Source: Collinsella sp. TM09-10AT (GTDB lineage Bacteria; Actinomycetota; Coriobacteriia; Coriobacteriales; Coriobacteriaceae). Taken from it: DNA of 64,000 nucleotides. The stretch covers positions 31,805 through 95,804 of the forward strand of contig NZ_QSOP01000008.1 of NCBI RefSeq assembly GCF_003436275.1, in the 5' to 3' direction. Below the pieces are notes generated by a model. The model was not told the origin of the DNA, made no database searches, and was given only the letters and a program-made list of their open reading frames with translations. Below, piece after piece: positions 1-64,000 of this stretch (position 1 is its first letter; each line of letters begins with the position of its first letter). Both the position numbers and the translations under genes were made by a program.

Positions 1-990
1 GTTGCCGTTGGCGGTCTTTTCCTGCGTGTTGGCGATTGCGACCGTCACCTTGTGACCGTAGTACCAATTGGCAAGGATTGCGGTATCGGTAAAGCGCTGG
101 TCGGTGGTGGTGGAGTTCAAAACGACGGTGTAGATCTCGTCGCCATCGCGGTTGTAGGCACCCGTAAAGCAATAGCCTGCATCGTCGGTAGTGCCGGTCT
201 TGCCACCGATGTTGCCATCTTGGCCCAGCAAATAGTTATGCGTGTCCATAGAATGCGAATGGTCGGTGCCGTCGGCGCCCGTGACCTCGATCCAGGAATC
301 CTCGCTCGCTACGACCTCGCGGATCGTGTCGTTTTTCATGGCCTCCTGCATCATCAGCGCTACGTCGTGTGCGGTTGAGTGCATATCGCCAGTCCACTCA
401 TCAAAGTCCAGACCGTGTGGGTTCTCAAAGACCGTGCCGGTGCAGCCGAGCTTCTTAGCGCGCTCGTTCATGGCCTTCACAAATGTGGCCTCGGCGTCTT
501 TGGTCTTAGGGTCGATCTTCTTGCCCACATATTCGGCGAGCACGATGGCGGCGTCGTTGCCCGAGGGAATCATCAGGCCGCGCAGCGCCTGCTCCACGGT
601 AAGCCCGTCACCTTCGAGCAAGCCGGCGGTCGAATTACCCACGGTGGCTGCGGCGTTGCTCACCGTGGCCTTCTCGTCCATCTTGCAATTCTCAACGGTT
701 AGGATTGCGGTCATGACTTTGGTGATCGAGGCGATTTTGACCTGCTCATCGGCGCCGCGCCCATAGTAGACGGTGCCGTCTTTGCCCATGACGAAGGCAT
801 TGGTCGCATCGATATCGGGTAGATTCTCGGCCATGATGCCGCGTGCATCGGCGGTTTTGCCGCAGACATTGTCGGTCGTGAGCACTTGGGCGCCGGCGAC
901 GGTGGGCGCGCCAGCGGTAAGGGCGATAGCGCAGACAAAGCCGGCGGCAAGCTGGGCTGAGCGCTTTGCAAAAGAGGTGAGGGACTTCAC
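1..990 (-). CDS. D-alanyl-D-alanine carboxypeptidase (peptidase S11, PBP5-like), C-terminus cut by window edge
   Basis: Secreted or membrane-attached penicillin-binding enzyme that trims the terminal D-Ala of peptidoglycan stem peptides. The 330 residues visible carry an N-terminal signal peptide (basic KSLTSFAKR followed by a hydrophobic run ending near AGAPTVAGA) and the three S11 motifs in order: SITK at residues 88-91 (nucleophile Ser88), SGN at 143-145 and KTG at 264-266. The chosen start is GTG at 990; no in-frame ATG lies just upstream and no strong ribosome site is visible, so the start is tentative. A TATACT -10-like box lies about 40 bases upstream. The gene is divergent from a response regulator/kinase pair, which suggests cell-wall-linked control (inference). 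The 3' end lies outside the window. Confidence 0.9.
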   Translation of the reverse strand, partial: MKSLTSFAKRSAQLAAGFVCAIALTAGAPTVAGAQVLTTDNVCGKTADARGIMAENLPDIDATNAFVMGKDGTVYYGRGADEQVKIASITKVMTAILTVENCKMDEKATVSNAAATVGNSTAGLLEGDGLTVEQALRGLMIPSGNDAAIVLAEYVGKKIDPKTKDAEATFVKAMNERAKKLGCTGTVFENPHGLDFDEWTGDMHSTAHDVALMMQEAMKNDTIREVVASEDSWIEVTGADGTDHSHSMDTHNYLLGQDGNIGGKTGTTDDAGYCFTGAYNRDGDEIYTVVLNSTTTDQRFTDTAILANWYYGHKVTVAIANTQEKTANGN

Positions 991-1187
991 AGATTTCGCT
1001 TTCGACGGGATGGTCTCTTCTGGAACTAGAGTATATCGTTTGCCGGCATCGGCGATCATCGCGTGCGTGCGTGGCCCACATCCGCGCCCGAACGGGCACA
1101 AGGGTGCTTAAGGCCGACTTAATCACCCACGCTTGTTGTGTGTGACGGGCGCCCCCTCGGGCATAATGGAGCGCGAGAGGAGTACGC
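991..1187. promoter_or_regulatory. Divergent intergenic region between carboxypeptidase and response regulator
   Basis: This 197-bp gap separates two divergent genes and must hold both promoters. On the minus strand a TATACT box lies about 40 bases before the GTG start. On the plus strand CATAAT at 1162-1167 is a plausible -10 box just before the ribosome site GAGAGGAG of the regulator gene. No clear operator repeat is seen. Confidence 0.35.
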
Positions 1188-1883
1188 ATGAACGAGCGCA
1201 TACTGGTAGTTGATGACGAGAAGGCCATCGCCGACCTAGTTGGCATCTACCTTACAAAAGAAGGCTTTGACGTACAGGTCGCCTATAGCGGGGCCGATGC
1301 TGCCAAGGCAATCTTGGAGCAAGAGTTCGATCTGGCGCTGCTGGATGTCATGCTGCCCGATATCGATGGCTTTGAGCTGTTGCGTACGATCCGTTCCAGC
1401 CATACCTATCCCGTGATCATGCTGACGGCGCGCGATGCCCAGCAAGACAAGATCGAGGGCCTTTCGCTTGGCGCAGACGATTACGTGGTCAAGCCGTTCC
1501 GCCCGCTGGAACTCATCGCGCGCGTTCATGCTCAGCTTCGTCGTTATACCAGCTACGGCAGCCGCGCACAGGCGGCCGAGTCGCCGATCATCCAGCTCGA
1601 CGGCCTCGAGATCAACCGCGACGCCCGCTCTGTGACGGTGGACGGTGCGCCGGTGCGCCTCACGCCCATCGAGTATTCCATCTTGCTGTATCTGGCCGAG
1701 CATCGCGGCAGCGTAGTGCCCGTGGAGGACCTGTTCCGCGCGGTGTGGAACGAGGACTATATGCCCGGCTCCAACAATACGGTGATGGTGCACATTCGCC
1801 ACCTGCGCGAAAAGATCGGTGACGACGCTCAAAAGCCGCGCTTTATCAAAAACGTCTGGGGCGTCGGCTACATAATCGAATAA
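1188..1883 (+). CDS. OmpR/PhoB-family response regulator (VanR-like)
   Basis: Cytoplasmic DNA-binding response regulator of 231 residues. The receiver domain (about 1-120) has the acidic pair D9-D10, phospho-acceptor D53 in LLDVMLPDIDG, T in MLTARD and K in VVKPF. A winged-helix domain (about 130-230) follows, with the usual RHLREKIG...GVGYIIE ending. GAGAGGAG sits at a good distance before the ATG. The histidine kinase gene starts 26 bases downstream, so the two form a two-component pair. The overall type resembles VanR, and the divergent D,D-carboxypeptidase makes a cell-wall target plausible, but the target is inference. Confidence 0.92.
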   Translation: MNERILVVDDEKAIADLVGIYLTKEGFDVQVAYSGADAAKAILEQEFDLALLDVMLPDIDGFELLRTIRSSHTYPVIMLTARDAQQDKIEGLSLGADDYVVKPFRPLELIARVHAQLRRYTSYGSRAQAAESPIIQLDGLEINRDARSVTVDGAPVRLTPIEYSILLYLAEHRGSVVPVEDLFRAVWNEDYMPGSNNTVMVHIRHLREKIGDDAQKPRFIKNVWGVGYIIE

Positions 1884-1908
1884 CGCCTTTGATGGTGGGG
1901 AAGTGGAT

Positions 1909-3147
1909 ATGACAAAAGACGATAGGCAGGCATTCGAGGTGCCCGATCGACTCTTTGAATACGTGAGGTCGGTCGTCGACAACCGCGCGCTTGCAACGGT
2001 GCTGCTCTTTTTGCTGAGCCTGCTGCTGATTGGCATCGATAACATCGCTGGAATCTTGGCGGTGCTGCTTGTCGGCTTTTTGCTGATCGATCGATTTGAA
2101 ATCGTACGCCGCTGCGTGGTGATTGGCGGTGCCGCGTGGGCCATGACGTTGGCGATTGGCGCCATGGCGCTCGGCGGCATCGAAGGGCCGGTGCTGTTCG
2201 ATGCCGGCTTTGTATTCAACATGCTTGGCTTTGTGCTGGCGCTTGCCGTGTGCGTGCTGTTCTTTTGCGGCCGCGCCCTGTACTACCAGGGCTATGAGCA
2301 GGGCGAGCAGCATGCCGATTGTGTGCTGGCCGCTCGTATTCAAGATCGCCTGATCGATCACCCCGACACCTGGGACAACATCGACGGCGACTTCCTGGAG
2401 GTCGAGGGCGCACTCAACCGTGTGCGCGATCGCGAGCGCAAGGTGCAACAGGCCTTGCGTGACGAGTCTCATCGCAAGGACGATCTGGTCACGTACTTGG
2501 CACATGACCTACGCACCCCGCTTGCCAGTGTGGTGGGCTATCTTTCGCTGCTGCAAGAGGCTCCTGAGCTGCCGGTTGAGCAACGTGCGCACTTTACGGG
2601 CGTGGCGCTCGACAAGGCGCACCGGCTCGATGCACTCATCGAAGAGTTCTTCGATATCACGCGCTTTGACTTCCACGATATCGTGCTCACGCGCGGCTAT
2701 GTTGATCTGGGGTTGCTGCTGGCTCAGGTGGCTGACGAGTTCTATCCCATCCTCAACGAGCAACATAAGGAAGCCCAGGTTGATATTCGCGAGGACCTGA
2801 CGGTGCTCGTGGATGGCGATAAGATGGCCCGCGTGTTTAACAACATCATGAAAAACGCCGTCGCCTATAGCTATGAGGGCTCGACTATCACGATTGAGGC
2901 CAGGCGCCAAGACGATGGCGGCGTGCGCGTGCGCTTTATCAATCAGGGCGATCCTATCCCTGCGGCTAAGCTCAAGGTGATCTTTGAGAAGTTCTATCGC
3001 CTGGATGCGGCGCGTGCGACCAATCGCGGTGGTGCCGGTTTGGGCCTTGCTATTGCCAAGGAGATCATCGCGGCACACGGCGGTACCGTTGCATGTGAAT
3101 CGACGCCCGAACACACGATATTCACCATCGAGCTGCCCGCCGCATAG
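1909..3147 (+). CDS. Membrane sensor histidine kinase (VanS-like), partner of the upstream regulator
   Basis: Sensor kinase of 412 residues. About four hydrophobic segments lie between residues 25 and 125, with no large extracytoplasmic domain visible. A linker is followed by the dimerisation/phospho-acceptor helix with H199 in LAHDLRTPLASVVGYLSLL, then the ATPase domain with N-box (NNIMKNAVAYS), G1 and the GLGLAIAKEI box. ATG at 1909 is preferred over GTG at 1903 because GGTGGGG at 1894-1900 is correctly spaced for 1909. It is co-transcribed with the regulator at 1188. The ligand is unknown. Confidence 0.9.
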   Translation: MTKDDRQAFEVPDRLFEYVRSVVDNRALATVLLFLLSLLLIGIDNIAGILAVLLVGFLLIDRFEIVRRCVVIGGAAWAMTLAIGAMALGGIEGPVLFDAGFVFNMLGFVLALAVCVLFFCGRALYYQGYEQGEQHADCVLAARIQDRLIDHPDTWDNIDGDFLEVEGALNRVRDRERKVQQALRDESHRKDDLVTYLAHDLRTPLASVVGYLSLLQEAPELPVEQRAHFTGVALDKAHRLDALIEEFFDITRFDFHDIVLTRGYVDLGLLLAQVADEFYPILNEQHKEAQVDIREDLTVLVDGDKMARVFNNIMKNAVAYSYEGSTITIEARRQDDGGVRVRFINQGDPIPAAKLKVIFEKFYRLDAARATNRGGAGLGLAIAKEIIAAHGGTVACESTPEHTIFTIELPAA

Positions 3148-3250
3148 CTAGCGTGCCCTTACAAACACTTGACAATGTGCTCACGTGCGTATGAGCCGCG
3201 ATTCCTACTATCGATACTGCTGAATTGATATCGATATGGAGGTGTGCGGT

Positions 3251-4126
3251 ATGACGGCTGCTGCGGCTGTGGAGCCCACGGAGCTTGAAGAACTCATGGA
3301 AGCGCAGGCCGAGGCCGCGCATGAGCGCGAGGTTGGGGATGCGACTCGCCCCACGGCAGAGGATCTTGCCGCCTCGCCGACGCGCATCGATGTCGAGGGC
3401 ATCGACCTGTTCTATGGCGACCACCATGCGCTCAAGGACGTGAATATCAAGATCCGCGACAAGCAGATCACCTCGTTCATCGGGCCTTCGGGCTGCGGAA
3501 AGTCCACGTTGCTGCGCTGCTTTAACCGCATGAACGACGGCATCAAGGATTGCCGCATCGAGGGCAAGATTGCGCTCGATGGTCAAGATATCCTGGGCGA
3601 TTGCGACATCTGCCGTTTGCGCCAGCGCGTGGGCATGGTGTTCCAACGCCCCAACCCATTTCCCATGAGCATCTACGACAACGTCGCCTACGGTCCTCGC
3701 GGTATGGGTGTGCGCGACCGCGCCGTGCTCGATGAGCTGGTCGAGGACTCCCTGCGTCGCGCTGCCCTGTGGGACGAGGTCAAGGACAAGCTCAAAGAGT
3801 CGGGCCTGGGTCTTTCGGGTGGACAGCAGCAGCGCCTGTGCATCGCCCGCGCACTTGCCGTGCAGCCCGACATTCTGCTGATGGACGAGCCGACTTCGGC
3901 ACTCGACCCTGTGTCGACGTTGGTGGTGGAGCAGCTGGCCTGCGAGCTCAAGGAGACCTGCACGCTGGTGGTCGTGACGCACAACATGCAGCAGGCCGCG
4001 CGTATTTCCGATTCGGTTGCGTTCTTTTTGCTGGGTGAGCTGGTGGAGCACGCGCCCACCGCGCAACTCTTTAAGAATCCGTCCGATCCGCGCACCGCGG
4101 ATTATTTGACGGGGCGTTTTGGCTGA
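3251..4126 (+). CDS. pstB: Phosphate ABC transporter ATP-binding protein PstB, stand-alone
   Basis: ATPase subunit of the high-affinity phosphate importer PstSCAB, 291 residues. It shows Walker [10 protein letters not shown] at 78-86, the PstB-typical stretch [21 protein letters not shown], signature LSGGQQQR, Walker B ILLMDEP and the switch His in VVTHNMQQA. The first 45 or so residues are an acidic, Ala-rich extension before the ABC domain begins near [16 protein letters not shown] at 3251 is chosen over ATG at 3236 because GGAGGTG at 3238-3244 lies 6 bases before it. No pstS, pstC, pstA or phoU is adjacent. A PhoB/PhoR-like pair follows, consistent with phosphate control. Confidence 0.93.
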
Positions 4127-4190
4127 CGCTGTCTTTTACAGGTGCCTTTAGGGTTAAGATGCGGTCATATCGGCCGCAAAGGGGTTCAAC

Positions 4191-4919
4191 ATGATCTATT
4201 ACGTCGAGGACGATGACAACATCAGGGATTTGACAGTCTACGCGCTGCGCAAGCAGGGAATCGAGGCCGAGGGCTTTTCGTGTGATGGCGAGTTTAAAGC
4301 TGCCGTGGCGCGACGGGTGCCCGATGCTGTGCTGCTCGATATCATGCTGCCCGACACCGATGGCTTGGCGATTATGCGTCGCCTGCGTGCCGATCGCCTG
4401 ACGGCGACGGTGCCCATCATGATGCTTACCGCCAAGGACACCGAGCTCGACAAGGTGATGGCGCTCGATGGCGGTGCCGACGATTACCTGACTAAGCCGT
4501 TTTCGCTCATGGAGCTTGCGAGCCGCTGCCGCGCACTGCTGCGTCGCGGCGGCATGGTCAAGCAGGCGAGCGATGTGCTCAGCGTGGGCGACATCGTGCT
4601 TTCGCCTAGCCATCGCGAGGTGACCGTTGCCGGCGAGCCGCTTAAGCTCACCCTGCGCGAGTTCGACCTGCTCGAGTACCTCATGCGCAAGCCCGGCGTG
4701 GTCTTTACCCGCGAGTCGTTGCTGCAGAGCGTGTGGGGCTGGGACTTCGACGGCGGTTCGCGCACCGTTGACGTGCACGTGCAGACGCTTCGCCAAAAAC
4801 TGGGCGAGCATGCCAGCGCCATCGAGACCGTGCGCGGCGTGGGTTATCGCCTGGCCGAGCCTTCTGCCGGTGATGGTGCCGAAGGCGACGACACCGCGGC
4901 CACCGCATCGGAGGAGTAA
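4191..4919 (+). CDS. PhoB-like response regulator (OmpR family)
   Basis: Response regulator of 242 residues: receiver domain with E6-D7-D8, phospho-acceptor D50 in LLDIMLPDTDG, T in MLTAKD and K in LTKPFS, followed by a winged-helix DNA-binding domain ending in GVGYRLAEPS. An Ala/Asp/Thr-rich tail of about 20 residues follows. A ribosome site AAAGGGG lies before ATG 4191. It follows pstB by 64 bases and the next kinase gene begins 3 bases after its stop, so it very likely forms a phosphate-response two-component system. That role is inferred from context and family resemblance. Confidence 0.9.
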   Translation: MIYYVEDDDNIRDLTVYALRKQGIEAEGFSCDGEFKAAVARRVPDAVLLDIMLPDTDGLAIMRRLRADRLTATVPIMMLTAKDTELDKVMALDGGADDYLTKPFSLMELASRCRALLRRGGMVKQASDVLSVGDIVLSPSHREVTVAGEPLKLTLREFDLLEYLMRKPGVVFTRESLLQSVWGWDFDGGSRTVDVHVQTLRQKLGEHASAIETVRGVGYRLAEPSAGDGAEGDDTAATASEE

Positions 4920-4922
4920 CCC

Positions 4923-6347
4923 GTGGTCTTCGCCCCCCAGGGAAAACATACGCTGTCGCACCGCGTTTTTGTGACGATCTTTGTCTGCGCCATGGCGGTT
5001 ATCGTGGCGTTTACGGTGCTGGGTGCGTTCTTTGTGCAAAACACTTTGGCGGATGCCACGAGTGCCAATCTGGCGCAGGAAACCGAGCTCATTGCTGCCG
5101 CCCTCGACGAGCAGCAGGAGCCCATTCCGTTCTTGCGAAGCCTCGATCGCGAGGATCTTCGTATCACGCTGATCAATAAGGACGGATCTGTTGCCTACGA
5201 CAACGAGGCGTCGCCTTCCACACTGCCCAACCATGGCGATCGCCCCGAGGTCATCGAGGCCTTTGAGAGTGGTTCGGGTTCCGCGGAGCGCGCAAGCTCT
5301 ACACTCGACGAGATTATGCTGTATCGCGCCGTCACCCTTGATAACGGCCAGGTCGTTCGCTTGGCGCAGGCCCAGCCTGGCGTTGCGGCGATTTTGCTGT
5401 CGATGCTGGCGCCGATGCTGCTTATCGCAGCAGCGGGTGCAGTACTCTCGTTTTTTATGGCGCGCCGTGAGTCCCGTGCCATCATCGCGCCGTTGCAAGA
5501 GGTGGATTTGGATCACCCACGCCGTAGCTATGAGCACGCCTATGCCGAGATGGTCCCCATGCTTGAGCGCATCGAGTCGCAGCGCCAGGAACTCAAGCGC
5601 CAAATGGCGGTGCTAGCGGACAACGACCGTATGCGCCGCGAGTTCACGGCGAATATCACCCATGAGCTCAAGACGCCGCTTACGGCGATTTCGGGCTATG
5701 CCGAGCTCATCGCAAATGGCATGGTCGAGGGCGAGGACGACCTGCGCAACTTTGGCGGTCGCATCTATCGTGAGGCGGGCCGCTTGGCAGCGCTTGTCAA
5801 CGACATCCTTACGCTGTCTAACTTGGACGAGGCCGAACGTGCAACTGAAGGCGAGGCGGTGCCCATTGGGTCCACGGAGCCTATTGAGCTCTCGCGTGCC
5901 ATCTACACGGTTGAGCAGCGTCTTGAACAGGTCGCCCGTCAGGCGAATGTGACGATAAGTCATGAGACCAAGCCTGTGGTCATCGAAGGCGTGTCGCGCT
6001 TGATTGATGAGCTCATCTACAATCTGGCAAGCAACGCCATCCGCTACAATCGACCCGGCGGTACGGTTACGCTGCAGTGCGGCACCAACGACGAAGGCCA
6101 TCCGTTCCTCGCGATCGCCGATACGGGAATCGGTATCGCGCCTGAAGAACAGGGCAAGGTATTTGAGCGGTTCTATCGCGTGGACAAGAGTAGGTCCAAG
6201 GCACGCGGCGGAACCGGCCTGGGGCTTGCCATTGTCAAGCATGCGGCCCTGTATCATCATGCCACGCTCGATCTATCGAGCGAGTTGGGCGTGGGAACCA
6301 CCATTACGGTGGCGTTTCCCATACAGCAGGACGAGCCATTCGCATAG
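4923..6347 (+). CDS. PhoR-like sensor histidine kinase
   Basis: Sensor kinase of 474 residues with a GTG start; GGAGGAG at the end of the upstream gene provides the ribosome site. A transmembrane helix near 20-45 is followed by an extracytoplasmic segment of about 110 residues, a second helix near 155-178, then the kinase core with H247 in ITHELKTPLTAISGYAELI. The N-box (LASNAIRYN), DTGIGI and GTGLGLAIVKH motifs complete the ATPase domain. It is translationally coupled to the preceding regulator. Phosphate sensing is inferred from pstB and the PhoB-like neighbour. Confidence 0.9.
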   Translation: MVFAPQGKHTLSHRVFVTIFVCAMAVIVAFTVLGAFFVQNTLADATSANLAQETELIAAALDEQQEPIPFLRSLDREDLRITLINKDGSVAYDNEASPSTLPNHGDRPEVIEAFESGSGSAERASSTLDEIMLYRAVTLDNGQVVRLAQAQPGVAAILLSMLAPMLLIAAAGAVLSFFMARRESRAIIAPLQEVDLDHPRRSYEHAYAEMVPMLERIESQRQELKRQMAVLADNDRMRREFTANITHELKTPLTAISGYAELIANGMVEGEDDLRNFGGRIYREAGRLAALVNDILTLSNLDEAERATEGEAVPIGSTEPIELSRAIYTVEQRLEQVARQANVTISHETKPVVIEGVSRLIDELIYNLASNAIRYNRPGGTVTLQCGTNDEGHPFLAIADTGIGIAPEEQGKVFERFYRVDKSRSKARGGTGLGLAIVKHAALYHHATLDLSSELGVGTTITVAFPIQQDEPFA

Positions 6348-6373
6348 CGATACAACATAGATAATGATGTAGG

Positions 6374-6410
6374 CGCCGCATCGGACTTTCGGGTGCGGCG
6401 TTGTTGTGCA
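6374..6410 (+). terminator. Probable terminator after the PhoR-like kinase gene
   Basis: CGCCGCA at 6374-6380 pairs with TGCGGCG at 6394-6400, followed by a T-rich run (TTGTTGTGCAATTTT). It lies 27 bases after the kinase stop codon. Confidence 0.55.
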
Positions 6411-6542
6411 ATTTTACGATTGCTTCCGTCATTTTTACAGGAGAGCCTGTTTCTTATGTATAGAGTTTGGTCTCGGTAAAAAGATGCGATAACATACGGA
6501 CAGTTTTGTCAATCCGAACTGGGGAAATGAAAGGCAAGCTGC

Positions 6543-7199
6543 ATGACCCTTCTCGAACTGTTCCAGCTGCTGAAGAAGCACCTCAAGCTGGTCATCACCC
6601 TTCCGGTGGTCTGCGCGATCGCCATGGGCATCGTGTCCTTCGTTGCGATGGACAACACCTATACCGCGACGACGAGCATGTACATTCTCGCCAAGACCGA
6701 CGATAGCGGTCAGATGAGCTACAACGATCTCTCGGCGAGCCAGATGCTTTCCAACGATATCGCCACGCTGCTTGATAGCGATAGCGTCAAGAGCGGCGCC
6801 GCCAAAGAACTGGGCCTCACCGATCTGGATGACTACAAGGTGTCTGTTTCCTCCGAGACCACCACGCGTGTCATTACGCTTTCGGTTACCGGCACCGATG
6901 CCAAGGAGACGGCTGAGGTCGCAAAGGCCATGGCCAGCTCGGTGAGTACGGTCGCTCAGAACGTCGGCGCTGCCCAGAGCATCAACGTTATCGACGAGGC
7001 TAAGACCCCCGAAGCCCCCAGTGGCCCCAAGCGCACGCTGTTTATTGCCGTCGCGTTCCTCGCCGGTATCTTTATCGCAGTTGCCTATGTCGTTTTGGCA
7101 GACATGCTCAATACCCGCATTCGCGGTGCCGAAGAGGCAGAAGAGCTCCTAGGTATTCCCGTTGTTGGCCGAATTCCGGCTATGAAAGGTGGTAAATAG
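6543..7199 (+). CDS. Wzz/YveK-type chain-length determinant, BY-kinase activator
   Basis: Membrane protein of 218 residues in the polysaccharide co-polymerase family. Two transmembrane helices, at about 18-38 and 160-183, flank an extracytoplasmic domain; the Pro-rich EAPSGPKRT motif before the second helix is typical. The short cytoplasmic tail (NTRIRGAEEAEELLGIPVVGRIP) is the part that in Gram-positive CapA/YveK proteins activates the partner tyrosine kinase. The kinase gene starts 3 bases downstream and a phosphatase follows, so it is the first gene of a three-gene operon. No glycosyltransferase or polymerase gene is adjacent. Confidence 0.88.
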   Translation: MTLLELFQLLKKHLKLVITLPVVCAIAMGIVSFVAMDNTYTATTSMYILAKTDDSGQMSYNDLSASQMLSNDIATLLDSDSVKSGAAKELGLTDLDDYKVSVSSETTTRVITLSVTGTDAKETAEVAKAMASSVSTVAQNVGAAQSINVIDEAKTPEAPSGPKRTLFIAVAFLAGIFIAVAYVVLADMLNTRIRGAEEAEELLGIPVVGRIPAMKGGK

Positions 7200-7201
7200 G
7201 C

Positions 7202-7939
7202 ATGGCTAAGGCAAAGAACACCGACAAGCTCGTTGTACAGAATGCCGCCAAGACCCTTCTGGCCAACATCCGCTTTGCGAGCGTGGACGACCCCATTCGC
7301 ACCATCACCGTTACCTCCTCGATTCCCAACGAGGGCAAGTCTACGGTTTCCATTAACCTTGCTCAGGCAATTGCCACCAGCGGCAAGAGTGTCCTGCTGG
7401 TCGAGGCTGATATGCGTCGCAGGTCCCTTGCCGATATGCTCGGCGTCCGCTCCCGCGGTGGACTCTATGCAGTCCTGTCCGAGCAGATCTCCATTGACCA
7501 GGCAATTGTCGAGACGGGTCAGAAGAACTTCTACTTCCTCGATGCCGAGCCGCATATTCCCAATCCTGCCGACATCATCGTCTCCCATCGCTTTTCCAAG
7601 TTGGTCAAGGCACTGTCTGCTAAGTTCCAGTATGTCATCTTCGATGCTCCTCCGGTCGGCACCTTCATCGATGCTGCCGAGATTGCCAGCCTGACCGACG
7701 GTGCGCTTTTTGTCGTGCGTGAGGATTTCACCAAGCGCGAGGAGGCGCTCAACGCCATCGGTCAGCTTAAGAAGTCCGAGAAGGTCAAGCTCATCGGTAC
7801 CGTCATGAATTACTGTGAGACCGAGACCAGCGAGTACTACTATTCTTACTACACCAAGGACGGTAAGAAGGTTAAGAAGGGCTCCGACGGTCAGGGCACT
7901 TCCAAAAAGGGCATCTTCACCAACCGAGCAAACGTTTAG
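7202..7939 (+). CDS. Bacterial tyrosine kinase (CpsD/YwqD/CapB-like)
   Basis: Cytoplasmic BY-kinase of 245 residues. Walker A is SSIPNEGKST (39-48), Walker A' is VLLVEADMRRRS and Walker B is YVIFDAPPVG. The C-terminal tail carries the autophosphorylation cluster EYYYSYY. In this family phosphorylation of the tail cycles with polymer assembly and is activated by the Wzz-like partner, here encoded 3 bases upstream. The cognate PHP-type phosphatase follows 17 bases downstream. The substrate polymer cannot be told from this window. Confidence 0.92.
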   Translation: MAKAKNTDKLVVQNAAKTLLANIRFASVDDPIRTITVTSSIPNEGKSTVSINLAQAIATSGKSVLLVEADMRRRSLADMLGVRSRGGLYAVLSEQISIDQAIVETGQKNFYFLDAEPHIPNPADIIVSHRFSKLVKALSAKFQYVIFDAPPVGTFIDAAEIASLTDGALFVVREDFTKREEALNAIGQLKKSEKVKLIGTVMNYCETETSEYYYSYYTKDGKKVKKGSDGQGTSKKGIFTNRANV

Positions 7940-7956
7940 TTGATTAGGGCCGACCT

Positions 7957-8607
7957 ATGCGTGACATTCATTGCCATATCTTGCCGGGTGTAGACGACGG
8001 CGCCGCCGATCTCGATGAGAGCTTGGCGATGCTCGAGGCTGCCAAGCGGGCCGGTGTAACCAGAATCGTTTGCACTCCTCACTGCCGTGATCCCTATTTT
8101 GATTACGACAAGATGTGGGATGCCTTTGAGCTGCTGCGCGATAACGCTGACGGTTTTCCGCTCCAGATGGGCTTCGAGGTCAACCATCGAAAGCTCGTTG
8201 AACTTGGTATCGATGCCGCGGAGCACTTGCATTTCGATGGGACCAACGAGTTCCTGCTCGAGCTTTCGACGCATGCCGATGCGTATGCGTTTAGAGAATA
8301 CGAGAACACGATTTACGATTTGCAGTGCCGTGGCTACCAGGTGATCATCGCTCATCCTGAGCGCTATCGTGCGGTTCAAAAGGATGTAAGCGTGGCGGAA
8401 CGCCTGGTCGATATGGGCTGCAAGCTGCAGGCTTCGGCGGACTTTATTGCCGGCGGTCGCTTTGGTCGCGAGAAAAAGCCGGCACAGCGCCTGTTCGATC
8501 AGAACCTGTACAGCTTCATCGCGAGCGATGCCCATAACGTGGGTCATTACGACTGCCTGGCGAAGGCTCGCGCGAAGTTTAGCGTGCGCGGAGCTCATTT
8601 TCGCTAA
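7957..8607 (+). CDS. PHP-family protein-tyrosine phosphatase (CpsB/YwqE-like)
   Basis: Metal-dependent tyrosine phosphatase of 216 residues that dephosphorylates BY-kinases and their targets. Metal-binding motifs of the PHP fold are seen in order: DIHCHILPGVDDG (His5, His7), CTPHCRDPY, FEVNH, IIAHPERY and SDAHNVGHYD. It completes the module made with the two preceding genes; spacing is 17 bases. The end of the operon is near 8607, with no obvious hairpin before the next gene. Confidence 0.9.
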   Translation: MRDIHCHILPGVDDGAADLDESLAMLEAAKRAGVTRIVCTPHCRDPYFDYDKMWDAFELLRDNADGFPLQMGFEVNHRKLVELGIDAAEHLHFDGTNEFLLELSTHADAYAFREYENTIYDLQCRGYQVIIAHPERYRAVQKDVSVAERLVDMGCKLQASADFIAGGRFGREKKPAQRLFDQNLYSFIASDAHNVGHYDCLAKARAKFSVRGAHFR

Positions 8608-8646
8608 AATCTGTCCCTAACGTTCTCATTGAATGAAAGGGCAGCC

Positions 8647-9147
8647 ATGGATATCCAACTTAAGACGGGATGCTTTGATGACGCGGCGTTGGTGCGCCGC
8701 GTCGTTTTTATGGACGAGCAGGGCTACGAGAATGAGTTCGACGCTATCGACGAGGACCCGAACTGCATTCATGTGACGCTCTATGTAGACGGCGAGCTTG
8801 CCGGTTGCTCGCGCGTGTTTCCCGAAGAGCTTGAGCGCGCGGCTGATGCGGAAGCCCCGGTGTCGCCGGCGTGCGACTTGGACGAAGGCGTCGCAGCGGG
8901 GGAGACCTACATTATGGGGCGCGTCGCCGTGCTGCCGGCTATGCGTCGTCGTGGTTTGGCGAGTGCGATCGTTGAGGCCAGTGGTGCGTGTGCACGCGAT
9001 GCCGGCGCTAAGCTTATTAAGCTGCACGCGCAGGAATACGTGCTGCCACTCTATGCCAAGGCGGGTTACACGCAGATTGCCCCGGTGGACTATGAGGATG
9101 AAGGCCAGCCCCATGCCTGGATGGCTAAGCGCGTAGATGGCAGATAG
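8647..9147 (+). CDS. GNAT-family N-acetyltransferase
   Basis: Acetyltransferase of 166 residues. The acetyl-CoA-binding motif A is visible as MGRVAVLPAMRRRGLASAIVEA, followed by KLIKLHAQEYVLPLYAKAGY. It resembles ElaA/YjcF-type GNAT enzymes of unknown substrate. ATG at 8647 is chosen over an in-frame TTG at 8629 because GAAAGG lies 6 bases before it. It is in the same direction as, but probably independent of, the neighbours. Confidence 0.85.
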   Translation: MDIQLKTGCFDDAALVRRVVFMDEQGYENEFDAIDEDPNCIHVTLYVDGELAGCSRVFPEELERAADAEAPVSPACDLDEGVAAGETYIMGRVAVLPAMRRRGLASAIVEASGACARDAGAKLIKLHAQEYVLPLYAKAGYTQIAPVDYEDEGQPHAWMAKRVDGR

Positions 9148-9349
9148 GGACGTTCCTTTTCTGCCGGCAGCTGGGGACACTCCTTGGCAATTGGCGCATT
9201 GGAGCGCTCGGACATACAGTTTTTCGATTCCGTATGTATATATGCGCGCTAATGGGTTATAAAATCTAAGTCTGAACATAGCAGGTCTGCGATGCGGCTC
9301 GGGCAACCGGGCCGTTTTTGCGGACGGGGGTAGCGCGAAAGGACTGCAC
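9148..9349. promoter_or_regulatory. Leader of htpG with promoter-like box and a terminator-like hairpin
   Basis: The gap holds GGGACGTTCC- and GGGGACACTCC-type words at its left end. TATAAA at 9258-9263 is a possible -10 box. CGGCTCGG at 9295-9302 can pair with CCGGGCCG at 9307-9314 (one G-T pair) around a GCAA loop, followed by TTTTT, 30 bases before the htpG start. If the -10 box is real, the hairpin lies inside the htpG leader and could act as an attenuator; it could also end an upstream transcript. Confidence 0.35.
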
Positions 9350-11374
9350 ATGCGTCAATTTAAGACCGAGAGCAAAAAACTGCTCGACCTCATGATCAAC
9401 TCCATCTACACCAATAAGGAAATCTTCCTGCGCGAGCTTATCTCCAACGCGAGCGATGCCGTCGACAAGCTCAACTTTAAGAGCCTGCAGGATCCGAGCG
9501 TCAAGCTCGACCAGGGCGACCTGGCTATTCGCGTCTCCTTTGATAAAGACGCCCGCACCATTACCATCTCGGATAACGGCATTGGCATGACCGCCGAGGA
9601 GCTCGAGCGCAATCTGGGCACCATCGCCCATTCCGGCTCCGAGGAGTTTAAGACCGAGAACGCCGAGCAACAGGGCTCCGATGTCGACATCATCGGCCAG
9701 TTTGGCGTGGGCTTCTACTCCGCCTTTATGGTCGCCAGCCACGTGAAGGTCGTCAGCCGCGCTTATGGCGAGGACACCGCCCACGTTTGGGAGTCCGACG
9801 GTCTTGAGGGCTACACCATCGAGGATGGCGAGCGTGCTGAGCACGGTACCGATGTCATCCTGACGCTGCGCGAGAACGAGAAGCTCGACGCCGACGGCGA
9901 GGCCGAGACCTACGATCGCTTCCTGACCGAGTGGGGCCTCAAGAGCCTGATTCAGCAGTACAGCAACTATGTGCGCTACCCGATTCAGATGATGGTGAGC
10001 AAGAGCCGCCAGAAACCCAAGCCCGAGGACGCCGGCGACGACTACAAGCCCGAGTACGAGGACTACCGGGAGCTCGAGACCATCAACTCCATGACGCCGA
10101 TTTGGAAAAAGCGCAGCTCCGACGTTGAGCAGAAGGATTACAACGAGTTCTACAAGTCCACGTTCCACGACTTTGACGATCCCGCGCGCACTATCAGCTT
10201 CCACGCCGAGGGCACGCTTGAGTACGATGCGCTGCTGTTTGTGCCGGGTCGCGCCCCGTTCGATCTGTACAGCAAGGACTACGAGAAGGGCCTGGCGCTC
10301 TACAGTTCCAACGTGCTGATTATGGAGAAGTGCGACGACCTGCTGCCCGACTACTACAACTTTGTGCGCGGTGTCGTGGACTCTGCCGACGTGACGCTCA
10401 ACATCTCGCGTGAGACGCTGCAACAGAACCGTCAGCTCAAGGCCATTGCCAAGCGTGTCGAGAAGAAGATCACTGCCGATCTTGAGGACATGCGCGATAA
10501 CGACCGCGAGGCATACGAGAAGTTCTTTGAGAACTTTGGTCGCGGTCTGAAGTACGGCATCTACTCGAGCTACGGCATGAAGGCCGACGAGCTCGCCGAC
10601 CTGTTGCTGTTCTGGTCTGCCAAGGAGCAGAAGATGATCACCCTTGCCGAGTATGCCAAGGGCATGCCCGAGGGCCAGAAGGCAATCTACTATGCCGCCG
10701 GCGATTCACGCGAGCGTCTGGCCAAGATGCCCGTCGTGAAGGGCGTGCTCGACCGCGGCTACGATGTATTGCTGCTGACGCAGGACGTGGATGAGTTCAC
10801 CTTCCAGGCCATGCGTGAGTACGTGGCTGCCGATATGCCCAAGGTCTACGAGGATGACGCTGCTCGCGAGGCTGCCGAGAAGGCAGTTGCCGATGGTGCC
10901 GAGCCCGAGGTCGAGGATCGTCACCTGGAGCTTAAGAACGTCGCGACCGGCGATCTTGACATGGCGACCGATGACGAGAAGAAGGAGGCCGAGGACGCCA
11001 CCAAGGAAAACGAGGACCTCTTTAGCGCTATGAAGGAGGCGCTCGGTGACAAGGTCGAGAAAGTTGCCGTCTCCGCGCGCCTGACCGATGCCCCCGCTTG
11101 CATCACCACCGAGGGTCCGCTTTCGCTCGAGATGGAGAAGGTGCTCCAGAAGGGGCCCGAGGGCGCGCCCGACGGCATGCCCAAGAGCCGGCGCGTGCTC
11201 GAGCTCAACGCCAAGCACCCGGTCTTTGACAAGCTTGTCGCTGCCCAGAAGGCAGGTGACGCCGACAAGATCAAGCAGTACTCCGGCCTGCTCTACGATC
11301 AGGCCCTGCTGGTCGAGGGTATCCTCCCCGAGGACCCCGTGGCCTTCGCCGCGGCTGTTTGCAACTTGATGTAG
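9350..11374 (+). CDS. htpG: Molecular chaperone HtpG (bacterial Hsp90)
   Basis: Cytosolic ATP-dependent chaperone, 674 residues. The GHKL ATPase domain has NKEIFLRELISNASDAVDK, DNGIGMT and the lid motif GQFGVGFYSAFMV. The middle domain carries the conserved arginine loop (NISRETLQQN) and the C-terminal dimerisation domain is present. An acidic, Lys-rich stretch (about 500-560, ATDDEKKEAEDATKENED) is expanded. GAAAGG precedes ATG 9350. Single-gene unit. Confidence 0.97.
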   Translation: MRQFKTESKKLLDLMINSIYTNKEIFLRELISNASDAVDKLNFKSLQDPSVKLDQGDLAIRVSFDKDARTITISDNGIGMTAEELERNLGTIAHSGSEEFKTENAEQQGSDVDIIGQFGVGFYSAFMVASHVKVVSRAYGEDTAHVWESDGLEGYTIEDGERAEHGTDVILTLRENEKLDADGEAETYDRFLTEWGLKSLIQQYSNYVRYPIQMMVSKSRQKPKPEDAGDDYKPEYEDYRELETINSMTPIWKKRSSDVEQKDYNEFYKSTFHDFDDPARTISFHAEGTLEYDALLFVPGRAPFDLYSKDYEKGLALYSSNVLIMEKCDDLLPDYYNFVRGVVDSADVTLNISRETLQQNRQLKAIAKRVEKKITADLEDMRDNDREAYEKFFENFGRGLKYGIYSSYGMKADELADLLLFWSAKEQKMITLAEYAKGMPEGQKAIYYAAGDSRERLAKMPVVKGVLDRGYDVLLLTQDVDEFTFQAMREYVAADMPKVYEDDAAREAAEKAVADGAEPEVEDRHLELKNVATGDLDMATDDEKKEAEDATKENEDLFSAMKEALGDKVEKVAVSARLTDAPACITTEGPLSLEMEKVLQKGPEGAPDGMPKSRRVLELNAKHPVFDKLVAAQKAGDADKIKQYSGLLYDQALLVEGILPEDPVAFAAAVCNLM

Positions 11375-11404
11375 TTCGGGGATACGGCCCCGTAACTAGA
11401 TTAG

Positions 11405-11474
11405 AACGAGAGTGGATAATCTCCCACTTTTGGCTCGAATGCGGGCTTGAAGTGGGAGATTTTCCACTCTCGTT
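11405..11474. repeat. Long inverted repeat, 24/25 bp arms
   Basis: Left arm 11405-11429 and right arm 11450-11474 match at 24 of 25 positions (single mismatch at arm position 13), with a 20-base loop. There is no long T-run right after the right arm (TTCCTTTTG), so it may be a terminator for htpG or a member of the long-palindrome class described in the findings. Confidence 0.85.
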
Positions 11475-11483
11475 TCCTTTTGA

Positions 11484-11510
11484 ATGATCCCTCCGTCCCC
11501 AAGGGATCAT
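11484..11510. repeat. Palindrome sharing sequence with the element at 20682-20745
   Basis: ATGATCCCT at 11484-11492 pairs with AGGGATCAT at 11502-11510. The word CTCCGTCCCCAAGGGATCA recurs in the inverted repeat at 20682-20745, showing that the two loci share a repeat family. Confidence 0.7.
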
Positions 11511-11701
11511 TTATTTGTGCGGGTTGTGGTTTTGTGACCTGCTGAAATTTAAGATACTGTACAACTGTACGTTAACTCATCTTCGTAGTATATTGCTACC
11601 CGCAAAACTCAGCACCATTGTGCCGCGAGGCACTAAAGCGCCTACGTACAATGGTTGTCGATAGTACGATTCGATTCAACGACAGGATGGATGGTCCAAG
11701 C

Positions 11702-14476
11702 GTGAGTCTCGGCAGCAAACTATCCAACGCAAAGGTCTCCTTTGCGATATTTAAGCGCGACATTAAGCGACTGCTTGTGAACCCCGTCGCCTTGGTGGTT
11801 ACCCTGGGCGTGTGCGTCATTCCCTCGCTGTATGCCTGGTACAACATCGTGGCAAACTGGGATCCGTACGGAAACACCCAAGGTATCAAGATTGCCATCG
11901 CCAACAACGATCAGGGCACTCAGAACGACCTAGTGGGCGAGCTCAACGCGGGCGACCAGGTCGTCGATCAGCTCAAGGAGAACGATCAGCTGGGCTGGAC
12001 CTTCGTCGATTCGGCCGCCGATGCCAAAGAGGGCGTCGAGAGTGGTGAGTACTATGCGGCCATCGTAATCCCCAAGAACTTCTCAGATAACCTGGTCTCG
12101 ATGCTCGACGGCAATTACCATCAGCCCAAGCTCACGTACTACGTCAACGAGAAGAAGAGCGCTATTGCGCCCAAGGTCACCGACACTGGCGCCAATACCA
12201 TCGAGGAGCAGATCAACTCGGAGTTTGTCTCCACGGTGGGCGAGACCGTCGCGGGCATTGCTAAAGATGCTGGCATCGACCTTAAAGACAAGGCGACCCA
12301 GACCCGGGATTCGCTGGCGGGCTCGGTGTCCGAGGCGTCTGATACCCTGGGCGAAGTACGCGATTCCATCGGCGACATGAACACCGCCATCGACAAGACG
12401 AGCAGCTCGATTGCTTCGGCCGATGCTGCGCTGGCGGGCCTGCAGGGGCAGGCGCCCTCTCTAACGCAGGCGATCTCCCAGGGCAACGACCTGCTGGGCG
12501 AGGCTCGCGCCACGGCGGGCAACTCTATCACCTCGCTCTCCAAGGCACTCTCGGAAGGTAGCCTTGCACTCACCAAGACGTCAGCCTCCGCGAACGCTGC
12601 GATTGGCAAGCTAACGGGTACGGTCACATCTACGACCACCCGCATCGACAACTCGCTCGAGTCTCTCCAGGCGACGATCGATCACAATAAGGCTGTTATC
12701 GGGCACTTGGAGATTCTCGTTAATGACACGTCGACAGGTTCCGAGGAAATTGACGCGCGCATTGTATCGACCATCGATTCGCTTCGCGAGCAAAACCAGA
12801 AGCTGCAGAGCATCAAGGATGGCCTTTCTGCACAGTCGAGCGCCATGGCAAACGACGCTACGGCAATCTCGAACGCGAGCAACGCACTCAACGCGGCAAT
12901 TCAGACCGGTACGGCTAGCCTCGGTCAGGCTCAGACCGATCTGGGTCAGAACGCACTTCCGAAGGCTTCGAGCGCGCTTGACTCCTTTGCCGCCGTTTCG
13001 GGCGATTTGACCGGCATTGTGTCGGGTATGACTCCCACGATAGCGAGCGCGCGCGGCACGCTGGCGCAGCTCGACGCCACGCTCAAGCAGGCAAAGACCA
13101 CGCTGTCCCAAACCGACGCCTCCCTTGCCAAGGTTCAGGACAAGCTCGCGACCGCCGCCAATGACATTGCGGCGCTGCAGACCTCTGAGTCTATGGGCGA
13201 GTTAGCCGACCTCATGGACGTCGACGTCAATGACGTGGCAGATTTCATGGCATCTCCGGTTGAGCTGACGTCCAAGTCAATCTATCCGGTCAAGAGCTTT
13301 GGCTCGGGCATCGCGCCCTTCTACACCAATCTGGCGCTGTGGGTGGGCGGCTATGTGCTCATCGCTATCTATAAACTCGAGGTCGACCGCGAGGGCATCG
13401 GTAGCTTTACGGCGCGTCAGGGCTACTTTGGCCGCTGGCTGCTGCTGGTGATCCTGGGCGCGTTCCAGGCCATTATCGTTACGGTGGGCGACCTGGTCAT
13501 TGGCGTTCAGTGCGTCAATCCGCTGCTCTTTGTACTGGGCGGCATCGCTATTTCGTTCACCTACGTCAACATCATCTATGCGCTGTCCACCACGTTTAAG
13601 CATATCGGTAAAGCCATTGGCGTCATCCTCGTCATTGTGCAGATCCCCGGCTCGTCGGGCATGTATCCCATCGAGATGATGCCCGGCTTCTTCCAATGGC
13701 TGCATCCGCTGCTGCCCTTCACCTATGGCATCAACCTGCTGCGCGAGACCGTCGGTGGCATGTATTCGTTCAACTACCTGTTCAACCTGTGCATCCTGGG
13801 CGTGTTCCTTGCCATCGCACTCTTTATTGGCTTGCAGCTGCGTCCGCTGCTGCTCAACCTCAACCTGCTCTTTGACAAGCAGCTTTCCACGACGGGCCTC
13901 ATGATCTGCGAGTCCAACGACCTGCCGCGCCAGCGCTATTCGCTGCGCACGGCCATGCGCGTCATGCTCGATTCGGATTCGTACCGTCGCGAGCTGCTCG
14001 ATCATGCCGTGGCGTTTGAGCATCGCTACCCGTACTACATCAAGGGCGGTTTTGCCGCCGTGGTAGGCGTGCAGGTTCTGCTCTTTGTGCTTTCGACGGT
14101 GCTCGATATCGACAATAACGGCAAGATCATCCTGCTCGTTATCTGGATCATTTCGGTTATCGCCATCTGCGGCTGGCTCATCAACATCGAATACATCCGT
14201 GCGAGCCTCAATACCCAGATGCGTATCTCGGCGCTTTCGGACGAGGACCTTCGCCGCGAGATGCGCGAGCACACGGCTGCCATCCCTGCCGCCCGTCGCA
14301 TGTTTGGTCTCAACGCCAGCGAGCGTGGCGCCAAGGGAGGCGAACAGCCTACGAGCCGTCTGTCGCATATCGGTGCGCATCGTAAGGCTCAAGATGCCGA
14401 CGGCGCTGACAACGTAAACGGAAACGACGGGGACACCACCTCGCTTGGCAAGCACTCTAAAGGAGGTGAGGCATAA
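11702..14476 (+). CDS. YhgE/Pip family membrane protein, first of a tandem pair
   Basis: Predicted polytopic membrane protein of about 924 residues. An N-terminal helix (NPVALVVTLGVCVIPSLYAWYNI) precedes a large extracytoplasmic region of about 480 residues rich in Ala, Ser, Thr and Asp with a coiled-coil pattern, then about six helices of ABC-2 membrane type. The motif SLYAWYNI...WDPYGNT is typical of the YhgE/Pip family (phage infection protein, EsaA/YueB relatives). Unlike its neighbour it has a C-terminal extension with two more helices and a cytoplasmic tail. The start is uncertain: GTG 11702 has GGATGG 7 bases upstream; ATG 11687, ATG 11651 and TTG 11618 are in frame. The substrate is unknown. 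Confidence 0.85.
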   Translation: MSLGSKLSNAKVSFAIFKRDIKRLLVNPVALVVTLGVCVIPSLYAWYNIVANWDPYGNTQGIKIAIANNDQGTQNDLVGELNAGDQVVDQLKENDQLGWTFVDSAADAKEGVESGEYYAAIVIPKNFSDNLVSMLDGNYHQPKLTYYVNEKKSAIAPKVTDTGANTIEEQINSEFVSTVGETVAGIAKDAGIDLKDKATQTRDSLAGSVSEASDTLGEVRDSIGDMNTAIDKTSSSIASADAALAGLQGQAPSLTQAISQGNDLLGEARATAGNSITSLSKALSEGSLALTKTSASANAAIGKLTGTVTSTTTRIDNSLESLQATIDHNKAVIGHLEILVNDTSTGSEEIDARIVSTIDSLREQNQKLQSIKDGLSAQSSAMANDATAISNASNALNAAIQTGTASLGQAQTDLGQNALPKASSALDSFAAVSGDLTGIVSGMTPTIASARGTLAQLDATLKQAKTTLSQTDASLAKVQDKLATAANDIAALQTSESMGELADLMDVDVNDVADFMASPVELTSKSIYPVKSFGSGIAPFYTNLALWVGGYVLIAIYKLEVDREGIGSFTARQGYFGRWLLLVILGAFQAIIVTVGDLVIGVQCVNPLLFVLGGIAISFTYVNIIYALSTTFKHIGKAIGVILVIVQIPGSSGMYPIEMMPGFFQWLHPLLPFTYGINLLRETVGGMYSFNYLFNLCILGVFLAIALFIGLQLRPLLLNLNLLFDKQLSTTGLMICESNDLPRQRYSLRTAMRVMLDSDSYRRELLDHAVAFEHRYPYYIKGGFAAVVGVQVLLFVLSTVLDIDNNGKIILLVIWIISVIAICGWLINIEYIRASLNTQMRISALSDEDLRREMREHTAAIPAARRMFGLNASERGAKGGEQPTSRLSHIGAHRKAQDADGADNVNGNDGDTTSLGKHSKGGEA

Positions 14477-16666
14477 ATGAAAAACATCCTGCACCTGTTT
14501 AAGCGCGATGTCCAAAACGTGTCTCGCTCCGTGATCGGCATGGTCGTCGTGATGGGCCTGATCATCGTGCCATGTCTCTATGCATGGTTTAACATCGCCG
14601 GAAGCTGGGATCCGTACGGCAACACCGGCAACCTTAAGATCGCCGTGGTCAACACTGATGAGGGTTACGAGAGCGATCTGATTCCCGTCGAGGTCAACGT
14701 GGGCGAAAACGTAACCGCCACCCTGCGCGGCAACGAGAACTTCGACTGGGTTGTGCTCAACGATCGCGATAAGGCCATCGATGGCGTCAAGTCGGGCGCG
14801 TACTACGCTGCCGTCGTTATCCCTAAAACGTTTTGCGCCGACATGATGACGCTTTTCTCGACCGAGGTGAAGCACGCCGATATCGAGTTCTACGAGAACC
14901 AGAAGGCTAACGCCATCGCACAGATCGTGACTGAAAAGGGCTCGAGCGCCGTCCAGAGTCAGGTCAACGAGACCTTTACCAAGACCATCACGACCATCGG
15001 CCTTAAGACCGTGTCCAGCCTGCTCGACTATATGAGTACCGACCAGGTGAGCAACTTTATCGCCAATCTGTCCTCGACGCTGGGCGATTCGGTCGAGGAC
15101 CTGCAGGACGTTCAGGCGAGTGCGACGTCGCTCGCGGGCATTTTGAGCTCCACGTCCGATTCACTGACATCGGCGGGCGGCATGCTCAAGCAGACGGGCA
15201 CCGTTGATGAGTCGACGAAGCGGCTGATGGAGCACGCCAAGAGCGGCATCAATGATTCCAAGGAAGCGCTCAAGGCCGCCAACGATGCCGTTGACGCGGC
15301 GATTGACGGAAGCGCGGGCTCGTTCGACAACGTGTCCGCCGAGCTTGCGAAGGCATTCGATGCCGCGAATCAGCATGTTCACCTTACGGTGTCTCAGCTC
15401 AACGAAGCCGCAGCGGCGCTCAATACGCGTGCTGACGATATCGATGCGATGGCCGATCAGCTCCGCAACCTTGCCGACCAGGTGAGTGATGACAAGCTCA
15501 AAGACGGTCTCGAGTCCGCTGCGACGTCGCTGGGCAGAATTGCCGTGGAGTACCGCAACAATGCGAAGGACCTGACGGCGACCGCAAAGTCCCTTTCGGA
15601 CGGCATGGCGGAGGTCAACAACTCGCGTGCCGAGGTCGACCAGGCCATCGCCGATGCCAAGGCGGGTATCTCGGGAGCCAAGTCCGACTACGATTCCACG
15701 TTCTCGGTTAAGGCCAAGGAGCTCAAGAAGACCATTTCGGGCGTTCTGGATTCCCTGAACGGTATCTCGGGTGACTTGGATAGCGCTGTGAGCGGTCTGA
15801 CCGACGCCTCTGGCTCGCTCGCAAAGGGCCTCTCCAAGGCTGCGACGCTGGTCAACAAGGCTTCTGATCAGTTGGGCGAGGCGTCGGACAAGATCAGCGC
15901 TTTTAAGGACGAGCTTGATAGCGCTCTGATGTCGGGTGACCTGGCCATGATCAAGACGATGATCGGCAACGATCCCGAGGGTTTGGCCGTGTCGCTTTCC
16001 GGCCCCGTCGCGCTCGACCGCAAACCGGTCTATCCGATCCGCAACTACGGTTCGGCCATGGCACCGTTCTACACGATTCTGTCGCTGTGGGTGGGCTCGA
16101 TTGTACTGGCGGCCATGATGAAGGTCTCGGTTGACGATGAGCTCATCAACGAGCTGATCCCCGTGCGCCTGCACGAGATCTACCTGGGCCGCTACCTGTT
16201 CTTTGGAGGTCTGGCCCTGCTGCAGGCGACACTCGTGTGCGCGGGCGACATCCTGTTCTTTGGCATCCAATGCGACAACCCGCTGCAGTTTGTGCTGGCG
16301 GGCTGGGTCGCGAGTCTCGTGTTCTCCAATATCGTCTACACGCTCACGGTTTCGTTTGGCGATATCGGCAAGGCGCTCGCTGTCGTGCTGTTGGTCATGC
16401 AGGTCGGCGGTTCAGGCGGTACGTTCCCCATCGAGATGACCGGCCCCGTGTTCCAGGCGATCTACCCGTTCCTGCCGTTTACCCACGGCATCAACGCCAT
16501 GCACGCCGCCATGGCTGGCGCCTACCATATGGAGTACTGGGTTGAGCTGGGTATCTTGGCGAGCTATCTGATTCCGTCGCTGGGCCTGGGCGTCGTCTTC
16601 CGCCGCCCGGTCATCAAGGCCAACGACTGGATCATCGAAAAGCTTGAAAGCACGAAGCTTATTTAG
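14477..16666 (+). CDS. YhgE/Pip family membrane protein, second of a tandem pair
   Basis: Polytopic membrane protein of 729 residues, paralogous to the upstream gene. The N-terminal helix ends in CLYAWFNIAGSWDPYGNTGNL. An extracytoplasmic Ala/Ser/Asp-rich coiled-coil region (about 150-490) is followed by about six membrane helices with the pair motif YPIRNYGSAMAPFYTILSLWVG. AAAGGAGG lies just before the ATG and overlaps the end of the upstream gene, so the two are co-translated and may form a hetero-oligomer (inference). Family members are linked to phage adsorption and to type VII secretion (EsaA); neither role is shown here. Confidence 0.88.
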   Translation: MKNILHLFKRDVQNVSRSVIGMVVVMGLIIVPCLYAWFNIAGSWDPYGNTGNLKIAVVNTDEGYESDLIPVEVNVGENVTATLRGNENFDWVVLNDRDKAIDGVKSGAYYAAVVIPKTFCADMMTLFSTEVKHADIEFYENQKANAIAQIVTEKGSSAVQSQVNETFTKTITTIGLKTVSSLLDYMSTDQVSNFIANLSSTLGDSVEDLQDVQASATSLAGILSSTSDSLTSAGGMLKQTGTVDESTKRLMEHAKSGINDSKEALKAANDAVDAAIDGSAGSFDNVSAELAKAFDAANQHVHLTVSQLNEAAAALNTRADDIDAMADQLRNLADQVSDDKLKDGLESAATSLGRIAVEYRNNAKDLTATAKSLSDGMAEVNNSRAEVDQAIADAKAGISGAKSDYDSTFSVKAKELKKTISGVLDSLNGISGDLDSAVSGLTDASGSLAKGLSKAATLVNKASDQLGEASDKISAFKDELDSALMSGDLAMIKTMIGNDPEGLAVSLSGPVALDRKPVYPIRNYGSAMAPFYTILSLWVGSIVLAAMMKVSVDDELINELIPVRLHEIYLGRYLFFGGLALLQATLVCAGDILFFGIQCDNPLQFVLAGWVASLVFSNIVYTLTVSFGDIGKALAVVLLVMQVGGSGGTFPIEMTGPVFQAIYPFLPFTHGINAMHAAMAGAYHMEYWVELGILASYLIPSLGLGVVFRRPVIKANDWIIEKLESTKLI

Positions 16667-16760
16667 TGCAACAGCGTGACATTGACAAAACATCGAGGTT
16701 CACTTTGCTGACGCTTTAGTGGGCTGGATTGCGGTGCAACGCTGGTTGTTGCTACAGTAG

Positions 16761-16797
16761 CGGGGCGTGCCGGGGGTCCGGCGCGTCCCGTTTTTAT
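16761..16797 (+). terminator. Probable intrinsic terminator after the YhgE/Pip pair
   Basis: CGGGGCGTGCCGG at 16761-16773 pairs with CCGGCGCGTCCCG at 16778-16790 (11/13, mismatches allow G-T pairing) and is followed by TTTTTATTT. It lies about 95 bases after the stop codon at 16666. Confidence 0.7.
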
Positions 16798-16866
16798 TTG
16801 ACCATGAGGCGGCACGCAGCCATACGCGTGCGGACACCACGCCCAGTTTGAGTGTGAGGATGTTCC

Positions 16867-17850
16867 ATGGCCCAATACGCTGCCAACGAAATCGAAAACA
16901 TGCCCGATAGCCCTGTAGCCCGTGAGGATTTGGGCGCGGGTGGTATTCCCCGGGGTGCCGGCGCACGCTCGCCGTTGTTCTGGAAAGTTCTACTGCTTTC
17001 GGTGGCGATTATCTGGGGCTACTCCTTTACCACTATGAAGGACGCACTCGACACCATTCCGGTGTTCGAGCTGGTCTATGTTCGCTTTCTCCCGGCATCA
17101 CTGGTTATGTTTGCAATTTTCCATAAGCGCATCATCGCTCATTTCAATGCCCTCAACCTGATCGTCGGGCTTGGCATGGGTGCGCTCATGTGGGGTGCCT
17201 ACGGTTTGCAGACGATCGGCCTGGCACAGACCACGGCGGGCAAGAGCGCTTTTTTGACCGGCACGTATTGCATCCTTGTGCCGTTTGCAAGCTATGTCCT
17301 GAGCGGTGAAAAGCTTACCCGGTATAACCTGGGTGCAGCGTTGTTGTGCCTGGCGGGTATTGGCCTGGTAGCGCTCGATAGCGTCGAGTTCAATGCCGGC
17401 GATGTTATTACCTTGGGCGGCGCGATCTTCTTCGCCATCCAGATGGCGGTGACTGCCAAGTACGGTCGCAAGATGGACATCAACGTCATCACGTTTTGGA
17501 TGTTTGTGGGCAATGGCGTTTTGAGTTTAATCACGTCGCTGCTATTCGAGACTCAGGCGCCCCTCTCTGCATGGACACCGGAGTTTATCGGTGTGGCTGT
17601 TTTCCTCTCGGTGGGCTGCACGTGCGTGGCACTGCTCGTCCAAAACGTCGGTCTGGCGCACGTCCCGGCCTCGACGGGCTCGCTGCTTCTTTCGATGGAG
17701 TCGCCCTCGGGTGTGCTGTTCTCGGTGTTGTTGATGGGGGAGGCGCTCACCTCGCGCCTGCTTGCCGGCTTTGCGCTCATCTTCCTGTCGATTATCTTGA
17801 GCGAGACGCATTTCGATTTCTTGCGCCGAAAATCACACCCGCAATTGTAA
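16867..17850 (+). CDS. DMT-superfamily transporter with two EamA domains
   Basis: Inner-membrane transporter of 327 residues with about ten hydrophobic helices arranged as two EamA repeats; the first repeat opens with FWKVLLLSVAIIWGYSFTTMKDAL. The N-terminal 35 residues are cytoplasmic and hydrophilic. Members export amino acids or other small metabolites, but the substrate is not predictable here. GTGAGGAT precedes ATG 16867. Monocistronic, with a strong terminator downstream. Confidence 0.87.
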   Translation: MAQYAANEIENMPDSPVAREDLGAGGIPRGAGARSPLFWKVLLLSVAIIWGYSFTTMKDALDTIPVFELVYVRFLPASLVMFAIFHKRIIAHFNALNLIVGLGMGALMWGAYGLQTIGLAQTTAGKSAFLTGTYCILVPFASYVLSGEKLTRYNLGAALLCLAGIGLVALDSVEFNAGDVITLGGAIFFAIQMAVTAKYGRKMDINVITFWMFVGNGVLSLITSLLFETQAPLSAWTPEFIGVAVFLSVGCTCVALLVQNVGLAHVPASTGSLLLSMESPSGVLFSVLLMGEALTSRLLAGFALIFLSIILSETHFDFLRRKSHPQL

Positions 17851-17861
17851 ACAACTTGTTG

Positions 17862-17888
17862 CGCCGCCCTCCTGGGGCGGCGTTTTTT
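17862..17888 (+). terminator. Intrinsic terminator of the DMT transporter gene
   Basis: CGCCGCCC at 17862-17869 pairs with GGGCGGCG at 17875-17882 and is followed by TTTTTTAT, 11 bases after the stop codon. Confidence 0.88.
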
Positions 17889-17966
17889 ATGCCTCGCCTT
17901 TAAAGTTGTACCTTGCACTTTACGCTATCAAAGTGCTTACTGCAAAAACGCTACTGGAGGGCATTT

Positions 17967-19265
17967 ATGGCACCAGCTCAGTCCGATCTTCAACCGCAAT
18001 CAGCGCCCAAGGCCACCGCAGCGGCGCAGGCCGCTATCGGTGACGGTCTCGTTGCAGAAGCTCAGGCTTTTGCAGACGAGCTCGCTGCGTGGCGACACGA
18101 TTTACACCAGGTGCCCGAGCTGGGTAATAGCCTCCCACAGACCTCTGCGTATATTCAAGCGCGCCTGACCGAGATGGAAATCCCATTTGCCACGCTCGTC
18201 GATGGTTCCTGTGTCGTGGGCCTTGTCGGCGCCGGTGCCGCCGCGGCCCAGGGCAATGGCGTCTGCACGGACGAACAGGCCGGTACGGTCATCATGCTCC
18301 GTGGCGACATGGACGCCCTGCCCGTTGCCGAAGAGTCAGGCGAGCCTTTCGCCTCTACGAACGGCTGCATGCACGCATGTGGACACGATATGCACGCGAC
18401 GGCGTTGCTTGGAGCGGCGCGCCTGCTCAAGGCCCGCGAGTCTGCGCTTGTCGACGCCAACGCCACGGTTAAGTTGCTGTTCCAGCCGGGCGAGGAAACC
18501 TTTGAGGGTGCCCGCGCCGCCATCGCCGACGGTCTGCTGCAGAACCCGCGTCCCCAGGCCGCCTTTGCCATGCATGTCAATAGCCAGTCGCCGCTTGGCC
18601 TGGTGCTCTACGGCAGCCCGGCGCTCTCGGGCGTGTACGGTTTTCGCATCACGCTTCAGGGCAAGGGCGGCCATGGCTCGAGCCCCGAGATCTGCATCGA
18701 CCCCATCACGGCCGGCGTCCATGTGCACCTGGCGCTCCAGGAGCTTATTTCCCGCGAGGTGCCAGCGGCCAAGGAAGTCGCACTTACCGTTGGTAAGTTC
18801 GCTGGCGGCTTGGCGGCCAACGTCATCCCCGACACCTGTGTGCTCGAGGGAACGCTGCGCGGCTTCGATGTCGAGCTCATGACTCATCTCAAGGAGCGTA
18901 TCGCGGAGGTCGTCAACGGCGTTGCCGCAACATATCGTACGCCGGCAACCATCGAGACGCTTTCGGACGTTCCGCCGCTCGTGCTCGACGACGGCATGAC
19001 GCAGGCGTCGCTTGGCTACGTGGGCGCGGTGCTGCCCAAGTCCGCCTTCCTGCCGCTGTTCCACGCCATGGCGAGCGAGGACTTCGCGTTGATCTCGAGC
19101 GAGATCCCGAGTGCGTACTTTACCGTGGGCGCTGCCGTGACTGATACGGACGAGCATTTTGCTCAGCATCATCCCAAGGCACGTTTTAGCGATGCCGAGC
19201 TTCCCCTCGGCGCCGCGGCTTATGCCGCCGTCGCTCTCGGATACATTGCGGACCACAAGGAGTAA
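17967..19265 (+). CDS. M20-family amidohydrolase (N-acyl amino acid hydrolase / aminoacylase-like)
   Basis: Metallo-amidohydrolase of 432 residues in the M20D/AMA-HIPO group. It has DLHQVPELGN (LHxxPE motif), metal-binding MLRGDMDALPV and CGHDMHATALLGAA, catalytic Glu in FQPGEETFEGA, a dimerisation-domain GKGGHGSSPE and a late His/Glu motif in HAMASEDFALIS. GGAGG at 17956-17960 fixes the ATG at 17967. The MFS transporter gene begins 3 bases after the stop, so uptake and cleavage of an acylated amino acid or dipeptide is a reasonable inference. Confidence 0.9.
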   Translation: MAPAQSDLQPQSAPKATAAAQAAIGDGLVAEAQAFADELAAWRHDLHQVPELGNSLPQTSAYIQARLTEMEIPFATLVDGSCVVGLVGAGAAAAQGNGVCTDEQAGTVIMLRGDMDALPVAEESGEPFASTNGCMHACGHDMHATALLGAARLLKARESALVDANATVKLLFQPGEETFEGARAAIADGLLQNPRPQAAFAMHVNSQSPLGLVLYGSPALSGVYGFRITLQGKGGHGSSPEICIDPITAGVHVHLALQELISREVPAAKEVALTVGKFAGGLAANVIPDTCVLEGTLRGFDVELMTHLKERIAEVVNGVAATYRTPATIETLSDVPPLVLDDGMTQASLGYVGAVLPKSAFLPLFHAMASEDFALISSEIPSAYFTVGAAVTDTDEHFAQHHPKARFSDAELPLGAAAYAAVALGYIADHKE

Positions 19266-19268
19266 TCC

Positions 19269-20573
19269 ATGTCCCAGCAACGTAAATTTTTCCCCGGCTG
19301 GCTCGTGGTGGCCTCCGGCTTTGTGATCATGGCCACGTGCTACACGATTTTCGTTAACTGCATGAGCCTGTTTCAGCCGCTCATCGTAAGCGACCTGGGC
19401 ATCACGCTTGCGCAGTACAACATCTCCAACGCCATCTCCACCGTGGTGAGCGTTATCGGCTCGCTTGTCATTGGCCATGTCGCCGATAAAGTAAGCGGCC
19501 GCGTTTTGGGCTCCCTCACTGTAATCGCCACCTCTGCCGTTCTTGCCGGTATGAGCTTTGTCGGTGAGCTGTGGCAGGTCTACGTGCTCTTTGCCGTCTC
19601 GGGCTGCTTTGCCGTCGCCTCGACCCGCCTGCTCATCAGCCTGGTGACCGCCAACTGGTTTACGGCCAAGCGAGGCCTTGCCATCTCCATCGCACTTTCG
19701 GGCTCGGGCTTTGGCGGCGCTATTCTGTCTCCCATCGTGAGCTCGCTCATCGTGAGCGTTGGCTGGCGTTCCGCCTTCCTGGTGCTCGCGGCTATCTGCA
19801 TGGTGGCGGCGCTGCCCATCACGGCCTATTCCTTCCGCACCAAGCCTTCCGAGATCGGTCTTAAGCCGCTCGGCGAGAATCCAGGCGACCCGTCTGCTTC
19901 TGCCACGGGTGATAAGAACGAGAAGGCAGCCCCCGAGGTTAGCGTCGGCTGGTCTCGTATCAAGAAGAGCCCGGCATTTTGGCTGCTCGTCGTCGCCTTC
20001 CTCTTTATGGGCTTGGTCAATGGCGCCATCCTGCCCAACCAGGTTACCAACATGACGAGTGTTACCGTCAACGGTGCCAAGATCGTCACGGGCGGCCACG
20101 ACCCCATGTGGGCAGGCACCGTGCTTTCGGCCTACATGGTTACCGTCGTTATCGCCAAGATTTCGCTCGGTGTGATCTATGACCGCTTTGGCCTGCGCTT
20201 TGGCAATATCCTTGGCTCCGTTGCGTGCATTATCGCCTGCGTGGCGCTGTGTTTCCCGACGACGGACCTCGGTCCTATTGTCGCTGCTGTGAGCTTTGGT
20301 GTTGGAACGTGCATGGGCACCATCACGCCTACAATCGCCGCGTCCAAGCAGTTTGGCATGGCCGACCTCGGTAAGGTCACGGGCACCATTACCTCGCTCG
20401 AGATGGTCGGCGGCACCGTGGGCGCTATCGTCTCGGGCGTGCTGTTCGATGCCACGGGCTCCTTTGCGAGCACCTGGATCGTGTGCCTGGCGTGCTCCGT
20501 GGTCATGCTCGTGTTCCTGCTGGCATCCGAGCCCATCGCCGCCAAGCTGCGCGCAAGCGTGGCGGGGGAGTAG
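19269..20573 (+). CDS. MFS transporter, OFA (oxalate/formate antiporter-like) type
   Basis: Major facilitator of 434 residues with about 12 helices; the start MSQQRKFFPGWLVVASGFVIM and the RxGLAISIALSGSGFGGAILSP stretch (shown here in part) are typical of the OFA subfamily, which exchanges organic acids. A cytoplasmic loop near residues 195-225 is hydrophilic. AAGGAGT lies inside the end of the upstream amidohydrolase gene, so the two genes are coupled. The substrate is not known. Confidence 0.88.
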   Translation: MSQQRKFFPGWLVVASGFVIMATCYTIFVNCMSLFQPLIVSDLGITLAQYNISNAISTVVSVIGSLVIGHVADKVSGRVLGSLTVIATSAVLAGMSFVGELWQVYVLFAVSGCFAVASTRLLISLVTANWFTAKRGLAISIALSGSGFGGAILSPIVSSLIVSVGWRSAFLVLAAICMVAALPITAYSFRTKPSEIGLKPLGENPGDPSASATGDKNEKAAPEVSVGWSRIKKSPAFWLLVVAFLFMGLVNGAILPNQVTNMTSVTVNGAKIVTGGHDPMWAGTVLSAYMVTVVIAKISLGVIYDRFGLRFGNILGSVACIIACVALCFPTTDLGPIVAAVSFGVGTCMGTITPTIAASKQFGMADLGKVTGTITSLEMVGGTVGAIVSGVLFDATGSFASTWIVCLACSVVMLVFLLASEPIAAKLRASVAGE

Positions 20574-20606
20574 CGGGTCGCCGCCTATTCCTGTTTGTCT
20601 GTTCTG

Positions 20607-20672
20607 CCCGTGGCTGCCCTGGAAGCCGAATGGATGCTCGTACCGTCATTCGGTTTCCAGGGCAGCCACGGG
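20607..20672. repeat. Long inverted repeat, 24/25 bp arms
   Basis: Arms 20607-20631 and 20648-20672 match at 24 of 25 positions with a 16-base loop. The arm begins CCCGTGGCTGCCCTGGAA. No T-run follows. First of three tandem palindromes. Confidence 0.9.
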
Positions 20673-20681
20673 TCTACGAAA

Positions 20682-20745
20682 TGATCCCTTTTCCTCCGTC
20701 CCCAAGGGATCACGTAATCCGAAGGGGACGGAGGAAAAGGGATCA
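20682..20745. repeat. Long inverted repeat, 22 bp perfect arms
   Basis: Arms 20682-20703 and 20724-20745 are perfectly complementary over 22 bp, with a 20-base loop that contains its own small GGAT/ATCC stem. The sequence CTCCGTCCCCAAGGGATCA is shared with 11490-11509. Confidence 0.92.
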
Positions 20746-20751
20746 CAAACT

Positions 20752-20811
20752 GCGGCGGCGCGTCTGGCCGAACGAGCCCCCATACCCTCGTTCGGTCAGA
20801 CGCGCCGCCGC
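20752..20811. repeat. Long inverted repeat, 24/25 bp arms
   Basis: Arms 20752-20776 and 20787-20811 match at 24 of 25 positions with a 10-base loop. The arm begins GCGGCGGCGCGTCTGG. Third of three tandem palindromes; it ends 66 bases before the hisS start. Confidence 0.9.
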
Positions 20812-20876
20812 GTTGCTGCTTTGTGCCGTATAATGTCCACTACCTATGACGCGATACAAAAGAAAGGTGTTTGCCC

Positions 20877-22190
20877 ATGCAGGCACAGAAGGCGGAGGGA
20901 ACCCGCGACCTTATCGGCGCCGAGATGCGCGCCTGGCAAAAGATGCAGCAGATTGCGGCCGGCGTGTTCGAGCCGTTTGGTTTTAAGCCCATCGAGACGC
21001 CCGCGATCGAGCAGGTGGACGTGTTTGTCCACGGTATCGGCCAGTCGACCGACGTCGTGCGCAAGGAGATGTTCCGCGTGTTTAGCGGCGCCAACCTGGA
21101 GCGCGTCTTTACCGAGGGCACCGACACAAAACTCAAGCCCAAGCAGCGCCTGGCCCTTCGTCCCGAGGGCACGGCCGGTGTGGTGCGTTCCGTCGTGGAG
21201 AACAACCTGGTGCCTCAGGGCTCCACGCCGTTTAAGGCCTATTACGCCGAGGCCATGTTCCGTGGCGAGCGTCCCCAGAAGGGTCGCCTGCGCCAGTTCC
21301 ACCAGGTGGGCATCGAGTGGCTCGGCGCTCCCGATCCGGCTGCCGACGCCGAGTGCATCATTATGCTCATGGAGTTCTACAAGCGCCTGGGCTTCGACCT
21401 TTCCAAGCTCCGTCTGCTTATTAACTCGATGGGCGATGCGCAGTGCCGTCCGGCATACCGCGAGCAGGTCAAGCAGTTTATCCTCGATCACGCCGACGAG
21501 ATGTGTGATGAGTGCCGCGAGCGCGCCGAGCTCAACCCGCTGCGTGCCTTCGACTGCAAGAACGACCACTGCCGCGAGATCATGGCCGACGCGCCGCTGA
21601 TGGGCGACAACCTGTGCGACGAGTGCCGCGAGCACTACGAGCAGGTCAAGCGCTATCTGGATGCCGCCGGTGTCGAGTATGTCGAGGATCCCACACTGGT
21701 GCGTGGTCTGGACTACTACACCCGCACCGTCTTTGAGGTCGAGGCTCCCGGTGCCGGCGTCGGCTCCATCGGTGGCGGCGGCCGCTACGACGGCCTGGTC
21801 GAGCTCGAGGGTGGCAAGCCCACGGCGGGCGTCGGCTTTGCCGTCGGTTTTGAGCGCGCCCTGCTGGCCCTGCAGGCCTTTGGTAACGACTTGGGTGCCG
21901 AGGAGGCCCCGTGCGTCTACGTTGCCAATGCCGGCAAGGAGCTGCGTCAGAACGTCTTTGCCATCACGCAGGAGCTTCGCGCCGCTGGCATCGTGACCGA
22001 GGCCGACTACCAGGGTCGTTCGCTCAAAGCTCAGTTCAAGCAGGCCGACAAGGTTGGCGCCAAGCTCATTTTGGTCCTGGGTGGCGACGAGCTTGCCGCC
22101 GGCAAGGTCAAGGTGCGCGACATGGAGAGCCATGAAGAGGTCCTTGCCGATCTGGCCAACGTCGTCGAGGCGGTTCGCGAGCGCCTGTAG
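20877..22190 (+). CDS. hisS: Histidyl-tRNA synthetase
   Basis: Class II aminoacyl-tRNA synthetase of 437 residues that charges tRNA-His. Motif 2 region FRGERPQKGRLRQFHQVGIEWLG and the HisRS signature LVRGLDYYTRTVFE followed by GGGGRYDGL are clear. The C-terminal anticodon-binding domain spans about 335-437. ATG 20877 is chosen over in-frame TTG 20871 because GAAAGG at 20862-20867 is spaced for it. Often paired with aspS in bacteria, but aspS here lies 10 kb downstream. Confidence 0.96.
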   Translation: MQAQKAEGTRDLIGAEMRAWQKMQQIAAGVFEPFGFKPIETPAIEQVDVFVHGIGQSTDVVRKEMFRVFSGANLERVFTEGTDTKLKPKQRLALRPEGTAGVVRSVVENNLVPQGSTPFKAYYAEAMFRGERPQKGRLRQFHQVGIEWLGAPDPAADAECIIMLMEFYKRLGFDLSKLRLLINSMGDAQCRPAYREQVKQFILDHADEMCDECRERAELNPLRAFDCKNDHCREIMADAPLMGDNLCDECREHYEQVKRYLDAAGVEYVEDPTLVRGLDYYTRTVFEVEAPGAGVGSIGGGGRYDGLVELEGGKPTAGVGFAVGFERALLALQAFGNDLGAEEAPCVYVANAGKELRQNVFAITQELRAAGIVTEADYQGRSLKAQFKQADKVGAKLILVLGGDELAAGKVKVRDMESHEEVLADLANVVEAVRERL

Positions 22191-22247
22191 CGCATCATTT
22201 TGAGCTGCGGACCCGCTTGAGTGTCCCGTCCATTGCGAGCGATTGTT

Positions 22248-22283
22248 ACGGGGGTGTTTCGCATTTATGCGGAATGCCCCCGT
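22248..22283 (+). terminator. Probable terminator of hisS
   Basis: ACGGGGGTGTTTCGCA at 22248-22263 pairs with TGCGGAATGCCCCCGT at 22268-22283 (13/16, the rest G-T compatible), followed by TTGTGT. Confidence 0.6.
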
Positions 22284-22446
22284 TTGTGTATGCCGTCCAC
22301 CGAGAAATACGACCATTTAGAGCAAAACCCTTGCAATGCAGAAAATACTTTTGTGTGGTAAAGCGCAATCAGTATCGAAAGTATTTCGCAAGCGCCTATA
22401 ATGAATACCGCATGTTACGTGCATAGAAGGAGGAATGGGAGGAAAC

Positions 22447-25260
22447 GTGGCTGAGAACCTAAGCAACCAGTCTGTACCCGAAGCCGCGGCGCGCGTCGCT
22501 GCCGTGGTCAACCGCCTCGTTAACCGAATCGGCTCGAATGCCGAGTCCAGGGAGCGTCTCGCCGAGATCGAGATCCCCGAGGAGCTGCGCGACAATCTGG
22601 CGCTGTTCCTGCGCCTGGAGCGTCGTGTGCTTAGCGAGTATGATCCTGAGATCGCGGACCTGTTCGACAAGATCCTGTCGGCCGAGATTGTGGCCAATGC
22701 CGGCAACCCCGGTACCCGCGCTGCCGACGAGGCCGTCGACGAGCAGGGCGTGCCCACCGCCGACGAGCCCACCGCCGTGGCATTCCGTGAGGTCGTCGAT
22801 TTGATCGACAGCCTGCCGCTCGATAAGCAGCAGGTCATCGTTCGCGCCTTTACGAGCTTCTTCCACCTGGCAAACCTGTCGGAGGAGAACTACCGTGTGG
22901 CGCAGCTGCGCGAGCGCGAGGCCGGCGCATCGACCGATACCGAGGTCGATCCCGCCAACGAGCTCACCGTCGCCTATCACCAGTTGGTAAACGAGATGGG
23001 TGTCGAGGGCGCCAACGAGCTGCTCAGCAAGCTCGAGTTCCACCCTGTCTTTACCGCACATCCCACCGAGGCCCGTCGCAAGGCCGTCGAGGGCAAGATT
23101 CGCCGTATCTCCAATCTGCTGGAGGAGCGTCCGCGTCTGGGCGGCTCCGACCTAGTGGAGAACGAGCGCCATATGCTGCAGGAGATCGACGCCCTGGTGC
23201 GTACGAGCCCCATCGCGCTCAAGAAGCCCACGCCGGTCGAGGAAGCCGATACCATCATCGACATCTTCGATAACACGCTGTTCGACGTTATCCCCGTCAT
23301 CTATCGTCGTTTTGACGACTGGGTGCTGGGCGACAAGGCCGGTACCGTGCCGCCGCTGTGCCCGGCGTTCTTCCATCCCGGCAGCTGGATCGGTTCCGAC
23401 CGCGACGGTAACCCCAACGTCACCGCCAAGGTGAGCCGTGAGGTCGCCGCCAAGTATTTCACCCATATGGTGCTCAAGCTCGAGGACAAGTGCCGCCGCA
23501 TCGGCCGCAACCTCACGCTCGAGGCCACCTACAGCAAGCCGTCTGCCGAGCTCATCAACCTGTGGAACCATCAGGTCGAGATGAGCACCCAGTACACGGC
23601 ACGCGCCGAGCTGATCTCCGAGCACGAGCCGCATCGCGCCGTCATGCTCGTCATGGCAGACCGACTCAACGCCACCGTCCGTCGCATCACCGACACCATG
23701 TACCACAGCGCCGATGAGTTCTTGGATGACCTGCGTGTCGTTCAGCGCTCCCTGGCCGCCTGCGGTGCCGTCCGTGCTGCCTACGGCCCGGTCCAGACCA
23801 TCATCTGGCAGGTCGAGTCCTTCGGCTTCCATATGGTCGAGATGGAGTTCCGTCAGCACTCCGTGGTGCACGCCCGCGCCCTCAAGGATATTCACGAGAA
23901 CGGTATCCATGGTGATTTGCAGCCCATGACGCGCGAGGTCATCGACACCTTCCGCGCTATCGGCTCCATCCAAAAGCGCTACGGCAAGAAGATGGCGCAC
24001 CGCTACATCATCTCGTTCACCAAGAGCGCTCAGCATGTGGCCGACGTCTTTGAGCTTGCCCACCTGTCCTTTGCGCACGAGGAGGACGTGCCCGAGCTCG
24101 ACGTGATCCCGCTGTTCGAGCAGCTCGAGGACCTCGAGGGCTGCGTCGACGTGCTCGACCAGATGCTTACGCTGCCCGTGGTGCAAAAGCGCCTTGCCCA
24201 GACCAACCGCCGCATGGAGGTCATGCTGGGCTATTCCGACTCCTCTAAGGATGCCGGTCCTACCACGGCCATGCTCGCGCTGCACTCCGCGCAGGAGCGC
24301 ATTGCCAAGTGGGCCGAGAAGAACGATATCGACCTGGTGCTCATGCACGGTCGCGGCGGTGCCGTGGGCCGTGGCGGCGGTCCGGCCAACAAGGCCGTGC
24401 TGGCGCAGCCCAAGGGTTCGGTCAACTGCTTCTTTAAGCTCACCGAGCAGGGCGAGGTCATCTTTGCCCGTTACGGCAACCGTACGCTGGCTCAGCGCCA
24501 TGTTGAGTCCGTTGCCGCCGCAACGCTTTTGCAGTCGGCCCCGAGCGTCGAGAAGACCAACACCGAGACCACGCAGAAGTTCTGGGATATGGCCGAGAAG
24601 CTCAACGCCGTAAGTCACGAGCGCTATCTGGACCTGCTGAACACCGAGGACTTTACACCGTGGTTCTCGACCGTGACGCCGCTGACCGAGGTCGGTCTGC
24701 TGCCGATCGGCTCGCGTCCCGCCAAGCGCGGTTTGGGTGCCAAGTCGCTCGACGACCTGCGTACCATTCCGTGGATCTTCAGCTGGAGCCAGGCGCGCAT
24801 CAATCTGGCCGCCTGGTACGGCCTGGGTACCGCCTGCGAGCAGTTTGGCGATCTGGACCAGCTTAAGGCTGCCTACCAGGAGTGGCCGTTCTTCCGCACG
24901 TTCATCGACAACATCGAGATGTCGATCGCCAAGACCGACCAGCGCATCGCCAAGATGTACCTGCACCTGGGCGATCGCCAGGATTTGTCCGAGAAGGTCT
25001 TCACCGAGATGCAGCTCACGCGTAAGTGGGTTCTTGCCATCGTCGGTGACGAATGGCCGCTGCAGCGCCGCCGTGTGCTCGGCTGCGCCGTCCGTGTGCG
25101 TAATCCCTACGTCGACGCCCTGTCCATCGCCCAGGTTCGCGCCCTTCGCGAGGTGCGTATGAACCAGGACGAGATGGCCGAGGAGAAGAAGGCCGAGTAC
25201 ATGAGCCTGATTCTTTCGACTGTGACCGGCGTTTCGGCAGGATTGCAAAACACGGGGTAA
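22447..25260 (+). CDS. ppc: Phosphoenolpyruvate carboxylase
   Basis: Anaplerotic enzyme that carboxylates PEP to oxaloacetate, 937 residues. Catalytic landmarks are VFTAHPTEARRKAV (catalytic His), GSDRDGNPNVT, MLGYSDSSKDAGPT, HGRGGAVGRGGGP and the invariant C-terminal QNTG. GTG 22447 (giving VAENLSNQ) is preferred, with ATG 22435 as an in-frame alternative; AGGAGGA directly abuts 22435 and a second GGGAGGA abuts 22447. Monocistronic; a strong nested hairpin follows. Confidence 0.96.
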   Translation: MAENLSNQSVPEAAARVAAVVNRLVNRIGSNAESRERLAEIEIPEELRDNLALFLRLERRVLSEYDPEIADLFDKILSAEIVANAGNPGTRAADEAVDEQGVPTADEPTAVAFREVVDLIDSLPLDKQQVIVRAFTSFFHLANLSEENYRVAQLREREAGASTDTEVDPANELTVAYHQLVNEMGVEGANELLSKLEFHPVFTAHPTEARRKAVEGKIRRISNLLEERPRLGGSDLVENERHMLQEIDALVRTSPIALKKPTPVEEADTIIDIFDNTLFDVIPVIYRRFDDWVLGDKAGTVPPLCPAFFHPGSWIGSDRDGNPNVTAKVSREVAAKYFTHMVLKLEDKCRRIGRNLTLEATYSKPSAELINLWNHQVEMSTQYTARAELISEHEPHRAVMLVMADRLNATVRRITDTMYHSADEFLDDLRVVQRSLAACGAVRAAYGPVQTIIWQVESFGFHMVEMEFRQHSVVHARALKDIHENGIHGDLQPMTREVIDTFRAIGSIQKRYGKKMAHRYIISFTKSAQHVADVFELAHLSFAHEEDVPELDVIPLFEQLEDLEGCVDVLDQMLTLPVVQKRLAQTNRRMEVMLGYSDSSKDAGPTTAMLALHSAQERIAKWAEKNDIDLVLMHGRGGAVGRGGGPANKAVLAQPKGSVNCFFKLTEQGEVIFARYGNRTLAQRHVESVAAATLLQSAPSVEKTNTETTQKFWDMAEKLNAVSHERYLDLLNTEDFTPWFSTVTPLTEVGLLPIGSRPAKRGLGAKSLDDLRTIPWIFSWSQARINLAAWYGLGTACEQFGDLDQLKAAYQEWPFFRTFIDNIEMSIAKTDQRIAKMYLHLGDRQDLSEKVFTEMQLTRKWVLAIVGDEWPLQRRRVLGCAVRVRNPYVDALSIAQVRALREVRMNQDEMAEEKKAEYMSLILSTVTGVSAGLQNTG

Positions 25261-25283
25261 TCGATAGCCCTGTGGCTCTCACC

Positions 25284-25410
25284 GGGACCCGATGGGATTC
25301 CCTCTGAATGCGTCCTCGCACTTGAAGCCCCCTTATCCTGCTCCTTCGGAGTTGCGGATAAGGGGGCTTCGTGCTGCGGAATGCATTCAGAGGGAAACCC
25401 ATCGGGTCCC
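25284..25410. repeat. Nested double palindrome (outer 27/28 bp, inner 15 bp)
   Basis: The outer arms 25284-25311 and 25383-25410 match at 27 of 28 positions. Inside, after a 12-base spacer GTCCTCGCACTT, an inner perfect 15-bp stem (25324-25338 with 25356-25370) carries a loop with CTCC-TTC-GGAG; a second 12-base spacer GTGCTGCGGAAT leads to the right outer arm. The layout is the same as at 27889-28015. It may also stop ppc transcription. Confidence 0.92.
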
Positions 25411-25411
25411 T

Positions 25412-25600
25412 TCGTCCTCGGTCTTCGGGGATTACAGCTGAGGGGAGAATGGCGCGCTTCGCGTTTAATGTGGGGTGCGGCGAGGGCTTCTTGCGTCCTG
25501 CGGAGTGTGCCTAAAAGTAAACTGATGGCGGGCCCTGCGATGTCCGGTCTTTGACGGATTACTGCTGGGGAAAAGATAGCGCGCTTCGCGCGTTTTGGAT
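25412..25600. repeat. Degraded relatives of the nested palindrome and an imperfect direct repeat
   Basis: GCTTCTTGCGTCCTGCGGAG at 25486-25505 is identical to 27966-27985, and the next 29 bases (25507-25535) resemble the right outer arm at 27987-28015, so this is a solo right half. In addition 25412-25477 and 25538-25600 form an imperfect direct repeat (shared words CGGTCTT, GGATTAC, GCGCGCTTCGCG). Confidence 0.7.
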
Positions 25601-25649
25601 GGGGTCTATCCTGGTGGCGCATTTGGCGCTTCTCACCTTACGACTGTGG

Positions 25650-25684
25650 CGGCCGCGGTCCTGTTTGGGATCGCGGTCGTTTTG
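25650..25684 (+). terminator. Probable terminator-like hairpin upstream of larA
   Basis: CGGCCGCGGTCC at 25650-25661 can pair with the stretch ending GATCGCGGTCG at 25679 (two G-T type differences), followed by TTTTGTTG. It may end read-through from ppc before the larA promoter. Confidence 0.5.
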
Positions 25685-25805
25685 TTGTGGGTCAAATATG
25701 AACGTTGTGTTAATGAGTCGGTAGACGGTGGTGTTTTTCGGTGAGCGGCGTATCCTTCCAACGGTTTATCTAGTGTGTCAGTTGAAAGGAAGAGGGCGCT
25801 CGTCA

Positions 25806-27083
25806 TTGTTTGAATGTGAACTGCCGTTTGACCACAAGACGTTGCATCTGGAACTCGAGGATAAGAACTTCGCGGGTGTGATGGAAGGTCATCAAAACGA
25901 GTTTAAGACCACGAAATCGCAGGAAGAGCTGGTGGAGGAGTCGCTTGCCAACCCTTACGGCTCGCCTTCGCTCGAGGAGCTTTGTGCTGGCAAGAAGGAT
26001 ATTGTCATCATTAGCTCAGATCATACGCGTCCCGTTCCCTCGCGTGTGACGATGCCTATTCTGCTGCATCACATCCACTCCGCTGCGCCTGAGGCGCGCG
26101 TTCGCATTCTGGTTGCTACGGGTATGCATCGTCCGTCGACGCACGAGGAGCTCGTCAACAAGTACGGCGAGGAGATCGTTGCCAACGAAGAAATCGTTAT
26201 GCACGTCGCGACTGACGACAGCATGATGAAAAAGATCGGCACCCTGCCTTCTGGTGGCGAGTGCATCATCAACAAGATCGCTGCCGATTGCGATCTGCTG
26301 CTTGCCGAGGGCTTTATTGAGCCGCACTTCTTTGCCGGTTTCTCTGGTAGCCGCAAGTCCGTCCTGCCTGGCATCGCCAGCTACAAGACCATCATGTACA
26401 ACCACAACGGTCAGTTTGTGAACGATTCCCACTCGCGTGCCGGCAACCTGTGCCACAACCACGTGAGCGAGGACATGTTTGCCGCCGCCGAGATGGCTCA
26501 CCTTGCCTTTGTGCTCAACGTGGTGCTCAACGGCAAGCACGAGGTCATTGGCTCCTTTGCCGGCGACATCCACAAGGCGCACGAGGCTGGCTGCGAGTTC
26601 GTGAAGAGCCTTGCCGGCGTTGAGCCCGTCGAGTGCGAGATCGCCATTACCACTAACGGCGGCTACCCCCTCGATCAGAACATCTATCAGGCTGTGAAGG
26701 GCATGTGCGCTGCCGAGGCCACGCTTCCCGAGGGCGGCGTGATCATCGACGTCGCCGGTTGTGCCGACGGTCACGGCGGCGAGGGCTTCTATCACAACAT
26801 CGCCGACAACGATCCGGCAGAGTTTGAGCGCGCCTGCATCGATCGTCCTAAGGACGAGACCCTGCCCGATCAGTGGACGAGCCAGATCTTTGCCCGCATC
26901 CTGGCGCATCACCCTGTGATCATGGTCACCGACCTGTGCGATCACCAGATGCTCAAGGATATGCACATGACGCCGGTCAACACTATCGAGGAAGCGCTCA
27001 AGCTCGCCTTTGAGATGAAGGGTGCCGATGCCAAGGTCGCCGTCATCCCCGATGGCCTGGGTGTTGTCGTCGCACAGCACTAG
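25806..27083 (+). CDS. larA: Nickel-dependent lactate racemase LarA
   Basis: Cytosolic enzyme of 425 residues that interconverts D- and L-lactate using the nickel-pincer nucleotide cofactor. With a TTG start at 25806, preceded by AAAGGAAGAGGG, the key residues fall exactly at the numbers known for Lactobacillus plantarum LarA: D72 and R75 in SDHTRPVPS, H108 in ATGMHRPS, H174 in EPHFFAGF, K184 in FSGSRK (cofactor attachment) and H200 in YNHN (nickel ligand). That match is the main reason for choosing this start over the in-frame upstream codon at 25728. A channel gene (larD) follows, and larB/larC are encoded on the opposite strand 1.6 kb away. A close LarA homologue acting on another 2-hydroxy acid cannot be excluded. 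Confidence 0.93.
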   Translation: MFECELPFDHKTLHLELEDKNFAGVMEGHQNEFKTTKSQEELVEESLANPYGSPSLEELCAGKKDIVIISSDHTRPVPSRVTMPILLHHIHSAAPEARVRILVATGMHRPSTHEELVNKYGEEIVANEEIVMHVATDDSMMKKIGTLPSGGECIINKIAADCDLLLAEGFIEPHFFAGFSGSRKSVLPGIASYKTIMYNHNGQFVNDSHSRAGNLCHNHVSEDMFAAAEMAHLAFVLNVVLNGKHEVIGSFAGDIHKAHEAGCEFVKSLAGVEPVECEIAITTNGGYPLDQNIYQAVKGMCAAEATLPEGGVIIDVAGCADGHGGEGFYHNIADNDPAEFERACIDRPKDETLPDQWTSQIFARILAHHPVIMVTDLCDHQMLKDMHMTPVNTIEEALKLAFEMKGADAKVAVIPDGLGVVVAQH

Positions 27084-27132
27084 TGCGCGGCTTAAACGAA
27101 TCGTTTATAACCGACAAGAAAGATAAGGTTTT

Positions 27133-27864
27133 ATGCTTACCAAACTCCTCTGCGAATTCGGCGCAACGGCCCTCATGATCGTCTTTGGCGTGGGTGTTCA
27201 CTGCGATACCGTGCTCAAGGGCACCAAGTATCAGGGCTCCGGCCATATGTTTGCCATCACCACCTGGTCCTTTGGCATCTCGGTCTGCCTGTTTGTCTTT
27301 GGTGGCGCTGTGTGCATGAACCCCGCCATGGTGCTTGCCCAGTGCATCGTCGGCCTGGTGCCGTGGGGCAACTGCATCCCCTTCATGCTTGCCGATATGC
27401 TCGGCGGCTTTGTGGGTGCCGTGATCGCTTGGTTTATGTATGCCGATGAGTTCAAGGCTTCCGAGGACGTCGTCGACCCCATTGCCCAGCGCAACATCTT
27501 CTCGACCAACCCCACCACCGAGGGCACGAACTATGCTCGTAACTTCTTCTGCGAGGCTATCTGCACCTTCGTGTTCATCAGCGCCATCCTTGCTGCCGCT
27601 AGCCGCGCCGGCGAGAACGTTCTGATGCTCGCAATCTGCGTCGGCCTGATCGTTTGGGCTGTTGGCATGGGCATGGGCGGCATCACCGGCTTCGCCATGA
27701 ACCAGGCTCGTGACCTTGGTCCTCGCATGGCCTATCAGGTGCTGCCGATCAAGAACAAGGCCGACAACAACTGGAAGTATGGTCTGCTTGTTCCTGGCAT
27801 CGCGCCGTTTGTCGGTGCTATTGTGGCCGCGCTGTTTGTGCATGGCTTCTTGGGCATGTTCTAG
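27133..27864 (+). CDS. larD: MIP-family channel, LarD-like (lactate/glycerol facilitator)
   Basis: Membrane channel of 243 residues in the aquaporin/glycerol facilitator family with about six helices and two half-helix loops. The first loop has the canonical NPA (MNPAMVLAQ). The second has NQA instead of NPA, within GFAMNQARDLGPRMAYQVLP, keeping the NxARDxGPR of glycerol facilitators. It follows larA by 49 bases on the same strand, which supports a role in lactate passage as for LarD of L. plantarum (established family, inferred here). Ribosome site AAGATAAGG precedes ATG 27133. Confidence 0.85.
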   Translation: MLTKLLCEFGATALMIVFGVGVHCDTVLKGTKYQGSGHMFAITTWSFGISVCLFVFGGAVCMNPAMVLAQCIVGLVPWGNCIPFMLADMLGGFVGAVIAWFMYADEFKASEDVVDPIAQRNIFSTNPTTEGTNYARNFFCEAICTFVFISAILAAASRAGENVLMLAICVGLIVWAVGMGMGGITGFAMNQARDLGPRMAYQVLPIKNKADNNWKYGLLVPGIAPFVGAIVAALFVHGFLGMF

Positions 27865-28170
27865 TCCAAGACAATTGATATAACGCCCGGGTCCGGCATA
27901 GGTTAACTTTCCGCCGCGTCCTCGGACATGCAAGAAGCTCCCGCTGCGCACTTCGTGCGGCGGGAGCTTCTTGCGTCCTGCGGAGTGCGGCGGAAAGTTA
28001 ACCTATGCCGGACCCTGCGGGAATCCAGTTGCGTTCGAACAAGCAACCAACATATATATCTGAATTTGAATGTGGTGGGCACATTGTTGCTAGGCGCTTT
28101 GAGGTGCGAGTGACACTTTGGGAGGCGTGGCGCCCTGGGTTGGGGTGATGCTTTGGGATGAGCTTCTTGC
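27865..28170. other. Convergent intergenic region with nested palindrome
   Basis: This 306-bp gap lies between the convergent ends of larD and the tetR gene. It is mostly occupied by the nested palindrome 27889-28015; the remaining 28016-28170 holds no gene or clear repeat that I can support. Confidence 0.6.
27889..28015. repeat. Nested double palindrome (outer 29 bp perfect, inner 15 bp perfect)
   Basis: Outer arms 27889-27917 and 27987-28015 pair perfectly over 29 bp. A 12-base spacer GTCCTCGGACAT leads to the inner perfect 15-bp stem (27930-27944 with 27960-27974), whose loop forms CGCAC-TTC-GTGCG; the spacer GTCCTGCGGAGT leads back to the outer arm. Total length, spacers and apex follow the element at 25284-25410, although the stem sequences are unrelated. 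Confidence 0.95.
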
Positions 28171-28710
28171 TTAGTTGAAGAGAGGCTTAATGGCTGATAG
28201 GTAATCTTTGGCTACGTCGGCTTTGTTGGCTTGGAAGTTGTGCCAGGCCCACCATTGGACCATTCCTACGAAGCTTGAGGCTATGTGGTGTAGTAGGAAG
28301 CTTCGGTCCATGGTGGCGGCGGGGCCGTTTGGGTCGGTGGGGACGGTTTCGGCTGCTCGTGACATGATGGTCTTGCGTAAGCAGTCGGCGAAGACGCGTG
28401 AGCCGGCGCCGGCTACGAGGGCTCGGACGCCCTGGCGGCGCTCCCAGAGGTTGTTGAGGATATGCTCGACCTGCACGAGTGGGTCGTCGAGCGGTGTGCC
28501 ATCGTCGTCGAGAGCGTGGGTACAGATGTCGCTCACGAGCTCGGACAGTAGGTCGTCTTTGCTCTTAAAGAGACCGTAGAATGTCGCGCGGCCTACGTGA
28601 GCGCGCGCGATGATGTCGCCGACGGTGATCTTGCTGTAGTCCTCCTCGCGCAGGAGCTCGGAGAATGCTGCGACGATGGCGGCGCGGCTTTTTGCCTTGC
28701 GGGCATCCAT
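28171..28710 (-). CDS. TetR-family transcriptional regulator of the lar locus
   Basis: DNA-binding regulator of 179 residues. The N-terminal helix-turn-helix is KITVGDIIARAHVGRATFYGLFKSKDDLL; the C-terminal ligand domain is of the TetR_C type with WERRQGVRALVAGAGSRVF and a Trp-rich end (GMVQWWAWHNFQ). The ATG lies 2 bases after the larC stop, so larB-larC-tetR is a tight operon and the regulator probably controls the lar genes, perhaps in response to lactate (inference). A candidate operator lies upstream of larB at 30468-30501. Confidence 0.9.
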   Translation of the reverse strand: MDARKAKSRAAIVAAFSELLREEDYSKITVGDIIARAHVGRATFYGLFKSKDDLLSELVSDICTHALDDDGTPLDDPLVQVEHILNNLWERRQGVRALVAGAGSRVFADCLRKTIMSRAAETVPTDPNGPAATMDRSFLLHHIASSFVGMVQWWAWHNFQANKADVAKDYLSAIKPLFN

Positions 28711-28712
28711 GG

Positions 28713-29630
28713 CTATGCGTCCGTGTGAACGAGCAGGCAGCGGAGCGTACCGGAGCAACCCTCGTAGGGGCGCTTACCGGCGCCGTAGCCGACGGCCTCG
28801 ATGCGGTAGCGGGCCGGCAGGTGCTCGGACGTGCGCAGTGCGGCGACGATGGCGGCGCCCGTGGGCGTCACGAGCTCACCGGCGACCGGCGCGGGCGTGA
28901 GGGCGATATTGCCCGCTTGGCACAGGTTGACGACAGCGGGGACAGGAATGGGCATAAGGCCGTGGGCACAGCGGATGGTGCCGTGACCCTCGGAGAGCGA
29001 CTCGACCACGATGTCCTCAATACCTAGGTCATCGAGGCAGATGGCGACAGAGCAGACGTCGACGATGGAGTCGATGGCGCCCACCTCGTGGAACATGACG
29101 GTCTCGGTCGTTTTGCCGTGGGCCATGGCCTCGGCGGCGGCGAGCGCGGTAAAGATGGCGAGCGCGCGACGCTTGGCGCCATCGCTTAGCTGCGAGTCAT
29201 CGATGATGGCGGTGACATCCGCCAAAGAACGGTGGTGATGGTGGTGGGCGTGATGGTGACCCTCGTGGCCATGACCGTGGGCCTCATGGTCATGCTCGTG
29301 GCAGTGCTCGTGTTCGTGCTCGCCATGATCATGATGGTAGTGCTCATGCTCATGTGTGTGCTCGGTGTCCGCTTCGTTGCCGTAGAGCCAGACCATGTCG
29401 TGGTCGTGGTTCTCGAGTTCCTCAGCCAGCTGAACATCAAAGTCGCAGGCGTCGATGCCATGCTTGTTTACGCGTGTAACGGCAATCTCAAAGCCGCCGA
29501 CCGGCAGCGTGGCGAGCTGGTCGCGCAGATGCTCCTCGCTGGCGCCCAGGTCGAGCAGGGCCGCGACGGTCATGTCGCCGCTGATGCCCGAGGTGCCGTC
29601 GATGATAAGCGTGTGCTGATGGTTGGACAT
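28713..29630 (-). CDS. larC: LarC, nickel-pincer cofactor cyclometallase, N-terminal part only
   Basis: Enzyme of nickel-pincer nucleotide synthesis that inserts nickel in a CTP-dependent step. The 305 residues start MSNHQHTLIIDGTSGISGDM and contain FHEVGAIDSIVDVCSVA and ELVTPTGAAIVAAL, all LarC1 hallmarks. Between about residues 73 and 134 lies an insert with roughly 26 histidines, probably nickel-binding. Full-length LarC is usually about 400 residues, or is made by frameshift between larC1 and larC2. Here the protein stops after GYGAGKRPYEGCSGTLRC, and the tetR start follows within 2 bases, so the C-terminal domain is missing at this locus. AAGGAG precedes the ATG. Confidence 0.9.
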   Translation of the reverse strand: MSNHQHTLIIDGTSGISGDMTVAALLDLGASEEHLRDQLATLPVGGFEIAVTRVNKHGIDACDFDVQLAEELENHDHDMVWLYGNEADTEHTHEHEHYHHDHGEHEHEHCHEHDHEAHGHGHEGHHHAHHHHHRSLADVTAIIDDSQLSDGAKRRALAIFTALAAAEAMAHGKTTETVMFHEVGAIDSIVDVCSVAICLDDLGIEDIVVESLSEGHGTIRCAHGLMPIPVPAVVNLCQAGNIALTPAPVAGELVTPTGAAIVAALRTSEHLPARYRIEAVGYGAGKRPYEGCSGTLRCLLVHTDA

Positions 29631-29640
29631 GAAATGCTCC

Positions 29641-30423
29641 TTAGCGGGCGCAGGACGTGCCGGCGCTCAGATGATTGATAAGACTTGCCTGATAGGCGGC
29701 GCCAAAGCCGTTGTCGATATTGACGACCGAAACGCCGCTGGCGCAGGAGTTGAGCATGGCGAGCAGTGCGGCCATGCCGCCAAAGTTCGCGCCATAGCCC
29801 ACGCTGGTGGGGACGGCGATGACCGGACAGCTCACAAGGCCTCCGATGACGCTCGCCAGGGCGCCCTCCATGCCGGCGATGGCGATGACCACCTGCGCCT
29901 GGGCAAGTTCCTCAGCATGAGCGAGCAGGCGGTGCAGGCCGGCGACACCCACGTCGTAGAGGCGATCGACCTCGTTGCCGTAGAACTCGGCCGTCAACGC
30001 GGCTTCCTCGGCAACGGGCAGGTCGCTCGTGCCGGCGCAGGCGACGACGATGCGTCCGTTGCCGTTGGGGGAGGGCTTGCCACCCACCAGGGCGAGCTGG
30101 GCGTCCGGGACATATCCCAGGTCGATGCCGTTGCCGAGGAGCTCCGAGGTGCGGGCTGCCTTTTCGTCGTCCAGGCGCGTGACCAGGATGCGCTCCTGGC
30201 CGGCATCGAGTAATGCTTTGATAATGGCGGCAATTTGCTCGGCGGTTTTACCGGCGCCGTAGACAACTTCGCCGGCTCCCTGGCGCACCCCGCGCGAAAG
30301 GTCGAGCTGCGCAAAGCACAAATCGGCGGTCGGAGCCGTCTGGATGCGCGTGAGGGCGTCGGTAGGGGTGACTGCTCCGCCGGCAACATCGCTCAGCAGC
30401 TGCTCTAGATCTCGCTTATCCAT
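29641..30423 (-). CDS. larB: LarB, nickel-pincer cofactor biosynthesis carboxylase
   Basis: Enzyme of 260 residues that carboxylates nicotinic acid adenine dinucleotide in the first step of nickel-pincer synthesis. The C-terminal half is PurE-like, with AGTSDLPVAEEAALTAEFYG, the GVAGLHRL motif and AIAGMEGALASVIGGLVSCPVIAVPTSVGYGA (given here as landmarks). ATG 30423 is chosen because AAGGGA lies 7 bases upstream; an in-frame start at 30456 lacks a site. larC begins 10 bases downstream with its ribosome site inside the gap. No larE (sulfur insertion) gene is in this window. Confidence 0.93.
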   Translation of the reverse strand: MDKRDLEQLLSDVAGGAVTPTDALTRIQTAPTADLCFAQLDLSRGVRQGAGEVVYGAGKTAEQIAAIIKALLDAGQERILVTRLDDEKAARTSELLGNGIDLGYVPDAQLALVGGKPSPNGNGRIVVACAGTSDLPVAEEAALTAEFYGNEVDRLYDVGVAGLHRLLAHAEELAQAQVVIAIAGMEGALASVIGGLVSCPVIAVPTSVGYGANFGGMAALLAMLNSCASGVSVVNIDNGFGAAYQASLINHLSAGTSCAR

Positions 30424-30467
30424 ATATGTTCCCTTCGACGGCGCAAAGTTTAGCACTCAAAGGGTAT

Positions 30468-30501
30468 GTTTCCGAACACTAAGACAGAATTGTTCGGAAA
30501 C
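30468..30501. promoter_or_regulatory. Candidate operator upstream of larB
   Basis: GTTTCCGAACA at 30468-30478 and TGTTCGGAAAC at 30491-30501 form a perfect 11-bp inverted repeat with a 12-base centre, 45 bases before the larB start on the minus strand. No T-run follows in the direction of serB transcription, so an operator for the TetR regulator encoded in the same operon fits better than a terminator. Confidence 0.5.
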
Positions 30502-30537
30502 TATAGGACAGACTGATTCAATTGCTAGACGGATTGG

Positions 30538-31173
30538 CTAGTCGCGCAGGATGATGTCCATGGCGAGCATCAGATTGCGCTCGTCGATGGCAAACGGGGC
30601 GGCCTCGCGCGTCTTGGGCTTGGCACAAAATGCGATGCCCGTGCCCGCGGCCTGAATCATGGGGATGTCGTTGGCACCGTCGCCGATCGCGACGGTGTGG
30701 GCCATATCGACGCCGCACTCAACTGCCCAGTCCAGCAGCTGGATGAGCTTGGACTCCTTGGCCACAATGTCGGCAGCCAACTTACCGGTGAGCTTGCCGT
30801 CCACGACCTCCAGACGATTGGCCAGGCAAAAGTCGATGCCCGCGGCGGCCACGATCTTATCGGCGACTTCGTGAAAGCCGCCACTCACGACGCCGACCTT
30901 CCAACCCTTGCTGTGTGCCGAGCGCACAAGCTCCAACGCGCCGGGGGTAAATGTCACGCGCTCAAAGGTGCGCTCGAACACGCTCTCGTCCAGGCCGGCG
31001 AGCAGCCCCACGCGCTCCTCGAGCGCCTGCTTAAAGTCAAGCTCGCCGCGCATGGCGCGTTCGGTGATCTGTGCCACCTGCTCGCCCACGCCGGCCTCCT
31101 CGCCCAACAGGTCGATGACCTCCTGGTTGATGAGCGTGGAGTCGATATCCATAACGATGAGGCGTGCAGTCAT
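30538..31173 (-). CDS. serB: Phosphoserine phosphatase SerB (HAD family)
   Basis: HAD-superfamily enzyme of 211 residues catalysing the last step of serine synthesis. Motif I is MDIDSTLI (D9 nucleophile, D11 acid), motif II is VVSGGFHEVADKI, the motif III lysine sits in AKESKL and motif IV is IGDGANDIPMI. It lacks the N-terminal ACT extension of long SerB forms. GAAAGG precedes the ATG at 31173. On the same strand as larB, 114 bases upstream, but with an inverted repeat between them. Confidence 0.92.
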   Translation of the reverse strand: MTARLIVMDIDSTLINQEVIDLLGEEAGVGEQVAQITERAMRGELDFKQALEERVGLLAGLDESVFERTFERVTFTPGALELVRSAHSKGWKVGVVSGGFHEVADKIVAAAGIDFCLANRLEVVDGKLTGKLAADIVAKESKLIQLLDWAVECGVDMAHTVAIGDGANDIPMIQAAGTGIAFCAKPKTREAAPFAIDERNLMLAMDIILRD

Positions 31174-31429
31174 GGCGGGCCTTTCCGAGTGCTGTTTTAT
31201 TGGGGCATATTGTCGCACGTGACGAGCGCGGGCGGGTGTCACGGCGCGTCAATTGTTTCGTCTCCGTCAAGTCTTTGGGCAGGAGCTACTTTTTCGCGGC
31301 ACATCGACGCGAGTGCGATAAGATAGAACGCCATGTCTGGCTGCGCGGTTTACGCAGGCTGGGCAAATCTGTACGACGCCGCCCGGAACGACACGGGGCG
31401 GCACAGATCCATAAAGGAGGATCACTGGT
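31174..31429. promoter_or_regulatory. Divergent intergenic region between serB and aspS
   Basis: The 256-bp gap must hold promoters for both divergent genes. I looked for a T-box specifier stem and anti-terminator sequence before aspS and do not see one. AAAGGAGG at 31413-31420 is the aspS ribosome site. Confidence 0.3.
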
Positions 31430-33217
31430 ATGAGCCAGACCCGTCCCATCGATGAGCATTCCATGCACACCCGTACCTGCGGCGAGCTTCGCTTCGAGAA
31501 CGTGGGCGAAGAGGTCACCCTCACCGGTTGGGTGAGCCGTCGCCGCGACCACGGCGGCCTAATCTTTTGCGACCTTCGCGACCGCGAGGGCATCACGCAG
31601 CTCACCTTCGACCCCGAGCACTCCGACGGCGACGCCTTTAAGATCGCCGAGACCATGCGTCCCGAGTGGCCCATCAAGATCCACGGTGTCGTGCGCGCCC
31701 GTGGCGAGGAGACCACCAACACCAAGCTCGCGACCGGCGAGATCGAGGTCCTGACCGACCACGCCGAGGTGCTCAACACGTCCGTCACCCCGCCGTTCCA
31801 GATCGAGGACGGCATCGAGACCAGCGAGGACACCCGTCTGCGCTATCGCTATCTGGACCTCCGTCGTCCCGAGATGATGGCCAACCTCAAGCTGCGCTCC
31901 GACTTTACCTTTGCCATTCGCGAGGCGCTGCACAACCGTGAGTTCATGGAGGTCGAGACGCCCTCCCTGTTTAAGTCCACGCCCGAGGGTGCCCGCGACT
32001 TCATCGTCCCCAGCCGCATCCAGCCGGGCAACTTCTACGCCCTGCCGCAGTCCCCGCAGCTCCTGAAGCAGCTGCTCATGGTCGGTGGCGTCGAGCGCTA
32101 CTACCAGGTTGCCAAGTGCTTCCGCGACGAGGACTTGCGTGCCGACCGTCAGCCCGAGTTCACCCAGGTCGATATCGAGATGTCCTTCGTGGACCAGAAC
32201 GACGTTATGAGCGCGCTCGAAGAGGTCCTGGCCGACGCCTTCGGCCGCATGGGTGTCGAGATGCCCACGCCGCTGCGCCGCATGGACTATTGGGAGGCCA
32301 TGGACACCTATGGCTCCGACAAGCCCGATACTCGCTACGGCATGCACCTGGTTGACCTGACCGACATCTTTGCCAACTCCAAGTTCAAGGTCTTTGCGAC
32401 TGCTGCAAACGAGGAGGGCTCTGTCGTCAAGGCCATCAACGCCAAGGGTGCCGGTGCCTGGGCTCGCGCCAAGATCGACAAGCTCGCCGGCGTGGCCTCC
32501 ACGTTTGGCGCCAAGGGCCTTGCCTGGATCGCCTTCCGCGAGGACGGCTCCATCAACAGCCCCATCGTCAAGTTCTTCTCGGACGAGGAGATGGCTGACC
32601 TGCGCGAGCGCATGGACGTCGAGCCCGGCGACCTTGTGATGTTCGCCGCCGGCCCGCGCCTGCTCTCCGACGAGATCCTGGGCGGCATGCGTTCCCACAT
32701 GGCCAATGCGCTCGAGGTCAAGCGCGAGGGCCACGACTTCCTGTGGGTCGTCAACTTCCCGCTGTTCCACTGGGACGAGGATCGCAAGGCCTATGCTGCC
32801 GAGCACCAGCCCTTTACCCTGCCGACCGAGACCGACATCGCCAAGATCGAGGCCGACCCGCTGGCAGCCGGTTCCTGCACCTACGACTTTGTCATGGACG
32901 GCTTTGAGGCCGGCGGCGGCGGTATGCGTATCCACAACGCCGAAATGCAGATGTCCATGCTCAAGCTCCTGGGCTTTACCGAGGAGCGCGCCGAGTCGCA
33001 GTTCGGCTTCCTCATGGAGGCTCTCAAGTTTGGTGCGCCCCCGATGGGCGGCTTCGCCCTGGGCCTGGACCGCGTGTGCATGCTGCTCACCGGCTCCGAC
33101 TCCATCCGCGACGTCATGGCGTTCCCCAAGACGGCCAGCGGCTCCGACCTCATGTCGGGCGCCCCGAGTGCCGTTTCCGGCGCCCAGCTCAAGGACGTCA
33201 GCCTGCGCCTGATGTAG
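31430..33217 (+). CDS. aspS: Aspartyl-tRNA synthetase, bacterial type
   Basis: Class II aminoacyl-tRNA synthetase of 595 residues. The N-terminal OB-fold (about 1-115) has LTGWVSRRRDHGGLIFCDLRDR; motif 2 is FRDEDLRADRQPEFTQVDIEMSF (in part) and motif 3 is GFALGLDRVCMLL. The bacterial GAD insertion domain lies at about 285-425. ATG 31430 lies 9 bases after AAAGGAGG. Whether it also charges tRNA-Asn cannot be told. Single gene with a strong terminator. Confidence 0.96.
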   Translation: MSQTRPIDEHSMHTRTCGELRFENVGEEVTLTGWVSRRRDHGGLIFCDLRDREGITQLTFDPEHSDGDAFKIAETMRPEWPIKIHGVVRARGEETTNTKLATGEIEVLTDHAEVLNTSVTPPFQIEDGIETSEDTRLRYRYLDLRRPEMMANLKLRSDFTFAIREALHNREFMEVETPSLFKSTPEGARDFIVPSRIQPGNFYALPQSPQLLKQLLMVGGVERYYQVAKCFRDEDLRADRQPEFTQVDIEMSFVDQNDVMSALEEVLADAFGRMGVEMPTPLRRMDYWEAMDTYGSDKPDTRYGMHLVDLTDIFANSKFKVFATAANEEGSVVKAINAKGAGAWARAKIDKLAGVASTFGAKGLAWIAFREDGSINSPIVKFFSDEEMADLRERMDVEPGDLVMFAAGPRLLSDEILGGMRSHMANALEVKREGHDFLWVVNFPLFHWDEDRKAYAAEHQPFTLPTETDIAKIEADPLAAGSCTYDFVMDGFEAGGGGMRIHNAEMQMSMLKLLGFTEERAESQFGFLMEALKFGAPPMGGFALGLDRVCMLLTGSDSIRDVMAFPKTASGSDLMSGAPSAVSGAQLKDVSLRLM

Positions 33218-33241
33218 GCGAGCGGCCACAAATTGCTTGCA

Positions 33242-33276
33242 ACGAGGGAAGGACGTGTGCCTTCCCTCGTTTTTTA
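33242..33276 (+). terminator. Intrinsic terminator of aspS
   Basis: ACGAGGGAAGG at 33242-33252 pairs perfectly with CCTTCCCTCGT at 33260-33270, followed by TTTTTTA. Confidence 0.92.
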
Positions 33277-33348
33277 TGCGCGGGCGTTGCGAGGGCATAG
33301 GTTGACCGGACGTTGCGGAAAGTGCGTCCCGGAATCTGCGTCCAGAAC

Positions 33349-33524
33349 GGGTCGCGCTTTCCCAAAAGGGGGGGTCCTCTGGGAAAGCGCGACCCAGAAT
33401 TCGGCAAAATAATGGGACACAGTTTCCGCTTGAGCGGTCTAACGGAAACTGTGCCCCAGAATGAGCGCTCAAAACGGGGCAGGCTTTCCGCAACAACTGT
33501 CTGGCGAAAAGCCCGGCCCAGTTT
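33349..33524. repeat. Three consecutive inverted repeats between convergent genes
   Basis: First stem: 33349-33363 with 33381-33395, 15 bp perfect. Second stem: 33414-33428 with 33443-33457, 14/15. Third stem: about 33472-33491 with 33503-33524, imperfect. The words CCAGAA or CCCAGAAT recur next to the first two. They fill most of the 308-bp gap between convergent aspS and the lacI-type gene, whose stop lies at 33526; the last stem may serve as its terminator. Confidence 0.75.
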
Positions 33525-33525
33525 C

Positions 33526-34542
33526 CTACAGCGAGTCTCTCTGAACGAGCTGCATGTGCATCACGGAGGTGGTGGGCTCGGCGCCCTTGATCATGTCGAG
33601 CGCAATGTTGGCGGCCATGTGGCCTTCTTCGCGCAGGGGCTGGCGGACGGTCGTGAGTGCGGGGACGCAGCGCGCCGCAATCTCGTGATCGTCGAAGCCG
33701 ACGACAGAAACGTCCGCCGGAACGGATAGGCCTGCCTCGTTGAGTGCGGTGATGACGCCAGCCGCGATACGGTCCGATCCGCAGAGCACGCCATCGAAAG
33801 CAATCTCGCGCGCGAGGATCTGGTGCATGGCCTGATAGCCGTCTCCGCTGTTCCAGCCGGTATAGATAACGTTTGCGCCTGGGAGGTCTTCGCCCAGGAC
33901 GGTGCGGTAGCCGCGCAGGCGGTCGACAACAGCGGGGTTGTCTTGCGGTCCCAACACGGCGACGATATCTTTGCGCCCGCGATCTTTCATAGCGAGTGCC
34001 GCAAAGCGTCCACCCTCTTCGTCGTCAGAGTAGACCGTCGAGAACACATCGCGATAGGGGTGGCCCTCGAGCTGGCCGCACAACACGGTGGGTACGCCCA
34101 GCTCGCGCAGCACCTCGAGCAGCTCGCTGCCCTTGTAAGGGGAGACGTCGATCACGGCGTCGAACGAGCGGCGCTCAAAGTGCTCGCGTGCGCGGTTGCG
34201 CTCATGCGTAGAAGACGCCTGCAAGATAACGGGCAGATAGGACGACTCCGACAGTTCCTCGGTAATGCCGCTCAAAAATTCGCTATAGGTGGGGTCGCTG
34301 AAGAGCTCACTCAGGGGCTCGGTCACGAGCACGGCGATGATTTCCGTGCGCCCGACAGCGAGCGCTCGGCCGCGAGCGTTGGGGACAAAATTGACTTTCT
34401 TGGCCGCCGCACGGACGCGCTTTTTGGTTTCCTCGCTAATGCGGGGCGAATCGTTGAGGGCGCGCGATGCCGTGGAGCGCGACACGCCGGCAGCTGCGGC
34501 AACCTCGGCAAGCGTAGGTGCGGTGCGAACTGGCTGGGTCAT
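33526..34542 (-). CDS. LacI-family repressor, probable regulator of ebgA-ebgC
   Basis: Transcription regulator of 338 residues. The N-terminal helix-turn-helix is PTLAEVAAAAGVSRSTASRAL with the hinge KVNFVPNARGRAL; the periplasmic-binding-like domain ends in VVGFDDHEIAARCVPALTTVRQP, typical of LacI/GalR proteins. It is divergent from ebgA, and the gap between them holds three copies of a palindromic operator, which makes local control likely. Effector unknown, presumably a galactoside. Confidence 0.92.
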   Translation of the reverse strand: MTQPVRTAPTLAEVAAAAGVSRSTASRALNDSPRISEETKKRVRAAAKKVNFVPNARGRALAVGRTEIIAVLVTEPLSELFSDPTYSEFLSGITEELSESSYLPVILQASSTHERNRAREHFERRSFDAVIDVSPYKGSELLEVLRELGVPTVLCGQLEGHPYRDVFSTVYSDDEEGGRFAALAMKDRGRKDIVAVLGPQDNPAVVDRLRGYRTVLGEDLPGANVIYTGWNSGDGYQAMHQILAREIAFDGVLCGSDRIAAGVITALNEAGLSVPADVSVVGFDDHEIAARCVPALTTVRQPLREEGHMAANIALDMIKGAEPTTSVMHMQLVQRDSL

Positions 34543-34785
34543 GGCGTCTCCTGGAAAATGCGGTCGATGTTGTCACTGATACGGGCTGGTGCGGATACAG
34601 CTTACTATAGTGCACCTGAACAGCGTTCATGATATCCGGTGACAGGTGTCGTTTTGCAACCAAGCCGCAATCGAATACGTCTCGTGTGGGTGAGATATCA
34701 GCGGGCGTGGCGGTTGCCTACGAGCTTAAGAACGATGTTTTGCGTTGAGTTTCGATATTCAGGGTGACATAAGTGTCGCGGTTGT

Positions 34786-34886
34786 ACAACCGGTTGCACC
34801 GTTAATCCGGCCAAATCGACCGTTCAGCGGACAACCGGTTGCACAGTTTTTTGCATCGCCCGTAAGATAAGGACAACCGGTTGCAC
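34786..34886. promoter_or_regulatory. Three LacI-type operators and the ebgA promoter
   Basis: The 14-mer ACAACCGGTTGCAC occurs at 34786-34799, 34831-34844 and 34873-34886, centred on the palindrome AACCGGTT and spaced 45 and 42 bp. TTGCAC at 34839-34844 inside the second copy can serve as -35 box and TAAGAT at 34863-34868 as -10 box (18-bp spacing), with the third copy just after the likely start point. Binding there would block transcription. The gap 34543-34785 to the left holds the repressor gene's own promoter. Confidence 0.82.
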
Positions 34887-34903
34887 AAGAATCACTACGA
34901 TGA

Positions 34904-37927
<3,024 letters not shown>

Positions 37928-37930
37928 GTC

Positions 37931-38386
37931 ATGCATGTCTTTAACTCGCGCGCCGATTTCGACGCTCAGATGAAGTCTGTCAAGAAGTGGATGCGCACCG
38001 GCCAGGCGCTCGATGGTGTTGCCGACCTGCAGCACGACGTGGCGTACTCCATCGGCGACTCGTTGGTGTACTGGTGGGTGAACGCCCACGAGGCAGCTAC
38101 CGCCGATCTGGTCGGTCACCGTCGCTACCATGCCGTGCTCGCCCCGCTCGATGGCGACCTGACCGTCGAGGTGGCTTCCAAGACGGATCTTACCTGCACG
38201 CGCGCCTACAGCGATATCGACGATCGCGAGCGCTTTGAGGGTACGGGGGAGACCGTGACGATTCCCACCGGCGGCGTTGCCGTCGTCGAAATTGACGAGG
38301 CCTACCGTGTCGTGGCCGATGCCGCGGATCCCCGCGTCGTGGTACTGCACGTGACGGTTGAAGGTTATTCCTTCCCCAACAAGTAG
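37931..38386 (+). CDS. ebgC: EbgC-like beta-galactosidase small subunit (YhcH/YjgK/YiaL family)
   Basis: Small cupin-like protein of 151 residues. In E. coli EbgC is needed for full activity of EbgA. Landmarks are VKKWMRTGQALDGVADLQHDVAYSIGD at the start, HRRYHAVLAPLDGDLTVEVA in the middle and a final HVTVEGYSFPNK. It starts 3 bases after ebgA, so the two are certainly one operon, and the pairing is the main reason for the EbgA rather than LacZ call. Confidence 0.88.
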   Translation: MHVFNSRADFDAQMKSVKKWMRTGQALDGVADLQHDVAYSIGDSLVYWWVNAHEAATADLVGHRRYHAVLAPLDGDLTVEVASKTDLTCTRAYSDIDDRERFEGTGETVTIPTGGVAVVEIDEAYRVVADAADPRVVVLHVTVEGYSFPNK

Positions 38387-38419
38387 TATTCGTCCGTTTG
38401 GACGTTTGCTTCGCGCCGT

Positions 38420-38463
38420 TAAGGGGGATGGCTTTGTTGACTCCCTTTTCCCCATTCCCCTTA
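38420..38463. repeat. Inverted repeat after ebgC
   Basis: TAAGGGGGATGG at 38420-38431 pairs with CCATTCCCCTTA at 38452-38463 (11/12) with a 20-base loop. No clear T-run follows. It could be the operon terminator or belong to the palindrome class. Confidence 0.55.
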
Positions 38464-38527
38464 GCAGGTGCGCCGTCCACGATTGCGCTTGCAGTCCGGA
38501 CGGTTTTAGATGAGATATAACGGATGA

Positions 38528-40003
<1,476 letters not shown>

Positions 40004-40050
40004 CGGCTAGGATTAATCTACGGCTGTGGAATAAATCGATTCCCTTTCCT

Positions 40051-40080
40051 AAGGAGGGGCCTTACGAGGCCCCTCCTTTT
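40051..40080 (+). terminator. Intrinsic terminator of the permease gene
   Basis: AAGGAGGGGCC at 40051-40061 pairs with GGCCCCTCCTT at 40068-40078, ending in TTTT. Confidence 0.9.
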
Positions 40081-40106
40081 GTGTTTTGGGGCATGGTTTT
40101 GGACCC

Positions 40107-40328
40107 CGTGGTCAAAAAATGCCAAATATGAGTACTGTTGCAAAAGAGGTGTCATATTTTTCGGCCTGTTCTGAGCAAAAACGGGCTCAAAATCAATTTA
40201 TATAACCCCCTTTAAAGGGCGTTTGACGGCTTTCAACCTCTTCGAATCGCTCAAAGGAGGCAATTTGCTCTCGATTTTGCTGCTACTAAATTGGTGACAG
40301 TACTCATATTTGCCACTTTTTGCCCACG
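40107..40328. mobile_element. 222-bp element with 32-bp terminal inverted repeats (MITE-like)
   Basis: The left end 40107-40138 and right end 40297-40328 are inverted copies matching at 29 of 32 positions (shared core CAAATATGAGTACTGT). The 158-bp interior is AT-richer than its surroundings, has no gene, and contains smaller repeats around GAGCAAAAACGGGCTC. No target-site duplication is evident at the ends. It looks like a small non-autonomous element or an extended hairpin; no transposase is in the window. Confidence 0.6.
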
Positions 40329-40424
40329 AGGTGTTCAGAGGAGCTCTCGACAAGCATCTAACGCTACAATAACTACCACGTGGCTGGGTTTGCCGGCCGA
40401 ATGTGCGATGCCGTGGGAGGGGAC

Positions 40425-40673
40425 ATGGTCGAGTTTACAAAGACGATTAAAGATCCGTTGGGACTGCATGCCCGCCCGGTTGCGCTGCTCTATGACATAA
40501 TTGCCAAGCATCGTAGCAACGTATCGGTCAGCATCGGCGATCGCCATACCGACGGCCGCGATGTAATGGGGCTCATGGCTCTCTACGGCGAGTGCGGCGA
40601 GGACATCATCTTCCGCATTTCGGGCGTAGACGAGGCCTCGTGTGTCACGTCGATCAGAAACCTCTCCCTCTAA
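40425..40673 (+). CDS. HPr-family phosphocarrier protein with Asp at the Ser46 position
   Basis: Small cytoplasmic protein of 82 residues with the HPr fold. The phospho-acceptor His15 is in LGLHARPVA. At the place of the regulatory Ser46 it has Asp46 (GRDVMGLMALYG). ATG 40425 is fixed by GGGAGGGG 4 bases upstream. No ptsI or other PTS gene is adjacent, so this may be a second, specialised HPr (Crh-like in idea) rather than the general one; that is inference. Confidence 0.85.
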   Translation: MVEFTKTIKDPLGLHARPVALLYDIIAKHRSNVSVSIGDRHTDGRDVMGLMALYGECGEDIIFRISGVDEASCVTSIRNLSL

Positions 40674-40683
40674 ACGCAACAAT

Positions 40684-40710
40684 GTGACAAAGGGGCTGTC
40701 CCCTTGTCAC
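40684..40710. repeat. Short REP-like hairpin after the HPr gene
   Basis: GTGACAAAGGGG at 40684-40695 pairs with CCCCTTGTCAC at 40700-40710 with one bulged base. The GTGACAAAGGGG/CTGTCCCC type of word is common in REP-like repeats of many bacteria; it may also act as a terminator. Confidence 0.6.
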
Positions 40711-40761
40711 ACCTGTTTCATATGGGAAACTTTTTCGAAAACTGAATAGGGACCCTTTCCA

Positions 40762-40815
40762 AAAAGTTAACCACGTGCTAGTTTACTGTAGCGAACATAG
40801 ACGTGGTTAACTTTT
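40762..40815. promoter_or_regulatory. Inverted repeat upstream of the first feoA
   Basis: AAAAGTTAACCACGT at 40762-40776 and ACGTGGTTAACTTTT at 40801-40815 form a perfect 15-bp inverted repeat with a 24-base centre that holds GTTTACTGTAGCGAAC. It ends 43 bases before the feoA start, a position suited to control of the feo genes, but it also fits the long-palindrome class. Confidence 0.5.
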
Positions 40816-40858
40816 GCTGCATCGATGTTGAGGACGAACTGACGTTAGGAGCACACTC

Positions 40859-41101
40859 ATGTCTTGCGGACCGCAGATGCCGGCCATGCCGCTTTCGATG
40901 GTGAAAGCGGGCGAAACCGTGCACGTGTCTCGTGTAAAGGGCAATGAGGACATGAAGCACCACCTCAAGGACCTCGGCTTTGTCGAGGGCAGTGAGGTTC
41001 ACGTGGTGAGCTCGAGTGGCGCCAATATCATCGTCACCGTGCTGGGCGCACGCTTTGGTATCGATACCAAGGTCGCCATGCACATCATGACCGTCGGTTA
41101 G
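40859..41101 (+). CDS. feoA: FeoA-type ferrous iron transport accessory protein (first copy)
   Basis: Small SH3-like cytoplasmic protein of 80 residues that works with the ferrous iron pump FeoB. Pattern: MPLSMVKAGETVHVSRVKGNEDMKHHLKDLGFVEGSEVHVVS (landmarks MKHHLKDLGF and EGSEV). AGGAG precedes ATG 40859. A second feoA follows after 39 bases and feoB after that. Confidence 0.92.
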   Translation: MSCGPQMPAMPLSMVKAGETVHVSRVKGNEDMKHHLKDLGFVEGSEVHVVSSSGANIIVTVLGARFGIDTKVAMHIMTVG

Positions 41102-41140
41102 TTCGCAGCATTTCATAAAAGCTGAAAGGGGGAAAAGAAT

Positions 41141-41362
41141 ATGAAGACGTTGGGTGACGTTAAGGTGGGCGAGAGCTCTACCATCGTCAAGCTTCACGGC
41201 GAGGGCGCGCTTCGCCGTCACCTTATGGACCTGGGCCTCATCAAGGGCACTTCGTTCAAGGTCGTTAAGGTTGCACCGCTCGGAGATCCGGTCGAGATCA
41301 ACGTGCGCGGCTACGAGCTTTCCATCCGCAAGGAGGAGGCTGCCGTCGTCGAGGTCCAGTAA
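41141..41362 (+). CDS. feoA: FeoA-type ferrous iron transport accessory protein (second copy)
   Basis: FeoA-domain protein of 73 residues, a diverged relative of the preceding one: LRRHLMDLGLIKGTSFKVVK followed by GDPVEINVRGYELSIRKEEA. AAAGGGGG precedes the ATG. Two feoA genes before one feoB are common in anaerobic Firmicutes and Actinobacteria; a division of labour between them is not established. Confidence 0.92.
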   Translation: MKTLGDVKVGESSTIVKLHGEGALRRHLMDLGLIKGTSFKVVKVAPLGDPVEINVRGYELSIRKEEAAVVEVQ

Positions 41363-41390
41363 GGGCCCGCGGCAACTATTTATGCAGATA

Positions 41391-41410
41391 AAGTTAGGTT
41401 TTTCTAACTT
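41391..41410. promoter_or_regulatory. Candidate metal-regulator box upstream of feoB
   Basis: AAGTTAG-n6-CTAACTT at 41391-41410 is a compact 7-bp inverted repeat in an AT-rich stretch between feoA and feoB. It resembles the dyads bound by DtxR-family iron regulators (GTTAG..CTAAC), but is not a full consensus match. Confidence 0.4.
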
Positions 41411-41485
41411 AAATTTGCAATGTTGAAGCACATTATCCAGCCCGTGCGGAGAAAGCAGCGCGGGCACACAAGGAAGAAGGATTGA

Positions 41486-43813
41486 ATGGCGGATTCTCAG
41501 ATCCATGTCGCGCTGGCGGGTAACCCCAACTGCGGCAAGACCACGCTTTTCAACCTGATCACCGGCGCCAACGGCTACGTTGGCAACTGGCCCGGCGTCA
41601 CGGTTGAGAAAAAGGAAGCCAAGCTCCTGAGTGACAAGAACGTCACGATTACAGACCTCCCCGGCATCTACTCGCTTTCCCCCTACAGCCCCGAGGAGCA
41701 GTGCTCGCGCGACTACCTCATGAGCGGCGAGCCCGATGTCGTTGTCCAGGTGGTCGATGCCACCAACCTCGAGCGCAACCTGTACCTGGCGCTTCAGGTT
41801 ATCGAGACCGGCCTGCCCGTGGTCGTCGCCCTCAACATGGCCGACCTGGTCGAGAAGAACGGCGACAAGATCGACACGGACAAGCTTTCCAAGAAGCTCG
41901 GTTGCCCGGTCATGATGATCTCGGCCCTTAAAAACAAGGGTATCAAGGAGCTGTTCGAGCAGGTCAAGAAGTCTGCTGCTTCCAAGGGCCAGGTGCCGGA
42001 GCACAAGTTCGATTCCTCCATCGAGGACGTTCTGGACCACATCGAGAACAACCTGCCGGCGAGCGTTCCCGCCAACAAGCGTCGCTACTACGCTGTCAAG
42101 CTGTTTGAGCGCGACGCGGACGCCTGCAAGCTCATCAACCTCACCAAGGAGAAGGCCGCTCGCGTCGAGCAGCTGGTCGCCCAGTGCGAGCAGGATTGCG
42201 ACGACGACGCCGAGTCCATCATCACCGGCGAGCGCTATGGCGTGATTGCCCACATTATCGACGAGTGCATGACCAAGGCTCCGGCCAAGATGAGCACCTC
42301 CGAGAAGATCGACCGCGTGGTTACCAACCGTATCCTGGGCCTGCCGATCTTTGTGGTCATCATGTTCTGCGTGTACTACATCGCCGTTTCCACCCTGGGC
42401 GGCACGGTGACCGACTTCACCAACGACCAGCTCTTCGGCACCGACGGCTGGTACGTGCTCGGTCAGGGTCGCGACGCCTATGACGCAGCTGTTGAGGCTG
42501 CGGGCGACAACGCCGACTCGGTCGATCCAGCACAGTACGGCCCCTATGTCCCGGGTATCACCACCGCGGTGCATGACGCTCTCGTGGCGGGCGGTACCGA
42601 GGACGGTGGCCTCGTCGATTCGCTGGTCTGCGACGGCATCGTGGCTGGCATCGGCGCCATCATGGGCTTCGTCCCGCAGATGTTCCTGCTCTTTGTGATG
42701 CTGTCCTTCCTGGAGGACTGCGGCTACATGGCCCGCGTCGCCTTCATCATGGACCGCGTGTTCCGCCGCTTTGGCCTGTCCGGTAAGTCCTTTATCCCCA
42801 TGCTCGTGTCCTCGGGCTGCGGCGTCCCCGGCGTCATGGCCACCAAGACCATCGAGAACGAGAAGGACCGCCGCATGACGGTCATGACCACCACGTTTAT
42901 TCCCTGCGGTGCCAAGCTGCCGATCATCGCCCTGCTCATGGGTTCCATCATCGGCGATTCTTCCACCACCGCCGCATGGATCAGCCCGCTGTTCTACTTC
43001 TTGGGCGTCTTTGCCGTCATCGCCTCGGGCCTCATGCTCAAGAAGACCAAGCTCTTCGCCGGTCGCCCGACGCCGTTCGTTATGGAGCTTCCCGCCTATC
43101 ACTTCCCGGCAATCCGCTCTTGGGCGCTGCATGTATGGGAGCGCTGCTGGGCCTTTATCAAGAAGGCCGGCACGGTCATCTTTGCGTCCACCGTCGTCGT
43201 TTGGTTCCTCTCCAACTTTGGTAGCTACAACGGCGCCTTTGGCTACCTGCCTTCCATGGAGGGCATCCCCGAGGAGTTCATGGATTACTCCGTGCTTGCC
43301 ATGTTCGGCAACCTGGTCGCTTGGATCTTCGCCCCGCTCGGCTTTAGCACCTGGCAGGCCACCGCACTGACCGTCTCGGGTCTCGTTGCCAAGGAGAACG
43401 TTGTCGCCACCGCCGGCTCGCTGCTGTCCGTTGCCGACGCCGGCGAGACCGACCCGAGCCTGTGGACCGCGTTTGCGGCTATGTTCCCGACCATGGGCGC
43501 TTGCGTCGCCTTTGGTGCCTTCAACCTGCTGTGCGCTCCGTGCTTTGCCGCTATCGGCACCATCCGTAACCAGATGAACTCCGGTAAGTGGACCGCGATT
43601 GCCATCGGCTACGAGTGTGCCTTTGCTTGGGTCATCGGCCTGTTCATCAACCAGTTCTATAACCTGCTTGTTCTTGGGCAGTTTGGTATCTGGACGGTTG
43701 TGGCCATCGTGCTGCTGGCTGCGATGCTCTTCCAGATCTTCCGTCCCATGCCCAAGCATGCTTGGACCGACGAGGACGAGACCAACACCTCTTCCGCCGC
43801 AGTTTCCGCTTAA
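41486..43813 (+). CDS. feoB: Ferrous iron transporter FeoB
   Basis: Membrane iron(II) transporter of 775 residues. The N-terminal G domain has G1 GNPNCGKTT (12-20), G3 DLPGIYSL and G4 NMAD, followed by the GDI helical domain and the membrane part with two Gate regions (SSGCGVPGVMATKTI and PCGAKLPIIALL). An extracytoplasmic loop near 310-375 is enlarged and acidic. ATG 41486 follows AAGGAAGAAGG. Forms the feo operon with two feoA genes; a Cys-rich partner lies downstream. Confidence 0.96.
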   Translation: MADSQIHVALAGNPNCGKTTLFNLITGANGYVGNWPGVTVEKKEAKLLSDKNVTITDLPGIYSLSPYSPEEQCSRDYLMSGEPDVVVQVVDATNLERNLYLALQVIETGLPVVVALNMADLVEKNGDKIDTDKLSKKLGCPVMMISALKNKGIKELFEQVKKSAASKGQVPEHKFDSSIEDVLDHIENNLPASVPANKRRYYAVKLFERDADACKLINLTKEKAARVEQLVAQCEQDCDDDAESIITGERYGVIAHIIDECMTKAPAKMSTSEKIDRVVTNRILGLPIFVVIMFCVYYIAVSTLGGTVTDFTNDQLFGTDGWYVLGQGRDAYDAAVEAAGDNADSVDPAQYGPYVPGITTAVHDALVAGGTEDGGLVDSLVCDGIVAGIGAIMGFVPQMFLLFVMLSFLEDCGYMARVAFIMDRVFRRFGLSGKSFIPMLVSSGCGVPGVMATKTIENEKDRRMTVMTTTFIPCGAKLPIIALLMGSIIGDSSTTAAWISPLFYFLGVFAVIASGLMLKKTKLFAGRPTPFVMELPAYHFPAIRSWALHVWERCWAFIKKAGTVIFASTVVVWFLSNFGSYNGAFGYLPSMEGIPEEFMDYSVLAMFGNLVAWIFAPLGFSTWQATALTVSGLVAKENVVATAGSLLSVADAGETDPSLWTAFAAMFPTMGACVAFGAFNLLCAPCFAAIGTIRNQMNSGKWTAIAIGYECAFAWVIGLFINQFYNLLVLGQFGIWTVVAIVLLAAMLFQIFRPMPKHAWTDEDETNTSSAAVSA

Positions 43814-43842
43814 GTCCAAATAAGGATTAGCCCCTTTCCACG

Positions 43843-43876
43843 AGCCCGGGTGTCCCAGTGACACTCGGGCTTTTTG
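43843..43876 (+). terminator. Intrinsic terminator of feoB
   Basis: AGCCCGGGTGTC at 43843-43854 pairs with GACACTCGGGCT at 43860-43871 (11/12), followed by TTTT. Further right (43885-43964) an imperfect GGGACAG.../...CTGTCCC pair is seen, of the REP-like word type. Confidence 0.85.
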
Positions 43877-44017
43877 GTGCAATGGGGGACAGATTGCTTT
43901 GCTCCAGAAGTAAGATGTGGCGTTTCCGCAGATAAAACCGACCAAAACAAACCTGTCCCTTTTTGGCAGGTGGAAGATGGGGTAAAGTAAGTGGTGGTTA
44001 ACTAGAGGAGGCTTACT

Positions 44018-44218
44018 ATGGCACCTATCGATATTGTTGTGTTGGCTGTTATCGGCATTGCGTTTGTCGCCGTGTGTGTGCGTATCTACCGAAAGGGCAC
44101 CTGCGCCGACTGCGCCCAGGGTGGCGTTTGCACGGGGCATTGCTCCAACAAAAAGACGTGCGCCGCACTTAAGGGCGTGGACAAAATCGCCGAAGACTTG
44201 GGCCGCGGGATCAAATAA
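44018..44218 (+). CDS. FeoB-associated Cys-rich membrane protein
   Basis: Small protein of 66 residues: one transmembrane helix (IVVLAVIGIAFVAVCVRIY), then a cytoplasmic Cys cluster CADCAQGGVCTGHCSNKKTC with six cysteines in all after the helix region. This is the pattern of the FeoB-associated Cys-rich protein family encoded after feoB in many anaerobes. AGAGGAGG precedes the ATG. It lies 204 bases after feoB beyond a terminator, so it may have its own promoter. Function as FeoC-like helper is inferred. Confidence 0.85.
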   Translation: MAPIDIVVLAVIGIAFVAVCVRIYRKGTCADCAQGGVCTGHCSNKKTCAALKGVDKIAEDLGRGIK

Positions 44219-44230
44219 GGCCCGGACATC

Positions 44231-44266
44231 AAAGCGCCCCGCGAGCATTCGTTCGCGGGGCGCTTT
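44231..44266. terminator. Bidirectional-type terminator between the Cys-rich gene and kdpE
   Basis: AAAGCGCCCCGCGA at 44231-44244 pairs perfectly with TCGCGGGGCGCTTT at 44253-44266. Confidence 0.85.
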
Positions 44267-44319
44267 GCGCATTTGGACGCGAGCGCGGCGAGTTGAAGAG
44301 TAATTTTGGGCATCGTTAA

Positions 44320-44398
44320 ATCAGTTGCGGTGAAATGCGGACTGTTTTGGCTGTCAAAGGCCTTATCTACTCCGTATTCCACCGCAACTTTTTGTGGG
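44320..44398 (+). repeat. 79-bp palindromic repeat, left copy flanking the kdp locus
   Basis: Identical at 77 of 79 positions, and in the same orientation, to 52728-52806. Its arms AGTTGCGGTGAAATGCGGA (44323-44341) and 44371-44389 pair at 17 of 19 positions. It ends 5 bases before the kdpE stop codon. A diverged relative lies at 58029-58097. Confidence 0.93.
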
Positions 44399-44403
44399 GT
44401 GGG

Positions 44404-45108
44404 CTAGAGACGCTGCATGCGGTACCCGACGCCCATGTGCGTCTGAATCATCTTGGGGTGAGAGGGGTCTGCCTCGATCTTCTTGCGCAGGGTGCGCATG
44501 AACACGCGCAGGCTCGCCAGATCGCTGTCCCAGCTCGTGCCCCATATCTCGCGGGTGATGAAGGTGTGGGTGAGCACCTTGTCGACGTTTTTCGCCAGAA
44601 GGACGAGCAATTTGTACTCGGTTGGGGTGAGCGAGAGCTCGCGTCCGTCTTTCGTCGCGTATCCCGCGGCGTAGTCGATATGCAGCGGACCGTTGTCGAA
44701 CGTGCTCGCTTCTGTCGACTCGCTCGACGCCATCGAGGAGCGCCTCAAATTCGCACGGACGCGCGCGAGCAACTCATCCACAGAAAAGGGCTTGGTGAGG
44801 TAGTCGTCTGCCCCTGCGTCAAGTGCTGCAATCTTGTCGGAATCTTCGGTGCGCGCCGAAATGACGATAATGGGGACTGCCGACCAGCTTCGGATCTTCG
44901 TGATGACCTCGATACCGTCAATGTCGGGAAGGCCGAGGTCGAGCATGATGAGGCTGGGGCCGTGCGACACCGCATCCATGATGGCGGCCTGGCCGTCGCA
45001 AACCTTGCTCACGACATAGCCGTGGAGGTCAAGCGCGGTCGAAACGAGGTTTTGAACGGTCAGGTCATCTTCGACCAGGAGGATGCGTGGCTTAGCGGCA
45101 TTATTCAT
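44404..45108 (-). CDS. kdpE: KdpE response regulator
   Basis: OmpR-family regulator of 234 residues that activates kdpFABC. Receiver with E13-D14-D15, phospho-acceptor D57 in IMLDLGLPDIDG, T in ISART and K in LTKPFS; winged-helix domain ending in IQTHMGVGYRMQ. The ATG at 45108 overlaps the end of kdpD by 8 bases, so kdpD-kdpE are translationally coupled. The stop lies right beside the 79-bp repeat. Confidence 0.95.
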   Translation of the reverse strand: MNNAAKPRILLVEDDLTVQNLVSTALDLHGYVVSKVCDGQAAIMDAVSHGPSLIMLDLGLPDIDGIEVITKIRSWSAVPIIVISARTEDSDKIAALDAGADDYLTKPFSVDELLARVRANLRRSSMASSESTEASTFDNGPLHIDYAAGYATKDGRELSLTPTEYKLLVLLAKNVDKVLTHTFITREIWGTSWDSDLASLRVFMRTLRKKIEADPSHPKMIQTHMGVGYRMQRL

Positions 45109-47836
45109 GAATCTCGATCTCCTCAGCGGGCAGGGTAAAACGGAAGACGGCCCCATGGGGGTGGTTGTCGCGAACTTCGATGACGCCGCCATGCGCCTCC
45201 ACGATGGAGCGGCAGAGCGACAGCCCAAGGCCGATGCTTCGACGCGAATCCACGGGCCGCGTATTGCTTGAGGTGAAGAAGCGCTCAAAGATATGAGGCT
45301 TGTCGCAGTCTGCCACACCCGGCCCATCGTCTGCGACGTCCACCACGACGAACGCACCCTCGCGACGTGCGCTGATGGTGACAGTCGAGTCCTCGGGCGT
45401 GTATTTGAAGGCGTTCATGATGAGATTCGTAAGCACCTGCATGATGAGATGGACGTCAATGCGTACCAGCAGGATGTCGTCAGTGTGCTCGATGGTGACG
45501 GTACGTCCATGCGATGCTTGGGCGGCATGGCTGAGGGCGGCCTCGATGACCTCGTCGATGAGCTCGGATGTGAAGTTGAGGTGAATGGTGCCGTCCTCGA
45601 CGCGTGTGATGGCGAGGAGGTTCTCCACGGTATCAATAAGCCAGAGGGAGTCATCGTAGATGGCATCGGCAAGATCGCAGCGCTGTTCGAGGCTGAGCCT
45701 CTCGTCGCTCTTCCGAAGGATTGCCGCAGATCCGGATATAGCCGTGAGGGGTGTCCTCAAATCGTGGCCGATGGAGCGCAAAAGGTTGGCGCGCAGCTGC
45801 TCGTTTTTCGCCAAGACCGCAGCCTCTTCGCGCTCTTGCGCCGCTCGGTCACTTTCGAGCGCCAAGGCGCATTCACCTACGATAGATAGGACGATCGAAT
45901 GCTCGAAGGCTTCGGTCTCGCGCCCCTCCAGGGCGATGCCGATGACACCGAATACCTTGTCGCCGGTGCGAACCGCGAGGTAGAGACAGCGCGCCTCAGG
46001 CAGGGTCCGCGTGCTTGCGCCCGCGCGCTTGTTGTTGGTGAAGGTCCAGGTTGCAACGGCGCGCTCGTAGTCGGTGAGCAGCGACGCGGATCGGTTTTCG
46101 GTGCCAGCGGACTCATAGAGCGCCTTGCCGAGCGTGCCGTGTTCGGCGGGGTAGAAGACCACGTCGAGTTTTAGCAGTTTGACGAGTTGGTTCATGGCGA
46201 CGCGGGCGCACTCCTCCGCGCTATGGGCTTGCTGTAAGAGCTGGTTCGTTTCGAGGAGTACGCGCGTTTTGAATGCGTTCTCGGCGGAGGTACGGGCATT
46301 GTCGGCGATGCGCGCAGTTAACTCGCCGGCGACCATAGCGGTAGCGAACATGATGCCGAACGTGACCAGATAGCTTCGGTCGTAGCTGGCGAGCGAAAAC
46401 AGAGGCGTGACGAAGCAGAAGTTGTAAAGCACTACAGAGAGCACGCTCGATACGATCGTGCAGATACGCCCCGTCGTGGTGACGGCGGTCAGCAGGGCCG
46501 TGAGGATATAGAGGGATATGATGCTGGAATCGGCAAATCCCAGATGGCGGAAAGCCGTGCCGATCGCCGTGGCGACAAGAGAGAGGGCCAGCGTGCGAAG
46601 CACGTTTCGGCTGCTGGGCGGCTGCAGAGCGAGCGCATGGCGGCGTCCTTTGGGTCGGGAGGGCGGAGTCGACTGGTCTGGAATGATGTAAATGTCGAGG
46701 TTCGGGGCGAATGCTATGAGCTGTTCTACGAGAGATTTGCGGCCAAAGAGGGCCTGACGGACGCTGCTGTGCTCGCCCGTGCGCCCCATGACGATCTTCG
46801 AAATACCCGACAGGCGCGCGAACTCGGAGATCTGAAACGCGACGTCGTCGCCATAGACGGTTTCCATATGTGCTCCGAGCTGCTCGGCTAGGGCGATATT
46901 GGCTGCAAGCTTGGCGCGCTCATCATCGCTCATGGCTTGCGTGCGCGGGCTTTCTACGAACAGGGCGACGAGCTCGCTGCGAAACGCTTTCGCCATGCGT
47001 GCGGCGGCACGGACGATGCGGGGATTGGTCGGCGCCGGGGAGACACAGACTAAGATACGCTCCTTGGTGTAGTAGTCACGGTTTCCCAGCACGCGTGCGG
47101 CGTCTGTGAGGTGGCCGGTGCGATCGGCGCAGCGGCGCAGCGCGATTTCTCGGAGTGCGGTGAGGTTTTCGACGGTAAAAAAATGCTGTTGCGCTCGGTC
47201 GGCTTGTGCGGGACGGTAGACGAGGCCGGCGCGAAGGCGCTCAAGTAGGTCTTCGGGCTCTATGTCGACGAGCTCGACCTGGTCGGCATCATCGAAGATA
47301 CGGTCGGGGATTCGTTCGCTCACGACAACGCCGGTGATGGATGCAACCATGTCGTTTAGGCTCTCGATATGCTGAACGTTTACGGTCGTATAGACGTCGA
47401 TGCCCGCATGTAGAAGTTCCTCGACGTCTTGATAGCGTTTGTCGTGGCGAGACCCCGGCGCATTCGTATGGGCGAGCTCGTCGACAAGGATGAGCTGAGG
47501 GGCGCGCTCGATAGCCACATCTAGATCGAACTCGCTGAGCGCAATGCCGTTGTGCTCGATGAGTTTACAGGGCACGTTCTCAAGCCCTTGTGCAAGATGG
47601 GCAGTTGCCGGACGTTCGTGCGGCTCGATGTATCCCGCGACGACGTCGACACCTCGCCGCTTGGCGGCGTGGGCGGCTTGAAGCATCGCATAGGTTTTGC
47701 CTGCGCCAGCAGCGTAGCCAAAGAAAATTTTGAGGTGTCCCCGGCTGGTTCGAGCGTCATCGGCGGCCTCGTCTTTCTCAATTGCCTTGAGGATGAGGTC
47801 TGGATTGACGCGAGTGTCCGATGCGTCGCGCTGCAT
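45101..47836 (-). CDS. kdpD: KdpD turgor/potassium sensor histidine kinase
   Basis: Sensor kinase of 911 residues. The N-terminal KdpD domain has Walker A GYAAGAGKT (40-48) and DELAHTNAPGSRH; a UspA-like domain follows (ILVCVSPAPTNPRIVRAAARMA in part). Four closely spaced helices (DUF4118 type, roughly 400-500) precede a GAF-like segment, and the kinase core has the phospho-acceptor His near residue 691 in IGHDLRTPLTAISGSAA. ATG 47836 is chosen because GAAAGG lies 9 bases upstream. Divergent from kdpFABC. Confidence 0.95.
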   Translation of the reverse strand: MQRDASDTRVNPDLILKAIEKDEAADDARTSRGHLKIFFGYAAGAGKTYAMLQAAHAAKRRGVDVVAGYIEPHERPATAHLAQGLENVPCKLIEHNGIALSEFDLDVAIERAPQLILVDELAHTNAPGSRHDKRYQDVEELLHAGIDVYTTVNVQHIESLNDMVASITGVVVSERIPDRIFDDADQVELVDIEPEDLLERLRAGLVYRPAQADRAQQHFFTVENLTALREIALRRCADRTGHLTDAARVLGNRDYYTKERILVCVSPAPTNPRIVRAAARMAKAFRSELVALFVESPRTQAMSDDERAKLAANIALAEQLGAHMETVYGDDVAFQISEFARLSGISKIVMGRTGEHSSVRQALFGRKSLVEQLIAFAPNLDIYIIPDQSTPPSRPKGRRHALALQPPSSRNVLRTLALSLVATAIGTAFRHLGFADSSIISLYILTALLTAVTTTGRICTIVSSVLSVVLYNFCFVTPLFSLASYDRSYLVTFGIMFATAMVAGELTARIADNARTSAENAFKTRVLLETNQLLQQAHSAEECARVAMNQLVKLLKLDVVFYPAEHGTLGKALYESAGTENRSASLLTDYERAVATWTFTNNKRAGASTRTLPEARCLYLAVRTGDKVFGVIGIALEGRETEAFEHSIVLSIVGECALALESDRAAQEREEAAVLAKNEQLRANLLRSIGHDLRTPLTAISGSAAILRKSDERLSLEQRCDLADAIYDDSLWLIDTVENLLAITRVEDGTIHLNFTSELIDEVIEAALSHAAQASHGRTVTIEHTDDILLVRIDVHLIMQVLTNLIMNAFKYTPEDSTVTISARREGAFVVVDVADDGPGVADCDKPHIFERFFTSSNTRPVDSRRSIGLGLSLCRSIVEAHGGVIEVRDNHPHGAVFRFTLPAEEIEIHE

Positions 47837-48079
47837 AGCGTAGCCTTTCTGAAGCGTTGTCCATGCGTGCATACGCGGTGAGGACGCCACTGTATGCTCG
47901 CGAGGTCGAGTATAGGCGCACTGCAGCCGCAATAGTGCTTTCTACCTGCATCTTTACGGCATCTTAAGGTCGTGAGCCCCAGCCCTCACGCCTCTTTAAC
48001 ACCTAGAAGCGTTTACTGTCCCCAGACGCTTGCGAGGGCAGGCGTCCGAGACATCGGACCGCGCGTGAAAGGGGCGGTA
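47837..48079. promoter_or_regulatory. Divergent kdpD / kdpF control region
   Basis: This 243-bp gap separates kdpDE from kdpFABC and must hold the KdpE-dependent promoter. The stretch 47935-47970 (CTTTCTACCTGCATCTTTAC and following) is T/A-richer than its surroundings, but I cannot assign a KdpE site with confidence. Confidence 0.35.
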
Positions 48080-48166
48080 ATGGACATCCTCATTCCCATT
48101 ATCGGAGTCGTCTGCATTGGACTCCTTATCTATTACATCTACATTCTGATGAGGAGTGATTCGTAA
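48080..48166 (+). CDS. kdpF: KdpF, small stabilising subunit of the Kdp potassium pump
   Basis: Single-helix membrane peptide of 28 residues (starting MDILIPIIGVVCIGLL and ending YILMRSDS) that stabilises the KdpABC complex. ATG 48080 follows GAAAGGGG. kdpA begins 3 bases after the stop. Length and hydrophobic pattern match the family. Confidence 0.88.
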   Translation: MDILIPIIGVVCIGLLIYYIYILMRSDS

Positions 48167-48169
48167 ACT

Positions 48170-49993
48170 ATGGACGCTGCGATTCAGTACATCTTGTACT
48201 TTGCCGTGCTCGTCGTCCTGGCCGTTCCGCTCGGTCGGTTCATGGCCCATATCATGGATGGTGAGCATACGTTCCTGTCGCCTGTGATTGCTCCTGTGGA
48301 GCGTGGCGTCTATCGTCTGCTTCGCATCGACGCGGCAGAGCAGATGGGGTGTAGGCGCTATCTGGCAAGCGTGCTGGCCTTTTCGGGGATCGGCCTCGTG
48401 GCTCTTGTGGCACTCCAGGCGCTTCAGTCCTTCTTGCCAGGCAATCCCCAGCACCTGCCGGGTGTGCCATGGGACCTGTCGTTCAATACGGCTGCTTCCT
48501 TCATAACCAACACCAACTGGCAGTCCTACTCCGGTGAGACCACCCTGTCCTACTTCGTGCAGTTCATGGGCCTCACCGTGCAGAACTTCGTTTCCGCTGG
48601 TACCGGTATCGCGGTCATGTTCGCGCTGATCCGCGGCTTCCGTCAGATCAAGGAGCAGGGTCTGGGTTCCTTCTGGGTCGACCTCACCCGCACCGTCCTG
48701 TATGTGCTCATCCCGCTGAACCTCGTGTTCGGCATCTGCCTGGCTGCCGGTGGCGTCATCTCCAACTTCCAGCCGGCTCAGAAGGCTGAGCTCGTAGAGC
48801 CCGTCGCTGTCCAGCCTAATGCAGACGGCGGCTGGAGCGTCATCGACGGCGCCCAGATCGAGGGCGACACGGTCAAGGTCGACGGCAAGGTTGTCGAGGG
48901 CGCGCGCGTGGTCACCGAGCAGTTCCTGCCCCAGGGGCCCGCGGCTCCTCAGGTCGCCATCAAGCAGTCCGGCACCAACGGCGGCGGCTTCTTCGGTGTG
49001 AACTCCGCCCATCCGTATGAGAATCCCAGTGCCTTCACCAACATCATCGAGATGACCAGCCTGCTGCTGATCCCGGCCGCCTGCTGCTTCACCTTCGGTA
49101 TCGGCGTCAAGAACACCAAGCAGGGCAAGGCCATCTTCGCGGCGATGCTTATCCTGCTCGTGGTCTTTACCGGCATCATCGCCGTTAACGAGCATATGGG
49201 TACGCCGCAGCTGGCCGATGGCGGCGCGGTCAACATCGAGATGACCGATGGCCAGGCGGGCGGCAATATGGAGGGCAAGGAGAGCCGCTTTGGCATCGCC
49301 TCCTCTTCCACCTGGTCCGCTTTCACGACGGCTGCTTCCAATGGCTCGGTCAACTCCATGCACGACTCCTACACCCCGCTCGGCGGGTTTGTCCAGATGC
49401 TCCAGATGGCTCTGGGCGAGGTCGTCTTCGGCGGCGTGGGCTGCGGCCTGTACGGCATGATCGGCTTCGCCATCCTCACAGTGTTCATCGCCGGCCTTAT
49501 GGTCGGACGCACGCCTGAGTTCCTGGGCAAGAAGATCGAGCCGGGCGAGATGCGCTGGGCAGTTGTCCTGTGCCTGGCAACTCCGTTTGCCATTCTGGTG
49601 TGCTCGGCCATCGCCTGCATGGTGCCCGGTCTTGCCGACCAGCTCAACAATGGTGGCGCGCACGGCTTCTCCGAGGTGCTGTATGCCTTCACCTCATGCG
49701 GTGGCAACAACGGCTCGGCGTTTGCAGGCATGAACTGCAACAATCCCTGGATCAACGTCATGCTCGGCCTCGAGATGCTGTTTGCCCGCTTCATGCCCAT
49801 CATCGGTACGCTGGCTATCGCCGGCTCGCTGGCCAAGAAGGGTAGGGTCGCCGAGAGCGCCGGTACCCTGTCTACCACCAACGGCATGTTCGTATTCCTG
49901 CTCGTGTTCATCGTTCTGCTGATCGGTGCCCTGAGCTTCTTCCCGGCCCTGGCGCTTGGCCCCGTTGCCGATTTCTTCCAGATGATTGCGTAA
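48170..49993 (+). CDS. kdpA: KdpA, potassium-translocating subunit
   Basis: Membrane subunit of 607 residues that forms the K+ selectivity filter of the KdpFABC pump. Filter-type segments are seen as [29 protein letters not shown] and [15 protein letters not shown]. About ten helices. The extracytoplasmic stretch near residues 205-260 is hydrophilic and somewhat long. It is followed 16 bases later by kdpB. Confidence 0.96.
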
Positions 49994-50009
49994 AGGAGGA
50001 CGCAGATTT

Positions 50010-52064
50010 ATGGCTATGCAAAAAGACATGATGGGCCGCGCGGTCCGCGACTCGTTTGCCAAACTGGATCCTCGCGTCCAGATTCAAAACCCGGTCATGT
50101 TCCTGGTGTGGCTTTCCGCCGTCATGACCTCCGTCCTGGCCGTCGCTTCCATCTTCGGTGTGCAGGACGCGGGTGTGCCCACCTACTATGTGGTCACCAT
50201 CGCGGTCATCCTGTGGCTCACCGACCTGTTCTCGAACTTCGCCGAGGCGCTTGCCGAGGGCCGCGGTAAGGCTCAGGCCGATTCCCTGCGTGCGGCCAAG
50301 AAGGATGTCGAGGCCCATCGTATCGAGTCCGTTGAGGACAAGGAGCACTTCACCGTCGTTCCCGGCACCGAGCTCACGCGCGGCGACCTGGTGATCGTAC
50401 GCGCCGGCGAGCAGATTCCCGGCGATGGCGACGTCATCGAGGGCGCTGCCTCCGTTGACGAGTCCGCCATCACCGGCGAGTCCGCCCCCGTGGTCCGCGA
50501 GGCCGGCGGCGACCGCTCTGCCGTTACCGGCGGTACCACGGTGCTGTCCGACTGGATCATCGTCAAGATCTCCAGTGAGCCCGGCCAGAGCTTCCTGGAC
50601 AAGATGATCGCGATGGTCGAGGGTGCCGCGCGCAAGAAGACCCCTAACGAGATCGCTCTGGAGATCTTCCTGGTGGCCCTTTCCATCGTCTTTATCCTGG
50701 TCACGCTGGCCCTGTATTGTTACTCCTGCTTCTCGGCCGGTCTTAACGACATGGTCAACCCCACGGCCGTGACCACGCTCGTGGCACTGCTCGTGTGCTT
50801 GGCTCCCACTACCATCGGCGCCCTTCTGTCCGCCATCGGCATCGCCGGCATGAGCCGTCTGAACGAGGCCAACGTGCTGGCCATGTCCGGCCGCGCCATC
50901 GAGGCCGCCGGCGACGTCGACATCCTCATGCTCGACAAGACCGGCACCATCACCCTGGGTAACCGCCAAGCCGCCGAGTTCATCCCGGTCGACGGCGTCG
51001 ATCCCGCGGAGCTGGCCGATGCCGCTCAGCTTTCCTCGCTGGCCGACGAGACCCCCGAGGGTCGTTCCATCGTCGTGCTCGCCAAGGAGCAGTTTGGGCT
51101 GCGCGGCCGCACACTCGAGGATAAGGGCATGGAGTTCATCCCCTTCACCGCGGCGACTCGCATGTCCGGTGTGAACTACGAGGGCAATGAGATCCGCAAG
51201 GGCGCTGCCGATTCCGTGCGCACCTATGTGGAGGCAGCCGGCGGCGTGTTCTCCCAGGAGTGCGACGAGGCCGTCGAACGCATCGCCAAGGCCGGCGGCA
51301 CCCCGCTGGTCGTGACCAAGAACTGCCGCGTGCTGGGCGTTGTGTACCTCAAGGACATCATCAAGTCCGGCGTTAAGGAGAAGTTCGCCGACCTGCGCAA
51401 GATGGGCATCAAGACCATCATGGTGACGGGCGACAATCCGCTCACCGCCGCGGCAATCGCCGCCGAGGCCGGCGTTGACGACTTCCTGGCCGAGGCCACC
51501 CCCGAGGGCAAACTCGAGAAGATCCGCGAGTTCCAGCGTGAGGGTCACCTTGTCGCCATGACCGGCGACGGCACCAACGACGCGCCGGCGCTCGCCCAGG
51601 CGGACGTCGCCGTGGCCATGAACACCGGAACCCAGGCTGCCAAGGAGGCCGGCAACATGGTCGACCTCGACTCCAGCCCCACCAAGCTCATCGAGGTCGT
51701 GCGTATTGGCAAGCAGCTGCTCATGACCCGCGGTTCGCTCACGACCTTCTCGGTGGCTAACGACATGGCGAAGTACTTCGCTATCATCCCGGCCCTGTTC
51801 TCGCCGATCTACCCGGGCCTTGGCGCGCTCAACATCCTCGGTCTGGCAAGCCCACTGTCCGCGGTTCTTTCGGCCATCATCTATAACGCGCTCGTTATCG
51901 TCGCGCTGATCCCGGCCGCGCTGAAGGGCGTTAAGTACCGCGAGGTCCCGTCTGGACAGCTGCTGACCCACAACCTACTCGTGTGGGGTCTGGGCGGCAT
52001 TGTTGCCCCGTTCGTATTCATCAAGCTCATCGACATGCTGCTCGCGTTCTGCGGCATTATGTAA
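50010..52064 (+). CDS. kdpB: KdpB, P-type ATPase subunit of the potassium pump
   Basis: Catalytic subunit of 684 residues. The phosphorylated Asp is D309 in [12 protein letters not shown]; the actuator loop is [10 protein letters not shown]; the hinge is [10 protein letters not shown] and [19 protein letters not shown]. Helix 4 has the LAPTTIGAL motif typical of KdpB. ATG 50010 is preceded by AAAGGAGG; a second ATG lies two codons later. Confidence 0.97.
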
Positions 52065-52076
52065 GTGGAGGTTTGT

Positions 52077-52667
52077 ATGTTCAAAGGTGTTGCATCGCGC
52101 GCACTTGGCGTGTTCGCGCTGTTTACCGTTGTCTGCGGCCTGGGCTATACGCTCGTCGTGACCGGCATCGCCCAGGTTGCGTTCCCGTATCAGGCGAACG
52201 GTTCGCTCATTACGGTCGACGGCAAGGTTGTGGGCTCCGAGCTCATCGGCCAGAACTTCGAGGACGAGGACCACATGTGGGGCCGCATCCAGAACGTGTC
52301 AATTGTCGAAGGCGAAGACGGCGAGCTCGTGGCGTATGGTGCCCCGTCCAACCTGTCCCCGGCGAGTGAGGAGTACCGGCAGCTTGTGGACGCGCGCGTC
52401 GAGAAGATTCGCGCCTCCAACCCCGACGCCGGCATGGATGCCGTGCCCGTCGACCTGGTGACGTGTTCTGGCTCAGGGCTCGACCCCGAGATCTCCCCCG
52501 ATGCCGCCGAGTACCAGGTACCGCGCCTGGCGAAGGCCACGGGCAAGAGCGAAGGCGAGGTGCGCGACATCATCGCCCAGTGCACCAAGGGCCGTTTCCT
52601 CGGCGTGTTCGGCGAGCCCACGGTCAACGTGCTCAAGGTGAACCTTATGCTGGACGGCGCGCTGTAG
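52077..52667 (+). CDS. kdpC: KdpC, accessory subunit of the potassium pump
   Basis: Single-helix membrane protein of 196 residues in the KdpFABC complex. An N-terminal helix (ALGVFALFTVVCGLGYTLVVTG, in part) precedes an extracytoplasmic domain with VPVDLVTCSGSGLDPEISPDAA (in part) and FGEPTVNVLKVNL. ATG 52077 follows GGAGGT and is preferred over GTG 52065. End of the kdpFABC operon. Confidence 0.95.
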   Translation: MFKGVASRALGVFALFTVVCGLGYTLVVTGIAQVAFPYQANGSLITVDGKVVGSELIGQNFEDEDHMWGRIQNVSIVEGEDGELVAYGAPSNLSPASEEYRQLVDARVEKIRASNPDAGMDAVPVDLVTCSGSGLDPEISPDAAEYQVPRLAKATGKSEGEVRDIIAQCTKGRFLGVFGEPTVNVLKVNLMLDGAL

Positions 52668-52727
52668 GTGAGGGAGTGGCGGATGAGGGCATGACTGACT
52701 ATCTGAGCCCTCAATTCCACCCCGCCC

Positions 52728-52806
52728 ATCAGTTGCGGTGAAATACGGACCGTTTTGGCTGTCAAAGGCCTTATCTACTCCGTATTCCACCGCAACTTTT
52801 TGTGGG
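52728..52806 (+). repeat. 79-bp palindromic repeat, right copy flanking the kdp locus
   Basis: Direct copy of 44320-44398 (77/79). Arms 52731-52749 and 52779-52797 pair at 18 of 19 positions. It lies 60 bases after the kdpC stop codon. The rest of the 245-bp gap to 52912 holds only the promoter region of the next gene, with GAAAGGAA as ribosome site. Confidence 0.93.
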
Positions 52807-52912
52807 TTGAGTAAAAGCCGGGGGAGCGTGTACGGTCGGGTACAGCGCGGTTGCTGATACGATAGGTACGTTAGCAACTGCCGCCGAGCGGCTCAAATGA
52901 AAGGAACCCTGT

Positions 52913-54862
52913 ATGGAGTCCTCCGCCTACCCGATGCTCTTTAGCCCGATCAAGGTCGGTACGACCGAGGTCAAGAACCGCGTCTTTATGCCGCCGGTGT
53001 CTACCAACCTGGCCGATCACGGCTATGTGACCGACGATTTGGTCGACCATTACCGCGCCCGTGCCAAGGGCGGCGTGGGTCTGATCATCACCGAGGTCGT
53101 GACGGTCGAGCCTACCTATACCTATCTGCCGGGTGACATGTGCTGCTACGACGACACGTTTATCCCTGGCTGGGAAAAGCTCGCCGCCGCCGTCCACGAG
53201 TACGGCTGCAAGATCATGCCGCAGCTCTTCCACCCCGCCTACATGGCCTTTAACATTCCGGGCACCCCGCGCCTGATCGCTCCGTCCTTTGTGGGCCCGT
53301 CCTATGCTCGCGAGGCGCCGCGCCCCATTACGGTAGATGAGATCCACGAGCTCACGCATCAGTTTGGCGACGCTGCCGTGCGTATGCAGAAGGCCGGCGT
53401 CGATGGCGTCGAGGTTCATGCGGCGCACGCCCACGGTATGCTCGGCGGCTTTTTGACTCCGCTCTACAACAAGCGCACCGACGAGTACGGCGGCTCACTC
53501 GACGCCCGCATGCGCTTCCTGCTCGAGGTCATCGCCGAGATTCGCGAGCGCTGCGGCAAGGACTTTATCATCGACGTCCGCATCTCGGGCGATGAGTACA
53601 CCGATGGCGGCCTGACCCTCAACGACATGATCTACGTCTCGCGTCGCCTGGAGAAGGCCGGCGTCGACATGATTCACGTGTCGGGCGGCACCACTATCAA
53701 GCGTGGCTCTGCGATTCCCGCCGCCGGCACCCAGCAGGCCTCGCACGCCGCCTGCTCGCGCGAGATTAAGAAGCACGTCAACATTCCCGTCGCCACCGTC
53801 GGCCGCATCAACGAGGCCTGGATCGCCGAGGAGCTGATCGAGGACGGCGCTGCCGACATCTGCATGATGGGCCGTGCCAATCTGTGCGATGCCGAGTTCT
53901 GCAACAAGGCCGCTGCCGGCAACGCCGACGACATCCGCCCCTGCATCGGTTGCCTGCGCTGCCTGAACGGCATCATGTTTGGCAAGCGCATCTCCTGCAC
54001 CGTCAACCCGGACGTGGAGCGCGACGAGGCCGGTTACGAGCCTGCCGCCGAGGCCAAGAACGTGCTCGTTGTGGGTGCCGGTCCCGCGGGCATGGAGGCG
54101 GCCTATATTGCCGCCAAGCGCGGCCACAACGTGGTGCTCGTGGATAAGCAGAACGAGCCGGGCGGCGAGATGCGCATCGCGGCCGTTCCGCCGGCAAAGC
54201 AGGAGCTCACCCGCGTGATCAAGTATCAGTATCGTCGCCTGGCCGAGGCCGGCGTCGCGTGCGTCTTTGGTACCGAGCTTTCGGCCGAGGACATTCAGCG
54301 CGACTACGCGGGCTACGAGGTTGTCCTGGCTTATGGCGCCGAGCCCATTGCTCCAGCCTTTATGCAGGGCTTTAAGCAAGTTATGACGGCCGATGACCTG
54401 CTGGGCGGCAAGGCTTTCCCGGGCAAGAAGATTGTCATCGTCGGCGGCGGAACCGTCGGTTGCGAGACGGCCGACTACCTGGCCCCGCTGGTCAACGACC
54501 TGTCGCCGGCCAACCGCGATGTCACCGTCATCGAGATGACCAAGACGCTTGCCGCCAACGAGGGCGGTGCCGGTCGCGCGGTGCTCATCACGCGTATGCT
54601 TTCCAAGGGCGTTCACGTGCTGACCGAGGCCAAGGTGACCGAGATTACCGAGGACACCATCAGTTACGAAAAGGACGGCGAAGTCCATACCATCGCCGAC
54701 GCCGATACGCTGGTGCTTGCCATGGGTTACCGTCCCAACACCAAGCTGGCCGATGACCTTGCCGCTGCCGGCGTTGTCACCCACGTGCTGGGCGATGCCC
54801 AGAAGTGCGGCAACATCCGCGACGCTATCGGCGATGGCTACAAGATCGCCTGCGAACTCTAG
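52913..54862 (+). CDS. NADH:flavin oxidoreductase of the 2,4-dienoyl-CoA reductase / BaiH-like type
   Basis: Flavoenzyme of 649 residues that fuses an old-yellow-enzyme TIM barrel (about 1-335), an iron-sulfur site and an FAD/NAD(P)-binding part (about 375-649). Barrel landmarks are NRVFMPPVST, AHAHGMLGGFLTPLYNKRTD and YGGSLDAR. The cluster cysteines are C344, C347, C350 and C362 (spacing C-x2-C-x2-C-x11-C; many relatives have x3 between the second and third). Dinucleotide motifs are VVGAGPAGMEAAYIA and IVGGGTVGCETADYLA. Relatives reduce enoates, dienoyl-CoA or bile acid intermediates; the substrate here is unknown. AAAGGAA precedes ATG 52913. Confidence 0.92.
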   Translation: MESSAYPMLFSPIKVGTTEVKNRVFMPPVSTNLADHGYVTDDLVDHYRARAKGGVGLIITEVVTVEPTYTYLPGDMCCYDDTFIPGWEKLAAAVHEYGCKIMPQLFHPAYMAFNIPGTPRLIAPSFVGPSYAREAPRPITVDEIHELTHQFGDAAVRMQKAGVDGVEVHAAHAHGMLGGFLTPLYNKRTDEYGGSLDARMRFLLEVIAEIRERCGKDFIIDVRISGDEYTDGGLTLNDMIYVSRRLEKAGVDMIHVSGGTTIKRGSAIPAAGTQQASHAACSREIKKHVNIPVATVGRINEAWIAEELIEDGAADICMMGRANLCDAEFCNKAAAGNADDIRPCIGCLRCLNGIMFGKRISCTVNPDVERDEAGYEPAAEAKNVLVVGAGPAGMEAAYIAAKRGHNVVLVDKQNEPGGEMRIAAVPPAKQELTRVIKYQYRRLAEAGVACVFGTELSAEDIQRDYAGYEVVLAYGAEPIAPAFMQGFKQVMTADDLLGGKAFPGKKIVIVGGGTVGCETADYLAPLVNDLSPANRDVTVIEMTKTLAANEGGAGRAVLITRMLSKGVHVLTEAKVTEITEDTISYEKDGEVHTIADADTLVLAMGYRPNTKLADDLAAAGVVTHVLGDAQKCGNIRDAIGDGYKIACEL

Positions 54863-54996
54863 TCAACCCCTTGGCGCATGGGGGCCAGGTTACTTTGCGC
54901 TAAGTTGATGCATGTAAACCTGACCCCATTGCACCATTTGATAAAACGCAAGCGCTCGCTGCCTGCGTTTTATCAAAGAAAGATTATTGTCGAGCC
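54863..54996. other. Intergenic hairpins after the flavoenzyme gene
   Basis: ATGGGGGCCAGGTTA at 54878-54892 can pair with TAAACCTGACCCCAT at 54915-54929 with one indel; the GGGGTCAGGTT word is REP-like. AAAACGCA at 54942-54949 pairs with TGCGTTTT further right (to about 54971), a possible terminator for either strand. Confidence 0.5.
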
Positions 54997-55265
54997 TTAA
55001 ATGCCTTTTGTTTGTGTGCCTTCCGCAATCATATTGCGGTTGTAGACCAGGTGCAGATACATCGCATCGTGAGCGGCGGTGGGGTTGCGCGTCTCAATGG
55101 CGTCGGCCACACCGTGGTGCGTGCGGATGGTCTCCTCGACGAACTTTTTTGCCCGTTACGTCGATAAAGAGGGGAACGGATGCCTTGAGCACACCCATCA
55201 GACGGGTAACGGCGAGGTTGCCGCCATCCCAGGGCGGCTTCATGGGGTAGCGCCCGTACGCATCG
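54997..55265 (-). pseudogene. Remnant of a FadR/GntR-family regulator, truncated and frameshifted
   Basis: On the minus strand, codons from about 55259 read YGRYPMKPPWDGGNLAVTRL and continue to PLFIDVTG; after a run of six A (ACGGGCAAAAAAG on that strand) the frame shifts and continues KKFVEETIRTHHGVADAIET through NPTAAHDAMYLHLVYNRN to a TAA at 54997-54999. Removing one A restores one frame. HHGVADAIETRNPTAAHDAM is the C-terminal FCD-domain helix pattern of FadR-type regulators (they have HxxIxxAIxxxDxxxA). The N-terminal DNA-binding half is absent. Confidence 0.7.
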
Positions 55266-55293
55266 AATTTTTCCTCTCATAGATGTGCGGCAC

Positions 55294-55332
55294 AAAGAGC
55301 CCCGAGTTCATACGAGCTCGGGGCTCTTTTCG
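55294..55332. terminator. Strong bidirectional-type terminator
   Basis: AAAGAGCCCCGAG at 55294-55306 pairs perfectly with CTCGGGGCTCTTT at 55317-55329, followed by TTCG. It sits just upstream of the GntR remnant on the minus strand and before the AlbA_2 gene. Confidence 0.8.
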
Positions 55333-55354
55333 TTTGGATTTCAGACGTATTGAC

Positions 55355-55488
55355 AGACGAAAACAGTCTGCGTCCGGTATTGAGCCATACGAAAGCGAAA
55401 TTATGCGTCTTAATTCCGTACGCAAATCAAGACGAAAACAGTTTGCGTCTTATATAAATCAGTACGCAAACGGTTTTCGTCTTATAAT
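55355..55488. promoter_or_regulatory. Three 21-bp operator-like pseudo-palindromes and promoter of the AlbA_2 gene
   Basis: Best site 55430-55450: AGACGAAAAC-A-GTTTGCGTCT, palindromic with one mismatch. Related sites at 55355-55375 (AGACGAAAAC-A-GTCTGCGTCC) and 55462-55482 (GTACGCAAAC-G-GTTTTCGTCT). TATAAT at 55483-55488 directly abuts the third site and is a good -10 box, so protein binding there would block the polymerase. Probably the autoregulatory sites of the downstream gene (inference). Extra GTACGCAAA/GCGTCTTA words lie between. Confidence 0.72.
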
Positions 55489-55525
55489 ACGGTTATGAAT
55501 GGTACGAAACGAGGGGGTTGTGCAT

Positions 55526-56779
55526 ATGGTTGTTAGAGAGAGCCCTACAGTCGAATACAAGGAAAGCGTTACGCCGACGTTTCTTAAAACGGTGAGCGCC
55601 TATGCAAACTACGGGACGGGCAAGATTGAGTTTGGCGTTGATGACGAGGGCGTGGCTGTCGGCCTTGCAGATCCGGTCGCAGAGTGTCTCCGCATTGAGA
55701 ACATGATTAATGACAGCTTGGATCCCGCTCCCCGTTACACGCTCGAGTCCGATGAGAAACACGGGACCGTAATCCTTACGGTTTATGAGGGACAGGACAA
55801 ACCCTATCGAAGCAAGGGAAAGGCCTACAGACGAAACGATTCGGCAACGGTGGAGGTCGACCGGTTTGAGTATGGCAGGCTGACGCTCGAAGGCAGCAAC
55901 GTGACGTTCGACGCGCTCACGTCGGCTCGCCAGGACTTGGGCTTTCATACGCTCGAGCATAAGTGTGTTGAACACCTCGGCATTTCCGAGCTAACGCCGG
56001 ATATCATGCGTACGCTCCGCTTGCTCGGCAAGGATGGCTATACCAATGCCGCGGCGATTTTAGCGGATAAGAATGATTTTCCAGGCATCGACTGCGTCCG
56101 TTTTGGCGATACCGAGGATGTGATCTTGGATCGCGAGGCGGCGACAAATGTATCCGCAATTGAGCAGGCGGACAGGGCGGTGGCTATGTTTGCACGCTAC
56201 TACCGTTATGAGCGTATCGAAGGGATGGAGCGCGTCCAAACCGATCGAATTCCTCTTGAGGCATTCCGCGAAGCTGTTGCAAACGCTTTGGTGCATCGGA
56301 CGTGGGACGTTCGAGCGAACGTTCAAATTGCCCTGTACGATGATCGTGTCGTTGTGACCTCCCCTGGATCGCTGCCCGCCGGGTTGACGACGGAACAATA
56401 CCTGTATGGGCAGATATCCGTGCTCAGAAACCCCATCGTTGCAGAGGCCTTCTTAAAGCTGGATTACATCGAGAAATTTGGTACGGGAATCGCGCGCATT
56501 AGACGTGCCTATCGCGATTCGATCAATCAACCAATTTTTGATGTTCGCGGCGGCATGGTGGCCGTCACATTGCCCGTTACCGATGCCTTTGAAGGGTCCG
56601 AGGAAGAGGTCCAGGTTCTCAAGGCCTTGTCGGGCGGGCGAATTATGTCGCGAAGCGAGATTGAAAAACAGACGGGGCTGAGCCGCATGCGGACGTTGGC
56701 GGCACTCGAATCTCTGCTTGAACGGAATGCAATCGTAAGGCAGGGAACCGGGCGGGCCACGAAATACGAGCGCTCATAG
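55526..56779 (+). CDS. AlbA_2-domain (Schlafen-like) putative transcriptional regulator with GHKL-type ATPase part
   Basis: Protein of 417 residues. The N-terminal AlbA_2 domain shows VEYKESVTPTFLKTVSAYANY and GKIEFGVDDEGVAVGL. The middle part has REAVANALVHRTWDV, the N-box of the HATPase_c_4 type, then GSLPAGLT and EKFGTGIARIRRAY. A C-terminal winged helix (ALSGGRIMSRSEIEKQTGLS) ends the protein. This is the COG2865 arrangement, usually an autoregulated DNA-binding protein, sometimes encoded near mobile or stress genes. ATG 55526 is chosen because GAGGGGG lies 8 bases upstream; ATG 55499 is an in-frame alternative. Confidence 0.85.
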   Translation: MVVRESPTVEYKESVTPTFLKTVSAYANYGTGKIEFGVDDEGVAVGLADPVAECLRIENMINDSLDPAPRYTLESDEKHGTVILTVYEGQDKPYRSKGKAYRRNDSATVEVDRFEYGRLTLEGSNVTFDALTSARQDLGFHTLEHKCVEHLGISELTPDIMRTLRLLGKDGYTNAAAILADKNDFPGIDCVRFGDTEDVILDREAATNVSAIEQADRAVAMFARYYRYERIEGMERVQTDRIPLEAFREAVANALVHRTWDVRANVQIALYDDRVVVTSPGSLPAGLTTEQYLYGQISVLRNPIVAEAFLKLDYIEKFGTGIARIRRAYRDSINQPIFDVRGGMVAVTLPVTDAFEGSEEEVQVLKALSGGRIMSRSEIEKQTGLSRMRTLAALESLLERNAIVRQGTGRATKYERS

Positions 56780-56803
56780 TCCAAAAGAGCCATGGTACAA
56801 GAC

Positions 56804-56833
56804 GGGCCCCAAGCCAGCGTTGGCTTGGGGTCC
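56804..56833 (+). terminator. Probable terminator of the AlbA_2 gene
   Basis: GGGCCCCAAGCCA at 56804-56816 pairs with TGGCTTGGGGTCC at 56821-56833 (12/13) with a GCGT loop; the T-run is weak. Confidence 0.65.
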
Positions 56834-56880
56834 GTTATATCCCGGATGGTAACGGGCCGATTATTGTCAAGTTAAAGCAA

Positions 56881-56930
56881 AGTACAGCGACGTACAGCAA
56901 AGTATAGTGAGATATAGCAAGCCGTATAGC
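56881..56930. repeat. Five phased 10-bp repeats
   Basis: Successive decamers AGTACAGCGA, CGTACAGCAA, AGTATAGTGA, GATATAGCAA and GCCGTATAGC. The core GTAYAG recurs at 56882, 56892, 56902, 56912 (as ATATAG) and 56924, that is at 10, 10, 10 and 12 bp, matching the helical repeat of DNA. No gene overlaps it. Confidence 0.75.
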
Positions 56931-56961
56931 GCGCCTTGATTTTCAACCCTTGATTATCAAC

Positions 56962-57175
56962 CGTCCGTATTTCACAGCAACTTATAACAGGCTCGGGGTG
57001 CCAATTTGGGGTGCAGTAGTGCTGCGCCACGAAAAGGGCCTATCTACTACGTTTAAGCCGCAGGGGTCAACCATAGTCGGTTTTTTCGAAAATCGACAAG
57101 CTATCTACCTGCGGTTTTGTTTTCACGGTTTTCGGTATGGCCGAGGCTATCCGTGTTAACGTAGTAGATGGGCCA
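56962..57175. repeat. Long-range inverted repeat and fragment of the kdp-flanking repeat
   Basis: CCGTATTTCACAGCAACTT at 56965-56983 resembles the right arm of the 79-bp repeat (CCGTATTCCACCGCAACTT). GGCCTATCTACTACGTT at 57037-57053 pairs with AACGTAGTAGATGGGCC at 57158-57174 (16/17), enclosing CCGCAGG/CCTGCGG at 57058-57064 and 57108-57114. The left arm resembles the loop of the 79-bp repeat (GGCCTTATCTACTCCGT). It fills most of the 541-bp gap between the AlbA_2 and GntR genes. Confidence 0.65.
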
Positions 57176-57320
57176 CTTTTGTGGCAAGGGGGGCCGATCT
57201 GCGGGCCAGGGTAGCTAAAAGAGCCCCGTCCCAAAAAGACTGATTGGGAGCTGGGGCGTGTCGATGCGATAGTATTACGTGGTGATATTCGACAAACCGT
57301 GGGCTTCATCCGAGGGCTTT

Positions 57321-58013
57321 ATGGAACAGCACCAGCATTATCAGAGCCTGCAAGATCAGGCATACAACGCACTGCGCTCTAAGATCATCTATGCCGAGCT
57401 CAGGCCCGGCACGCGCCTTTCGGCGATTGGTCTGGAAAAGGAGACGGGAATCGGGCGCACGCCCATTCGCGAGTCCTTTGTGCGCCTGCGTGAGCAGGAG
57501 CTAGTGGAAACGCGTCCCAAAAGCGGCACCTATGTCTCAAAAATCAGCATGGAGCGCGCCGAGAACGCCTGTTTCTTGCGTGAGAAACTCGAGAGAAGCG
57601 TACTCATTAAATGTTGCTCTGCCGCCACGCCTGAGCAAAAACATCGGCTCGAGCAGATTCTTGCCGAGTCCGAGTCGCTCGACCATAGCGAAACGCGTCG
57701 CTTTTTCGATCTGGACAACCTATTCCACGAGACGTGCTTTGAGATTGCCGGCCGCCACATGTTGTGGGATTGGATGAAGAGCGTCAATACGCATTTTGAG
57801 CGGTACAACTGGTTGCGTATGGTGTCGCAGGATATGGATTGGGAGCCGATTCGTCGTCAGCATCGCCGGATTCTCGAGTCCATTAAGAGGGGCGATACCG
57901 ACACGGCGAGCTATCTGGCAGAGACACACCTGCATCTGATGCCCGAGGAACAGGGACCGGTTATCGCCTTGCATCCCGACTATTTTGAGCTGCCTAAAGA
58001 CTCGGCCATCTAA
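57321..58013 (+). CDS. GntR-family regulator, FadR subfamily
   Basis: Transcription regulator of 230 residues. The winged helix spans about 12-75, with LQDQAYNALRSKIIYAELRPG and GRTPIRESFVRLREQELVETRP (landmarks). The C-terminal FCD domain has metal-binding-type residues in DLDNLFHETCFEIAGRH, RQHRRILESIKRGD and AETHLHLM. ATG 57321 is chosen (GAGGG upstream); GTG 57279 is in frame. No adjacent target operon is obvious; ligand unknown. Confidence 0.88.
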   Translation: MEQHQHYQSLQDQAYNALRSKIIYAELRPGTRLSAIGLEKETGIGRTPIRESFVRLREQELVETRPKSGTYVSKISMERAENACFLREKLERSVLIKCCSAATPEQKHRLEQILAESESLDHSETRRFFDLDNLFHETCFEIAGRHMLWDWMKSVNTHFERYNWLRMVSQDMDWEPIRRQHRRILESIKRGDTDTASYLAETHLHLMPEEQGPVIALHPDYFELPKDSAI

Positions 58014-58028
58014 CTCGTTCCCTACATT

Positions 58029-58097
58029 AGTTGCGGTTAAATAGGGGCTGTTTTGCGGCTTTGGCGGCGTAAGCAGTCCGTGTTTCACCGCAAGTGC
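58029..58097 (+). repeat. Diverged copy of the 79-bp kdp-flanking repeat
   Basis: Starts AGTTGCGGTTAAATAGGGGC and ends near CCGTGTTTCACCGCAA, matching the ends of the copies at 44320 and 52728; the centre has diverged. The outer ends still pair (TTGCGGTTAAA with TTTCACCGCAA, imperfect). Confidence 0.75.
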
Positions 58098-58122
58098 GGG
58101 GGTGCAATCGGGGCATGAAAAG

Positions 58123-58187
58123 GCTGCGGCGCCGCTTGGAGGAAAAAACCGGAAGCAAGGGTCCATTCCTCCAGACGGCGCCGCAGC
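58123..58187. repeat. Inverted repeat, 19/21 bp arms
   Basis: Arms 58123-58143 and 58167-58187 pair at 19 of 21 positions (outer 12 bp GCTGCGGCGCCG perfect) with a 23-base loop. Confidence 0.8.
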
Positions 58188-58250
58188 TGTTTTGGTGGCT
58201 CGGCTTTTGTCGAAGTGGCTCAGCTGGGCGCGACTGCCAGCCGAGTAGGC

Positions 58251-58351
58251 AAAGCGGCTCGGGCGCGTGTCGCTTCCGTCACGTTCTATCAGCATACAAG
58301 ACGGTTTTGGTTCTTGTTCGTGACGGAAACGGCGCGCTTCCGAGCCGCTTT
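58251..58351. repeat. Long two-helix inverted repeat
   Basis: Arms 58251-58283 and 58319-58351. The outer 12 bp (AAAGCGGCTCGG) and the inner 10 bp (TTCCGTCACG) pair perfectly; about ten bases between them do not, forming an internal loop. Confidence 0.75.
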
Positions 58352-58355
58352 AAAA

Positions 58356-58389
58356 GAAAGGGGGCGAGGTCTAGGGCACGCCCCCTTTC
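58356..58389. terminator. Terminator of eda (minus strand), bidirectional type
   Basis: GAAAGGGGGCG at 58356-58366 pairs perfectly with CGCCCCCTTTC at 58379-58389. Read on the minus strand it is followed by TCTTTTAAAG, and it lies just after the eda stop. Confidence 0.85.
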
Positions 58390-58406
58390 ACGATAGAGAG
58401 CTAAAC

Positions 58407-59048
58407 CTAGCCGCGGACCTTCTTGACGACGTCCATGGCCTCGCGGGCAATCTGCTCGACCTTGGAGAAGTCGCCATCGGCGAACAGGGCGGGCTTGACC
58501 ATCCAGGTGCCACCGCAGGCGATGATGGCGGAGGAGCTCAGGTACTCCTCGACGTTGGCAGTGCTCACGCCGCCGGTGGGCATAAAGCGATGGCCGACAA
58601 ACGGAGCGGCGAGGGCCTTGATGGTGTTCAGGCCACCATACTGAGCCGCGGGGAAGAACTTGGTGACCTTGAGCCCCAGGTTCTCGGCGGCGGTAACCTC
58701 GGAGGGGGTCACGGTGCCGGGAAGGACGGGCAAGTCGATGTCGATGCAGTGCTTCACGACGTCCTCGCTGTAACCCGGGGAGACGATGAACTTGGCACCG
58801 GCGGCGCGGGCCTGCTCAACCTGCTCGACAGTCAGGACGGTGCCGGCGCCGACGCACATCTCGGGCTCGGCCTCAGCCATGGCGGCGATGCACTCGGCGG
58901 CGCAGGCGGTGCGGAAGGTGACCTCGGCGGACTTCATGCCGGCAGACATAAGGGCGTGGGCGAGCGGTGCGGCGTCCTCGACCTTATCGAGCACGACGAC
59001 CGGCACGATGCCCAGGGATTCAAGCGTGGTGTAGAACTGATCGAACAT
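58407..59048 (-). CDS. eda: 2-dehydro-3-deoxy-phosphogluconate aldolase (KDPG/KHG aldolase)
   Basis: Class I aldolase of 213 residues that splits KDPG into pyruvate and glyceraldehyde 3-phosphate. The Schiff-base lysine is K130 in VTKFFPAAQYGG; the catalytic Glu is in AEVTFRT; VGAGTVLT and PTGGVS complete the barrel. ATG 59048 is fixed by GAAAGGAAC upstream. It is on the same strand as the KDG kinase gene 255 bases upstream, giving the last two steps of hexuronate or KDG breakdown. Confidence 0.94.
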   Translation of the reverse strand: MFDQFYTTLESLGIVPVVVLDKVEDAAPLAHALMSAGMKSAEVTFRTACAAECIAAMAEAEPEMCVGAGTVLTVEQVEQARAAGAKFIVSPGYSEDVVKHCIDIDLPVLPGTVTPSEVTAAENLGLKVTKFFPAAQYGGLNTIKALAAPFVGHRFMPTGGVSTANVEEYLSSSAIIACGGTWMVKPALFADGDFSKVEQIAREAMDVVKKVRG

Positions 59049-59108
59049 AGTGTTCCTTTCGATGTGAGGCGCGCACGGGCGCGTGATTGCCAAAGAAGAT
59101 TGGCCATG

Positions 59109-59170
59109 AGCCGGTTCCGGATTGGTTATCGGAGGCACTGCTTGGGTCACAAGCAATTTCGGAACCGGCT
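59109..59170. repeat. Inverted repeat between kdgK and eda
   Basis: AGCCGGTTCCG at 59109-59119 pairs perfectly with CGGAACCGGCT at 59160-59170; TGGCC and GGCCA extend the outer pairing (59101-59105 with 59175-59179). A second pair GGGCTGCAG/CTGCAGTCC lies near 59251-59287. The 255-bp gap may carry a promoter or processing site for eda. Confidence 0.65.
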
Positions 59171-59303
59171 ACGAGGCCAGTCGTGAAGGAATGCCAGACA
59201 AAACCGGAATGGGACTAAGTGGTTCTACCTGGCCGGAGGAATCGGGGAGCGGGCTGCAGGGGTATGGGTATGGAAAGCTGCAGTCCGCGGAATGGGGAAC
59301 GAA

Positions 59304-60338
59304 TTAACGGGCGACGCGGGTGCCACCGTCGGCGGCGGATGCCACGGCTGCGATCTCGTCTGCGGTCACCAGGTTGGAATCGCCCTTGATGGTGAGCTTG
59401 AGGATCGAGGCCGCAATCGCGTAGTTGACGGCGTCTTGCGGGTCAAAGTCGTTGATGAGGGCATGGACGAGGCCGGCGTTGAAAGCGTCGCCGGCGGCAA
59501 CGCCCTCGAGCACGTGCACGTCGTGAGCGGGGGAGAACCAGTGCTCGCCGCTCTCGGCGTCAAAGAGCATGCCCATCCAAATGGAGCGCTCGACGCAGGA
59601 GATGTTGCGGACGACCGAGGCGACCTTCTTGCAACCGTACTCGGCGCAGATCTGACGGGCCATCTCGACGTAGGTGTCGCGTTCCTCGATGCCGTGGGCA
59701 AGGGAGCCGGAGACGCAGGTCATACCGAGGCCGGCAGGAGCGTCCTCGTCGTTGGCAATGCAGATGTCAACGAGCGGCAGGAGTTCCTTCATGGTGGCCT
59801 GCGACTTCTCGGGCGACCACATCTTGCCGCGATAGTTCACGTCGCACACGGTGGCGATGCCTTTGGCGCGGCAGGCGGTGAGGGCATCCTTGCAGGCGGC
59901 GGCCATCTCGTCGGAGACGGCGGGCGTCACGCCGGAGAAGTAGAAGACATCGACACCCTTGAGGATCTCATCCCAGTCAAAGACGTCGCGCTTGGCCATG
60001 TTGATGGCAGAGTACTTGCGGTCGTAGACGCAGCCGTTGCCGCGCTGCGAGGCGCCGACCTCAAACACATAGGAGCCAAGACGGTCGCCCTGGCGCACGA
60101 CGCGCGAGGTATCGACGTCGTAGACCTTCAGCGAACGCAGGGCGCACTCGCCCAGACGGTTGGCCGGGACAACGGAGACGTAAGCTGCCTTGTCACCCTG
60201 GTAGGCCAGGGAAAGCGCGGTGTTGGCTTCGGCGCCGCCGTAGCGGACATCAAACTCGGTCGCCTGCTCAATGCGCAGATGATCTTTGGGCGAGAGCCTC
60301 ATCATGATCTCGCCGAAGGTAAGAACCGTTTTACCCAT
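59304..60338 (-). CDS. kdgK: 2-dehydro-3-deoxygluconokinase (PfkB family)
   Basis: Ribokinase-family sugar kinase of 344 residues. It opens KTVLTFGEIMMRLSPKDHLR and has YGGAEANTALSLA in the N-terminal signature region; the C-terminal signature is GVAAGDAFNAGLVHAL, with Ala in place of the first Gly of the usual GAGD. With eda next in line and a LacI regulator divergent, phosphorylation of 2-keto-3-deoxygluconate is the most likely reaction. ATG 60338 is preceded by AAGGAG at a slightly long distance. Confidence 0.9.
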   Translation of the reverse strand: MGKTVLTFGEIMMRLSPKDHLRIEQATEFDVRYGGAEANTALSLAYQGDKAAYVSVVPANRLGECALRSLKVYDVDTSRVVRQGDRLGSYVFEVGASQRGNGCVYDRKYSAINMAKRDVFDWDEILKGVDVFYFSGVTPAVSDEMAAACKDALTACRAKGIATVCDVNYRGKMWSPEKSQATMKELLPLVDICIANDEDAPAGLGMTCVSGSLAHGIEERDTYVEMARQICAEYGCKKVASVVRNISCVERSIWMGMLFDAESGEHWFSPAHDVHVLEGVAAGDAFNAGLVHALINDFDPQDAVNYAIAASILKLTIKGDSNLVTADEIAAVASAADGGTRVAR

Positions 60339-60381
60339 GGTCGCGCAGCTCCTTCTTGCTCGTGCGTACACCTTTGATATG

Positions 60382-60439
60382 GCGTTGGCACGGAGGTGCC
60401 AAGACGGTAGGGTACATCTTTGCACCTCCGTGCCAACGC
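60382..60439. repeat. Perfect 18-bp inverted repeat upstream of kdgK
   Basis: Arms 60382-60399 and 60422-60439 (GCGTTGGCACGGAGGTGC and its complement) pair perfectly with a 22-base loop. It lies between the kdgK start and the operator, so it would be in the 5' leader of kdgK mRNA. Confidence 0.92.
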
Positions 60440-60443
60440 TTGC

Positions 60444-60499
60444 CGAAATCGGTTTACGAAATCGGTTTCGTTTCGAGTTGTAGTATACTCATCTACAAC
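60444..60499. promoter_or_regulatory. Operator-like repeats between kdgK and the divergent LacI-type gene
   Basis: CGAAATCGGTTT occurs at 60444-60455 and 60457-60468 (13-bp period); the second is part of the palindrome ACGAAA-TCGG-TTTCGT at 60456-60471. Next to it GTTGTAG-n9-CTACAAC spans 60477-60499 around TATACT, a possible -10 box. Likely binding sites for the LacI-family regulator encoded at 60574, controlling both directions. Confidence 0.68.
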
Positions 60500-60573
60500 G
60501 TTTTGCAAGCGAGATTTTTAAAAAAATGCCTAAAATGGCTCAGACTGCCGACAATTGGGAAACGGGGTGCGCT

Positions 60574-61596
60574 ATGGCGCAGATGAGGATTAAGGACATT
60601 GCTGCCGAGGCGGGCGTGAGCCCGGCCACGGTCTCGCGCTATCTCAACAACCGCCCTGGGCAGATGACCGAGGAAACCCGTGCTCGCATCGCGGCAGTTA
60701 TCGAGCGCACCGGCTATCGTCCACGTGCCGCCGCGCGCAATCTGCGCAGCTCGCGTACCAACCTCATCGGCGTGATCTTGGCCGACATTGCTAACCCGTT
60801 CTCCAGCGCCATGCTCGAAGGGCTTTCCGCCAGCGCCGCCGCGCGCGGCTGCTCGCTCATGACGGCCATTAGCGGCAACGACCCCGCCAAGGAGGCAGAG
60901 TCGCTCACCAGACTTATCGATGCCGGCGTGGACGGCCTGGTCGTCAATACCTGCGGAGGCAACGACAAGGCGATCGCCGAGGCTGCGGGACGCCTGCCCG
61001 TCGTGCTGCTCGACCGCGATGTTGCCGACGGCGGTGTCGATCTGGTGACCTCCAACAACCGTGAGCTGGTCGCCGGCCTGGTAGACGCCTTGGCCTCTGC
61101 GGGCAGCGAGCGCCTGTGCCTGCTCACCGAGGCAAGCGACGACAGCCCCGTGCGTCGCGAACGCGCCGAGGCGTTTGCCGACGAGCTTTCGCGCCGCGGT
61201 CTTGCGGGCGAGGTCGTCACCCTGGCCGACGGTGGCGTCGAGGGTGTCAGTCGCCTGGACGAGACCATCCGCGGCTATGCGGGTAAAAAGCTCGGCCTCA
61301 TTGCCGTCAACGGTCTGGTCTTCCTGCGCCTGACCGAGGCGCTGGCACAGTTGGGACCTTCGTTGCCGGCGGGTCTCAAGATCGCAACGTTTGACGACTA
61401 TCCCTGGAACCACGTGCTCTTTGGCGGTGTGACCACGGCAGCGCAGGACACTCTTACCATTGCCGAGCGCGTAGTCGAGCGTCTGTCCGAACGCATCGAC
61501 ATCGTTACCACTACGGTGGGCGATGCCGCAAAGCTCGCCCCCAAGCGCATCGAGATCCCCGGCCACATCGAACACCGCGCCTCGACCTTACGCTAG
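60574..61596 (+). CDS. LacI-family regulator of the KDG locus (KdgR-like)
   Basis: Transcription regulator of 340 residues. The helix-turn-helix is RIKDIAAEAGVSPATVSRYL, hinge YRPRAAARNLRSSRTNLIGV, then a sugar-binding-type domain ending in KIATFDDYPWNHVLFGGVTT. It is divergent from kdgK-eda with operator-like repeats between, and it resembles KdgR of low-GC bacteria. ATG 60574 (GGGGTG upstream) is preferred over ATG 60526, which lacks a ribosome site. Confidence 0.88.
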   Translation: MAQMRIKDIAAEAGVSPATVSRYLNNRPGQMTEETRARIAAVIERTGYRPRAAARNLRSSRTNLIGVILADIANPFSSAMLEGLSASAAARGCSLMTAISGNDPAKEAESLTRLIDAGVDGLVVNTCGGNDKAIAEAAGRLPVVLLDRDVADGGVDLVTSNNRELVAGLVDALASAGSERLCLLTEASDDSPVRRERAEAFADELSRRGLAGEVVTLADGGVEGVSRLDETIRGYAGKKLGLIAVNGLVFLRLTEALAQLGPSLPAGLKIATFDDYPWNHVLFGGVTTAAQDTLTIAERVVERLSERIDIVTTTVGDAAKLAPKRIEIPGHIEHRASTLR

Positions 61597-61670
61597 CCGC
61601 TCGTTCGCAACGGCCTGTTCGCCCACGTTTTTTGAGCGCTTGATACGCTTTAACCCTGCGGAAACATTTT

Positions 61671-61691
61671 TCTGCGATAGTATCTGCGATA
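61671..61691. promoter_or_regulatory. Direct repeat upstream of glnA
   Basis: TCTGCGATA occurs at 61671-61679 and 61683-61691, 12 bp apart, in the AT-richer stretch 50 bases before glnA. It may be a regulator site for the GlnR-like protein encoded downstream, but it is not a clear actinobacterial GlnR box. Confidence 0.35.
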
Positions 61692-61730
61692 TAGACCAGT
61701 CGAAACCCGCCCGAAAGAAAGGGGAGCGAC

Positions 61731-63068
61731 ATGAACCAGCAGAACATCGATTACGTACTCCGCTCCGTAGAGCAGCGTGATATCCGCTTTGTGCGTCTGT
61801 GGTTTGTCGACATTCTCGGCCGCCTCAAGAACTTTGCCATTAGCCCCGAGGACCTCGAGGTCGCTTTTGAGGAGGGTATTGGCTTTGACGGCTCCGCCAT
61901 CGAGGGCTTTGCCACGCCCGAGGAAGCCGACATGCTGGCGTTCCCCGATGCTTCGACCTTCCAGATCCTGCCGTGGCGCCCGAGCCACAACGGCGTCGCC
62001 CGCGTGTTCTGCGATGTGTGCACTCCCGATCGCAAGCCGTTTGCCGGCGACCCGCGCGATGCCCTGCGCCGCATGTTCCGCAAGGCCGAGAAGGCTGGCT
62101 ATCTGCTCAACGTGGGTGCCGAGCTGGAGTATTACTACTTCCCCGACGAGCACACCCCCGAGCCGCTCGACAACGTGGGCTACTTCGATCTTTCGGTGAG
62201 CGATGCCGCCCGCGACCTGCGTCGCAACACGGTCCTCACGCTCGAGAAGATGTCCGTGCCCGTGGAGTACACCTTCCACGCCGCCGGTCGCTCGCAGCAT
62301 GGCATGAGCCTGCGTCACGCCGAGGCCCTGAGCATGTCCGACGCTATCACCACGGCCAAACTCATCATTAAGCAGCAGGCCTACGAGAGCGGTTGCCACG
62401 CTTCCTTTATGCCCAAGCCGTTGGCGGGCGAGGACGGCAGCGCCATGTTTTTGCATCAGTCGCTGTTCGACCACGACGGCAACAACGTCTTTTGGGGCGA
62501 GGACGACGAGAAGTACCACCTCTCCGAAATCGCCAAGCACTACATGGCCGGCATCTTGGCGCACGCGCGCGAGATCAGCGCCATCACCAATCCCACGGTC
62601 AACTCGTACAAGCGCATCACCACGGGTGGCGACTCCGTGCCGCAGTACGCCACGTGGGGCCTGCGCAACCGCGCGAGTATGGTCCGCATCCCGGTCTACA
62701 AGCCCGGCAAGCCGCTGTCCACGCGCATCGAGCTGCGCAGTCCCGACCCCATGGCCAACCCGTACCTGGTCAACGCCGTCACGCTGGCGGCTGGTCTGGA
62801 CGGCATCGAGCGCAAGCTGGAACTCCCGCCCGAGGCCACGGCCGAGACGCTCAAGCTTACCGACCGTCAGATGGTCGAGGCCGGCTACGCGCCGCTGCCG
62901 CGCTCGCTCAAAGAGGCGCTCGACGTGTTTGAGGACTCGCAGTTTATGAAGGATGCCCTCGGCGAGCACATCCACAGCTTCTTCCTCAAAAAGAAGCGCG
63001 ACGAGTGGCATAAGTTTGAGTCTACGATCACCGAGTGGGAGATCAAGCACTACCTGGCGAACTCCTAA
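61731..63068 (+). CDS. glnA: Glutamine synthetase type I
   Basis: Ammonia-assimilating enzyme of 445 residues. Landmarks are GFDGSAIEGF, ELEYYYFPDEHTPEPLDN (in part), HHxG-type AAGRSQHGMSLRHAEAL, NPTVNSYKRI and the metal/Glu segment VPVYKPGKPLSTRIELRSPDP (in part). The length fits the short GSI-alpha form, which lacks the adenylylation-site segment of GSI-beta. GGGGAG precedes ATG 61731. A GlnR-like regulator follows 50 bases downstream. Confidence 0.95.
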   Translation: MNQQNIDYVLRSVEQRDIRFVRLWFVDILGRLKNFAISPEDLEVAFEEGIGFDGSAIEGFATPEEADMLAFPDASTFQILPWRPSHNGVARVFCDVCTPDRKPFAGDPRDALRRMFRKAEKAGYLLNVGAELEYYYFPDEHTPEPLDNVGYFDLSVSDAARDLRRNTVLTLEKMSVPVEYTFHAAGRSQHGMSLRHAEALSMSDAITTAKLIIKQQAYESGCHASFMPKPLAGEDGSAMFLHQSLFDHDGNNVFWGEDDEKYHLSEIAKHYMAGILAHAREISAITNPTVNSYKRITTGGDSVPQYATWGLRNRASMVRIPVYKPGKPLSTRIELRSPDPMANPYLVNAVTLAAGLDGIERKLELPPEATAETLKLTDRQMVEAGYAPLPRSLKEALDVFEDSQFMKDALGEHIHSFFLKKKRDEWHKFESTITEWEIKHYLANS

Positions 63069-63118
63069 TCGCGCTGGCTTGTTCCAGTACGATTGAGCTC
63101 ATTTCTTTGGAGGCCGAT

Positions 63119-63781
63119 ATGTCCGAAAAGAGTGCCCTGTTCATGGCGCGCACGACGCGCTTCCACGAGTTTGCCCGCAGCTTGACGACTACCCTGGGTG
63201 TCGAGGTGAGCCTGGCAACCCCCGATTCGCCAACTGCGGCGCACGACTTTGACCTGCTGATCCTCGATTCCGATGGCATCCGCAGCGACCGCATCGATCA
63301 GATTGCCAAGTGGCTTGACGATCGCGGCGGCGTCCCCATGCTGGTGATCGTCGACGACGAGGCGCTCGGCACCCTGCGCCTGCCCAATCACGCGCATGCC
63401 GACTTTGTATGCCCCACGGCGACGCCCAACGAGCTCAAGGCTCGCGCGCAGCGTCTGATGGGCGAGGAGGAGACCGTCACCGCCGACGATGTGCTCAATA
63501 TCGATAACCTCGAGATTAACCTGGCTACCTACCAGGTGACGCTCGATAACGAGCCCATCGACCTGACGCTGATGGAGTACTCGCTGCTGAGCTTTTTGGC
63601 GACGCACCCCAACCGCGCCTACAGCCGCGAGGTGCTGCTGCACCGCGTGTGGGGCTTTGAGTACTGCGGCGGCACGCGCACCGTCGACGTGCACATTCGA
63701 CGCATCCGCTCCAAGGTGGGCCCGCAGATCGCGGCGCACATCACCACCGTCCGCGGCGTGGGCTATCTGTTTAAGGACTAG
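63119..63781 (+). CDS. glnR: GlnR-like orphan OmpR-family regulator
   Basis: Regulator of 220 residues with an atypical receiver domain: D50 is kept (LLILDSDG) but the N-terminal acidic pair is missing (ALFMARTTRFHEF), as in actinobacterial GlnR, which works without a kinase. The winged-helix end HPNRAYSREVLLHRVWGF and GGTRTVDVHIRRIRSKVG closely follow the GlnR pattern. No kinase gene is adjacent. Position right after glnA supports nitrogen control. ATG 63119 follows TTTGGAGG. Confidence 0.8.
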   Translation: MSEKSALFMARTTRFHEFARSLTTTLGVEVSLATPDSPTAAHDFDLLILDSDGIRSDRIDQIAKWLDDRGGVPMLVIVDDEALGTLRLPNHAHADFVCPTATPNELKARAQRLMGEEETVTADDVLNIDNLEINLATYQVTLDNEPIDLTLMEYSLLSFLATHPNRAYSREVLLHRVWGFEYCGGTRTVDVHIRRIRSKVGPQIAAHITTVRGVGYLFKD

Positions 63782-64000
63782 CAAGTAAATAGAGGGCAAT
63801 GTGAGGGTACCGGAGATTTCTCCAGTACCCTTTTCTCGTTTAGGGCGATAAGAAGACCTTTTACCGATTAAAAGTGTGTCAGTAAAAACAATATCAAACG
63901 TATACCACTATCTAGCGAATATCATTTAGTTACCGTATCTCCCTACTAGGTGACGCATAATTTCTTTCGCAAATTGACAACCGCATAGCGGAACACGGCC
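63782..64000. other. End region: terminator and AT-rich stretch
   Basis: GGGTAC...GTACCC at 63805-63830 (inner GGAG/CTCC) followed by TTTT is a good terminator for the GlnR-like gene. From 63841 the sequence is AT-rich with no reading frame I can support; TTGACA near 63976 could be a -35 box of a gene beyond the window. Confidence 0.65.

Follow-up and report, generated by a model that had tools for sequence, protein, structure and literature searches.

REP sequences and REPINs with their RAYT have a conserved palindromic stem, and the Y1 transposase is flanked by, or linked to, copies of the repeat. ERIC/IRU repeats of enterobacteria are about 127 bp long and conserved in sequence throughout, and tail-poor hairpin terminators exist as a kind of intrinsic terminator. 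Comparing these systems with two elements, E1 and E2, of Collinsella, a human gut genus, we found that the elements resemble REP/REPIN sequences, as these are generally described, in being multi-copy intergenic imperfect palindromes, but differ in that their stems vary, their internal loop is conserved, their copies follow gene orientation and a copy lies near one of ten inspected Y1 loci. With ERIC/IRU repeats, taken from their general description rather than by comparison of sequences, they share length and palindromic nature; in place of a conserved ~127-bp sequence, they are nearly invariant only over about 13 nt at the junctions. At gathering score, Rfam models matched only aspS in the window (the whole 64,000-nucleotide stretch of DNA that was analysed) and only tRNA at seven loci, while loose thresholds added only hits to microRNA-hairpin and a few further models, all scoring well short of the gathering cut-off. 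Collinsella-1 RNA (RF01700), likewise a structured element in Collinsella, was considered and rejected, since it lies at a different locus and has at most one match per genome (matches in three of four genomes searched, two above the cut-off). A literature search covering papers outside their supplementary tables found none matching the element family, and no work on Collinsella transcription termination was found. Template switching has been presented as source and keeper of hairpin stems in a study that treats rRNA and microRNA genes (PMC8794818); it would explain perfect stems and multi-base changes in both arms, its target in the present case being a bacterial family dispersed over 3' ends.

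Two nested hairpins and the architecture of their family

The coordinates and the geometry of the two nested palindromes, as given in the preliminary description, held on re-examination (Table 1). RNA folding gave z values of -15.5 and -16.6 for the two elements, and the spacer pattern occurred twice in the window against 0.00 expected from 100 shuffles, placing both beyond chance. Scanning the 64 kb showed that E2 is one of two inverted repeats with at least 20 perfect pairs and at most 110 nt between the arms. The covariance model, of which both elements are themselves part, scored E1 at 111.2 bits and E2 at 145.6 bits. The half-copy relic downstream of E1 is the right half of the type-A element that occupies the ppc site of G001 (L008) and of others.

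Table 1. Positions of E1, E2 and neighbouring features in the window
Feature	Position	Strand	Remarks
ppc (phosphoenolpyruvate carboxylase)	22435..25260	+	E1 downstream
E1 (type B core)	25284..25410	+	23 nt past ppc stop codon, oriented with ppc
E1 outer stem, left arm	25284..25311	+	28 nt, 1 mismatch vs right arm
E1 left junction	25312..25323	+	GTCCTCGCACTT, core GTCCTC
E1 inner hairpin	25324..25370	+	15-bp stem, 17-nt apex; arms 25324-25338/25356-25370
E1 right junction	25371..25382	+	GTGCTGCGGAAT, core TGCGGA
E1 outer stem, right arm	25383..25410	+	
Half-copy relic	25475..25535	+	inner right arm, right junction and right outer arm
Ordinary terminator-like hairpin	25648..25681	+	T-rich tail; before larA, downstream of E1
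MIP-family aquaporin gene	27133..27864	+	adjoins larA (lactate operon); E2 downstream
E2 (type A core)	27889..28015	+	24 nt past aquaporin stop codon, oriented with aquaporin gene
E2 outer stem, left arm	27889..27917	+	29 perfect pairs with right arm
E2 left junction	27918..27929	+	GTCCTCGGACAT
E2 inner hairpin	27930..27974	+	15-bp stem, apex TGCGCACTTCGTGCG; arms 27930-27944/27960-27974
E2 right junction	27975..27986	+	GTCCTGCGGAGT
E2 outer stem, right arm	27987..28015	+	then common foot TGCG
TetR gene	28171-28758	-	convergent to E2

E1 and E2 belong to a Coriobacteriaceae family of large two-storey hairpins. Its nearly invariant part, GTCCTC-inner hairpin-TGCGGA, is an asymmetric internal loop with about 13 nt at the junctions, and separates an outer stem of ~29 bp from an inner hairpin of variable length. 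Both helices vary in sequence between copies, and their Watson-Crick pairing is almost perfect. We found 142 copies, which collapsed to 135 distinct ones, and in 97 of these the outer stem is 28-29 bp long. The initial picture of open spacers between unrelated stems, with an inner stem fixed at 15 bp, did not survive comparison of the copies: the spacers largely pair mutually, with conserved bulges, the junction pairing (GGAC/GTCC in E2, GCAC/GTGC in E1) being a covarying pair; a weak stem consensus, GGGnCCCnCAnGGGnTTACCTCCCAAAnC, is common to 33 aligned copies; and in other species the inner stem ranges, judged by eye, from about 3 to 25 bp. The terminal arms differ between loci, and conserved terminal repeats, a trait of IS and MITE elements, were not found. 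The tail after the hairpin is U-poor: in the 134 of the 135 distinct copies with a stem of at least 20, the first 8 nt hold 0-2 T in 85 copies, 3-4 in 46 and 5 in 3, so that the sequence gives no reason to expect canonical intrinsic termination. The inner hairpin as terminator was rejected, given that none of the 135 copies has a T-tailed motif inside the element and that the inner hairpins of other genera show no regular U-tract.

Genomic distribution and position at gene ends

The covariance-model search bore out the claim of a family, returning many intergenic copies in which the junction sequences are conserved and stem changes compensate each other. Six related genomes carry 12-15 full copies each (rows of at least 95 bits, counted by hand); raw copy numbers from the search are probably inflated by antisense hits to palindromes already counted. 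Scanning the genome collection with the bare pattern gave mostly chance matches, and among the at least 119 stretches listed one was titled Collinsella.

The copies mostly sit behind genes and point the same way. A sense gene lies on the 5' side in 120 of the 134 copies of the aerofaciens clade (every locus other than L249-L255 and those from L318 on; L139 of G013 is counted in), at 7-42 nt in 119 of them and at 262 nt in one, and in 25 of the 31 copies that come from other species and genera. None of the 165 copies lies inside a gene; they differ in sequence but come from some 20 loci and are not independent. Gene sides were called with a codon-model caller; antisense ORFs run long in this DNA, and the longest ORF misjudges the gene side. 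RefSeq coordinates of one strain agree: the distance from the stop codon to the start of the model match is 18 nt for pfkA and for thrB, 21 nt for grcA3 and 29 nt for the aldolase. The upstream genes, named by their best NCBIfam or Pfam model (some being fragments below the cut-off), are mostly metabolic: ppc, pta, groEL, thrB, grcA, ilvE, PFOR, class II aldolase, oppF, asd, pfkA, lactaldehyde reductase, P-type ATPase, esterase and aquaporin. The 14 clade copies lacking an upstream sense gene are found either 5' of ftsE or next to tRNA-Leu, and L279, the copy at 262 nt, probably belongs to the latter site. Those of the exceptional loci that were searched showed no tRNA or Rfam RNA gene directly upstream on the element's own strand, the tRNA-Leu lying beside one pair.

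Orthologous sites and the origin of the elements

Inverted-repeat search at groEL (with other palindromes selected in G014 and G038) showed that the best repeat begins 25-33 nt past the stop in 24 of 30 Coriobacteriaceae genomes. The site reads AAGGCCCCGG...CCTT plus T-runs in G037 and G039, and GGAAG(G)CCCCG...TTCC plus (C)TGCGTTT in G030, G040, G013 and G105, G013 having the exact core; the basal stem is common to the element and to the ordinary T-tailed terminator hairpin of some element-free species. By script, six of the 30 groEL sites are both element-free and T-tailed, and most are intermediate. At ppc, 30 of 42 matches were fetched (12 were left out) and L400 was excluded because a contig end truncates it, leaving 29 readable sites: the element is present in all 21 clade sites and in none of the eight from other species, four of these eight having a hairpin in which the script counted five or more T in 8. 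At these two loci the element occupies the place that a T-tailed hairpin, as called by script, holds in part of the element-free sites. In the window, a T-tailed hairpin distinct from E1 lies ~390 nt beyond the ppc stop codon. At convergent gene ends we found a T-tailed terminator in 4 of 34 element-bearing versus 11 of 43 other cases, in a comparison that is not clean.

These sites weaken the earlier assertion that a plain terminator is excluded: some groEL and ppc orthologues have ordinary T-tailed hairpins there, even though the element itself is mostly devoid of a U-tract. Like intrinsic terminators, the elements are strong hairpins tens of nt past stop codons, in sense orientation, with T-tailed hairpins at some orthologous ppc and groEL sites; they differ in being 127-nt two-storey structures with a conserved internal loop, a U-poor tail and inner hairpins common to several loci. 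We consider it probable that the elements are large 3'-end hairpins derived from intrinsic transcription terminators or substituting for them. Judged from sequence comparison, terminator hairpins most likely gained a second storey and lost most of the U-tract, making them putative transcript ends or 3' shields. Transcription would halt or be trimmed back at the hairpin, or the hairpin would shield the mRNA 3' end; the internal loop may serve to bind a protein that recognises it, or as a structural kink; and template switching during replication would copy one arm from the other and keep the stems paired, so that changes of one arm turn up in both.

A mobile REP/REPIN- or MITE-like repeat, inserted at gene ends by a Y1 (RAYT-type) or other transposase acting in trans, would fit the multi-copy, intergenic, clade-limited expansion of the elements, the occurrence of one inner hairpin class at several loci, the presence of Y1 genes in eight of the ten genomes tested and the near-empty ppc site in G013 (L408), the only such site seen and ambiguous between deletion and a pre-insertion state. 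The suggestion of a REP-like element served by RAYT was nevertheless not supported, since a copy lies near only one of the ten Y1 loci inspected (25 matches listed; ~1.5 kb on each side, 3.3 kb fetched) and element orientation is non-random, strongly following the upstream gene. The variable terminal arms, the clustering of copies from more distant Collinsella species with the copies that follow groEL, pta, thrB, asd and P-type ATPase, and the matches to E2 as query (none in phage, and, as the sole plasmid-record match, a 0.9-Mb C. aerofaciens record equal in length to contig 6 of G007) also count against mobility, to which we give little credence. G014 and G020 have Y1 genes and lack the strict-pattern element.

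The same inner hairpins turn up at several loci. Grouping the copies with an inner hairpin longer than 30 nt by chained near-identity, we found that 9 of the 23 inner classes are each present in two or more locus clusters, and in 8 of 20 clusters near-identical outer arms bear different inner classes; L171 and L007, for example, show 0 differences over the 28 nt of the outer left arm and have different inner hairpins. Half-copies, counted by hand, occur at ppc, where the right half of B is present at 6 of 13 A-first sites and the right half of A at 7 of 9 B-first sites, the window included. It is quite doubtful that the internal loop GTCCTC/TGCGGA is a dedicated exchange joint, recognised within the extruded hairpin by an enzyme or a replication process that swaps or inserts the tip. 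Very improbable, in our judgement, is a purely DNA-level recombination element, whose junctions serve for the exchange of hairpin tips, driven by an enzyme or through short-homology template switching, and whose hairpin has no RNA role: the different tips on an identical arm and the A/B half-copies agree with it, but it leaves the position at stop codons, the orientation and the orthologous T-tailed hairpins unexplained, and ordinary micro-conversion could yield the same pattern.

Upkeep of stem pairing

Two-sided changes occurred at 43 of 58 pairs, in 448 cells versus 125 after shuffling. In the outer stems, deviation events were 28 GT and 26 AC (p 0.89), or 30 GT and 31 AC when counted by cell among 3645 cells, the control being the sense/antisense symmetry of GT versus AC; a tRNA-stem control was dropped because it held too little variety. 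Of the two marks of RNA-level selection, the elements thus show compensatory two-sided changes and no preference for G-U over A-C. As selection on RNA should favour sense-strand G-U, this counts against a structured RNA selected at the RNA level, e.g. a protein-binding 3' UTR regulon motif with no termination role, as does the lack of an Rfam family at gathering threshold, Collinsella-1 being at a separate locus. We therefore regard such an RNA as unlikely, although the invariant asymmetric internal loop between variable helices, the orientation and the metabolic gene set would suit it.

With no G-U excess, stem pairing looks to be upheld at the DNA level, as by template switching. Close alleles differ in one arm about as often as in both (368 against 352 differences), indicating that arm correction is not immediate, and adjacent two-arm changes numbered 82 versus 39.9 expected over 75 non-independent allele pairs.

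If the internal loop is an exchange joint, these terminators would be modular combinations of a base specific to the locus with an apex that can be traded, and would evolve by tip exchange and arm-to-arm copying, not by point mutation. Strong covariation lacking the G-U signature of RNA selection means that covariation alone can mislead RNA-motif searches. The same orthologous sites offer a natural series of ordinary terminator-like hairpins, long hairpins and two-storey hairpins with a conserved joint, which makes testable how bacterial terminators gain and change stems, and whether stem covariation can come from DNA template switching instead of RNA selection.

Two-storey hairpins and their distribution

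The window encodes ppc, larA, genes with larB/larC domains (names that we take from the lar operon), an aquaporin and a TetR regulator, and its nearest compared genome, G001, has 36% of its words in common. The preliminary description had reported two nested palindromes in this region, here E1 and E2, and both were confirmed: the outer stem has 28 pairs with 1 mismatch in E1 and 29 pairs in E2. RNA folding placed them 15 to 17 standard deviations below shuffled sequences, and the junction pattern CCTCGNAC...GTNCTGCGGA, covering the stretches between outer stem and inner hairpin, matched twice in the window vs 0.00 expected. A covariance model built on 33 copies scored E2 and E1, both among its members, at 145.6 and 111.2 bits; after these and their antisense matches, the next scores in the window were 31.8 bits or less.

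Features of the window and their coordinates
Feature	Position	Remarks
E1	25284-25410 (+)	after ppc, type B core
E2	27889-28015 (+)	after aquaporin gene, type A core
ppc half-element	25475-25535	right half only, matching the element of the other allele
T-tailed terminator	25648-25681	at ppc, laxer scan
Three successive long perfect hairpins	20601-20817	stems 18, 22, 15 bp; neither T-tails nor the GTCCTC/TGCGGA core; between ORF ending 20573 (MFS transporter-like) and ORF from 20871 (hisS-like)
aspS RNA (RF02930)	31335-31418	sole Rfam match of window at gathering score
Long inverted repeats	58113-58352; 60382-60439	without core; weak covariance-model matches

It had also been proposed that a covariance model be searched through this and related genomes, and searches of related genomes revealed further copies with conserved junctions and two-sided stem changes. 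The junction pattern matched eight times in G001 (reversed control, 0) and was found in 23/43 genus genomes, mostly 5 to 10 times each, vs single control matches in 4/43. Covariance-model matches were present in 36/43 genus genomes and, order-wide, in 48/247 genomes and 8/99 genera. Six genomes carried 12, 13, 13, 13, 15 and 15 full-length copies of at least 95 bits, rows counted by hand under looser filters and including some copies that had served to build the model. A short-apex pattern was plentiful in two other genera (26, 26 and 25 matches in G095, G214 and G105 vs 1 per control), but not all of these matches are elements: by hand count, an outer stem with 10 or more contiguous pairs was present at 19 of 30 fetched short-apex loci. 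With a longer right motif, 68/297 genomes and 25/107 genera of the order were positive, the control in 3 genomes; many of these matches outside the family lack a palindrome and look fortuitous, but palindromic ones occurred in G132 and G097, of another family.

In the 33-copy alignment, the invariant or near-invariant columns that flank the inner hairpin are TCCTCG on its left side and CTGCGGA on its right. At L250-L255, from other Collinsella species, this hairpin is down to about 3-10 bp, and the junction and an outer stem are retained. Two other genera and some Collinsella (G042; groEL of G013) carry a second conserved loop between junction and outer stem, as at locus L365 (CTGCTCGGACA 5' of GTCCTC, ACTCGCGA 3' of TGCGGA). 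At the outer foot, the commonest sequences are TCC or ACC 5' of the stem (73/134 copies) and TGCG or TACG 3' of it (71/134). This foot is similar to the inner junction, and the hairpin may consist of one plan repeated as two storeys.

Rfam, searched with the window and seven loci, yielded no family corresponding to the two-storey hairpins, and the open full-text literature gave no description of them, the supplementary tables of PMC8040213 being outside reach. The accessible part of that paper reports 250 palindromic candidate structured RNAs from human microbiomes, 230 of them predicted as terminator stem-loops, and our hairpins may be among these candidates, unnamed.

Position behind genes

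Gene sides, assigned with a codon-model gene caller, place a sense gene 5' of 120/134 copies of the aerofaciens clade, 119 of them at 7-42 nt, and of 25/31 copies from other species and genera; none of the 165 copies lies inside a gene, and RefSeq coordinates for one strain concur with positions after genes. Two places account for the 14 clade exceptions: one lies 5' of ftsE, on the strand opposite to it, and one beside tRNA-Leu, adjoining the oppF element. A copy 262 nt from its gene (L279) has its inner class in common with the tRNA-Leu-place copies and is probably a fifteenth. Inverted element pairs about 170 bp apart were seen at L133, L281, L294, L298 and L316, one member after oppF and the other near tRNA-Leu(gag) without a same-strand gene close by.

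By best model, the 5' genes are ppc, pfkA, class II aldolase, PFOR, pta, grcA, lactaldehyde reductase, ilvE, thrB, asd, groEL, oppF, P-type ATPase, esterase and aquaporin, with thiC, pcrA, rpsJ and thrB in other genera or species; the gene 5' of the L251 copy had no model match. From gene identity, we infer that element-bearing genes are highly expressed. In locus clustering, copies from more distant Collinsella species fell in with the groEL, pta, thrB, asd and P-type ATPase copies. The 0.9-Mb C. aerofaciens record NZ_OY725717.1, called plasmid 6, carries ftsE/ftsX, pfkA, thrB and pflB and looks like chromosome, its label being probably wrong. G007, G024 and G002 have several Y1 transposase frames of 167 aa (L216-L218, L224), IS200-like by size, whose scores are close or identical; an element lies a few hundred nt from the G002 frame at L218.

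Upkeep of pairing and turnover of alleles

Two-sided changes affected 43/58 pairs, cells changed on both sides numbered 448 vs 125 in shuffles, and sliding the partner by one column lowered paired cells from 95.4% to below 49%. Selection at the RNA level should favour G-U pairs. Among the 3645 outer-stem cells (135 distinct copies, the 27 outer pairs nearest the core), 3554 were Watson-Crick, 30 G-T, 31 A-C and 30 other; with a single count for each combination of locus, position and type, deviations were 28 G-T, 26 A-C and 29 other (G-T vs A-C, p 0.89), so that these pairs show no G-U preference on the transcribed strand. Arm-from-arm copying during replication, reported for RNA genes in the accessible part of PMC8794818, fits the pairing better than RNA-level selection. 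Adjacent two-arm changes reached 82 vs 39.9 expected, about twofold among non-independent allele pairs, and one-arm and two-arm differences were equally common (368 and 352).

The element, of core type A or B, was present at all 21 readable ppc sites of the aerofaciens clade and at none of eight in other species. At G013 the ppc site is near-empty, its flanks matching type B and CTCTCA joined directly to the right-arm end with two differences; it may have arisen by deletion between short repeats, or it may be a site before insertion. Within 290 nt of each site, hand counts found the right half of B at 6/13 A-first sites and that of A at 7/9 B-first sites, window included; such halves follow the full element at L382, L385, L386, L392, L393 and L401. 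Inner hairpins longer than 30 nt formed 23 chained classes, nine of which occur in two or more locus clusters (in one case perhaps a split locus), and 47 allele pairs from 8/20 clusters combined near-identical outer left arms (4/28 differences or fewer) with different inner classes, some closely related. This is clearest at the aquaporin locus: L171 and L007 have an identical outer left arm, with differences along the inner stem.

Relation to terminators

The element tails are U-poor, and a strict T-tailed terminator followed within 350 nt in 12/135 copies. Among convergent gene ends, compared with a control set that was not clean, T-tailed terminators were present at 4/34 ends with an element and at 11/43 others. 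A script detected T-tailed hairpins at 4/8 element-free ppc sites of other species. At groEL, the best inverted repeat begins 25-33 nt after the stop in 24/30 Coriobacteriaceae genomes; seven of the 30 sites carry the exact core and others core variants or another loop, and the script found tails with at least 5 T in 8 at 7/30, one at an element (G001). Plain hairpins occur in G037 (AAGGCCCCGGG...CCTT then TTTTCG) and G039 (AAGGCCCCGGAGGG...CCTT then TTTGCGTTT), and a long one in G030 (GGAAGCCCCGGAGGG...TTTCC then TGCGTTT). The groEL hairpins L420 (G023), L422 (G022) and L428 (G016) have a different internal loop in common, TGTTCGA / TCTCAGAACA, possibly a second loop family of some Collinsella. 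Present-day termination by the elements may be one role, and 3' protection may equally be one. There is good evidence at groEL, and fair evidence at ppc, that the elements are terminators by origin.
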